Below are positions 1 through 38,840 of a DNA stretch of 38,840 nucleotides, piece by piece. The DNA is from Spirochaetia bacterium. Lineage in GTDB: Bacteria; Spirochaetota; UBA4802; UBA5550. The stretch is from the NCBI GenBank assembly GCA_009885955.1, contig VFJS01000028.1:1-38840 (forward strand). The letters run 5' to 3'. Under the pieces are notes generated by a model. It made no database searches. It was not told the origin of the DNA and saw only the letters and a list, made by a program, of their open reading frames with translations. Numbering within the stretch: the first letter of the stretch is position 1; every line of letters starts with the position of its first letter. The position numbers and the translations under genes were made by a program.

Positions 1-9
1 AGCATCCCT

Positions 10-37
10 GCCCCCTAAATCCCCCGGAGGGGGACTT
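10..37. repeat. Left inverted repeat of DUF559 cassette
   Basis: This 28-bp repeat begins GCCCCCTAAATCCCCC and contains its own C5/G5 mini-palindrome. It matches the reverse complement of 334-361 at 26 of 28 positions, the only mismatches being in the centre of the mini-palindrome. The pair encloses the DUF559 fragment. I have seen this C5TAAATC5 style repeat near DUF559 genes in other genomes, but I cannot search here. Confidence 0.75.
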
Positions 38-75
38 AAAGATTGCTTTACAAATAAAACTATTTTATCAATAAT

Positions 76-321
76 TTGATATGTATGAATTTAAAAATCA
101 GATCTCCAGGATATGTTATTGAGCTCGCCAGAAAAATGAGACTTAATTTAATTGCCATAGAAATTGATGGTGATATTCATAAATTGAGACAGGAGTACGA
201 TGAATATCGTGATAATTTCCTGAAAAGTATTGGAATATCTACTTTACGATTTACATATGAAGATGTAATTCACAATATAAATCATGTTTTAGCTGATATT
301 AAAAAGAATTTAATTTTATAA
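76..321 (+). pseudogene. DUF559 / Vsr-like endonuclease remnant, 5' truncated
   Basis: The 81-residue reading frame starts with TTG and matches only the C-terminal half of DUF559 proteins, small PD-(D/E)XK nucleases related to very-short-patch repair endonucleases. The visible signature is the hydrophobic strand followed by EIDGDIH (about residues 28-34), then a YDEYRDNFL helix and GISTLRFTYEDV. In complete DUF559 proteins (about 110-130 residues) the N-terminal RKxLRxxxTxxE segment comes before this, and it is missing here. The fragment sits between two inverted repeats, so it may be a decayed mobile cassette. It may alternatively be a short expressed protein, since no internal stop breaks the remaining frame. 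Function is not assured. Confidence 0.5.
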
Positions 322-333
322 TTATGTTTCTTC

Positions 334-361
334 AAGTCCCCCTATGGGGGATTTAGGGGGC
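334..361. repeat. Right inverted repeat of DUF559 cassette
   Basis: This is the inverted partner of the repeat at 10-37, differing from it at two central positions. The remaining bases to 503 are AT-rich and carry no other feature I can support except the ribosome binding site of the next gene. Confidence 0.75.
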
Positions 362-503
362 TTCTTTCGGATGGATAAATGGATAGCTTTTCAAGAGGGA
401 GAAATAGATTTATGGGTTGAAATTATTAAATTAATGTTAAAAATATCTTGTAAAATTCAAATTAATAATTACTTTATATTAAATGACTTATTTGGAGTAT
501 CTG

Positions 504-1481
504 ATGGCTGATATTAAATATTACAATGCCGGGGATTTCATTTTAAATGATATAATAAAAAAAAAGGGTGAGAGGGGAGCGCTTGTTTATGTAATTTTTT
601 CAACTTTAGGCGAAAGGGAGTCAGAATTGATTTATGACAAGATCCAGGTTCTATGCAATGATCCGGGGTCTCTGATTGATAAGATTTTCCTGTCCCACAG
701 GAGAACCGGCGACCGAATGGACCGTACAGAAATACTTGCGAAAGAGGCCTCCCGCTTCATCGAGATAATTATTTCCAATGATATCCAGGTGCCCGGGATG
801 GGCCAGGAGAAGGGGAAGGGCGCTGATATGAGGAGGGCCCTTTTCCACCTGAACAGCAGATATACATTCGATACAACCGATGAAAATATTATTATCATAT
901 TTCTTGATGGGGATTCCTCGCCGGAACATTTCGGGCCCCGTTACGTGACTGGGCTCTGCGGCGCTGTCCTTGACGGGTATGATTTCGCCAGGGCGGGATT
1001 TTTCAGGGAGATGGGCAGGGTGAAAAAATTTGTTGCGCAGCCGCTCTATTCGGCCATCGGGCACCATGAACTGAAGAACCTCACCATGATGTCCTACCCC
1101 CTGTCCGGAGAGATGGGCGGCACCCTTCAGTTTTTCAACTCGGTAAGTTTCTGGCAGATCTACGGTGTAGAAACCGGCATCAACATAGACTCTTCAGTAA
1201 TGGATTTTAAAACTGCTGATATAAACATGGGAATACATGACCATGAACATCAGGATGAAATCAAGATTCAGAAAATGGCCTTTGGAATCATACGGACTTA
1301 TCTCAAGCAGCTTGAAAGTCACGGGTTCATTGAATTAAAGAGAAATGCGGTTATTTCAGATAGATTCAGGGCGGCCTTCATCAATGAAATGGGTGAAAGG
1401 GATTTCCTGGATTTTGACCTTGACGAGAAAAAGTATGAGCCGCTGTATACCCTTGTGTCCATTGATGTTGAAAAAGCATGA
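504..1481 (+). CDS. GT2/GT81-like glycosyltransferase (glucosyl-3-phosphoglycerate synthase-like)
   Basis: A 325-residue predicted cytoplasmic GT-A fold glycosyltransferase. The N-terminal strand VYVIFSTLGERES, the GKGADMRRAL segment (about residues 104-112) and the metal-binding DxD motif LDGD (D135, D137) place it among nucleotide-sugar transferases. The later segment with QPLYSAIGHHE, the SGEMGG stretch and a His-rich GIHDHEHQ (about 250) resembles GT81 enzymes such as glucosyl-3-phosphoglycerate synthase, which start synthesis of glucosylglycerate or methylglucose polysaccharides. An upstream in-frame ATG exists at 483, but ATG 504 has GGAG at 494-497 at good spacing and is preferred. The acceptor is not determined by the sequence; a compatible-solute or glycolipid role is equally possible. 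The next gene, on the same strand, is a signalling protein, so the context does not help. Confidence 0.75.
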   Translation: MADIKYYNAGDFILNDIIKKKGERGALVYVIFSTLGERESELIYDKIQVLCNDPGSLIDKIFLSHRRTGDRMDRTEILAKEASRFIEIIISNDIQVPGMGQEKGKGADMRRALFHLNSRYTFDTTDENIIIIFLDGDSSPEHFGPRYVTGLCGAVLDGYDFARAGFFREMGRVKKFVAQPLYSAIGHHELKNLTMMSYPLSGEMGGTLQFFNSVSFWQIYGVETGINIDSSVMDFKTADINMGIHDHEHQDEIKIQKMAFGIIRTYLKQLESHGFIELKRNAVISDRFRAAFINEMGERDFLDFDLDEKKYEPLYTLVSIDVEKA

Positions 1482-1561
1482 TAAGCGTTGGCCTCATTAT
1501 TGGGATCGTGATTTTCAATCCTGTGCGGAATAATGCAAATATTAAATGACCGGGGAATTGT

Positions 1562-2806
1562 ATGACTGTTAAAAGATTGCTGATTGTTGAGGATGATGCA
1601 GTAACCAGGGATACGCTTACTGAAATATTACGGGCTGAAGGATATCAGATAACTGCAGCATCCAATGGCAGGGAGGCGGTTGAACTATTTATGATAGACC
1701 CCTTTCCGGTTGTAATAACAGATGTGGAAATGCCTGTCATGGATGGAAATGAGCTAATTTCCATATTAAAAGATTTTGATATGGATCCGGTAATAATAGT
1801 CCTCACCGGCCATAATGAGCTTGATATTGTCATCGGGATCATGAAAAAAGGGGTCTTTGATTATATCATAAAACCTGTTGATGGCCGTGACATGGTGATG
1901 AAACTTGGAAGGGCCTTTGATGTTGCCTCATTAAAGAGGATGAAAAAAATTCATGAAAAAGAAAAACTCGTCAAGCTCGAAAATCAGATAAGCTGGCTCA
2001 ACTGGAATGAACAGATCATAAAGAGGGATTATGACAGGATTGACCGGACACTCTTTAAAAGCCTTCATACAAGCTTTAACCAGGGCGGAGGTTTCGGCTC
2101 CCTTGTAACACTCATTAATATCATAACCCAGTCAGCAGTAAAGGAAGGTGATAACTATCTTATAAACTCCGAGATTTTTGACATCATAACATACAATTCC
2201 GTTATCGCGCAGAAAACCATCGATTTTTTCTCTGAAATTAATTTTATCCTGAGCACCGATTTTAAAACAAAAGTGGTGAGTATCTCAGAGATATATGACT
2301 CAATAAAGGCCATCATTGACAGGCAGGGGGATAATAAGAAAGTTAAGGGCAACAATATTCTTTTCAGCGACAGAAAGATGAATTTTGACGACAAGATGGT
2401 TCTCATTGAACCGAAGTATTTTGAAAAAACAATATCAGAGCTCTTTATGAATGCCTTCAAGTATTCTTCAAAGAACAGTGACATAACTGTCATCATTGAT
2501 GCATCAGATAAAAATGCGGAGATATCCGTAATAAATGTACCGGAAAAGCTTCCTGGAGGAATTGAGGGGATTCCCCCCGAGTATGAGAATCTGATTTTTG
2601 AGCCTTTCTTCCGCCTGGTAAGCAATGTCTATGAAGATTTCGACTCCCTTGATTACGGCCTCGGGCTTGTCATAGTCGATAAGGTTGTAACCAAGCTTGG
2701 CGGTTCAGTGAGCGCATCCAATATCAGGGACTATTCCAATATTGCAGCAAGTTCCGTGGTGAAGGTTGATTTTACTGTGAGTCTGCCTCTTCAAAAAAAG
2801 AACTGA
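1562..2806 (+). CDS. Hybrid receiver-histidine kinase-like protein
   Basis: A 414-residue cytoplasmic signalling protein. Residues 1-120 form a receiver domain with acidic pocket E10/D11/D12, phosphoacceptor D54 in TDVEMPVMDG and K104 in IIKPVDG. After a coiled linker comes LFKSLHTSFNQGGGFGSL, whose H169 is the only plausible phosphoacceptor; a standard HisKA box (HELRTPL) is missing. Residues about 285-412 form a HATPase_c domain with N-box NAFKYSS and G-box YGLGLVIVDK. It lacks a transmembrane or obvious sensor domain, so input must come through the receiver or a partner. Its stop overlaps the start of the next gene by one base (TGATG), so it should be translated with the receiver-Hpt protein as one phosphorelay. 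The signal sensed is unknown. Confidence 0.85.
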   Translation: MTVKRLLIVEDDAVTRDTLTEILRAEGYQITAASNGREAVELFMIDPFPVVITDVEMPVMDGNELISILKDFDMDPVIIVLTGHNELDIVIGIMKKGVFDYIIKPVDGRDMVMKLGRAFDVASLKRMKKIHEKEKLVKLENQISWLNWNEQIIKRDYDRIDRTLFKSLHTSFNQGGGFGSLVTLINIITQSAVKEGDNYLINSEIFDIITYNSVIAQKTIDFFSEINFILSTDFKTKVVSISEIYDSIKAIIDRQGDNKKVKGNNILFSDRKMNFDDKMVLIEPKYFEKTISELFMNAFKYSSKNSDITVIIDASDKNAEISVINVPEKLPGGIEGIPPEYENLIFEPFFRLVSNVYEDFDSLDYGLGLVIVDKVVTKLGGSVSASNIRDYSNIAASSVVKVDFTVSLPLQKKN

Positions 2807-3582
2807 TGGGCAAGGGACGTATTCAGAAAAAAGCAAGGGTTCTTATCGCTGAAGATAACATTACCAATCAGATGCTTTATAAAATAATGCTTGAAGATAT
2901 GGGGATATCCGTGGATATTGCTAATGATGGTTTTGAAGCCGTGGAAATGTACAGGGACGGCGGCTATGATTTGATACTCATGGATATCCATATGCCTGTC
3001 ATGAACGGCATTGAATCAGCCGGGAAAATTATGGAAATCGAAAAGTCCCTTAAAAGGGATGGGGATAGAATTCCCATTATAGCACTGACTGCGGATGTGC
3101 TGAGTGATGAAAAAAATAACGCCGGGAAAGCCGGTATTGTTGATTTTTTCACCAAGCCAATATCTGCTGAACAACTTTACACAGGATTGAAAAAGTATAT
3201 ACCCATGGAAAATAGTAAAAATTCAAATGAAAATAACAGTAAAATCGAACTTCTTGACAATCTTTCAAAGTCTGCGGCTGTCCTTGGCATCCAAAAGGAA
3301 GTTCTATTGACTCTTATCAATAAATTTTTATCCAATTCATCACAGTACCTGGATAATATCAGCCTTCATATAAAAATCATGGATTACGATAATTTATGTA
3401 AGGAGGCTCACAAAATGAAAGGAGCCGCTCTGAACCTGAGGCTCAACACTCTGGGTGAAACGGCCCTGGAAATGGAAAGAAATGCCAGGAATAAAATTGA
3501 ATTCGATTACAGTAACCTGCTGGAAACCATGAGGACTGAAATTGCCAGTCTCAGATTAATCTACAGCAATCTTGAAGTGTAA
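2806..3582 (+). CDS. Receiver-Hpt phosphorelay protein
   Basis: A 258-residue protein with an N-terminal receiver (residues 10-131; D60 in LILMDIHMPVMNG, K117 in FFTKPIS) and a C-terminal histidine phosphotransfer domain (about 145-258) with the phosphoacceptor H202 in AHKMKGAALN. It would relay phosphate between the neighbouring kinase and its own or another receiver. It is translationally coupled to the upstream gene through TGATG. No DNA-binding or enzymatic output domain is present, so the final output must be another protein, possibly not encoded here. The gene ends 31 bp before the convergent MORN gene, with no clear terminator between them. Confidence 0.87.
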   Translation: MGKGRIQKKARVLIAEDNITNQMLYKIMLEDMGISVDIANDGFEAVEMYRDGGYDLILMDIHMPVMNGIESAGKIMEIEKSLKRDGDRIPIIALTADVLSDEKNNAGKAGIVDFFTKPISAEQLYTGLKKYIPMENSKNSNENNSKIELLDNLSKSAAVLGIQKEVLLTLINKFLSNSSQYLDNISLHIKIMDYDNLCKEAHKMKGAALNLRLNTLGETALEMERNARNKIEFDYSNLLETMRTEIASLRLIYSNLEV

Positions 3583-3613
3583 TATCCGTCATATCAGGAA
3601 ATCTTAAATCCGC

Positions 3614-4219
3614 TTAACATGCTATGAGTATGTTATTTTTCCAGGTCCCCTTTATTTTCCGTCCTGACTCAGTATATAAAATTCCTCTGCCGTTTTTTTT
3701 TGATGAGTACCATTCCCCGATGTATTTGTTCCCGGAGTTGTAGAAGTATACCCCCTTCCCATGCCGCATGCCGTCCACCCAGGATCCTTTGTATTTTATT
3801 CTGCCGTCCTCATAGTATTCTCCATGGCCGTGCATTTTATCTTTTTTCCACATTCCCCGGTAAACAGCATCGGTAGTAAAATGATAGGTCCCCCTGCCAT
3901 GCATCATATCATGTTTCCATTTGCCCTCATATTTTGATCCATCAGCATACTGGTAGGCCCCGGCGCCATGCATCATATCATTCTTCCAATGCCCTGCATA
4001 CATAGCCCCATTTGAGAAAGTATATTTCCCTGTTCCATGCCTCAGGCCTTTTTTCCATTTTCCTGTGTACGTATCACCATTATCATAGCAGTAAGTTCCA
4101 TGGCCGTGCCGATGCCCATTCCTGTAATTGCCGTCATAGACCGGTTTACTCTCTTCAGCCATGGCTTCATCCGCTTCATGTTTCAGGTTCATTAAATTTA
4201 ATGATATTGAACTGTTCAT
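3614..4219 (-). CDS. MORN-repeat protein, no signal peptide
   Basis: A 201-residue protein built almost wholly of MORN repeats with a 23-residue period. Seven full copies start at YDGNY, YTGKW, YAGHW, YEGKW, YRGMW, YKGSW and YIGEW, and a partial eighth starts at IKGTW. Each copy carries the usual YxGxW...HGxGxY pattern. The first 27 residues are polar and lack a signal peptide, so the protein is probably cytoplasmic. MORN repeats form elongated beta-sheets that bind lipids or proteins, but the function of bacterial examples is mostly unknown. The neighbour upstream on the same strand is a second MORN protein, which has a signal peptide. No clear Shine-Dalgarno lies before the ATG at 4219; the second in-frame ATG ten codons in is an alternative. 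Confidence 0.8.
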   Translation of the reverse strand: MNSSISLNLMNLKHEADEAMAEESKPVYDGNYRNGHRHGHGTYCYDNGDTYTGKWKKGLRHGTGKYTFSNGAMYAGHWKNDMMHGAGAYQYADGSKYEGKWKHDMMHGRGTYHFTTDAVYRGMWKKDKMHGHGEYYEDGRIKYKGSWVDGMRHGKGVYFYNSGNKYIGEWYSSKKNGRGILYTESGRKIKGTWKNNILIAC

Positions 4220-4312
4220 ATTGTATATTCATTATTTAATCCATTCATGCCGCAATCACTGCTGAATCAAAAATGACGGGGATAAAATTATTTCATCTTC
4301 ACGGACAGCGGC

Positions 4313-4888
4313 CTATTTCGGATCCTGAGATTCTTTTTTGTCTTTAGTTTCTTTACCCGCTTCGTCATCTGTTAATTTTTTTAATCCTATGAAGGTATTA
4401 TTTTTCCAGTTTCCTTTTTTGTATTCCGAATCATTCGAATAGAGGATGCCATAGCCATGCTTCATATCATTCATCCATTCACCATCAAACCTGTCGCCAT
4501 TGACAAAATAATAAATTCCCCTGCCATGCTTTTTCCCTTTGAAAAACTGCCCTTCATACCTGCTGCCGTTTGCGAAGTAGAATACCCCTTTCCCATGCAT
4601 GGTGCCGAACTGTATATCGCCGATATATTTTTCATTGCCAGGATATAAATAGGTGCCGTAGCCATGGATCCTGTCGTTCGTAAACGTGCCGACATATTTT
4701 TCCCTGTTGGCAAAAGTATATATACCATTGCCATGGATCTGGCTGTTTCTGAAATTCCCGGAATAGGAATCCCCGTTGGGATATGCGTATACGCCATTCC
4801 CGTTTTCACAATTCCCCGAGATACATTCCGGAAAAAGATCCGTGGTTACTGCCAATATTATCAGTAGAAAAAAAATGATCTGTCGCAT
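4313..4888 (-). CDS. Exported MORN-repeat protein
   Basis: A 191-residue protein with a hydrophobic N-terminal signal sequence (IIFFLLIILAV, about residues 4-14), followed by five MORN copies (YSGNF, YVGTF, YIGDI, YEGQF, FDGEW) and partial ones at both ends. The tail is charged (KETKDKKESQDPK). AGGAAA lies seven bases before the ATG. It is therefore predicted to be periplasmic or surface-exposed, in contrast to its cytoplasmic neighbour at 3614-4219. A conserved lipobox is not clear: Cys residues at about 21 and 26 follow the signal sequence, but the context is not a good LxxC. The function is unknown; a structural or envelope-associated role is an inference from repeat type and location. Confidence 0.8.
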   Translation of the reverse strand: MRQIIFFLLIILAVTTDLFPECISGNCENGNGVYAYPNGDSYSGNFRNSQIHGNGIYTFANREKYVGTFTNDRIHGYGTYLYPGNEKYIGDIQFGTMHGKGVFYFANGSRYEGQFFKGKKHGRGIYYFVNGDRFDGEWMNDMKHGYGILYSNDSEYKKGNWKNNTFIGLKKLTDDEAGKETKDKKESQDPK

Positions 4889-4901
4889 TTTATGTTTCCT
4901 G

Positions 4902-5486
4902 TCAGGAAGATATTTTTTTCAGTAATTCTTTTTTTGTCTTTTCAAAGTCTTCGTCTGTAATGGCGCCGTTCTCGTGAAGTTTTTTCAGTTTTTCAATGGT
5001 ATCAAATATGTCATCGTTTTTTATGCCGGATTTCATGCTCCTGGCGAATTCCCTTCCTTTTTCAAGAAATTCTTTGTATTTTTTTTTCATGCCGTCAACA
5101 TTGAAGTCATTCAGGGACTTGCCGCCGGAAAAATGCGTATCAAATACTTTTCCCAGGGCATAGGTGGAACCGCCGGCCAATAATACCTGTGCGGCGATTC
5201 CCAATACAGTTCCGATGCCGGGCAGGGCCTTGACAGCGCTTGCGCCTAATTTTGCAAAGGATGTGCCTACAAGTGATGAGGCAAGGGATTTCCCCTTGCT
5301 GCTGTCATAATCGGCTGAATAAAATTCTGCAATGTTCTTAATCATGTCGAGCTGAATCGCTGAAATCGCAACAAAATCCACAAGGGGGATAGGGATTGCT
5401 CCTGCGGTCATGGCATATATGACATGATTTTTAATTATATCATCTATTGTCTCAACTTTTTTTGTTTTCATCTCTTTTGTTGCCAT
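4902..5486 (-). CDS. DUF697-like protein with C-terminal SHOCT domain
   Basis: A 194-residue protein. Residues about 10-125 look like DUF697 (IIKNHVIYAMTAGAIPIPLVD, then a helix with AISAIQLDMIKNIAEFY and a Gly/Ala-rich hydrophobic segment ALPGIGTVLGIAAQVLLAGG). That domain is often attached to dynamin- or Era-type GTPases and associates with membranes. Residues about 158-193 match the SHOCT motif (DIFDTIEKLKKLHENGAITDEDFEKTKKELL), a short helical oligomerisation domain. The ATG at 5486 has AAGGAG eight bases upstream; the in-frame TTG one codon earlier is less likely. A good minus-strand promoter lies at 5589-5617, so this gene probably heads its own unit with the MORN genes downstream. No GTPase partner is adjacent. 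Confidence 0.75.
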   Translation of the reverse strand: MATKEMKTKKVETIDDIIKNHVIYAMTAGAIPIPLVDFVAISAIQLDMIKNIAEFYSADYDSSKGKSLASSLVGTSFAKLGASAVKALPGIGTVLGIAAQVLLAGGSTYALGKVFDTHFSGGKSLNDFNVDGMKKKYKEFLEKGREFARSMKSGIKNDDIFDTIEKLKKLHENGAITDEDFEKTKKELLKKISS

Positions 5487-5588
5487 CAATATATCTCCTT
5501 GTTTTTAATAAAAAATTAAATGAGAAAAATGATCTCATTCTTCCGGATATCAGATATATTCCCGGTTTGTTATTATATCACCATGCAT

Positions 5589-5617
5589 AAGATAGATTAA
5601 TTCCAGTAAAAAGTCAA
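5589..5617 (-). promoter_or_regulatory. Sigma70-type promoter for DUF697/MORN unit
   Basis: On the minus strand, TTGACT (5617-5612) and TATCTT (5594-5589) are separated by exactly 17 bases. The start of transcription would be near 5582, about 95 bases before the DUF697 gene. It overlaps nothing coding and lies just downstream of the ligA stop at 5657. Confidence 0.6.
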
Positions 5618-5656
5618 GAGAATGATTAATGATGAAATGCATTTGCGGGGCAAAAA

Positions 5657-7702
5657 TCAGCTATTTTTATCAATAAGGGCAAGAAAATCCTTTTCATTCA
5701 CTATATGTATTTTTAGTGATTCAGCCTTTTCAAGCTTGCTCCCCGGGTTTTCGCCGGCAAGGAGGTGTGTAGTTTTTCCGGAGATTACGGTAGTAACCGC
5801 CCCTTTTCTTTTTTTTATTTCATCAATGGCCATTTCTCTGGGCTTAAAACGGTCAAAGGATCCGGTTACACACCAGACCTGGCCTTCAAAAACAGGTTCT
5901 ACATTATCTTTAAAGGGACTTTCACTTTCTGAAAAGATGAGCCCTGCTTTTTTTAGTTTTTCTATACGGTTTTTTATTTCGGGTTTTGATAATTCAGAAA
6001 TAATTAATGCAGCGGTTTTTTCCCCTATTCCATGAATTGATTTAAGTTTTTCAATGTTACCTGAATCAGCCGTTTCCATAAGTGAATCAATGTCCCTGAA
6101 CCCTGCGTCAACAAGTATCTCCACACCGATTTTTCCGAGCTCCGGAATGCCGAGGGAAAGAAGAACTGACCTGAAGGGCTTTTTTTTGCTTTTTTCAATG
6201 CCTTCCATGATAAGTGAAATTTTTTTACTGCCGAATCCCTGGAGGCCGGAAAGTGATTCAGGATTTAAGGAATAGATGTCCGGTATGTCGCGTATGATTT
6301 TATTTTCAATGAGCGTGTTTATCGTTTCGGGCCCGAGATTTTCAATATCCATACCGCCCCTGGATGTAAAGAAATGGAGCCGTCCTTTAACCTGCTCAGA
6401 GCAGTTTATATTTTTGCAGAAATGGTGAGCGCCGGTTTTTTCAAGGGTATTGCCGCAGAAGGGGCAGGCTTCCGGAATTTTCCATGTTGTATTCCCTGTT
6501 TCATTTTTATCAATGACCCGTTCAACGGCAGGTATGATATCGCCCCGTTTTGATACCGCAACGGTATCTCCTATTGCAAGTTCGAGCATGTCGATATAGT
6601 CCTGGTTATGGAGCGTCACATTTGAGACGGTAGATCCCGATATCCTGACAGGTTTCACCCTTGCGACAGGTGTTATCCTCCCCGTTCTTCCGGCCTGGAT
6701 ATCTATTGATAAAACAACTGTTATTCCCTCCGGGGATTCGAACTTGTACGCCATGGCCCACCTGGGATGGTGCCCGGTAACCCCGAGTATTTTCCTGGCT
6801 TCAATTTCATTCACCTTGAGCACCAGGCCGTCAATTTCGTAATCAAGGGTGTTCCTGAGAGCGGTGATCCTGGAAATCTCCTTTCCAATTTCATCCAGGC
6901 GGTACTCCTTCAAGCCGGAAGACTTTGATGGTATTTCATTTTCTAAGCCGCTCCCGGTAAAGAGCGAGATGTTGGGGCTCAGTTTGAAATTCAGTTCCCT
7001 CAATTCATTCAGTATTTCCATATGGGTTTGAAGTTCATAATCGAAGTACCCTTCATAGGCGAATATATCAAGAAGGACACCGGCAGTCCTGGAACTTATG
7101 ACCCTTCTGAGAGTGCCGGCTGCCAGGTTCCTGGGATTGGCGTAGGGTATATCCATTGAGGCATTTATTTCGTTGAAATACCGTATCGGAAGAAATGCCT
7201 CGCACCTCACTGCGGCATTGATTTTTTTCGGAAGGCTGAGCGGCACGGAGCCGATGGTTTTGATGTTGGCGGTGATGTCGTTCCCGATACTGCCGTTGCC
7301 CCTTGTAAGCGCCCTGTCCAGGAGGCCGTCCCGGTAATAGAGAACAACCGATACACCGTCAATTTTTTCTTCCAGGACAAAGGAGAGCTTGTTCCCGAAT
7401 GCGGCTTCACTTTTTTTCATCCATTCGCGAAGTTCTTCAGGGCTGATCAATTTATCAAGGCTGAGGACCTGGATTGTATGTTCCGCTTCGGGCAGATCCT
7501 GTGAAATATCCGACCCCACCCTCTGCGTGGGTGAATCAGGCATTTTTAGTTCAGGATGTTCTTTTTCAAGGCCTGCAAGCTCATCAAAAAGCCTGTCATA
7601 TTCAAGGTCCGAAAGTCCGGGGCGGGAGAGTACATAATATTCATGCTCATGCCTCCTCAGCCTGACTGACAGCTCCCTGATCCTGTCCCTGATATTATCC
7701 AT
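5657..7702 (-). CDS. ligA: NAD-dependent DNA ligase LigA
   Basis: A 681-residue enzyme (using ATG 7702) that seals nicks in duplex DNA with NAD+ as cofactor, for Okazaki fragment joining and repair. Domains in order: Ia NAD-binding domain with HEYYVL and SDLEYDRLFDEL; adenylation domain with the nucleophile K113 in EEKIDGVSV; OB fold; a four-Cys zinc finger (CPFC...C...C, about residues 405-430); helix-hairpin-helix repeats; and a C-terminal BRCT domain (VWCVTGSFDRFKPREM). Length is normal for the family (about 670). A TTG at 7720 would add six residues but has no better ribosome site. It is preceded by the secreted protein gene at 7744-8550 and may be cotranscribed with it. Confidence 0.97.
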   Translation of the reverse strand: MDNIRDRIRELSVRLRRHEHEYYVLSRPGLSDLEYDRLFDELAGLEKEHPELKMPDSPTQRVGSDISQDLPEAEHTIQVLSLDKLISPEELREWMKKSEAAFGNKLSFVLEEKIDGVSVVLYYRDGLLDRALTRGNGSIGNDITANIKTIGSVPLSLPKKINAAVRCEAFLPIRYFNEINASMDIPYANPRNLAAGTLRRVISSRTAGVLLDIFAYEGYFDYELQTHMEILNELRELNFKLSPNISLFTGSGLENEIPSKSSGLKEYRLDEIGKEISRITALRNTLDYEIDGLVLKVNEIEARKILGVTGHHPRWAMAYKFESPEGITVVLSIDIQAGRTGRITPVARVKPVRISGSTVSNVTLHNQDYIDMLELAIGDTVAVSKRGDIIPAVERVIDKNETGNTTWKIPEACPFCGNTLEKTGAHHFCKNINCSEQVKGRLHFFTSRGGMDIENLGPETINTLIENKIIRDIPDIYSLNPESLSGLQGFGSKKISLIMEGIEKSKKKPFRSVLLSLGIPELGKIGVEILVDAGFRDIDSLMETADSGNIEKLKSIHGIGEKTAALIISELSKPEIKNRIEKLKKAGLIFSESESPFKDNVEPVFEGQVWCVTGSFDRFKPREMAIDEIKKRKGAVTTVISGKTTHLLAGENPGSKLEKAESLKIHIVNEKDFLALIDKNS

Positions 7703-7743
7703 GGGTAAGTTATTTCTCAAGTAAATTTCTGCGCCAGGTAGAA

Positions 7744-8550
7744 TCAGTTCATGGGTTCATATATGCCTATTCCCATGCTTCCGTCGTCAAGCTCCAGGAT
7801 GCCGAATTTATGTTTCGTCTTTTTTCCCATTTTGTCGGCAATTACATTAATATAGATCCAGGGGGGGCTGCTCTTTGAAAACAGGTATATCAGCTTGGAT
7901 CTTACAAGGTTGGGCCTTATGACTTTCAGAAAAAGTTCCCCTTTATTTTCCATATCCTTTTCACCGGGCCTGGGGTTCTGATATTTGCCGCTGTTGTAGA
8001 ACAGTATGTATCTGAAGGATTCTTTTGCATCGGAACCGAGGGAGGCTTTGAATTTTTCCAGGAGCTGCATATAGGGGGCTGCTTCACCGGGGACTTCCCT
8101 CTCTTTCCCTGCGCCATCCATGATAATTGCCTCCCTTATCTGGCTTGATATGTTTCTGAGCAGGGAGGAGGGATCCCCGGAGTTCAGGTTTATCTCGCCG
8201 CTGAAGATCTGCAGGCCTTTGTTCACATCAACGGCAACAAGAGTCAGCCTGCCGGAATCCACGGTCCCTGAAATCAGGTATTCTGATGTTTTGAGCTTTG
8301 ATATGTCCAGATAGGCTGAACCGAGGGCCTGGGCTTTTTCATGTATCTCTATGATATTTTTCATGAGGTTATCGGCAATAATTGATATGCCCCCCTCCTT
8401 GACAAGATGCTCTTTTATCCTGCTTTCATACTTTGAGGAATTGGGATCATTTCCCTTGATGGGGATGATCCCAACGGTAATTTCGGCATAAATTTTTCCG
8501 CCGGTCATGACCAGTGCAAGTATTAATAAGATATTTCTGACTTTTGCCAT
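7744..8550 (-). CDS. Exported protein of unknown function
   Basis: A 268-residue protein with a clear signal peptide (NILLILALVMTGGKIYA, cleavage probably after YA at about residue 22). The first mature segment ITVGIIPIKGNDPNSSKYESRIKEHLV is reminiscent of the alpha/beta nucleotide-like fold of CsgG/TolB-N/FlgO type periplasmic proteins (VGIIPIKG, then a helix, then GGISIIAD). The segment SEYLISGTVDSGRLTLVAVDVNKG fits the same pattern. I do not recognise the C-terminal half (about 150-268). GGAGG lies seven bases upstream of the ATG. It lies 41 bp upstream of ligA on the same strand, probably without functional connection. Periplasmic or outer-membrane associated location is predicted; function is unknown. 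Confidence 0.7.
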   Translation of the reverse strand: MAKVRNILLILALVMTGGKIYAEITVGIIPIKGNDPNSSKYESRIKEHLVKEGGISIIADNLMKNIIEIHEKAQALGSAYLDISKLKTSEYLISGTVDSGRLTLVAVDVNKGLQIFSGEINLNSGDPSSLLRNISSQIREAIIMDGAGKEREVPGEAAPYMQLLEKFKASLGSDAKESFRYILFYNSGKYQNPRPGEKDMENKGELFLKVIRPNLVRSKLIYLFSKSSPPWIYINVIADKMGKKTKHKFGILELDDGSMGIGIYEPMN

Positions 8551-8580
8551 TTTTTACCTCCAAAAAAATCTGAGACTGAC

Positions 8581-8937
8581 TCAATTTGTAAACCATATTC
8601 TGCAGGGGCTGTTATCATAATTTTCAATTGTCAGGAGACCCTTTAATCTATCGCCCTGCAGGATCAACTGAAATATATTCTCATTTTTTATTTTTATCTC
8701 ATAAAATCCAGAATCGCAGGAGCTTACCGTTCCCCGGCCGCAGCTGATGGGGCCGCTGTAATCCAGGTAGAATTTCCTGTGGTCATTGATCCTCTCTCCC
8801 GTTACCGGAAGTCCCGATAAAAAATCGTCGAAGTCGTCTTCATTAATATTCCATGTCAGGAGTGTGTCGCCTTCCTCGACCATCAGGTCGTAATGGCTGC
8901 ACTCCGTTACATGATGGTGTATCACATATTTCATCAT
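8581..8937 (-). CDS. Stand-alone LigD-type 3'-phosphoesterase domain protein
   Basis: A 118-residue protein that resembles only the PF13298 DNA ligase D 3'-phosphoesterase domain. The signature is YVIHHHVTECSHYDLMVEEGDTLLTW near the N terminus (the conserved H and HYDL..E), followed by an RKFYLDYSGPIS strand and a GTV segment. In LigD this domain trims 3'-phosphate and ribonucleotide ends before ligation; free-standing copies exist in bacteria and archaea. The ring of His residues needed for metal binding seems present (HHH and HYD), although the later conserved residues are less clear. The stop of RNase R is 16 bp upstream, which suggests cotranscription. ATG 8937 or ATG 8934 could be used. 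Neither a ligase D polymerase domain nor Ku is nearby. Confidence 0.75.
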   Translation of the reverse strand: MMKYVIHHHVTECSHYDLMVEEGDTLLTWNINEDDFDDFLSGLPVTGERINDHRKFYLDYSGPISCGRGTVSSCDSGFYEIKIKNENIFQLILQGDRLKGLLTIENYDNSPCRIWFTN

Positions 8938-8953
8938 TGGATGAGGCCATATC

Positions 8954-11098
8954 CTATACTATGATAAAATCCATCTGCATCCTGTCTATCTTGACTTCCT
9001 GGAGCTTCACATTGATTTTCTGGCCTAACCTGAAAATTTTCCCCGTCCTCCTCCCGATTACCGAATATTCGCCGTCATATACATCATAATAATCATCCTT
9101 TAAAAGAAAGAAAGGCACCATGCCCTCCACGGGATACTCGATGAGTGAAATGAAAAAGCCCGATTTAATCATTCCGCTCACCACTGCTTTGAATGTTTTT
9201 CCTATGTGACTTTTCATAAACCTGCATGATTTCAATTTAATGAGGTCGCGCTCTGCAGTCTGCGCGATTCTTTCCAGTTCAGAACTTTTCTCACCGATCT
9301 GCACAAGCTCCTGCATGGAGTAGGGGAGGCTCTCCCCGGAGAGTATGCTTTTAATGCACCGGTGGACAACCAGGTCGGGGTACCTCCGTATGGGCGAGGT
9401 GAAATGGGTATAATTTTCAAAGCCCAGCCCGAAATGCCCCAGGGGTTCAGCGCCGTAGTAGGCCTGCATGAGTGATTTCAGCACGATGAGGTTTACCACG
9501 TGTTCATTGTCGTGGCCTTTCACCTGCCCGAGTACATCCTGTATGCTGATCCCCATGTTGGCCGATTTTTTTAATTTAAGGCCAAGGGTTTTAATGAAGG
9601 CGGTAAGGGTGGCCAGGCTCTCCTGACTGATTTTTTCATGTACCCTGAAAAGTGACGGGATCCCCGTGTCCTTCAGCTCCTCGGCAACAGCCTCGTTGGC
9701 GCTGAGCATGAATTCTTCGATTATCGTATGGCTTTTAAGCCTTGGTGAGTATTCAATGCCTTTAAATGTATCTTTTTCATATACCAGTTCCGTATCGGTA
9801 AGATTGAGATCGAGCCTCCCATTTTTCAGCCGGAGCTCCTTCAGCTTCATGGCCAGTACATGCATGCCGGTGAGCATTTTCCCCATGGCCGAAGAAGGAT
9901 CATTATCGATAGCGATGTCCGCAATTCTGTAGGTGAGCCTTTTATCCACACGGATGATGCTCCTGAAGAATTTTTTTTCAACGATATTTCCGGTGCTGTC
10001 AATGTGCATCTCTGCAGTCACCGAGAACTTCTCCTCCTTTTCTCTCAGAGAGCAGAGATTGTTAGAGAGCTTCTCATGGAGCATGGGGATAACCCTGTTC
10101 CCAAGGTAATAGCTGGTCCCCCGTTCATAGGCCTCCCTGTCAAGGTCGCCGCCCTTCCTTACATAGGCCGATACATCGGCAATATGGACATGGAGGATCC
10201 ACTTCTTTCCCGATTTTTTCAGGGACACGGCATCATCGAAGTCCTTCGCATTGTCGCCGTCTATGGTTATGGTGTAGATATCCCTCATATCCTCTCTGCC
10301 GTCAGTCTCGGCTGCAGGGAGATTCTTTTCGATATCTTCAAGTTCGGGAAAATCGGGATATTCTCCGGGAAGTGAATTCTTTATCACTATCCTGGGTATG
10401 TCCCATGATTCATCATCAATGTGGTAAAATTCATGGACGAGGCATTTCTGAACTGAACCCAGGAGGCCCTTTTCAGGCTCAAGAAGGAAGACGGTATCCT
10501 CAAGGTCTTTTCTGTCAATATTCCGGAGCTTCTTCAGTTCTGTGCAGAGCTCAAAGGTTCCGCTTACATCAACCGGCTCAAAATAAATCATGCTGCCTGT
10601 TATCCGTGAGAACCTGGCGAAGTATCTTCTCGGTTTCCCGTTGGCAAAGGCCTTGACCCTGCCGTAATATATCCCTTTGTGATAATCGTTTAAGTGGAAT
10701 ATAACCCTGTCATTGTTATGGGCATGATTGGAATCATCCTTTTTAACCGTTATTTCCACTCCCGATTCTGTCTCAATAGTGCCATGCCCGGAGGTCATTT
10801 TAATTGTGCCCGGGAATTCGAAGGAAATTACTTCAATGAAATTTTTTCTGTTTTTTTTCAGAAACCCGCCTGAAATGAGGGCATTGATAATATCATTAAT
10901 TTTAATGACATCACTCTGATGGGAATCGCTTATAGTTTTTTTCCCCTTTTTTCCGGATTTTTTATTTTTTTTAGCATGGGTCTTTTTATCTTTTCTAAAT
11001 GTATCCCCGGAAAGCAGGCTGGTTATGATCTCGGCGCGTGAAAAGGGTTTCCCAAGACCTTCAATATGAGATATTACTTTTTTTGATAGTATGGGCAT
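8954..11098 (-). CDS. rnr: Ribonuclease R (3'-5' exoribonuclease)
   Basis: A 714-residue RNase II/R-family exoribonuclease that degrades structured RNA processively from the 3' end. The N terminus has a winged helix-like region (KVISHIEGLGKPFSRAEIITSLL) and a lysine-rich insert (about 34-55), followed by cold-shock domains. The RNB catalytic domain contains the metal-binding motif TIDGDNAKDFDDAVSL (about 270-286) and the later HFTSPIRRYPDLVVHR. A C-terminal S1 domain spans about 635-714. Length is slightly shorter than E. coli RNase R but normal for other phyla. The gene begins 12 bp after the stop of the coiled-coil gene and is followed after 16 bp by the phosphoesterase gene, so it lies in the middle of an operon. 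Confidence 0.95.
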   Translation of the reverse strand: MPILSKKVISHIEGLGKPFSRAEIITSLLSGDTFRKDKKTHAKKNKKSGKKGKKTISDSHQSDVIKINDIINALISGGFLKKNRKNFIEVISFEFPGTIKMTSGHGTIETESGVEITVKKDDSNHAHNNDRVIFHLNDYHKGIYYGRVKAFANGKPRRYFARFSRITGSMIYFEPVDVSGTFELCTELKKLRNIDRKDLEDTVFLLEPEKGLLGSVQKCLVHEFYHIDDESWDIPRIVIKNSLPGEYPDFPELEDIEKNLPAAETDGREDMRDIYTITIDGDNAKDFDDAVSLKKSGKKWILHVHIADVSAYVRKGGDLDREAYERGTSYYLGNRVIPMLHEKLSNNLCSLREKEEKFSVTAEMHIDSTGNIVEKKFFRSIIRVDKRLTYRIADIAIDNDPSSAMGKMLTGMHVLAMKLKELRLKNGRLDLNLTDTELVYEKDTFKGIEYSPRLKSHTIIEEFMLSANEAVAEELKDTGIPSLFRVHEKISQESLATLTAFIKTLGLKLKKSANMGISIQDVLGQVKGHDNEHVVNLIVLKSLMQAYYGAEPLGHFGLGFENYTHFTSPIRRYPDLVVHRCIKSILSGESLPYSMQELVQIGEKSSELERIAQTAERDLIKLKSCRFMKSHIGKTFKAVVSGMIKSGFFISLIEYPVEGMVPFFLLKDDYYDVYDGEYSVIGRRTGKIFRLGQKINVKLQEVKIDRMQMDFIIV

Positions 11099-11110
11099 AT
11101 AATATTCTGC

Positions 11111-11434
11111 TTATTTTTTCGGTTCGTCAATGCGGTGCTTAACTTTTTTCTGTTTGTCCCTGGAGTTTTTAATTTTTGAAATATTTGCTTCCAGCATTTT
11201 TATATGCTCATAATATTTTTTAATTTCAATATTTTTGAGATTCATTCCGGTATTTTTTTTGTCAAGATTTTCAATTATCAGGTCGGCAAGCTTAATTTTT
11301 ATATTTTCTATTTCATACTCTATTCTTTTTATTTCAATAAACTGTTTTAGTGAATAGGTGTATTCCTCAGTTTTGCTCAATATGATTTCGCCGTATTTGA
11401 TAATCGATTCGCTGATATCTCTTGAAAATCCCAT
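11111..11434 (-). CDS. Small coiled-coil protein, unknown function
   Basis: A 107-residue charged protein rich in Lys, Glu and Ile with heptad-like spacing over most of its length (IKRIEYEIENIKIKLADLI and EHIKMLEANISKIKNSRDKQ). The strongly basic C terminus (DKQKKVKHRIDEPKK) may bind nucleic acid. GGAG lies at suitable distance before the ATG. I do not recognise a family. It is the first gene of the unit with rnr, so a role in RNA metabolism is possible but unproven. Confidence 0.6.
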   Translation of the reverse strand: MGFSRDISESIIKYGEIILSKTEEYTYSLKQFIEIKRIEYEIENIKIKLADLIIENLDKKNTGMNLKNIEIKKYYEHIKMLEANISKIKNSRDKQKKVKHRIDEPKK

Positions 11435-11543
11435 ACATTACTCCATGCTTCACTATTAATATTAAAAATGGATTCTGATTAATTTATTATAAAGCTGCCG
11501 TACCTGAACCGTCATTAACTATTAATATTTACATTGACAGGAT

Positions 11544-11572
11544 TTGTCAATAACATCTGGTTAGAATATAAA
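11544..11572 (+). promoter_or_regulatory. Sigma70-type promoter upstream of DNA glycosylase gene
   Basis: TTGTCA (11544-11549) and TATAAA (11567-11572) are separated by 17 bases. A TTGACA ten bases further upstream has no partner at proper distance. The start of transcription would be near 11579, about 84 bases before the gene. The rest of 11435-11662 is AT-rich and probably also holds the divergent promoter of the coiled-coil/rnr unit, which I could not pinpoint. Confidence 0.5.
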
Positions 11573-11662
11573 AATTTTCAATATTAGAACAGGTAGGATG
11601 CCGAATTCTTGCAGGAATGTACAGCCCGCTTTTATGGAAGATTGTACAGGCAGTAAAACACC

Positions 11663-12376
11663 ATGGTTAACCGGATTTTCGACAGGATGCTGGATTATTA
11701 CGGCCCCCAGGGCTGGTGGCCAGTCATGAATTTGAATACCGGAGAGTCCCTGTATAAAAGAGAAAGATACCGGAGCCCTGGTGAAATGTTCGAGATTGCA
11801 CTGGGCGCCATACTTGCGCAGAATGTTTCATGGAAAAATGCGGAAAAGGCCCTGTGCAGGCTCAAGGCTGAGGGCATGGTTGAGCCTGACAGGCTCTGGA
11901 GGCTGCCTGTGGGAAAGCTGTCTGAGTTTATAAAGTCTTCAGGATATTATAACCAGAAAGCGGCTAAGATAAGGAATTTTCTTGTATGGTTCCGGGCAAT
12001 GGGAAACTCCTTTGAAAAACCGGATGCCATGGAGCTTGACCTCCTGAGAAAAGAGCTCCTTTCAATCAGGGGGATAGGGCCGGAAACAGCAGATTCCATT
12101 CTTCTCTATGCCCTGTCCAGGAAGATCTTCGTAGTTGATGCCTATACCAGAAGAGTTTTTTCAAGGGCCGGCCTAATCGGATACGGGTATTCATATGAAA
12201 AGATCCAGTCCTTTTTCCATGAATATTTTAACGGGGGGATAAACGAGTACAATGAATATCACGCGCTCATTGTTGCCCATGGTAAAGAGGTTTGCAGGAA
12301 AAGCGATACACGCGGCAGATATCCAGCATGCCAATCATGCTGTATTGAGGGGCTCTGCGGCAAAAAGATGTCCTGA
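11663..12376 (+). CDS. Endonuclease III-related DNA glycosylase (HhH-GPD, 4Fe-4S)
   Basis: A 237-residue base-excision repair glycosylase. It has the helix-hairpin-helix IRGIGPETAD (135-144), followed by the catalytic Asp D159 in FVVDAYTRR. The C-terminal Cys cluster C211-x11-C223-x2-C226-x5-C232 fits a 4Fe-4S cluster, although the first spacing is longer than the C-x6-C of EndoIII. The lysine that forms a Schiff base in bifunctional endonuclease III (in GRKTA) is replaced by E141. The enzyme is therefore expected to be a monofunctional glycosylase, like the MagIII 3-methyladenine glycosylase group, not an AP lyase. The name nth should be avoided. Its own promoter is predicted at 11544-11572. 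The start at ATG 11663 lacks a strong Shine-Dalgarno. Confidence 0.85.
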   Translation: MVNRIFDRMLDYYGPQGWWPVMNLNTGESLYKRERYRSPGEMFEIALGAILAQNVSWKNAEKALCRLKAEGMVEPDRLWRLPVGKLSEFIKSSGYYNQKAAKIRNFLVWFRAMGNSFEKPDAMELDLLRKELLSIRGIGPETADSILLYALSRKIFVVDAYTRRVFSRAGLIGYGYSYEKIQSFFHEYFNGGINEYNEYHALIVAHGKEVCRKSDTRGRYPACQSCCIEGLCGKKMS

Positions 12377-12469
12377 ATTAATTTTAATTATATCAAATAT
12401 GTAGTTGACATAATCCCGATACATATCTTTGAAGATGATATATCAAATTTACTACTTGTGAAATAACAT

Positions 12470-13111
12470 ATGACATTTCCAAAAGACAGTCCTGAAACCG
12501 GGGCTTTGAAATCTAAAACCGAGAACGGCGGGTCTGACCAGACCGGCAATGAAGAGGGCGGCAACTTCCCGGCTCATGATGAAAACGAGCTGAAAGGGCT
12601 CTTCGAATCCCTTTTGTTCTTAAGCAACGACCCGGTGCCGGTTTCGACCTTTGTCAGGAATTATTCCATGGATCCCACCCACGCGAAGATAATCCTGAAT
12701 TCCCTTGTTGATGAATACGGCGAAAGAGACGGCGGCATTCTTCTGGTGGAGGTTGCCAAGGGATACCAGTTTGTCACAAACTCACGATATGCCGAGCAGC
12801 TTAAATTTGCGCTGGGTATAAAAAAGAGGGAGAAGCTGTCAAAGGGGATGCTGGAGACACTGTCCATCATATCATACAAGCAGCCCATCGTACTGGCAAG
12901 TATTGATGAAATCAGGGGAGTTTCGTCCAGGATGATGGTGGCCAACCTCATGAAAAAAAATCTTGTTAAACCTGTCGGGAGGATGGACCTTCCTGGAAGG
13001 CCCCTATCCTATGGTACAACTGATGAATTTCTAAAATACTTCGGACTGAATAAAATTACCGACCTCCCCAAGCTCTCTGAAATCAAGGAATTCTCGCTGG
13101 ACAGCGAATAA
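12470..13111 (+). CDS. scpB: Segregation and condensation protein B
   Basis: A 213-residue ScpB. The kleisin-associated protein binds ScpA and SMC to organise chromosomes. Two winged-helix domains are visible: the first around LFESLLFLSNDPVPVSTFVRNY (about 44-65), the second around LSKGMLETLSIISYKQPIVLASIDEIRGV with the conserved PGRPLSYGTTDEFLKYFGL near the end. The first 40 residues are polar and glycine-rich (disordered). scpA is not adjacent. Only four bases separate its stop from pheA, so these are cotranscribed. A TTGACA at 12405 lies upstream but lacks a convincing -10. Confidence 0.93.
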   Translation: MTFPKDSPETGALKSKTENGGSDQTGNEEGGNFPAHDENELKGLFESLLFLSNDPVPVSTFVRNYSMDPTHAKIILNSLVDEYGERDGGILLVEVAKGYQFVTNSRYAEQLKFALGIKKREKLSKGMLETLSIISYKQPIVLASIDEIRGVSSRMMVANLMKKNLVKPVGRMDLPGRPLSYGTTDEFLKYFGLNKITDLPKLSEIKEFSLDSE

Positions 13112-13115
13112 GAGA

Positions 13116-14168
13116 ATGGCAGGGGATGATATAAGAACAGACATTGACAGAAAGATCATAGACCTGATATCGGAGAGGGCAGCGCTTATCATTGACGATC
13201 TGAGGAAAAAAGGAGAGATCACCAATGCCATGCTCTTCGATGTCAGACATGAGCTCTTCACCGGCCTCGGGAAAGGTAATTACGGGCCTCTGCCCGATGA
13301 AATAATCCGTAAGATATATTCAGAGATCCTCCTGTTCGCCTTTAACTTCGTTAAGCCTCTCCGGATCGCATTCCTGGGCCCCGAGGGAACTTTTACAAGC
13401 CTGGCCCTCCGGGAATTTTTCAGCGATTCTATAAAAAAAATCCCGGAAAAGACAATCCCCGATGTCTTCCATACCGTGGAGAGCGGAGCAGCCGAATTCG
13501 GTGTTGTCCCTGTGGAGAACAGCACTGAAGGCGCAGTAACCTTTACCATGGATGAACTTATTGAAACTGATCTTAATATCGTCGCGGAAAAATTTATACG
13601 GATTTCCTACTGCCTTGTGTCAAAAAACAGGGACATGCAGAGCATAAAAAAATTGTACAGCCATCCCCAGCCGCTGGGGCAGTGCAAGGAGTGGCTCAGG
13701 AAAAATCTGCCGGATGTAGAGACGATTCATGCAGACTCAACCTCAAGGGCCGCTGAGCTTGCGTCAGGCGAGGCGGACGCGGCGGCAATATCCTCCAGCG
13801 CCGCGGCTGAACTCTACAGCCTTAACGTGCTGTCAGAGCATATTGAAGATCTGCGCCAGAACTATACAAGGTTCTTTGCGATCGGCAGGGGGCAGCCGGC
13901 CCCCACCGGGAATGACAGGACATCCATCATCTGCGCGCTGAAGGACAAGCCCGGCGCCCTCCTGAGCCTGATTACGCCCCTCTGTAATTCCGGGTTGAAC
14001 ATGACAAAGATTGAGTCAAGGCCCGATAAGAAAAAGATGTGGGAGTATAATTTTTTTATTGACTTCTATGGGCACATGAATGATAAGACAGTTAAGGAAA
14101 CCCTTGAAATAATGAAAAATGAAGCTGTCTTTTTAAAAATTCTTGGATCATACTCTGCGGGAAAATAA
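13116..14168 (+). CDS. pheA: Bifunctional chorismate mutase / prephenate dehydratase
   Basis: A 350-residue P-protein that turns chorismate into prephenate and then phenylpyruvate, the route to phenylalanine. Residues 1-85 form an AroQ-type mutase (DIRTDIDRKIIDLISERAALI). Residues about 88-265 are the dehydratase, with RIAFLGPEGTFTSLALREFF, VPVENSTEGAV and the catalytic TRF motif in NYTRFFAIG. Residues about 268-345 form an ACT domain with KPGALLSLI and the phenylalanine-binding ESRP, which indicates feedback inhibition. It follows scpB by four bases and precedes tyrA by 46 bases, a typical aromatic amino-acid block. The start ATG is preceded by AAGAGA. Confidence 0.95.
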   Translation: MAGDDIRTDIDRKIIDLISERAALIIDDLRKKGEITNAMLFDVRHELFTGLGKGNYGPLPDEIIRKIYSEILLFAFNFVKPLRIAFLGPEGTFTSLALREFFSDSIKKIPEKTIPDVFHTVESGAAEFGVVPVENSTEGAVTFTMDELIETDLNIVAEKFIRISYCLVSKNRDMQSIKKLYSHPQPLGQCKEWLRKNLPDVETIHADSTSRAAELASGEADAAAISSSAAAELYSLNVLSEHIEDLRQNYTRFFAIGRGQPAPTGNDRTSIICALKDKPGALLSLITPLCNSGLNMTKIESRPDKKKMWEYNFFIDFYGHMNDKTVKETLEIMKNEAVFLKILGSYSAGK

Positions 14169-14214
14169 AGTAATCCTTCCTTGAATCATTATAATCATAC
14201 TGTTCCGGCTTTAT

Positions 14215-15129
14215 GTGGAAAAACAGAAGCAAAATTTACAAGCCATGATATTTAACAGAATAGCAGTTATCGGCTTGGGCCTGATCAGCGGGTCTATATG
14301 CAGGGGTGTAAAAAAATATCATACAAAAACTCATATTACGGCTTACGGGAGGTCAATCGAGAAATTACAGATTGCCCTTGATGACAGGATCGTTGATGAG
14401 ATCAAATCCATGGATGAAATTGATCTGAATGGTGTTGATCTCATCATTGTCGGTACTCCGGTCATATCGTCTGTCAGACTGATACAGGATATTCTTTCAA
14501 ACCCGGGACTCGGGAGCCATACCCTGGTTATTGATGTGGGGAGTGTTAAGGGGCCGGTCATATCGGGTGTAATCCATTTAAAAAATTCTGACAGATTCAT
14601 CGGATGTCACCCGATGACAGGGTCCCATGAAACAGGGTATGAAGCCAGCAGGGATGATTTGCTGGAACATGCAGTGGTCTTTGTAACTCCATGGGAGAAA
14701 AACAGAAACAGCGATGTAATTGCAGTTGCCGGGTTCTGGGAGAGCCTGAAATCGAAGGTTAAAATCATCCCTTCACACGTGCACGACAGGGCTGTGACTT
14801 TCACCAGTCACCTCCCGCACATAATGTCATGCCTTACCGTAAAGGCACTCATTGACTATCTTGAGGAAGAAAAAGATATTACCGATATACGGCCTTTTAT
14901 CGGCAGGGGTTTCATGGATACAACAAGGGTCTCTGCCGGATCGCCGGACATGTGGATAGAGATCACGGCGATGAACAGCGGCAATATTATTCAATCGCTG
15001 AAAGATATGTCATTAAGACTGAATGAACTTGCAGAAGTTATAGATGGCGGAGCCAGGGTTGATACCCGGGATACATTACATGCAATTTTTCACGATATAA
15101 GGAGTTTTCGAGTATCGTTGAATGAATAG
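14215..15129 (+). CDS. tyrA: Prephenate dehydrogenase
   Basis: A 304-residue NAD(P)-dependent enzyme that oxidises prephenate to 4-hydroxyphenylpyruvate for tyrosine synthesis. The Rossmann fold has RIAVIGLGLISGSICRG. The substrate site motif is GCHPMTGSHETGYEAS, with the conserved catalytic His in the GCHPM segment. A second His-containing segment, TSHLPHIMS, comes later. No ACT domain follows. The start could be GTG 14215 or, better by family alignment, ATG 14245, which begins just before the Rossmann strand (IFNRIAVIG). Its end overlaps the start of cmk by eight bases, so the two are coupled. aroA, which usually lies between tyrA and cmk in related operons, is absent here. Confidence 0.93.
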   Translation: MEKQKQNLQAMIFNRIAVIGLGLISGSICRGVKKYHTKTHITAYGRSIEKLQIALDDRIVDEIKSMDEIDLNGVDLIIVGTPVISSVRLIQDILSNPGLGSHTLVIDVGSVKGPVISGVIHLKNSDRFIGCHPMTGSHETGYEASRDDLLEHAVVFVTPWEKNRNSDVIAVAGFWESLKSKVKIIPSHVHDRAVTFTSHLPHIMSCLTVKALIDYLEEEKDITDIRPFIGRGFMDTTRVSAGSPDMWIEITAMNSGNIIQSLKDMSLRLNELAEVIDGGARVDTRDTLHAIFHDIRSFRVSLNE

Positions 15130-15796
15130 GAAAATTGTCATCGCAGTTGATGGTCCTGCCGGCTCCGGGAAAAGCAGCATATCCAGGGTAGTTGCTGCTA
15201 AAAAGGATCTGAAATACATTGACTCAGGAGCCGTTTACCGGGCTATTACCTGGCATGTACTTGATTCGTACGGGAGCGTGGATGGTGATGCTGCTCATCA
15301 TAATGATCTCGGCAATATCGGAATTACTCAGGAATTCAGCCCTGACGGACAGGTAAAAACCTTTATCGGGAACAGGGATGTTTCCATGTTAATCAGGGAT
15401 GAAAAAATAGCAGCCAATATCGGAACAATAGCTGACAGCAGGGAAATACGGAACTTTGTGAATACTCTGTTAAGAGGCTGGGCTGATAAAGATTCGGTAA
15501 TAATGGACGGCCGGGATGTGGGTACCGTGATATTCCCAACGGCTGATTTAAAAATATATCTCGATGCCTCGGCTGATATAAGGGCGTTGAGAAGGATTAA
15601 AGAATATCGGGAATTGGGAAAAAATGTTGACGAAAATTCAGTGAAAAAACAGATTATACAACGTGATTCGGAAGATACATCAAGAAAGTTCGGAGCGCTT
15701 ATAAAAGCTGAAGACGCAATTTATCTTGATACCACAACTTTGACAAAAGATGAAGTTATAGATAGAATTATTGAGCTTATTACTATAAAAATATAG
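15122..15796 (+). CDS. cmk: Cytidylate kinase
   Basis: A 224-residue nucleoside monophosphate kinase that phosphorylates CMP/dCMP with ATP. The N terminus has the P-loop DGPAGSGKSSISR (9-21), then YIDSGAVYRAITW. The CMP-binding segment MDGRDVGTVIFPTADLKIYL and the lid region RRIKEYRELGKN are also seen. Length is normal. It overlaps tyrA by eight bases and is followed after 115 bp by rpsA. The cmk-rpsA pair is widely conserved and supports a housekeeping chromosomal context. Confidence 0.96.
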   Translation: MNRKIVIAVDGPAGSGKSSISRVVAAKKDLKYIDSGAVYRAITWHVLDSYGSVDGDAAHHNDLGNIGITQEFSPDGQVKTFIGNRDVSMLIRDEKIAANIGTIADSREIRNFVNTLLRGWADKDSVIMDGRDVGTVIFPTADLKIYLDASADIRALRRIKEYRELGKNVDENSVKKQIIQRDSEDTSRKFGALIKAEDAIYLDTTTLTKDEVIDRIIELITIKI

Positions 15797-15911
15797 GTAT
15801 ATGAGTTAAAATGCCGGTTTTTTATTAAAAAATAATTTATTATTATTTAAATGGAAGATTTGAATAATCAGCGTTCTGGCTGGACTAAAAAAAGTTATAA
15901 GGAAGCAGAAT

Positions 15912-17600
15912 ATGGAACCAATAATTGAAGATAACAATGACACGATAAATATGGAGCATGTTGCAGACTCTGCAATGGACGATATAGAGCCCGGCGCTAT
16001 AATTAAAGGTGAAATTGTTACAATCGATTCTGAATACGCATACATAAACGTGGGCGCAAAATCCGACGGCGGCATAGCCCTTGAAGAATTTGACGAAAAG
16101 CCCGGGATCGGTGATGTTATATATGTGATGCTCCAGAGTAAACGCCTTGTAGACGGAGTGTACCAATTTTCCAAAACTGCCGCCGATGTTGAAAAAAACT
16201 GGATACTTTTCAAGGAGTCCTATAATCAGGGGAATCTCGTTGTAAAGGGGAAAATAAAAAGTGTAATGGATAAGGGGAAAATAATTGAGTTTAACGGTAT
16301 GACCGGTTTTCTTCCATTTTCACTTTCAGCTGATCTGAAAAAGGAGGCAGAAACAGGCAGGGATATTGAATTTAAAATTAAAAGCGTAGATTTAACAAAA
16401 AGGTCGGTTATCCTATCGCGCAAAGATTACCTCGATGATGAGAACAGGGCAAACTGGGAAAGTTTTATTCAGAACTATAAGAAAGGGGATAAAATTACAG
16501 GCAGGCCTGTAAAATTTGTCGAGTTCGGGGCCTTTGTCAATATTAAGGGGATTGATGCCCTGCTGCACAGGAATGACATTTCATGGAAAAATGTCTTTAA
16601 ACAGAGAAAAATACTTAAACTTGATCAGGAGAGGGAATTCCTCATCCTCGATATAAACAATGAACAGAAGAAAGTTTCACTGGGATTGAAACAGCTTTCT
16701 GAAGATCCCTGGCTGATTATTGATGAGAAATACAAGATTGGAGACCAGGTTACCGGAAAGGTAGTTACAATTACAAATCAGGGGGCTTTTGTTGACATTG
16801 GCGACGACATAGAAGGCTTCATCAGAAACACTGATCTATCCTGGATGAAAAACAGTATCAATGCATCGAATCTCCTTGCGAAAGGGGAGGCGCTTGAGCT
16901 GATGATTATAGATTTGAATAAAGAAGAAAGAAAAATGATGCTGGGCCTCAAGCAGTTAAAGGCAAATCCCTGGGATCAGATTGGACACAGGATTCCTGTC
17001 GGTACAATCATGAAAAGAAAAATCAGAAAGATTATGAAATTCGGCATGTTTGTTGAGATGGAAGATGAGATTGACGGTTTTATTCACACCTCTGACATAT
17101 CCTGGGATGATAATATCAAGGATGTGCCTAAATCATTCAAGGTTGATGATGAAGTTGAATTCAAGGTCCTTGAAATTAACAGGGATAAAATGAGAATTTC
17201 TTGTGGAATTAAGCAGCTTACGAAATCCCCGTGGGAGGAGATACGGGACAGGTATAAGCCTAAGATGGTAGTTGATGGGACAATATCCGGAATAACCCAG
17301 TTCGGCCTTTTCATAAAACTTGAAGAGAATCTTGAAGGGCTGGCTCATATATCGGAAGTTTCCAAGGGCAGGATGGAAAATCTTGAGGAACATTTCAAAA
17401 TAGGCGAACAAATGAAGGCCCTTGTCATTGGCGTTGATGTAGAGAAGAAAAGGCTTTCTCTCAGCATAAAGGGTTATGATGCAATTTCTGAAAAAGAGGA
17501 ACTTAAGAAAATCCTTAAATCTACCGGTTCCGGTAAAGTGACGCTTGGGGATTTCGTTAATATTAAACTTGGAGATCGGATTACCAATGGGAAGAATTAA
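15912..17600 (+). CDS. rpsA: Ribosomal protein S1, six S1 domains
   Basis: A 562-residue S1 protein that helps mRNA bind the 30S subunit. Six S1-type OB folds are visible, beginning at about residues 26, 109, 193, 278, 365 and 451. Repeats 3-6 carry the typical GxFVxI..xxGxxHxSDxSW pattern (for example GAFVNIKGIDALLHRNDISW). The first two are more divergent, as in other S1 proteins. The N-terminal 24 residues are acidic. AAGGAA lies about nine bases before the ATG. The last codons overlap the start of the TPR-membrane protein by 14 bases, so the two are coupled. Confidence 0.96.
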   Translation: MEPIIEDNNDTINMEHVADSAMDDIEPGAIIKGEIVTIDSEYAYINVGAKSDGGIALEEFDEKPGIGDVIYVMLQSKRLVDGVYQFSKTAADVEKNWILFKESYNQGNLVVKGKIKSVMDKGKIIEFNGMTGFLPFSLSADLKKEAETGRDIEFKIKSVDLTKRSVILSRKDYLDDENRANWESFIQNYKKGDKITGRPVKFVEFGAFVNIKGIDALLHRNDISWKNVFKQRKILKLDQEREFLILDINNEQKKVSLGLKQLSEDPWLIIDEKYKIGDQVTGKVVTITNQGAFVDIGDDIEGFIRNTDLSWMKNSINASNLLAKGEALELMIIDLNKEERKMMLGLKQLKANPWDQIGHRIPVGTIMKRKIRKIMKFGMFVEMEDEIDGFIHTSDISWDDNIKDVPKSFKVDDEVEFKVLEINRDKMRISCGIKQLTKSPWEEIRDRYKPKMVVDGTISGITQFGLFIKLEENLEGLAHISEVSKGRMENLEEHFKIGEQMKALVIGVDVEKKRLSLSIKGYDAISEKEELKKILKSTGSGKVTLGDFVNIKLGDRITNGKN

Positions 17601-18282
17601 TATAAATAAAAACATAGAAATAGAAAGAAATTTTATTGAGAAATCCCTTATAAAAATAAAGGATTTCATCAAGAGTAAATCTTCACTATTTTTATATTTT
17701 CTCATAGGGTTAGGCGTAATTTGTATAATTACCGTAGGCGGATTGTGGATGTATCATAATTACAAGGCTAAACAGCTTGTAAAGTTTGAAATCATAATGG
17801 AGAATTATGATAAAAATTCAAAAAAAGATAAGGATGCCGGTAAAAAGGCAATTGGAGAACTGAAAGAACTGTCAGTATCCTGGAATCCCGGCTTTGTAAA
17901 GGAGATGATATTTTATACACTGGGAAATCTTCATTACATAGAGAAGCAGTACAAAGAGGCAATAGAGTATCTTACCAGATTCTCCGAATTCACCCGGCCA
18001 AGTGTCTTTACATCAACGGCCCTTCTGAAAGCAGCACTTGCCAGGGAGCAGTTGAATGATCTCAAGGGGGCAATAGATATTTACAGAAAACTGGAAACAG
18101 CAGAAAGTAACAGCGAGGTTATTGACCAGATTCTGTTCAATCTTGCCAGGGTGATGATGAAGGACAATAACCCTGAGGAATCCAGGAAATACTATAACAG
18201 GATAATCATACTTCACCCTAATTCTGTTTATGCTGAAAAGGCAAAAAAAAGACTGCTCCTTGCAGGGCTAAAAAGTAAATAA
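17587..18282 (+). CDS. Membrane-anchored TPR protein
   Basis: A 231-residue protein with a basic N terminus (about 1-37), a single transmembrane helix (FLYFLIGLGVICIITVGGLWM, about 38-58), and then tetratricopeptide-like helical pairs facing the periplasm (IFYTLGNLHYIEKQYKEAIEYL, QLNDLKGAIDIYRKLE, NLARVMMKDNNPEESRKYYNRII). The N-terminal position of the helix and the TPR tail recall YfgM/UPF0070-like proteins. An alternative TTG at 17545 would start inside rpsA; ATG 17587 has GGAG at 17571-17574 and is preferred. It directly follows rpsA, and this TPR-after-rpsA order is one I associate with spirochaetes. Function is unknown; chaperone adaptor or envelope role is possible. Confidence 0.75.
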   Translation: MGRININKNIEIERNFIEKSLIKIKDFIKSKSSLFLYFLIGLGVICIITVGGLWMYHNYKAKQLVKFEIIMENYDKNSKKDKDAGKKAIGELKELSVSWNPGFVKEMIFYTLGNLHYIEKQYKEAIEYLTRFSEFTRPSVFTSTALLKAALAREQLNDLKGAIDIYRKLETAESNSEVIDQILFNLARVMMKDNNPEESRKYYNRIIILHPNSVYAEKAKKRLLLAGLKSK

Positions 18283-18297
18283 TAGTTAAATTTTGTA

Positions 18298-18326
18298 TTG
18301 ACAAAAATTCATGAAAATTTTTTACT
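18298..18326 (+). promoter_or_regulatory. Promoter upstream of rpmF
   Basis: TTGACA (18298-18303) and TTTACT (18321-18326) are separated by 17 bases. The -35 is a perfect consensus and the -10 matches at four positions. Transcription would start about 30 bases before the GTG start of rpmF. Confidence 0.5.
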
Positions 18327-18360
18327 TGTCTCTAAAATTTTGAAAACGATGGAGTAAGTT

Positions 18361-18552
18361 GTGGCATTACCAAAAAGAAGAAAATCAAAATCCAAAATCG
18401 GAATGAGAAGGTCGCATGATGCAGTTGGGAAGCCGTCCTTAAGGCCATGCCCGAAATGTAAATCCTATGTACTTCCCCACAGGGTATGCCCGGAGTGCGG
18501 ATTTTATAAGGGACAGCTTATTGTAGAGAAAAAAGTAAAAATTAAAGACTAA
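18361..18552 (+). CDS. rpmF: 50S ribosomal protein L32
   Basis: A 63-residue ribosomal protein. The start is GTG with GGAG seven bases upstream. The N terminus [20 protein letters not shown] is the typical basic L32 start, and the zinc ribbon is complete with CPKC (about 30-33) and CPEC (about 43-46). The presence of all four Cys marks the zinc-dependent form. A strong terminator at 18580-18611 ends the transcript. plsX, fabH and acpP, common neighbours in other phyla, are absent. Confidence 0.96.
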
Positions 18553-18579
18553 TAGGAAAAAATTTTTAATTGCCGCCTG

Positions 18580-18611
18580 AAAGGGATGTTTCTGGAAACA
18601 TCCCTTTTTTT
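18580..18611 (+). terminator. Rho-independent terminator after rpmF
   Basis: A perfect 13-bp hairpin (arms 18580-18592 and 18595-18607, two-base loop) starts with AAAGGGATG and runs into a T7 tract at 18605-18611. It separates rpmF from rnc. Confidence 0.9.
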
Positions 18612-18636
18612 ATTTCCGGGCCGGGGAACTGTTATT

Positions 18637-18665
18637 TTATTATTGATTTATAATCAGCTTATAAT
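18637..18665 (+). promoter_or_regulatory. Possible promoter for rnc-nudix-aroB-STAS
   Basis: A perfect TATAAT at 18660-18665 is preceded after 17 bases by TTATTA at 18637-18642 (four of six -35 positions). It lies directly after the rpmF terminator and about 43 bases before the GTG of rnc. Confidence 0.42.
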
Positions 18666-18707
18666 AGAATCATACAACATCAAAAATTTAAATTAAACAG
18701 AAATTAC

Positions 18708-19457
18708 GTGAAGCCAGATCAGAATAATAATCCAGATAAAAATTGGAAAAACCGCCAGAGGCAGTTGAAGAAATTTGAGGAAGTCATCAAGGTAAAATTC
18801 AAAGACAAAAGAGTTTTGAACAAGGCCCTGACGCACCGTTCTGTTGTAAATGAATATGGAGCGGAAATAAAGGACAATGAGAGGCTTGAGCATCTCGGGG
18901 ATTCAGTCCTTGGCTTCATAATCAGCGATTATCTCTATAAGAACTTTACTGAATATCCTGAAGGGAATCTGGCAAAAATCAAATCGGTAATTGTATCCGA
19001 TGAAATACTGGCAAGAGAGTCTGCAGGTATAAACATAGGAAGATTCATTCTTATGGGAAAGGGGGAGGAGCTCAGCGGAGGAAGGAACAGGATATCCATT
19101 CTGGCAAATACCCTTGAATCCCTTATCGGCGCCATCTATCTCGATTCCGGACTCAAACAGTGCCGTAAATTTGTCCTTACCCTGTTAAAAAAGGATATTG
19201 AACAGATTAAAAACATCAGAAACATCATTGATCCAAAAACGGCGCTGCAGGAGTATGTTCAGAAGAAGTACAAAGAGAGCCCTGTCTATGAGGTGATTGA
19301 AGAAAGCGGCCCGGCGCATAAAAAAATTTTCATGGTAAGGCTGATAATCAATTCCCTTGAAGTTTCAAGAGGAAAGGGAGGCAGTAAAAGAAAAGCCGAG
19401 ATGAATGCCGCTTCGATTGCCCTTAAGATAATTAATGAGGGGGGCTCTGATATTTGA
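18708..19457 (+). CDS. rnc: Ribonuclease III
   Basis: A 249-residue double-strand-specific endoribonuclease for rRNA and mRNA processing. The RNase III signature NERLEHLGDSVLGFIISDYL (about 58-77) contains the metal-binding Glu and Asp; the second metal-binding cluster is in LANTLESLIGAIYLDSG. The C-terminal double-stranded-RNA-binding domain runs from DPKTALQEYVQ (about 173) to the end, with GGSKRKAEMNAAS. The first 20 residues are a polar Asn/Lys-rich extension. Its start is GTG with no strong ribosome site. The last bases overlap the TTG start of the Nudix gene. Confidence 0.96.
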   Translation: MKPDQNNNPDKNWKNRQRQLKKFEEVIKVKFKDKRVLNKALTHRSVVNEYGAEIKDNERLEHLGDSVLGFIISDYLYKNFTEYPEGNLAKIKSVIVSDEILARESAGINIGRFILMGKGEELSGGRNRISILANTLESLIGAIYLDSGLKQCRKFVLTLLKKDIEQIKNIRNIIDPKTALQEYVQKKYKESPVYEVIEESGPAHKKIFMVRLIINSLEVSRGKGGSKRKAEMNAASIALKIINEGGSDI

Positions 19458-19909
19458 CCGGTTCATGTAAAAATGATATCGTGAGAATACGGGTTGCCGG
19501 CCTCATGATTGAGGATGATAAATTCCTGCTGATCTCCCACAGGAAGGATGGTGATGTGTACTGGCTCCTGCCGGGCGGCGGTGTCGAATATGGTGAATCA
19601 CTTGAAGAGGCCCTGAAAAGAGAATTCAGCGAAGAGCTTAACATAACAATAGAAATCCAGGGCCTGGCATTTGTATGCGATTCAATAGATCCTCTGGGCA
19701 GCAGGCATATTCTCAATATCATATTCTACTGCGCACATACCGGCGGCAGCTATATCCTTGGTGATGACAAGAGGCTTTCGGGATATGATTTTTTTCATGT
19801 CACCGGATTAAAAGATGTTAAGCTTTTCCCGCCGATTAACCTGGAACTGATAGCTGCCGTTGACAGGAGTGCCCATGGCATGTATATTGGAAAGATGTGG
19901 CTCGGCTGA
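19454..19909 (+). CDS. Nudix hydrolase
   Basis: A 151-residue Nudix pyrophosphohydrolase. The Nudix box fits G-x5-E-x7-REFSEELNI, in GGGVEYGESLEEALKREF and onward (about residues 39-61). The first strand carries RIRVAGLMIEDDKFLLISHRK, as in ADP-ribose or 8-oxo-dGTP type enzymes, but the substrate cannot be told from sequence. The start is TTG 19454, which overlaps the rnc stop; a GAGGGGGG run lies nine bases upstream, which supports it. Its stop overlaps the aroB start in TGATG. The gene is therefore in the middle of a coupled series. Confidence 0.88.
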   Translation: MTGSCKNDIVRIRVAGLMIEDDKFLLISHRKDGDVYWLLPGGGVEYGESLEEALKREFSEELNITIEIQGLAFVCDSIDPLGSRHILNIIFYCAHTGGSYILGDDKRLSGYDFFHVTGLKDVKLFPPINLELIAAVDRSAHGMYIGKMWLG

Positions 19910-20982
19910 TGAAGATAATTCACGCAGGTGCCGGGAACAGCAGGTATGATATAGAAATCGGGGAATCGGCCCTCGGGTCGCTGGCCGGAAGGATTCGTTC
20001 TTTCTCAGCGGACCATTCAGCCTTTGTGGTAAGCGCAAGGGTTTATGAATACCACAGGAACAGTTTGGACAGGATTATCCGTGATATTCCGAATGCCGGA
20101 CTTTTTCTTGCCAGGGACCGGGAAAGAGATAAGAATTTCAGGTACGCTGAAAATTTTTTAAATCTTTTCATTGATAAAGGGCTAAACAGGAAATCTGTCA
20201 TCACGGGCATCGGCGGAGGGGTAATCGGAGATTTTGCCGGATTCCTTGCAGCGCTCTACATGAGAGGGCTGCCGGTAATACATGTCCCCACCACACTGCT
20301 TGCCATGGTTGATTCAAGCATTGGCGGCAAAGCTGCAGTAAATATGTCCAGGGGAAAGAACATGGCCGGGGCATTTCATCAGCCGGCCCATGTATGCACT
20401 GACACATCATTTCTTACAACCCTGCCCGACAGGGAATGGAGGAACGGTATTTCAGAGATCCTGAAACATGGCCTTATCGGAGAAAATATGACCCTGGAGA
20501 TTCTGGAAAAAAATGATCTCGAATCCATTAAGAAGGAGAAGGTAATCAGCAAATTGATTTATCTCTCTGCCGCATTCAAGGCAGGCATAGCCGGGGAGGA
20601 TGAAAAGGAGGGGGGCTTGAGAGCCGTACTCAATTTCGGGCATACGGCCGGTCACGCCATTGAATCACTGATGAATTACCGGAGAATCAGCCACGGAGAG
20701 GCGGTTGCCCTGGGTATCAGGATTTCTATAGAGATTTCCGGCAGAATGAAATGGCTCAGTTCCGGCGAAATAGGAAGAATCAATGGAATCATTGACAGGT
20801 ACAGGCTTGCAGGAAAGGGATTGAAAATTGACAGGAATGAAGTTATTTCCCACATGTCCTTTGATAAGAAAAACTTCAGTAACAGGATCAACTTTGTCCT
20901 TTTAAAAAAGATTGGTTTTCCGAAATATAACATCACTGTAAAGAAAGAAATTTTAAAGGATGCGCTGGATGCTGTATTATAA
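19909..20982 (+). CDS. aroB: 3-Dehydroquinate synthase
   Basis: A 357-residue NAD- and metal-dependent enzyme that converts DAHP to 3-dehydroquinate in the shikimate pathway. Seen: the NAD site GIGGGVIGDFAGFLAALYMR, the PTTLLAMVDSSIGGKAAVN segment, NMAGAFHQP, and the metal-binding NFGHTAGHAIE. The ATG at 19909 overlaps the Nudix stop; a GTG at 19897 would add four residues but is less likely. It belongs functionally with pheA and tyrA upstream, although separated by the cmk to rnc block. Confidence 0.95.
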   Translation: MKIIHAGAGNSRYDIEIGESALGSLAGRIRSFSADHSAFVVSARVYEYHRNSLDRIIRDIPNAGLFLARDRERDKNFRYAENFLNLFIDKGLNRKSVITGIGGGVIGDFAGFLAALYMRGLPVIHVPTTLLAMVDSSIGGKAAVNMSRGKNMAGAFHQPAHVCTDTSFLTTLPDREWRNGISEILKHGLIGENMTLEILEKNDLESIKKEKVISKLIYLSAAFKAGIAGEDEKEGGLRAVLNFGHTAGHAIESLMNYRRISHGEAVALGIRISIEISGRMKWLSSGEIGRINGIIDRYRLAGKGLKIDRNEVISHMSFDKKNFSNRINFVLLKKIGFPKYNITVKKEILKDALDAVL

Positions 20983-21003
20983 TCTTGCCCCCGTGGTATC
21001 ACA

Positions 21004-21354
21004 ATGCCTGATATAATTAATTATACCATAAGGGAATTCGAAGGGATCAAGGTAATCGATTTTTCAGGTAACCTGAGTTCAAATACTGTCCGCAGTTTCG
21101 ATACAATCGTGAAGAGCATAGCTGAAAAGGAGAGTGTGATACTCAACATGGCAAATGTGAATATCATCACCACAACCGGGATTAATTCTATCATAGATGT
21201 TTCACATTTCGCAAAGGATTACGGGAAGAGGGTGATAGTACTATGGCCCAGCTCAAACCTCCTGGAAATAGTGACTAATCTTGCTGCCCATGGCCACCTG
21301 ATTTTTGCCGACAGCCTTGAAGAGGGGAGGACAAAAATAAAATATTATACATAA
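21004..21354 (+). CDS. STAS-domain protein (anti-sigma factor antagonist-like)
   Basis: A 116-residue protein consisting of one STAS domain (IREFEGIKVIDFSGNLSSNT, then ESVILNMANVNIITTTGINSIIDV). In SpoIIAA-type antagonists the phosphorylated serine lies in D-S-S-G; here the equivalent segment is I-T-T-T-G. A threonine could be the phosphosite, or phosphorylation may have been lost. Partner anti-sigma kinases are not near. It is the last gene of the plus-strand block and ends three bases before the stop of the convergent ABC gene. Confidence 0.8.
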   Translation: MPDIINYTIREFEGIKVIDFSGNLSSNTVRSFDTIVKSIAEKESVILNMANVNIITTTGINSIIDVSHFAKDYGKRVIVLWPSSNLLEIVTNLAAHGHLIFADSLEEGRTKIKYYT

Positions 21355-21357
21355 CCA

Positions 21358-22131
21358 CTAACCTTCCGGAAAGAGGTGAACTTCCGGCCTGCCGTTATAT
21401 ATATTCCTCGAAATCAGCACTTCGACGCCGAAATATTTTTTAACCATATCCGCATCGACTATCAGGGGTAATCCTTCTTCTGCAATTTTCCCGTCATTCA
21501 TTATTACAACCCTGTCAGATATCTGGAGAATAAAATTGATGTCGCTTGAACCCATGATTATCGATTTGTCGCCGTTGAGCGTATATTTGATTATGGAGTT
21601 TCTGAGTGTTTTAAGGGAGGATAAGTCCAGGCTGGCTGAAGGGTTGTCCAGTATCATCAACGGGGACTCCCGTATGAACGTATGGGCAAGTTGGACTTTC
21701 TTCAGCAATGAATCAGACAGCTCACCTAATTGTGTGGCCCTGATGCCGTTTATCCCGAACATTTCCATGTAATCATCGGCAATTTGTAAATCGTATTCGC
21801 TGAATGGCCTGAAGATACTCTTGTGGGGGATCCTTGACAGGAGTGAAAAGTTATACACGGTATCGTCAGGATTGTCCGGAGTTGTGCTTATGAGGTGGGA
21901 TATATTTTTCTGAAATTCTCCTGTTGAAAAGCCCTCCATCGGCAGGCCGCTAATCCTGATATTCCCGTCATATCCTTTTAATAATCCTGACAGTATCCTG
22001 AGAAGTATGCTTTTCCCCGAACCCCCCATGCCGATTATCCCGAGAATCTCTCCGTCGTTGATATCGATATTGACATCACTGAGTATTCTCTTCCCGTTAA
22101 AGGTAAATCCGAGATCTCTAATTTCTACCAT
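21358..22131 (-). CDS. ABC transporter ATP-binding protein
   Basis: A 257-residue ABC ATPase beginning MVEIRDLGFTFNGKRIL. Walker A is GMGGSGKSILLRIL, Walker B is PLMILDNPSASLD and the H-loop/switch region follows. The signature is LSDSLLKKVQLA instead of LSGGQQQRV, so Gly-Gly is lost; such degenerate signatures occur in paired ATPases and in non-canonical transporters. ATG 22131 is preferred over 22173 because family proteins start at this point. It overlaps the upstream membrane protein by 14 bases and likely energises it. Substrate unknown. Confidence 0.85.
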   Translation of the reverse strand: MVEIRDLGFTFNGKRILSDVNIDINDGEILGIIGMGGSGKSILLRILSGLLKGYDGNIRISGLPMEGFSTGEFQKNISHLISTTPDNPDDTVYNFSLLSRIPHKSIFRPFSEYDLQIADDYMEMFGINGIRATQLGELSDSLLKKVQLAHTFIRESPLMILDNPSASLDLSSLKTLRNSIIKYTLNGDKSIIMGSSDINFILQISDRVVIMNDGKIAEEGLPLIVDADMVKKYFGVEVLISRNIYNGRPEVHLFPEG

Positions 22132-23020
22132 AGAGGTATACCATGCTCCTGTTAGAAAAAAAGTATATGACATACGTCAGGAAGGCCGAACCGGGGATTA
22201 CCCAGTTTTTATCGAAGAATTGCATCATCATGATGATGAATTGCGTGTAGGTCATAATAAAAAGAAAGACCCCTGTGTCGCTGAACCTGCCTGCGGCACG
22301 GGTATCATAATACGCCCCTGCTCCTCCGGTAAGGCCGGAGAAAAGCAGTGCCAGTGTCAGGGAGAGACTCCTGGACGCGGTTATGAGGATATTCATCCAT
22401 CCGTAGGTGAACCTGCTCAGTGTAAAATATTCATTTCCATGAGAGAAAAGCCTGAGGTCTGATTTCATCCTGAAAATTAAAATCAGTATCACGGCAGCGG
22501 GAACTGACACCATGAGTAAATCAGGATTGTCCGGTCTGAATCCCTGGTAAAATCCAAATACCGGCGATACTGGTTCATGTATGCCGGTTAATAACCCTTT
22601 CAAAGACAAAAAATAAAATAAAATTATGGCGATTATATTGACTAATATTCCATTCATTGCGGAATCACCGGATTTTATTTTAAATAGCACGAAATAAATA
22701 AATTCAAGGAGAAGAATGCAGCAATAGGACAGTAAGGTTACCATGAATATACTGCCTGGCATTAAATTTGAAAAAAATAATATTATGAGAATTGAGGATA
22801 TTCCTTCGCCGCTTTGTATATAGTCGCATTTGTGACGGAATCCCGTGTCATTGAATTTAATATACAAAAAGTAAAAGAGCGATCCGGCTGCATAGAGGAT
22901 TAAATTTGCTGGATTCACATTCATTTTAATATTGACTGCAATAAAAAATAGACATGCCGAGGACATTAGTGCATAATTGATCAACGTTCTCCAGTCACTT
23001 TGAATTTTTATCCTTTTCAT
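22118..23020 (-). CDS. Polytopic membrane protein, probable ABC permease partner
   Basis: A 300-residue protein (from ATG 23020, MKRIKIQSDWRTL) with about seven to eight hydrophobic segments, for example LMSSACLFFIAVNI, LILYAAGSLFYFLYI, ISSILIILFF, LLSYCCILLLEFIYFVLF, IVNIIAIILFYFLSL and VPAAVILILIF. The late segment LRLFSHGNEYFTLSR...SRSLSLTLALLFSGLTGGAGAYYD is faintly like the GEEYAxSLG...GxxGFVG of FecCD-type permeases, but this is weak. The coupled ABC ATPase supports a transporter. The longer frame to 23113 has a poly-Lys/Arg start that is only the shadow of the low-complexity tail of the TPR gene. It overlaps that gene by 26 bases. Confidence 0.65.
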   Translation of the reverse strand: MKRIKIQSDWRTLINYALMSSACLFFIAVNIKMNVNPANLILYAAGSLFYFLYIKFNDTGFRHKCDYIQSGEGISSILIILFFSNLMPGSIFMVTLLSYCCILLLEFIYFVLFKIKSGDSAMNGILVNIIAIILFYFLSLKGLLTGIHEPVSPVFGFYQGFRPDNPDLLMVSVPAAVILILIFRMKSDLRLFSHGNEYFTLSRFTYGWMNILITASRSLSLTLALLFSGLTGGAGAYYDTRAAGRFSDTGVFLFIMTYTQFIIMMMQFFDKNWVIPGSAFLTYVIYFFSNRSMVYLYGRN

Positions 23021-24533
23021 TTTTTTCCCTGTTTTTATCCTTTTCTTTCTCCTTTTCCTTTTCTTTTTCTTTCTCCTTCGCTCTCTCTTTTTCCTTTTCT
23101 TTCTCTTTTTCAATTGAATCTAAAATTTTATTCAGATGAGGATCATTTTTTGACCTTTTGTAGTATTCATCATTTCGTATCAGCCTGATAAGAAGATCGC
23201 GTGATTTTACGGTCATATTATTTCCTGCATAGGCCCTGCAGAGCATGAATGTATCTTCACTATTAAGGGTGATTTTTTCAAATAGTTGAATTGATTTTTC
23301 AAATTTATTTATATGGAAATAGGATCGTGCAGCGATGAGAACAACAGATGAATCGATGCTTTTTTTTGATAAGGTCCCGTAAATCATGAGCGCCCTGTTG
23401 TAATCTTTTTTTTCATACAGATCTTTTATCAGAATATTGAAGGCCCTGAAGTATGTATCTTGTATCTTGCTCTCATCGTCAGAAACCATATCATAGAGCC
23501 TGTCAAAATATTGCAGATATTTTTTATCATTCTTTTTATAATAAATACTCCCGATCTGATATATTATCATCGTGTTGGATGTGTCCAGCTTTCCGGCTTC
23601 ATGAAGACTTTTAAGGGCACTGTCATAGTCATTGAGTTTTATAAAAATTCCTGTCAGCAGCATCAATGCATCAAAGGAGCCAACCTTATATTCGATGGCC
23701 TGGAGCAGGTCGATTTTCGCCTTTTCATACTCACCGGTATTATAATAAGACGTTCCCCGCATCAATGTGAGCAGGTGTTTCGTGTTCATAGAATTGAAGC
23801 CATAATCCAGCGCCTTTGTGTAATGGTCTGCAGCAGTGGTATAATTTTTCTGTTTAAAGTTGATTTCAGCTAGAATGAGGTTGACTTCAGAATAGTAGGG
23901 AACTTTTAAAACGATATCAGTAAGATATTTTTTGGCTTCACTGAAATTTTCTTTTTTGTAGGAGTAGAGGCCAAGCTCAAATTTCGGTGACAAAAAATCG
24001 GGATGAAGGCGTATTGCTTCCATGAATTTTTCCATGGCCTCATCATTTTTATTGTCAGCCTTCAGGTCCATGCCGGATTTATATTTGTCTACGGCATCTT
24101 TATTATCACTCCAGAGAGATTTGCTGATCATGGTTTCAATTTTTTTTCTGGCACCATTATCATTCATTTTTTCCCATAGATAAATACATGTTTTGATCAG
24201 ATTATCATAATCGCCGCTCATCTCAGCAAGGACTACAAGATTCCAGTATGCATTTTTTTTATATTTTCCCGTTGTGTTTTTCAGAATTGATGCTTTCTGG
24301 TAGTATTCCATTGCTTCTTTGTAATTTTCCTGAAGCTTTTCAATTTCACCAAGAAAATAGTAGGAGTCTCCATGCTCGTAGGTTTCCAGGACCTTTAAAA
24401 ACATCTCCTTTGCCTTGTCATATTTTTTGTAGGTATAATATGTTTTTCCCTGCTCAAAGTAACCGGACGCATAGGAATGGCTGCTTAGAGAGAGGGTGAT
24501 CAGGAATACTGTTGCTGTTATTTGTTTTTTCAT
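22995..24533 (-). CDS. Exported TPR-repeat protein with charged tail
   Basis: A 512-residue protein with an N-terminal signal peptide (QITATVFLITLSLSSHSYA, cleavage near residue 22) and about ten tetratricopeptide repeats (for example YFEQGKTYYTYKKYDKAKEMF, YYFLGEIEKLQENYKEAMEYY, YYNTGEYEKAKIDLLQAI). The C-terminal 50 residues are a run of KE/EKEK with a final DKNREKNEKDKNSK. It is probably periplasmic. The tail overlaps the start of the membrane protein, suggesting joint expression and perhaps assembly with the ABC module. The exact role is unknown. Confidence 0.8.
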   Translation of the reverse strand: MKKQITATVFLITLSLSSHSYASGYFEQGKTYYTYKKYDKAKEMFLKVLETYEHGDSYYFLGEIEKLQENYKEAMEYYQKASILKNTTGKYKKNAYWNLVVLAEMSGDYDNLIKTCIYLWEKMNDNGARKKIETMISKSLWSDNKDAVDKYKSGMDLKADNKNDEAMEKFMEAIRLHPDFLSPKFELGLYSYKKENFSEAKKYLTDIVLKVPYYSEVNLILAEINFKQKNYTTAADHYTKALDYGFNSMNTKHLLTLMRGTSYYNTGEYEKAKIDLLQAIEYKVGSFDALMLLTGIFIKLNDYDSALKSLHEAGKLDTSNTMIIYQIGSIYYKKNDKKYLQYFDRLYDMVSDDESKIQDTYFRAFNILIKDLYEKKDYNRALMIYGTLSKKSIDSSVVLIAARSYFHINKFEKSIQLFEKITLNSEDTFMLCRAYAGNNMTVKSRDLLIRLIRNDEYYKRSKNDPHLNKILDSIEKEKEKEKERAKEKEKEKEKEKEKDKNREKNEKDKNSK

Positions 24534-24600
24534 TATTTTTATGCAAATAGGTACTGCTATAAATCAGAATTTTTTACACAGCAAAAAATAAGATTTAATA

Positions 24601-24629
24601 AAATAACTTGTCTTCATCATTTTTGTCAA
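24601..24629 (-). promoter_or_regulatory. Possible promoter for TPR-permease-ABC unit
   Basis: On the minus strand, a perfect TTGACA at 24629-24624 is followed, after 17-18 bases, by an AT-rich -10 (TTATTT or TATTTT near 24606-24600). The -10 is weak. It lies about 70 bases upstream of the TPR start. The rest of the 24534-24828 intergenic region holds the promoter and operator of the DUF2080 gene and otherwise shows nothing. Confidence 0.4.
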
Positions 24630-24709
24630 GATAAATTGTCCGGCCGGATCTAAAAGCATTTTTTATGGATGAAATATTTAAATATAATTTGCAAATTCAT
24701 TTTTTTTAC

Positions 24710-24738
24710 TTGACGGGAAAAGTCAAATTTTATAGCTA
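24710..24738 (+). promoter_or_regulatory. Promoter of DUF2080-GNAT unit
   Basis: TTGACG (24710-24715) followed after 17 bases by TAGCTA (24733-24738), so the -10 lies within the TATAGCTA operator. A protein on the operator would block RNA polymerase directly. Confidence 0.45.
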
Positions 24739-24751
24739 TTTTATAGCTATA
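24731..24751. promoter_or_regulatory. Tandem-palindrome operator, copy 1
   Basis: TATAGCTA-TTT-TATAGCTATA. The second half is a perfect 10-bp palindrome and the first is the same with one end differing, with starts 11 bp apart (one helical turn). An almost identical 21-bp element (19 of 21 positions) lies at 25542-25562 ahead of bamB. Confidence 0.65.
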
Positions 24752-24828
24752 AAATGATTAGATTTTACTAAAAAATTAGATATTTATCTGAGAATTAATC
24801 AACAAAAAAACTATCCAGGGAAAAAAAA

Positions 24829-25029
24829 GTGCCAAAAAATAAGGAAACAGACAGGGAAATGATTAATGATAAATATTCCGATCAGATGCTTGGGAAAGGA
24901 ATGGTGAAATTTGAAGTTTATGGCAAGGAAATGATTGAAAAGAAAGTAAAACTCAGCGGCAATAGCGGAAGGGTTTATCTCCCGCCGGACTGGGTAGGAT
25001 TTAATGTCAAGATTATCAAGATAGATTAA
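24829..25029 (+). CDS. Small DUF2080 / AbrB-like protein
   Basis: A 66-residue protein starting with GTG (AGGG 8 bases upstream). The C-terminal 30 residues (KKVKLSGNSGRVYLPPDW, then VGFNVKIIKI) match the DUF2080 pattern, often called transposon-encoded in archaea. The pattern also resembles the beta-hairpin of SpoVT-AbrB antitoxin-type DNA-binding proteins. The N-terminal half is charged. It is followed after 21 bp by a GNAT gene, and its promoter and the bam promoter share an operator. I infer a local transcription factor. That is not known for the family. An alternative is a transposon-derived remnant, but no transposase is close. Confidence 0.6.
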   Translation: MPKNKETDREMINDKYSDQMLGKGMVKFEVYGKEMIEKKVKLSGNSGRVYLPPDWVGFNVKIIKID

Positions 25030-25050
25030 ATTGCATAACAGGTAAAATAA

Positions 25051-25488
25051 GTGGATAATATCCTAATCAGAAAATTTAAAAAAGATGATGGAAAGGCCCT
25101 GAATGAAATCCTCTCCTCTATTGAACAGAACCCCACACATATAGATTACCAGAAAATAGCCGAAGAAGAATATGCAAAGTCTGATGCAGCCTCTCTTGTT
25201 GCTGAAGTAAACGGAAAGGTTGTTGGATTCATGGTAAGCTACATCCTCTCCGGAGTCTTCGGCATTGAAAAAAGCGCATGGATTGCCATACTTGGAGTCC
25301 ACTCGAAGTATATGGATCAGGGAATAGGCAAACGCATGGCAGAGGAGATTTTCAAGATTTACCTTGAAAGGGGGATTCAGAATATCTTTACATCGGTTCG
25401 TTGGGATTCCACGGATCTCCTCTCCTATTTTAAGACTCTGGGATTTGACAGGAGCAGTTTCATCAACCTGAGTAAAGAGCTGAAATAA
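25051..25488 (+). CDS. GNAT-family N-acetyltransferase
   Basis: A 145-residue GNAT protein. The acetyl-CoA-binding motif A is in GVHSKYMDQGIGKRMAEEIF (Q/RxxGxG in DQGIGKR, about residues 90-96). The N terminus ILIRKFKKDDGKALNEIL and the closing YFKTLGFDRSSFINLSKEL fit the fold. The start is GTG. It follows the AbrB-like gene and precedes the bam promoter, on the same strand. GNAT proteins bind acyl-CoA, so a role as acyl-CoA sensor or as a modifier of a benzoate-pathway enzyme (acyl-CoA ligases are often lysine-acetylated) is reasonable but inferred. Confidence 0.82.
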   Translation: MDNILIRKFKKDDGKALNEILSSIEQNPTHIDYQKIAEEEYAKSDAASLVAEVNGKVVGFMVSYILSGVFGIEKSAWIAILGVHSKYMDQGIGKRMAEEIFKIYLERGIQNIFTSVRWDSTDLLSYFKTLGFDRSSFINLSKELK

Positions 25489-25502
25489 TTAGCTATTTTT
25501 AC

Positions 25503-25531
25503 TTGACAAAATAATATAATTTAGTTACAAT
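25503..25531 (+). promoter_or_regulatory. bam operon promoter
   Basis: TTGACA (25503-25508) and TACAAT (25526-25531) separated by exactly 17 bases, nearly perfect sigma70 consensus. Transcription would start near 25538, leaving a leader of about 137 bases before bamB. Confidence 0.75.
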
Positions 25532-25541
25532 GTAGTTAAAT

Positions 25542-25562
25542 TATAGCTAATATATAGCTATA
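25542..25562. promoter_or_regulatory. Tandem-palindrome operator, copy 2 (bam)
   Basis: TATAGCTA-ATA-TATAGCTATA, which begins about four bases after the predicted bam transcription start. It differs from the copy at 24731-24751 in only two spacer bases. A further half-site-like AGCTAT is at 25491-25496, just before the -35. Binding here would be expected to repress. Confidence 0.65.
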
Positions 25563-25674
25563 CGTAGTATTATATAAATTAAATGAGTAATTTTATCAAA
25601 TCAGCAGTAAAGGCTTTTCAGCTTATGAAAACATGGTTGTTCCATGATTTCAGGTAAGATAGAAGGGGAAAAAA

Positions 25675-27633
25675 ATGAGGTACGCAGAAACAGGATATAA
25701 TTTAGAAATTGATCTGACCCGGGGAAACATTGAGAGGGTGGAAACCGATCCAAAAGAAACCGAACTTTATCTCGGCGGGCTGGGTACAAACGCCAAGATA
25801 TTATGGGACAGAGTCCCTCCTGAAATTGAGCCTTTTTCTCCTGATAATCTGCTCATATTCGGCACCGGTCTTTTATGCGGCACTCAGGCTGTGGGCTGTA
25901 ACCGCACCATTGTCTCCACCATATCTCCGCAGACGCAATTGATGGCTTTTTCAATGATGGGCGGATTCTGGGCCCCGGAGTTAAAGTATGCCGGTTATGA
26001 CAAGGTGATCGTCCGCGGCAAGTCCCCGAAGCTGGTCTATCTGTGGATAAACAATGATAAGATAGAAATCCGGGATGCCGCTCATCTTAAGGGGAAAGGG
26101 GCTGTTGAAACCCAGGAAATTATACGCAAGGAGCTGAAGGAACCCAAGGCCCAGGTTTCGGCAATAGGCCTGGCCGGTGAGAACAGGGTCTTTTACGCAT
26201 CCATTGAACAGGGCAAGTCCAGCGCCAGCCGTGGGGGAATCGGAGCAGTCATGGGCGACAAGGGGCTTAAGGCCATAGCGGTCCGCGGGACAAAGGACCT
26301 CAATGTTGCCCGGCCCGCAGAATTTCTGAAACTCTGCAATGAAGTAATGGAATACATAAAGTTCCGTGAGGCAAATCCGATAAAAGGTGTCATACCCATT
26401 CTTGCCAGGCTCGGGTCGCCTCAGGAGATGGCAATTCATGATGAACAATGGCACACGGAAAATTTTATGTGGGGAAATTCACGTACCAGGAGAAAAGATT
26501 TCTGGAGCGAGGATATCCACAAGGCCTGGACAGAAACCATGGAACAGGTACGCACCCGGCTCATAAGCTGCTACAACTGCCCGATGAAATGCGGGGCGAC
26601 TATTACCGTCCCCGGGCTTCCGACATACATGATGAAATGCTTTTCTAAACTGACATATCCAATGGCAGCCTTTTCCGACCTGGACTTCGGTTTTAAAATC
26701 GCTCAGCGCGCAACGGAGTACGGTGTTGACTCATACTCAACTCCGCAGGTCATGGCCTTCGCATTGGAATTATATGAAGCCGGTATATTAACAGATAAAG
26801 ACTTCCCGGGCATGCCTGCCGATACCGAGGGGAGATTCTACTGGCTCCTTGACCGGATTGTCAGACGTGAAGGAATAGGGGATGTGCTGGCAAACGGCAC
26901 CCACTGGGCTGCACAGGAGATCGGCAAAGGTGCCGACGCATATGCCCATAATAATATTAAAAAACATGAACAGCTGCCCCTGAAACTGTCAATGCTGAAT
27001 CCCATTTATTTTTTAATGTACTGTACCGGCGAGAAGATAAACATAACCCAGATCGAAGGGCAGTTTCCCCAGGCGCCGTTTAATACGAGAGAGGAGAGGG
27101 AGGAGTTTGTTGACGGATGGTTCCAGGTCCCCGATGAAAAATTCAAGCAGTATTTCCTTGACTGGGAACCGCGCGGAGATAATTCAAACCCCTACTATCC
27201 GAATATTGAAGCAACCTGTGAAATTGTTGACTGGCAGGAGATGATGCATTATATTGATGACGCACTGGGGACATGTACCGGGCTGTCATCATTCCACCTG
27301 AAGCCTCCCTATCATATACACAATTTCCCGAAATTTGTTTCGTCAGGGGCCGGCATCGAGATGGATGAAGCGGTTCTGACCAAGGCAGCCAGGAGAAACC
27401 GGAATTTAATCAGGGCCGTTAATATCAGGAGGGGAATGAGGAGGGCCGATGAGAAGCCCCCGGAAGACCACTGGAAAAAAAGGTTTCCCGAGCTTGAAAC
27501 TGAACTCCTTGATGCCTATTACAAATACAAGGGGTGGGACAACCAGGGGATTCCCACACGAGAGTCTCTATCGGGGCTGGACCTGGCCTATGTTGCCGAC
27601 GACTTGGAACAGAGAGGGATCATAAAGAAATGA
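25675..27633 (+). CDS. bamB: Class II benzoyl-CoA reductase, tungsten-pterin subunit BamB
   Basis: A 652-residue AOR-family enzyme that reduces the aromatic ring of benzoyl-CoA to cyclohexa-1,5-diene-1-carboxyl-CoA without ATP, using a W-bis-pyranopterin and a 4Fe-4S cluster. The N terminus (MRYAETGYNLEIDL, YLGGLGTNAKILWDR) and whole length match BamB of Geobacter metallireducens as I remember it. Family-typical residues fall at the same numbers as in that structure: C322 (W ligand, YMMKCF), E251 and H260. Cluster cysteines are C299, C302, C306 and C534 (DDALGTC). AAGGGG lies about seven bases before the ATG. Its last bases overlap the bamC start. A different aromatic or alicyclic acyl-CoA substrate cannot be ruled out. 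Confidence 0.93.
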   Translation: MRYAETGYNLEIDLTRGNIERVETDPKETELYLGGLGTNAKILWDRVPPEIEPFSPDNLLIFGTGLLCGTQAVGCNRTIVSTISPQTQLMAFSMMGGFWAPELKYAGYDKVIVRGKSPKLVYLWINNDKIEIRDAAHLKGKGAVETQEIIRKELKEPKAQVSAIGLAGENRVFYASIEQGKSSASRGGIGAVMGDKGLKAIAVRGTKDLNVARPAEFLKLCNEVMEYIKFREANPIKGVIPILARLGSPQEMAIHDEQWHTENFMWGNSRTRRKDFWSEDIHKAWTETMEQVRTRLISCYNCPMKCGATITVPGLPTYMMKCFSKLTYPMAAFSDLDFGFKIAQRATEYGVDSYSTPQVMAFALELYEAGILTDKDFPGMPADTEGRFYWLLDRIVRREGIGDVLANGTHWAAQEIGKGADAYAHNNIKKHEQLPLKLSMLNPIYFLMYCTGEKINITQIEGQFPQAPFNTREEREEFVDGWFQVPDEKFKQYFLDWEPRGDNSNPYYPNIEATCEIVDWQEMMHYIDDALGTCTGLSSFHLKPPYHIHNFPKFVSSGAGIEMDEAVLTKAARRNRNLIRAVNIRRGMRRADEKPPEDHWKKRFPELETELLDAYYKYKGWDNQGIPTRESLSGLDLAYVADDLEQRGIIKK

Positions 27634-28169
27634 GCAAAGTTAAAAAGAAAATAAAGACAATAAGGATAGATGTTGATAAGTGCAACGGCTGCCGTTCATG
27701 CGAGATGATATGTTCCTCGTTTCACGCCAATCCGCAATACAGCAGCAATAATCCGGCGAGGTCCAGGATACGTGTGATCCGCGACCCGCATAAAGATATA
27801 TATGTCCCCGTATACGCTGGAGAATATACCGAATCGGAATGTTCCGGCAGGGACAAGTATACGATTAATGGCAAGGAATACGACGAGTGCGCCTTCTGCA
27901 GAGCGTCATGCCCGTCCAGGAGCGAGTTCAAGGAGCCCGATTCCGGGCTTCCCCTGAAATGCGATATGTGCGAAAGCGATCCAACGCTGGAAAAACCCCT
28001 GTGCGTCCAGTGGTGCCTGGCTGATGCCCTTATCTACGAAGAGAGGGAAGAGGAAGTGGAAGAGGATGTGAAGCAGGAAGAGATCGAGGTCGGGCTGGAA
28101 TCAATGGTGGACAAGTACGGGCTGCAGAAGATACTGGATACCGTTGCCCGGATGAAAAAGAAGGACTGA
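27630..28169 (+). CDS. bamC: BamC, ferredoxin-like electron-transfer subunit
   Basis: A 179-residue iron-sulphur protein that forms the BamBC catalytic heterodimer and carries electrons to BamB. Twelve cysteines are available, enough for three 4Fe-4S clusters: CNGCRSCEMIC (about 15-25), an isolated Cys near 70, CAFCRASC (about 89-96), CDMC (about 118) and CVQWC (about 131). The C terminus is acidic (EEREEEVEEDVKQEE). The ATGA start at 27630 overlaps the bamB stop. It is separated from bamD by 229 bases that contain an inverted-repeat element. Confidence 0.92.
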   Translation: MSKVKKKIKTIRIDVDKCNGCRSCEMICSSFHANPQYSSNNPARSRIRVIRDPHKDIYVPVYAGEYTESECSGRDKYTINGKEYDECAFCRASCPSRSEFKEPDSGLPLKCDMCESDPTLEKPLCVQWCLADALIYEEREEEVEEDVKQEEIEVGLESMVDKYGLQKILDTVARMKKKD

Positions 28170-28204
28170 AATATTGAAACTGCTCAACTCTGAAGAAAAT
28201 AATC

Positions 28205-28343
28205 GCTCACGGATTGGCACGGATAGACACGGATATGAATAATGTGTGAAAGTTTATTATTTGATAGTATATGAATTATAATGGGAAGGTTAATGATAAC
28301 AGTATCATATAAAATCCGTGATTATCCTCTTAAATCCGTGAGC
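28205..28343. repeat. Inverted-repeat element within the bam operon
   Basis: Two perfect 11-bp inverted ends (GCTCACGGATT at 28205-28215 and its complement at 28333-28343) enclose 117 bases. Inside are further copies of ACGGAT (28219-28224 and 28229-28234) and ATCCGTGA near 28315. The ends resemble the TCACGGAT-type intergenic repeats seen in many genomes. It occupies most of the bamC-bamD gap and could be a small MITE or an RNA hairpin in the mRNA. Confidence 0.6.
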
Positions 28344-28398
28344 AAAATTTTTTTTAATGAGTGGTATTAAAAAAATTAAGTTTTAACAAGGAAACAAA

Positions 28399-29556
28399 AT
28401 GTCAGCAGAGAATGTAGCCGACTACAAAGAGATCGTTGATGTCATAAAAGTTAACGGCGGTGATGCTTTTAAATACTGCTATCAGTGCGGGTTGTGTGAT
28501 GTTGTCTGCCCCTGGAACAGGGTCAGGAAATTCAGCATGCGCAAACTTGTCCGGGAGGCTTTTTTCGGTTTAACCGAGATAGAAAGTGAGGAGATATGGC
28601 GCTGCACGACTTGTGGTAAATGCCCCCAGCAGTGCCCCAGGGACGTAAAACAGATAGATTCAGGGGTAGCGTTACGGAGGATAGCCACGGAATATGGCGT
28701 TTTCCCGGCCCATGTGCGCCCTATCCGTACCGTGACCGCAAGTCTCCTGGGCGAAGGGAACCCATTGAATTCAGACAGGAGCAAGAGGGCCGATTGGGCA
28801 GAAGGCCTTAATGTAAAAACATTCACCGAGGGCATGGAAATTTTATATTTTCCAGGCTGCTATCTCAGTTATGACCCGAGATTGAAAAAGGTTGCAAGGG
28901 CAACAGCTAATATTCTCAACAAGGCCGGCATAGATTTCGGTATCCTCGGCACCAGGGAGAGTTGCTGCGGGGAAAGCATCCGCAAGGCCGGCGCCGAGGA
29001 ATTGTTCAAGCGCCTTGCAAAGGATAACATCAAGGCGTTCATTGATTCCGGAGTGAAAAAAATTCTCGTATCATCGCCCCATTGCTATCATACATTTAAA
29101 AACGAGTACCCCGAATTCAGGGTGAATTTTGAGATTGTACATATCTCCCAGTATTTATTTCAGCTCATCAATGAGGGGAGGCTCGTGATAAAAAAGGAAT
29201 ACGCGAAAAAGGTCGCCTATCATGACCCATGCTACCTTGGCCGGCACAACGGCATATACGACGAACCCAGGGAGGCCTTGAAGAAAATACCCGGGCTGGA
29301 ACTGGCAGAACTGCCGGATTCACGGGCCGACAGCCTCTGCTGCGGAGGGGGAGGAGGCAGGATCTGGATGGAAACACCAAAGGGGGAAAGGTTTTCCGAT
29401 ATAAGGCTGGAACAGGCAGTAAATGCCGGGGCCGATATCCTGGCAACCTCGTGCCCGTACTGCATCACCAATTTTGAGGACAGCCGGCTTTCCCTGGAAA
29501 ACAGTGAAGCCGCGGAGATCAGGGATATCACGGAAATTATCGAGGAAGTGATTTAA
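28399..29556 (+). CDS. bamD: BamD, HdrB/HdrC-like (HdrD-like) subunit
   Basis: A 385-residue protein fusing an HdrC-like ferredoxin domain to an HdrB-like domain. Two 4Fe-4S motifs (C27/C30/C33/C37 and C69/C72/C75/C79) are followed by two CCG domains. The first has C154, C189-C190 and C229. The second has C278, C314-C315 and C352-xx-C355. CCG motifs bind the non-cubane clusters of heterodisulfide reductase HdrB. In the Bam complex it is expected to link BamE to BamBC. AAGGA precedes the ATG. It is 33 bases upstream of bamE. Confidence 0.9.
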   Translation: MSAENVADYKEIVDVIKVNGGDAFKYCYQCGLCDVVCPWNRVRKFSMRKLVREAFFGLTEIESEEIWRCTTCGKCPQQCPRDVKQIDSGVALRRIATEYGVFPAHVRPIRTVTASLLGEGNPLNSDRSKRADWAEGLNVKTFTEGMEILYFPGCYLSYDPRLKKVARATANILNKAGIDFGILGTRESCCGESIRKAGAEELFKRLAKDNIKAFIDSGVKKILVSSPHCYHTFKNEYPEFRVNFEIVHISQYLFQLINEGRLVIKKEYAKKVAYHDPCYLGRHNGIYDEPREALKKIPGLELAELPDSRADSLCCGGGGGRIWMETPKGERFSDIRLEQAVNAGADILATSCPYCITNFEDSRLSLENSEAAEIRDITEIIEEVI

Positions 29557-29589
29557 GTTTACCTATAAAACCTGTTAAGGAAAAGAGAA

Positions 29590-32500
29590 ATGGAAATAGA
29601 ACACGTTAACGATCAGTTTAACAAGAACATGGCTGAAAGTAATTTTGGAGATGTCATGGTTGTCGGTGGAGGGGTCAGCGGAATACAGACAGCCCTTGAC
29701 CTTGCCACCTCGGGTTTCAAGGTCTACCTGGTCGAGAAATCGCCGAGCATCGGGGGGCACATGGCTCAGCTCGATAAGACATTTCCCACGAATGACTGCT
29801 CTATGTGAATTCTCTCACCGAAACTGGTCGAGGTCGACCGGCATCCGAACATAGAAGTTCTTACCTACACGGAAGTTGACAGAGTCGAAGGGGAAGCGGG
29901 AAGTTTCGATGTAACGCTGATTAAAAAGCCCAGGTACATAAATGAGGACAAGTGCACCGGGTGCACCACCTGCGTGGAATACTGCCCTATTAAATATCCT
30001 GATCAATTTAACCAGGATATATCGATGAATAAAGCCATCCATATCTACTTTGCCCAGGCAATCCCCCTGGTGACATATATTGATGAAAGCTGTATCTACC
30101 TTAAAGAGAAGAAGTGCCGCATCTGCTCGGCAGTATGCAAATCCAATGCAATAGATTTCAACCAGACTCCTGAAAAGGTGGAGATACATGTAGGGGCGAT
30201 TATCCTCTCCCTGGGCCTTGAACCCTTTGATCCAAAGCTGAGGGATGAATACGGCTACGGGAAGATGAAGAACGTGGTAACCAGCATGGACTATGAACGG
30301 CTGTTATGCGCCACAGGGCCCAACATGGGCGAGGTGCTGCGGGGTTCAGACAGCAGGCATCCCCATAAGATTGCCTGGATACAGTGCGTCGGTTCACGGC
30401 AGGTAATCCCCGGCGGCAACAGCTATTGCTCCTCCGTATGCTGCACCTATACCCAGAAGCAGGTTATTCTGACAAAGGAACATTCCCCCGAGGCTGACTG
30501 CACGGTATTCCATAATGACATCCGCTCCTTTGGCAAGGATTTTGAGCGGTACTACGAACGGTCGGAGAAACTTCCCGATGTCCGGTTTATCAGGAGCTAT
30601 GTATCCATCGGCAGAGAGATACCGGAATCCAAAAATGTTACGATAAAGTATTCCACTCCCGACGATGGAGTTAAAGAGGAAGAATTCGACATGGTTGTCT
30701 TATCCGTCGGATTGAATCCTCCTGCCGATTTCAAGGGCCTGGCGTCAACCTATGGTATTGAGCTGAATCATCACGGCTTCTGCAAATCGCCTTCAGAAAA
30801 TCCCATGGCGACCACGAGGTCCGGCATATTTGTCAGCGGAGCCTTTCAGGGGCCCATGGATATCCCGGAGGCGGTTATCACCGCCAGCGCGGCCGGGTCC
30901 CAGTGCGGTGAATTCCTCGATTACAGAAGGGGGAAGCTGACCAGGGAAAGGATCTATCCCCTGGAACGGGATGTCTCCAGAGAGGAGCCGAAGATAGGAG
31001 TCTTCGTCTGTCACTGCGGGGCCAATATCGGCAGGATTGTAGATGTTCCTTCCACCGTGGAATATGTCAAGACCCTGCCCAATGTTGTCTACGCAAAGGA
31101 GCAGATGTTTTCATGTGCCACCAATTCTGCTAAAGAGATTGCGGACCTTGCAAAGGAGATGGGGCTCAACCGTGTGGTCCTTGCCGCATGCTCACCCAGG
31201 ACCCTTGAACCGTTATTCCGTGATACCCTCCGGGAAGCCGGGATCAACCAATATTTTCTGGACATGGCCAATATCAGGGAACAATGCTCCTGGGTCCACT
31301 CCAAGGAAAAGGAGGAAGCAACACGGAAGGCAAAGGATATTATCCGCATGTCCGTGGCACGGGCCTGCTTTCTTGAGCCTTTATCAGAGTTTGATCTTCC
31401 GGTAAACAAGACTGCGCTTGTGGTGGGCGGAGGTATAGCCGGGATGACCGCCGCACTCTCCATAGCCGGCCAGGGGCATGAAGTTCACCTGGTGGAAAAG
31501 GATAGCGACATGGGAGGGATGGCGCGGAGAATTCATTACACCCTTGATGGGCTGGATGTCCAGAAATTTCTGGCTGATCTGGTACGCAAGGTATATCAAC
31601 ACCCATTGATCCATGTTTATCTAAATGCTGAAATCAAGGATGCTTCGGGATACGTGGGAAATTTTATAACAAAAGTTACTACTGAAAGAAGGGCAATTGA
31701 GATAAAACATGGAGCAGCCATCATTGCAACCGGAGCTGAAGAATATAAGCCATCGGAATTCCTGTACGGAAATGACGACAGGGTATTGACACAGCTGGAG
31801 CTTGAGGGGCGAATTGCAAATAAGGATGATAGCCTGATCAATTCCAGTACCCTTGTGATGATCCAGTGCGTAGGCTGCAGAAATGAAGAGCGGAATTACT
31901 GTTCCCGGATATGCTGCAGCCAGGCAGTTAAGAATGCCCTGAAATTAAAAGAGATGAACCCCGGAATCGATATCTATATCCTCTTCAGGGACATACGGAC
32001 CTACGGGTTCAGAGAGGATTATTACCGCGAGGCATCAAACAGGGATGTAAAGTTTATCCGCTTCGTTCCCGAGGAAATGCCGGTCCTGGAAGCAGTAGAG
32101 GAGGGAGGGCGGCGTATTCTGAGGGTCACGGTAAACGATATTATTTTAGGCAGGAAGCTTGCCATAGATGCTGATATCATTGCCCTTTCTGCCGCAGTTA
32201 TTCCCCAGGCAGATACCGGTGACGTTGCAGGTTTATTCAAGGTAACCCTGAGTCCCGATGGATTCTTTAAAGAAGCCCATGTCAAATTAAGGCCTGTTGA
32301 GTTCGGGACAAACGGGGTGTATCTCTGCGGAAATGCCCACTATCCCAAACATATATCTGAGACGATTAACCAGGCGTATGGGGCTGCCGGCCGGGCTTTA
32401 ACCCTTCTCTCACACGAGATAGTCAGGGCCTCCGGTTCTGTGTGTGAGGTACATGAGAATGACTGCGTATCGTGCGGGGCATGTATCACAGCCTGTACCT

Positions 32501-32715
32501 ATGGAGCCATAGAATTTCATGATACGCCAAAAGGTAAAAAGGCAGTGGTCAATCCTGTTCTCTGCAAGGGGGACGGCCTCTGTAATGCGAAGTGTCCAAC
32601 AGGGGCAATTTATCTTAAACATTTTACCAATGAGGAGATCCTGAGCCAGATTGATGCGGCCGCACCTGTGAAAGAAATCATGCAGAAAATTGGCGCAGCG
32701 GCTGCGGATGTGTAG
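29590..32715 (+). CDS. bamE: BamE, HdrA-like flavoprotein, selenoprotein (in-frame UGA at codon 73)
   Basis: A 1041-residue protein if the UGA at 29806-29808 is read as Sec73. It is made of two HdrA modules. Module 1 (1 to about 455) has an FAD motif [20 protein letters not shown], the HdrA signature [18 protein letters not shown]-Sec-ILSPKL, and ferredoxin motifs [12 protein letters not shown] and CRICSAVC. Module 2 (about 465 to 945) has [10 protein letters not shown], a second FAD motif [17 protein letters not shown] (about 611), and no second NDCSM motif. Two C-terminal ferredoxin sets follow ([23 protein letters not shown], about 958 to 1005). HdrA performs flavin-based electron bifurcation. 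The Cys usually found at position 73 is Cys in most HdrA and Sec in Methanococcales. Sequence is continuous on both sides of the UGA in one frame. Confidence 0.92.
29806..29841 (+). promoter_or_regulatory. Sec UGA of bamE with putative bacterial SECIS hairpin
   Basis: UGA is at 29806-29808. A seven-base-pair stem (CTGGTCG at 29824-29830 with CGACCGG at 29835-29841, one G-U pair) closes an AGGT loop at 29831-29834. The loop lies 22 bases after the UGA, within the 16-37 range of bacterial SECIS elements, with a G in the first two loop positions. It is entirely inside the coding frame. Confidence 0.7.
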
Positions 32716-32766
32716 AAAAATACGTATGGGTATAACCGGGATTATGAATAGAGGAGGTGGGAACGT

Positions 32767-33534
32767 ATGAGTTCAGGTGTTACATTTAAGCCGAAAATAC
32801 TCGGTTTTGTCTGCCACTGGTGAGGGTACGGCGCTGCCGACCTGGCTGGAGTTTCCAGACTGCAATATACAACTGATATCAGGCTTATCCGCGTCATGTG
32901 TTCCGGCAGAGTCGATCTGGAATTTATACACAGAGCCTTTGCAAATGGAATGGATGGCGTGTTTATTGTCGGATGCCGTTTGAATGAATGTAATTATATC
33001 ACCCATGGAAATTATGATGCCTTTGGCATGGTGCATATATTCAGAAAACTGCTGATGCATATAGGGGTGAATCCTCTCAGGCTGAGGATTGAATTTATGT
33101 CCGGCGGTGAAGGAATTCTTTTTGCCGAAGTGATGAATGACTTCGGCAAAAAAGTGGAGGAGTTAGGACCTCTTGGCGAAAGTGAAGGGATAGACGGAAA
33201 TATATTAACGTTCAATCTTGAAGCAATTAAAACTTTAATCCCCTACATTAAGCTGGTGGAAAGGGAGAGGCTGAGGGTGCCGGTTAAATCGGAAGTGGAG
33301 TACAATAAATTTTTTGCCAGCGACGAGGTTAACAGGGTATTTAATGAATTGATAATCGACAAACTTGCAATAAGCCGGATCATGCAGCTCTTATATGAAA
33401 AGCCCCGTGCAACAGGGGAAATTGCTGAAATGTTGAACCTTAACCCGTCTGAAGTATCAAGACATATTAAAGATTCAACAAGACAGGGATTAGTCAGGTA
33501 TGATGAAGGACAGAAACGCTTTGCCCTGGCCTGA
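32767..33534 (+). CDS. bamF: BamF, MvhD-like subunit, selenoprotein (in-frame UGA at codon 19)
   Basis: A 255-residue protein if UGA 32821-32823 is read as Sec19. The reading is KPKILGFVCHW-Sec-GYGAADLAG, then RLIRVMCSGRVD and VFIVGCRLNECNYITHGN, the signature of MvhD/VhuD 2Fe-2S proteins, where this position is Cys or Sec. MvhD shuttles electrons into HdrA. In G. metallireducens BamF is known as Sec-containing. Residues about 195-255 form a winged helix-turn-helix-like domain (IMQLLYEKPRATGEIAEMLN, then LNPSEVSRHIKDS). GGAGG is about ten bases before ATG 32767. Without Sec decoding, a start at 32896 would give only a 212-residue piece. Confidence 0.9.
32821..32858 (+). promoter_or_regulatory. 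Sec UGA of bamF with putative SECIS hairpin
   Basis: UGA is at 32821-32823. A five-base-pair stem, CTGGA (32846-32850) with TCCAG (32854-32858), closes a three-base loop GTT (32851-32853). The loop starts 27 bases after the last UGA base, within the known range. The lower stem has mismatches, so it is less regular than that of bamE. Confidence 0.55.
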
Positions 33535-33575
33535 TGCCGTTGAACCAGGGAAAAGAATAATTCAGGAAAGAGATT

Positions 33576-34028
33576 ATGGATAACGATAGAATAAATCAGA
33601 TTATAGAAAAACATCAGTGTGAAGCCAGTTCGCTGATCCAGGTAATGCTGGAGATTCAGAGCATATATCACTGGCTGCCAAAAGAGGCATTGGAACTGGT
33701 AAGTGATAAGCTGAAGGTGCCTTTGACCAGGATACAGCACATTGCCACCTTTTATAAAGCCTTCAGCCTGGTTCCAAAAGGGCGTCATGGAATCCATATC
33801 TGCATGGGCACTGCGTGCCATGTCCGCGGCGCCGGCCGGATACTTGATTCAGTACAGGACCTCACTGGTATTAAACCGGGCGAAACGGATCTGGATATGA
33901 AGTTCAGCCTGGAGACTGTCAACTGCCTCGGTTGCTGCGCGTTGGGGCCGGTTATGGAAATCAACGGGAAGACTCATGGCAAAATGGCGCCTGCAAAGAC
34001 GGCTGACGTGCTAAAAAACTATGATTAA
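33576..34028 (+). CDS. bamG: BamG, NuoE-like 2Fe-2S subunit
   Basis: A 150-residue homologue of the 24-kDa NuoE subunit of complex I. The N-terminal helical part (SSLIQVMLEIQSIYHWLPKEAL) and the thioredoxin-like domain carry the 2Fe-2S ligands C76 and C81 (CMGTAC) and C117 and C121 (CLGCC). With BamH it forms the NAD(H)-reactive module of the complex. AGGAAA precedes the ATG. It lies 41 bases after bamF and 9 bases before bamH. Confidence 0.94.
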   Translation: MDNDRINQIIEKHQCEASSLIQVMLEIQSIYHWLPKEALELVSDKLKVPLTRIQHIATFYKAFSLVPKGRHGIHICMGTACHVRGAGRILDSVQDLTGIKPGETDLDMKFSLETVNCLGCCALGPVMEINGKTHGKMAPAKTADVLKNYD

Positions 34029-34037
34029 GGAAAAATT

Positions 34038-35966
34038 ATGTCGCTGATAAATTCGCCCGCAGAATTGGAAAAATTCAGGGAAGGCATTTTATCGAAAAGA
34101 GACCCCGATAAGCCCTGCATCACGCTCTGTTGCGGTTCCGCCTGCCATGCCTCAGGCAGCGGGGAAGTGGCGGCAAGCATTGAAGAGGAGATAAAAAAAC
34201 AGGGCTTAAGCGGCAAGGTGGACATCAGGAAGACCGGCTGCCATGGTTTTTGCGAGAGAGGACCTATCATTGTCAACCGGCCGGAGGAAATAACATATTT
34301 CCAGATAGAGCCCAAAGATGTTCCTGAAATCATCTCCCAGACAATCAAGGAGAATAAGGTCATAGACCGTCTGGTCTATACCGACCCGGGCACAGGTGAA
34401 CAGATTATTCATGAACATGAAATCCCCTTTTACAAGAACCAGGAGCGGCTGGTTTTCGGCTCCAACGGTAGCATTGATCCCAAGAGCATCGATGATTACC
34501 TGGCTATCGGAGGGTATTCGGCGCTGGTCAAATCCCTAACTGTAATGACCCCGGAACAGGTATTGGATGAAGTGAAAAAATCGAAATTGAGAGGCAGGGG
34601 CGGCGGCGGTTTTCCCACCGGGAGAAAGTGGGAAGGATCACGCAATGCCCCTGAAAAGATAAAATATGTCATCGTAAACGCAGACGAGGGGGACCCCGGG
34701 GCTTACATGGACAGAGCCCTCCTTGAAGGAAATCCTCACGCCGTGCTGGAGGGATTGACTATTGGAGCTTATGCCATCGGTTCCCATGAGGGCTACATCT
34801 ATGTCCGGCAGGAATACCCCATGGCAGTTGAGAATGTGACCCTTGCGATTAAACAGGCTGAGGATTACGGCCTTCTCGGAAAAAATATTCTCGGCACCGG
34901 TTTCGATTTCATTGTCAAGGTGCACCAGGGTGCAGGCGCTTTTGTCTGCGGTGAATCGAGCGCTCTCATGACCGCCCTTGAAGGCAGGGCTGGGGAGCCA
35001 AGGCCGAAATATATCCGATCAAACATCAAGGGCCTCTGGGACAGGCCGAGCGTTTTAAATAATGTGGAGACATGGGCAAACGTGCCTCTCATCATAAACA
35101 AAGGCGCTGAATGGTTTGCCGGTATCGGTACTGATGAGAGCAAGGGGACGAAGATTTTTTCCCTCGTGGGAAAGATAACCAATACCGGCCTTGTGGAAGT
35201 TCCCATGGGTATGACACTGAGAGATATTATATACAAGATCGGCGGCGGAATACCGGGCGGCAAGAAGTTCAAAGCGGTGCAGACAGGCGGGCCGTCGGGA
35301 GGATGCATCCCTGAGGATCAGCTTGATCTCCAGGTGGGTTTTGATGAACTCACCAGGGCCGGTTCTATGATGGGATCGGGCGGCATGATCGTTATGGATG
35401 AAGATACCTGCATGGTGGATGTATCAAGATACTTCCTCGACTTCCTCACCGATGAATCGTGCGGGAAATGCGTACCATGCCGTGAAGGAATGAGGCAGAT
35501 GCTCAAGATACTCACGAATATCACCATGGGCAGGGGAAAAGACGGCGACATAAAGCTGCTGGAGGAATTATCCGAAGTTCTGGGAGATGCCTCGCTCTGC
35601 GCACTTGGCAGGACTGCGCCGAATCCTTTTTTAAGTACCCTCAAGTATTTCAGGAGCGAGTACGAAGCCCATATCCGGGACAAGAAGTGTCCGGCCCTGA
35701 CCTGCAAGGAACTCATATCGTTCTACATAGACCCGGACAAATGCAATGCCTGCACCATATGCTATAAGCAATGCCCATCAGATGCCATCATCGGGGGTAA
35801 GAACATGATTCATATCGTGGACCAGGTGAAATGCACAAAGTGCGGGACCTGCTTTGAAGTCTGTCCCCAGCGCTTTGGCGCTGTGATGAAGATTTCAGGC
35901 GAGCCTGTTCCGCCTCCTCTCCCTGAGGAGAAAAGAGCTTTTACCAGGAAGGCAAAAGAAAAATGA
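34038..35966 (+). CDS. bamH: BamH, NuoF-like NAD(H)/FMN subunit
   Basis: A 642-residue flavoprotein. Residues 25-90 are a thioredoxin-like 2Fe-2S domain (C31 or C32, C36, C68, C72). The NuoF core begins about 157, with the FMN/NADH motif KLRGRGGGGFPTGRKW (183-198) and NADEGDPGAYMDR. The 4Fe-4S motif SCGKCVPCREGM is near 475. Two C-terminal ferredoxin motifs (CNACTICYKQCP and CTKCGTCFEVCP, about 570-615) complete it. It is the site where NAD(H) exchanges electrons with the Bam complex. It ends overlapping the bamI start (ATGA). Confidence 0.95.
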   Translation: MSLINSPAELEKFREGILSKRDPDKPCITLCCGSACHASGSGEVAASIEEEIKKQGLSGKVDIRKTGCHGFCERGPIIVNRPEEITYFQIEPKDVPEIISQTIKENKVIDRLVYTDPGTGEQIIHEHEIPFYKNQERLVFGSNGSIDPKSIDDYLAIGGYSALVKSLTVMTPEQVLDEVKKSKLRGRGGGGFPTGRKWEGSRNAPEKIKYVIVNADEGDPGAYMDRALLEGNPHAVLEGLTIGAYAIGSHEGYIYVRQEYPMAVENVTLAIKQAEDYGLLGKNILGTGFDFIVKVHQGAGAFVCGESSALMTALEGRAGEPRPKYIRSNIKGLWDRPSVLNNVETWANVPLIINKGAEWFAGIGTDESKGTKIFSLVGKITNTGLVEVPMGMTLRDIIYKIGGGIPGGKKFKAVQTGGPSGGCIPEDQLDLQVGFDELTRAGSMMGSGGMIVMDEDTCMVDVSRYFLDFLTDESCGKCVPCREGMRQMLKILTNITMGRGKDGDIKLLEELSEVLGDASLCALGRTAPNPFLSTLKYFRSEYEAHIRDKKCPALTCKELISFYIDPDKCNACTICYKQCPSDAIIGGKNMIHIVDQVKCTKCGTCFEVCPQRFGAVMKISGEPVPPPLPEEKRAFTRKAKEK

Positions 35967-36577
35967 GTGATATCATATTAACCATTGACGGAAAAGAAGT
36001 TTCAGCCGGGGAAGGGAGCACGATTCTTGAGGCTGCGCGAAGCGTCGGGATAAAGATTCCCACCCTCTGCAACCATGAAAAACTGGAGCCCTACGGCGGC
36101 TGCCGGATATGCACCGTGGAAGCAGAGGGCCGCGGCGGGACACAGTTGGTTGCGGCCTGCCTTTACCCGGTGGAAAAAAACCTGGTCGTGAGGACCAGGT
36201 CCGTGAAGGTGGACAGGATACGAAAAATGATTCTTGAATTATTGCTCGCCCACGCCCCGGATTCCATGGAAATGCAGGATCTTATGAAAGAGTATGGAGC
36301 TGACAGGAACCGTTTTGAAAAAGAGGCATCATTCTGCATTCATTGCGGCCTGTGCGTCCGGTACTGTGCTGAGGTGAAGAAGGCGAACGCCGTGGGATTC
36401 ATTGACAGAGGGACAAGGCGGGAGATAAGTTTCATCCCGGAGATAGCATCGAGTGAGTGCTGGAACTGCAAGGAATGTTTTCCTTTATGCCCGACATCGG
36501 CACTGCAGGCAGCGTATGTCCTGACGGAAGCGTTAAATTCACTCACCCATCCCTTCAGGCACGGGCCCGAGGAATAA
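35963..36577 (+). CDS. bamI: BamI, NuoG-like iron-sulphur subunit
   Basis: A 204-residue short NuoG/HoxU-like protein. The N-terminal 2Fe-2S ferredoxin fold has C36, C47, C50 and C66. Two 4Fe-4S motifs follow, C125/C128/C131/C135 and C166/C169/C172/C176. It lacks the molybdopterin domain of full NuoG, as expected for BamI. Its ATG overlaps the bamH stop by four bases. It should pass electrons between BamH and the HdrA-like BamE. Confidence 0.93.
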   Translation: MSDIILTIDGKEVSAGEGSTILEAARSVGIKIPTLCNHEKLEPYGGCRICTVEAEGRGGTQLVAACLYPVEKNLVVRTRSVKVDRIRKMILELLLAHAPDSMEMQDLMKEYGADRNRFEKEASFCIHCGLCVRYCAEVKKANAVGFIDRGTRREISFIPEIASSECWNCKECFPLCPTSALQAAYVLTEALNSLTHPFRHGPEE

Positions 36578-36597
36578 GGAATGAGCGGAGCGGATTT

Positions 36598-37212
36598 TTG
36601 ATTAAGATAGCAATTGTCGGAGCCCCCTCCACGGGGAAGACCGTTGTTGCCAGGAGACTGGCCAATACGCTGGGCATGCTGGGCTACCAGGCCGATCATG
36701 TTTTAGAATATGCAAGGACCTATCTTTTCCGCTATATAAAGCCTGTGATAGGAAAGAGACAGGATCTTCTGGACCAGGTGATGATCTACCATGGCCAGAA
36801 GCGCAGGGAAGAGGATTTGAAACATTGTGATTTTGTGATCTGCGACTCTGCAACCTTTATCCCCTTTATTTTTGCCGGCCATAATGGGTATGAGCTTGAT
36901 GATCCCAGGGAGGTCATGGTAGTCCATAAATTATATAAATGGTCATTATCTGATGTCACCGGTTACAATTTTATTTTTTATCTGCCGCCGAATATTGAGT
37001 ACAAACCAGAAGATGCCAGGTGGAAGGTCTCCACGGTCGATGAAAGGGGGGATATTGCCCGCCGCATTGAGAACTACCTGCTCGATATCAAATATCCTTT
37101 TCACCGGGTTGAAGGGGAAACCCCGGTGGATAGGGAGAAAACCATGCTTGATATTCTGTTGCTAAGCAACAATGAGCTGAAGGAAAAACTGGACAGGTTG
37201 TCACGGGGATAA
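36598..37212 (+). CDS. NadR-like P-loop NTPase (AAA_28 type)
   Basis: A 204-residue protein with the P-loop GAPSTGKTVVARRLA (8-22) at the N terminus and the Walker-B-like region FVICDSATFIPFIFAGH (about 78-95). The pattern resembles the ribosylnicotinamide kinase domain of NadR and other AAA_28 proteins. The start is TTG 36598 (a GGAG lies about ten bases upstream); earlier ATGs run through bamI. It follows bamI by 20 bases, so it is the last gene of the operon. It is not one of the standard bam genes. Roles in cofactor supply (NAD precursor phosphorylation) or complex maturation are possible. Confidence 0.7.
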   Translation: MIKIAIVGAPSTGKTVVARRLANTLGMLGYQADHVLEYARTYLFRYIKPVIGKRQDLLDQVMIYHGQKRREEDLKHCDFVICDSATFIPFIFAGHNGYELDDPREVMVVHKLYKWSLSDVTGYNFIFYLPPNIEYKPEDARWKVSTVDERGDIARRIENYLLDIKYPFHRVEGETPVDREKTMLDILLLSNNELKEKLDRLSRG

Positions 37213-37746
37213 CCCTGATATGTAGTGCGGGTTGACACCCGCGATTGGACAGCAAGCAGCCTGCCGCACGGTGCAGGTTGACACCCGCAATGTTTTGTCC
37301 CGGTGTCCGGGGACTGGAACTTGATAGGGTGCGTCTCCCGACGGCCGCCGTCGCAAAGCCAATTGCGACCTCCTGTCGCGGCTTTGCATTCGAACATCCT
37401 GTTCAGCACCTATCGACCCCCGCGTCGCTCGCTCAGGCGCCGCGAGGGGCAGTAGCTTTTTAGGGCATCCTGCCCTGCCACTGCATTAGCTCATCCGTGA
37501 GCGTCGCTGGCTCGGTGGAAGCCGCATCGTGCGGCCCACCTCGCCGCCGTCATCCGTGACAGCGGGGATAGAATTCATGTAACTGTTCTGCATGTCATTC
37601 GGATGATATATGCATCTTGATACATGATGTTTTTAATTCCAGCTCAGTCACAGAATGTGACAATCCCCGCGTCCCCGCTCAGCCGCAACGGGGTCTGTAT
37701 GAAGAGCTTTCTCATCATATAAATGTGCCTCTGTCATCCATGAATT
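37213..37746. other. Gene-poor GC-rich intergenic region with short repeats
   Basis: No convincing gene is visible. A perfect hairpin GCGGGT-TGAC-ACCCGC is at 37227-37242, and a second copy of GGTTGACACCCGC begins at 37276, but neither has a T tract, so they are not obvious terminators. A 31-bp repeat at 37290-37320 recurs at 38588. Short reading frames here have skewed composition and overlap in several frames, and I treat them as chance. Confidence 0.6.
37290..37320. repeat. Intergenic repeat, copy 1
   Basis: This copy begins ATGTTTTGTCCCGG and ends GGGACTGGAAC. It is nearly the same as 38588-38617. It is followed by an interrupted inverted pair (GATAGGGTGC near 37323 and GCACCTATC near 37407) and then CCCCGCGTC. 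Confidence 0.6.
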
Positions 37747-37770
37747 ATGCCCCATGGGCAAACTGTGATA

Positions 37771-37965
37771 ATGAATGTATGGGCATTCGTTTTACTTGGC
37801 GAGGTCATATATGGGTTGGCTCTCATTGGAATTTTTTTAGATGTATGGGGATGGGTTGTTAGGCTAATACTTGGTTTGTTACACTTATCATTGTACAGCT
37901 TGTGGCCTGGTTTTTATTCTCAGGGGATGATATTATTTCCGAGCTTTGAAATAATTATTTCTTGA
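37771..37965 (+). CDS. Possible small membrane protein
   Basis: A 64-residue frame (MNVWAFVLLGEVIYGLAL at the N terminus) with two hydrophobic stretches, about residues 4-22 and 27-45, and a mildly hydrophobic C terminus. No family is recognised. No strong ribosome site lies before ATG 37771, and another start is possible at 37747. It may be a gene or a degraded fragment of a longer membrane protein. Confidence 0.25.
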   Translation: MNVWAFVLLGEVIYGLALIGIFLDVWGWVVRLILGLLHLSLYSLWPGFYSQGMILFPSFEIIIS

Positions 37966-37992
37966 CATATCTATTTCTCTACGCAATACATT
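37962..37992 (+). promoter_or_regulatory. Promoter of DUF4160-DUF2442 pair
   Basis: TTGACA at 37962-37967 followed after 19 bases by TACATT (37987-37992). The spacing is a little long. The gene starts about 50 bases later. Confidence 0.42.
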
Positions 37993-38041
37993 TATTAAAA
38001 AATATTTTTTAATAATTTACTGCAAATTTTAAGGATGCACA

Positions 38042-38308
38042 ATGCCTACAATATCTATGTTCTATGGAATTATTATCCGCATGTATACCGGAAAAGGAGA
38101 GCATAATCCGCCCCATTTTCACGCATATTATCAGGATTGTACCATTTTGGTTAATATAAATAAATGTGAAATATATGAAGGACAATTCCCTAAAAAGGAA
38201 GAACGGCTTGTCCTCGCATGGGCTGAATTACATAAAGATGAATTGCTTGCCGACTGGGAACTTGCTTCCCATGGTGAATCTCCATTTAAAATTGAGCCGC
38301 TCAAATAA
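38042..38308 (+). CDS. DUF4160 protein, probable toxin-antitoxin component
   Basis: An 88-residue protein with the DUF4160 signature MPTISMFYGIIIRMY, then EHNPPHFHAYY and WAELHKDELLADWELA. DUF4160 genes are usually followed by a DUF2442 gene, as here, and the pair is thought to be a toxin-antitoxin-like module; the biochemical action is not known to me. The ATG is preceded by AAGGA. The next gene starts 10 bases after its stop. Confidence 0.82.
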   Translation: MPTISMFYGIIIRMYTGKGEHNPPHFHAYYQDCTILVNINKCEIYEGQFPKKEERLVLAWAELHKDELLADWELASHGESPFKIEPLK

Positions 38309-38318
38309 GGAGATACAT

Positions 38319-38555
38319 ATGCATGTAAGAATTAAATCGGTCAGGCCAATGAAGGATTATAAATTAATGCTCACTTTTATAAATGATGAACAAAAAATAT
38401 TCGATATGAACCCATATCTTGACACTGGAATATTTTCCGAGCTTAAGGATACTGCGGTTTTCCAAAGTGTTCATGTCACTTTTGACACCATTGAATGGTC
38501 TAATGGAGCTGATCTGTGCCCGGAAATTCTTTACTCGGAAAGTGTATCGGCATAG
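38319..38555 (+). CDS. DUF2442 protein, partner of DUF4160
   Basis: A 78-residue protein with the DUF2442 pattern (HVRIKSVRPMKDYKLMLTF, then FDMNPYLDTGIFSELKD and IEWSNGADLCPEILY). AAGGAG at 38307-38312 overlaps the stop of the DUF4160 gene and gives a well-spaced start at ATG 38319. An earlier in-frame ATG at 38166 lies inside the upstream gene and is not likely. It is probably the antitoxin or binding partner. Confidence 0.82.
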   Translation: MHVRIKSVRPMKDYKLMLTFINDEQKIFDMNPYLDTGIFSELKDTAVFQSVHVTFDTIEWSNGADLCPEILYSESVSA

Positions 38556-38587
38556 ATGAGGTTTCTTTATACGGGCTGCCGTCCGAG

Positions 38588-38684
38588 ATGTTTTGTCCCG
38601 GGGGCCGGGACTGGAACATGTTAAGGGGTTTTTGGACGAAAACCCCTTAACAATCCCCGCGTCCACCTGCGGAGGGCTGCTTTT
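38588..38684. repeat. Intergenic repeat, copy 2, with perfect hairpin
   Basis: The first 30 bases match 37290-37320. Then comes a strong palindrome GTTAAGGGGTTTT (38620-38632), six bases, AAAACCCCTTAAC (38639-38651), followed by ATCCCCGCGTCC and CTGCTTTT. The hairpin lacks a usual T tract, and the stem sequence differs from copy 1. Confidence 0.6.
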
Positions 38685-38736
38685 AGTAATCAAAAACTAC
38701 ATGCATCGCCTGCGGATGCTCATCCTGAGCAGTCCT

Positions 38737-38840
38737 GTAGAGTAGAACCCGGATCCCCCCAATAATGAGTTTCACCGGGCCCCCTCGTCAAACCGTACGT
38801 GCGGTTTTCCCGCATACGGCTTTCCTATGAATTTCATCTC
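38737..38840 (-). mobile_element. Group II intron, 3' end (domains V and VI), cut by window edge
   Basis: On the minus strand, 38823-38790 reads as the 34-nt domain V hairpin: AAGCCGTATGCGG, GAAA tetraloop, CCGCACGTACGGTT. It is followed by a domain VI-like hairpin (CCCGG and CCGGG arms, about 38780-38747) and a CTACTCTAC terminus at about 38745-38737. These are the 3' landmarks of a bacterial group II intron. The remainder, possibly with a reverse transcriptase/maturase, would lie beyond 38840. The exact end is inferred. Confidence 0.75.

Follow-up and report, generated by a model that had tools for sequence, protein, structure and literature searches.

Comparative evidence for selenocysteine in BamF, beside BamE, in a class II benzoyl-CoA reductase operon of a spirochaete

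Known Relatives of BamE and BamF

Class II benzoyl-CoA reductases, bacterial complexes for the anaerobic breakdown of aromatic rings, are called W/Se-containing enzymes. The 1-MDa Bam complex of Geobacter is reportedly furnished with two selenocysteines (Sec), and the tungsten-ligating Cys of its BamB subunit is Cys322 in Geobacter metallireducens. By bifurcating electrons, the class II reductase is believed to attain a potential of about -650 mV at its tungsten site (PMC12096430). In G. metallireducens, bamF is Gmet_2083, described as 'hydrogenase, delta subunit; HTH' (PMC1924859). A single Sec-containing FrhD-family protein was reported from this species (PMC1794560, Table 3), and we take it to be BamF. 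The BamE of Desulfococcus multivorans (dmul_C24500/10) is an HdrA-like Bam subunit whose gene contains a UGA and a SECIS element; that report names BamE, but not BamF, among five Sec genes (PMC5109826). Sec-containing hdrA-frhD operons are known in archaea and Deltaproteobacteria (PMC1794560). The Sec-containing VhuD/MvhD of methanogens and of the deltaproteobacterial operons have the FlpD fold and a CxxU motif, and they adjoin a Sec-containing HdrA (PMC1794560, PMC13188914). Each half of the arrangement described below is thus known already, as Sec in BamE (Desulfococcus), as Sec in an FrhD-family protein (G. metallireducens) and as Sec pairs in hdrA-frhD operons. A partial literature search found no paper stating Sec in both BamE and BamF of one operon.

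The bam Operon in the Window

The window (the whole stretch of 38,840 nt analysed here, from a Spirochaetia bacterium) holds a complete bamBCDEFGHI operon, with the gene set and gene order of a class II benzoyl-CoA reductase. The operon is predicted from its genes to encode this enzyme. The genes are as follows.

25675..27633, + strand: bamB, AOR-family (W/Mo-pterin) catalytic subunit (PF02730/PF01314; mostly 54-83% identity in syntenic loci)
27630..28169, + strand: bamC, 4Fe-4S ferredoxin-like, inferred start: the ATG that overlaps the stop codon of bamB (Pfam, synteny)
28399..29556, + strand: bamD, HdrB/C- or GlpC-like CCG-domain subunit (PF02754, E=4.4e-39)
29590..32715, + strand: bamE, HdrA-like flavoprotein with its own in-frame UGA (Pfam; HdrA chain 5odc_A, E=6.4e-190)
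32767..33534, + strand: bamF, 255 residues when read through UGA19 (Pfam, AF2, Foldseek)
33576..34028, + strand: bamG, NuoE/HoxE-like (PF01257, synteny)
34038..35966, + strand: bamH, NuoF-like (PF01512, PF10589, synteny)
35963..36577, + strand: bamI, NuoG-N-like 2Fe-2S/4Fe-4S subunit (PF13510, PF12838)

The gene order is identical to that of G. metallireducens, whose BamF likewise combines an FlpD domain with an HTH (PMC1924859). However, BamE of Geobacter-type loci has Cys, whereas in the window both BamE and BamF are read with Sec. Several features also set the window apart from the VhuD/MvhD systems. It has no hydrogenase, and the partner module is NuoEFG-like (BamGHI). Its BamF has an extra winged-helix domain, and its SECIS is bacterial and in-frame, whereas the archaeal SECIS lies in the 3' UTR.

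An In-Frame UGA at Codon 19 of bamF

The bamF frame (32767-33534, + strand) comprises 255 codons and translates as MSSGVTFKPKILGFVCHW*GYGAADLAGVSR..., the sole internal stop being the TGA of codon 19. Three features near its 5' end are needed here.

32749..32766, + strand: Shine-Dalgarno AGAGGAGGTG and the spacer up to the bamF ATG (sequence reading)
32821..32823, + strand: in-frame UGA, predicted Sec19 (TGA in 69 of 84 related loci, Cys in 15)
32846..32858, + strand: predicted apical hairpin of a bacterial SECIS, CUGG-AGUUU-CCAG, with the loop G and U at 32851-32852 (69/69 pairing with covariation)

The residues around the UGA read KILGFVCHW-U-GYGAADLAGVSRLQY. As the original prediction had proposed, the UGA takes the place of the second Cys in the CxWC motif of FlpD/MvhD proteins (FVCHW-U-GYGAADLAG). 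The segment AGGAGGTG stands immediately 5' of the ATG at 32767, and no Shine-Dalgarno-like motif was found in the sequence before the internal ATG at 32896.

Related loci were taken from a one-genome-per-species scan, as the best 80 of 564 that encode a relative, together with four whole-genome hits. Among these 84 loci (one genome is counted twice, as L020 and L095 overlap), codon 19 was TGA in 69 and Cys in 15, and it was nothing else. The UGA is aligned with Cys or Sec of the homologues, as expected of a bacterial selenoprotein gene. The assembly is a draft of 117 contigs and some homologues have Cys at this codon, which would fit a sequencing or assembly error for TGC, TGT or TGG, with BamF being an ordinary Cys protein. 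However, independently assembled genomes carry the same TGA at 68 other loci, and the downstream hairpin described below is specific to the TGA-bearing genes. We consider such an error vanishingly improbable.

The UGA might also be a true stop, in a pseudogene or a regulated truncation, leaving a 212-residue protein that starts at 32896 and lacks the CxW(U/C) motif. This ORF does exist, and it is what a conventional gene caller would report as bamF. Against this reading, the Shine-Dalgarno sequence precedes 32767 and not 32896. Codons 8-18, upstream of the UGA, change mainly synonymously (315 synonymous versus 116 non-synonymous changes) and encode an invariant motif, and the MvhD-type conservation continues beyond the UGA in all homologues. 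A true stop is accordingly very improbable. The original prediction had itself named a misread UGA and an internal start after a real stop as the two ways in which it could be wrong. As the codon-19 TGA and the hairpin are conserved across the relatives, both are excluded in practice.

A Conserved SECIS Hairpin Downstream of the UGA

The published model of the bacterial SECIS has a G in the first two loop positions, a spacing of 16-37 nt and a minimum free energy (MFE) cutoff of -7.5 kcal/mol, and in most bacterial SECIS elements a base pair flanks the loop G[G/U] (PMC13188914). We looked for a stem of at least 4 bp with a small loop, a G in its first two positions and a location 16-37 nt past the UGA. 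The bamF hairpin has the stem CUGG/CCAG and the loop AGUUU, 26 nt separate the UGA from this loop, and the pair flanking the loop GU is present. Its MFE of -6.0 kcal/mol is weaker than -7.5 kcal/mol, which is a search cutoff and not a biological requirement. The SECIS prediction for bamF was thus upheld in stem, loop G and spacing but not in folding energy. A scan of Rfam for a known SECIS family gave no relevant match. A simple SECIS rule was satisfied by 21% of synonymous randomisations, so the hairpin would be weak evidence on one sequence alone. Its thermodynamic fold z-score of -1.2 was uninformative.

We compared the hairpin among 69 distinct Sec sequences, with the window included and the duplicate left out. 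The stem (32846-32849/32855-32858) was paired in all 69, whereas only one of 16 Cys sequences could pair at 32847/32857, and most Cys homologues have lost the hairpin or retain it only in degenerate form. The pair 32847/32857 is U-A, but G-C in two distant loci (L065 and L089). Positions 32850 and 32853, which are the wobble positions of the Gly28 and Val29 codons, were A/U in 62 sequences, G/C in four and C/G in three, with no other combinations. This covariation is perfect and both sites are synonymous, so the selection here is on the RNA. In 51 sequences, nine cells showed double changes, compared with 0.6 in shuffles, and the signal was gone in slid registers. The synonymous entropy of codons 27-31 was 0-0.32 of background in Sec genes and at least 0.53 in Cys genes, except at codon 27, where most Cys genes have an invariant TGC (Cys). 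The RNAalifold consensus of the 51 sequences was this hairpin alone. With its spacing and its compensatory changes, the CTGGA/TCCAG hairpin that had been predicted at SECIS distance was borne out.

RNAalifold closed the loop with the pair 32850-32854. We rejected this closure, which is broken in three sequences, whereas 32850-32853 covaries perfectly. The latter two positions flank the conserved SECIS GU, two bases apart, and give a closure tighter than that of RNAalifold.

The genome has the full machinery for decoding Sec. Genes selA and selB are adjacent on one contig, tRNA-Sec (selC) with anticodon UCA is present, and so is selD (G000:C112:58989-59912), which carries one in-frame TGA. The N-terminal read of selD, GSG-U-ASKLG, fits a selenoprotein SelD. 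Taken with this machinery, codon 19 and the hairpin mark bamF as a selenoprotein gene, in agreement with the original prediction; it is the comparative evidence that carries the case.

Fold and Domains of BamF

Pfam assigned residues 11-134 of BamF to FlpD (PF02662, E=2.6e-43) and residues 204-245 to a C-terminal ArsR-type winged helix (PF01022, E=5.7e-8). The AlphaFold2 (AF2) model of BamF had a pLDDT of 91.6. Both the profile search and this model matched MvhD chains of solved Hdr complexes, with TM(target) of 0.90-0.97 (Foldseek: 0.92 for 5odc_D and 0.97 for 8rvu_F). Across 43 sequences, the invariant Cys/Sec positions of the FlpD domain were 16, 19, 45, 70 and 75, as expected of an MvhD/FlpD subunit. 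These five are one more than a [2Fe-2S] cluster needs, so Sec19 could either bind the cluster or be a redox thiol near it. An FlpD paralogue in the same genome (L104, 1513 onward, G000:C70:328888-329256) has Cys at the position of BamF residue 19 (CCKFC) and Sec at that of residue 70 (VAG-U-EEGDC). This swap hints that positions 19 and 70 may work at one site. In locus L103, Sec is found at the counterpart of position 19 (CSY-U).

Two kinds of C-terminus were seen in BamF (33376-33531 in the window; loci L018-L101), a winged helix and a 4Fe-4S dicluster. Gene bamG was found within 1.5 kb downstream for 34 of the 38 winged-helix BamF with enough sequence, versus none of the 29 dicluster BamF. 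The C-terminal tail of BamF seems to be exchanged along with the NADH module.

Proposed Role of BamF

Very probably, the Sec-decoded BamF is an MvhD/FlpD-type connector of a bifurcating class II benzoyl-CoA reductase, likely with a [2Fe-2S] cluster and with Sec19 as a ligand or a redox thiol. SelB and tRNA-Sec, guided by the hairpin 26 nt further on, would read the UGA of codon 19 as selenocysteine. The product would serve as the connector in the ATP-independent, bifurcating complex Bam(BC)DEFGHI. MvhD homologues bind [2Fe-2S] near the bifurcating FAD (PMC12350162), and, judged from such homologues, the FlpD domain of BamF most likely holds this cluster. BamF would then link the NuoEF-like module (BamGHI) to the HdrA-like, Sec-containing BamE by passing electrons between this module and the bifurcating flavin of BamE, with Sec19 acting as a cluster ligand or as a redox-active thiol beside the cluster. 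The reading frame, the decoding machinery, the SECIS conservation, the fold, the operon and the pairing with BamE were observed directly; the cluster, the electron path and the role of Sec are proposed from knowledge of the family. The reaction can do without Sec, as complete Cys/Cys bam operons exist.

Pairing of Sec in BamE and BamF

The reading of bamE starts at the ATG at 29590 and has two features of interest.

29806..29808, + strand: in-frame UGA of bamE, residue 73 (NDCSM-U-ILSPK), at the position of Cys197 in M. thermolithotrophicus HdrA (5odc)
29824..29841, + strand: candidate SECIS hairpin CTGGTCGAGGTCGACCGG after the bamE UGA, near-invariant in the 44 listed TGA-bearing BamE genes

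Both codons were readable in 59 loci (among the best 80 of 564 plus the four whole-genome hits). The bamE TGA was conserved in 43 of them, in line with the view that BamF is the second selenoprotein of the operon. All 43 were Sec/Sec; 10 loci were Cys/Cys, six had Sec only in BamF (five Geobacter-type and one Desulfotomaculum), and none had it only in BamE. With Sec in both an HdrA-like and an MvhD-like subunit, the proposed resemblance to the HdrA/VhuD pair of methanogens also stands (compare the hdrA-frhD operons; PMC1794560).

A functional coupling of the two selenols along one electron path had also been suggested. BamE and BamF are correlated in their Sec status (Fisher test, P = 4.7e-7), but the concatenated E+F tree requires only two changes in F and one in E. 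Because the changes are so few, we do not take this P value as evidence for coupling. The Sec/Sec pairing is real and old but is weak evidence for a functional coupling, which is no more than plausible. It may instead be that bamF is a selenoprotein gene but that Sec19 is not specially coupled to the Sec of BamE, the pairing being the inherited history of one clade. To this reading we give a little less than an even chance. It agrees with the few changes on the tree and with the six loci, five of the Geobacter type, that have Sec only in BamF. However, BamE-only loci are absent from the 59, and pairs of Sec-containing HdrA and MvhD recur in other hdrA-frhD operons (PMC1794560, PMC2702500). The paired selenols are dispensable, since in Geobacter-type complexes only F contains Sec and some bam operons are complete with Cys in both subunits.

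A stronger form of coupling seems unlikely to us. The two selenols would be a matched pair that gates the flow of electrons where BamF meets BamE, with Sec19 being redox-active together with Cys70 and not a plain ligand; this partnership was suggested by the paralogue L104, which has its Sec at the Cys70 equivalent instead. If it were true, Sec would tune the step from [2Fe-2S] to the bifurcating flavin, a step without a mechanism in the published electron path.

In the sampled loci, class II benzoyl-CoA reductases commonly carry Sec in BamE as well as in BamF, whereas the Geobacter-type biochemical model has it in BamF only. Where a gene caller treats UGA as a stop, both genes are prone to mis-annotation, BamF being begun at an internal Met and BamE truncated. 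The natural operons with Sec in both subunits, in F only or in neither form a ready set for studying the role of selenium in an enzyme that operates close to biology's lower redox limit.

The Geobacter-type loci with Sec in BamF and Cys in BamE (L047, L050, L053, L056 and L062) grouped with Cys/Cys operons on the E+F tree. This grouping suggests that Sec in their BamF was either retained or re-gained.
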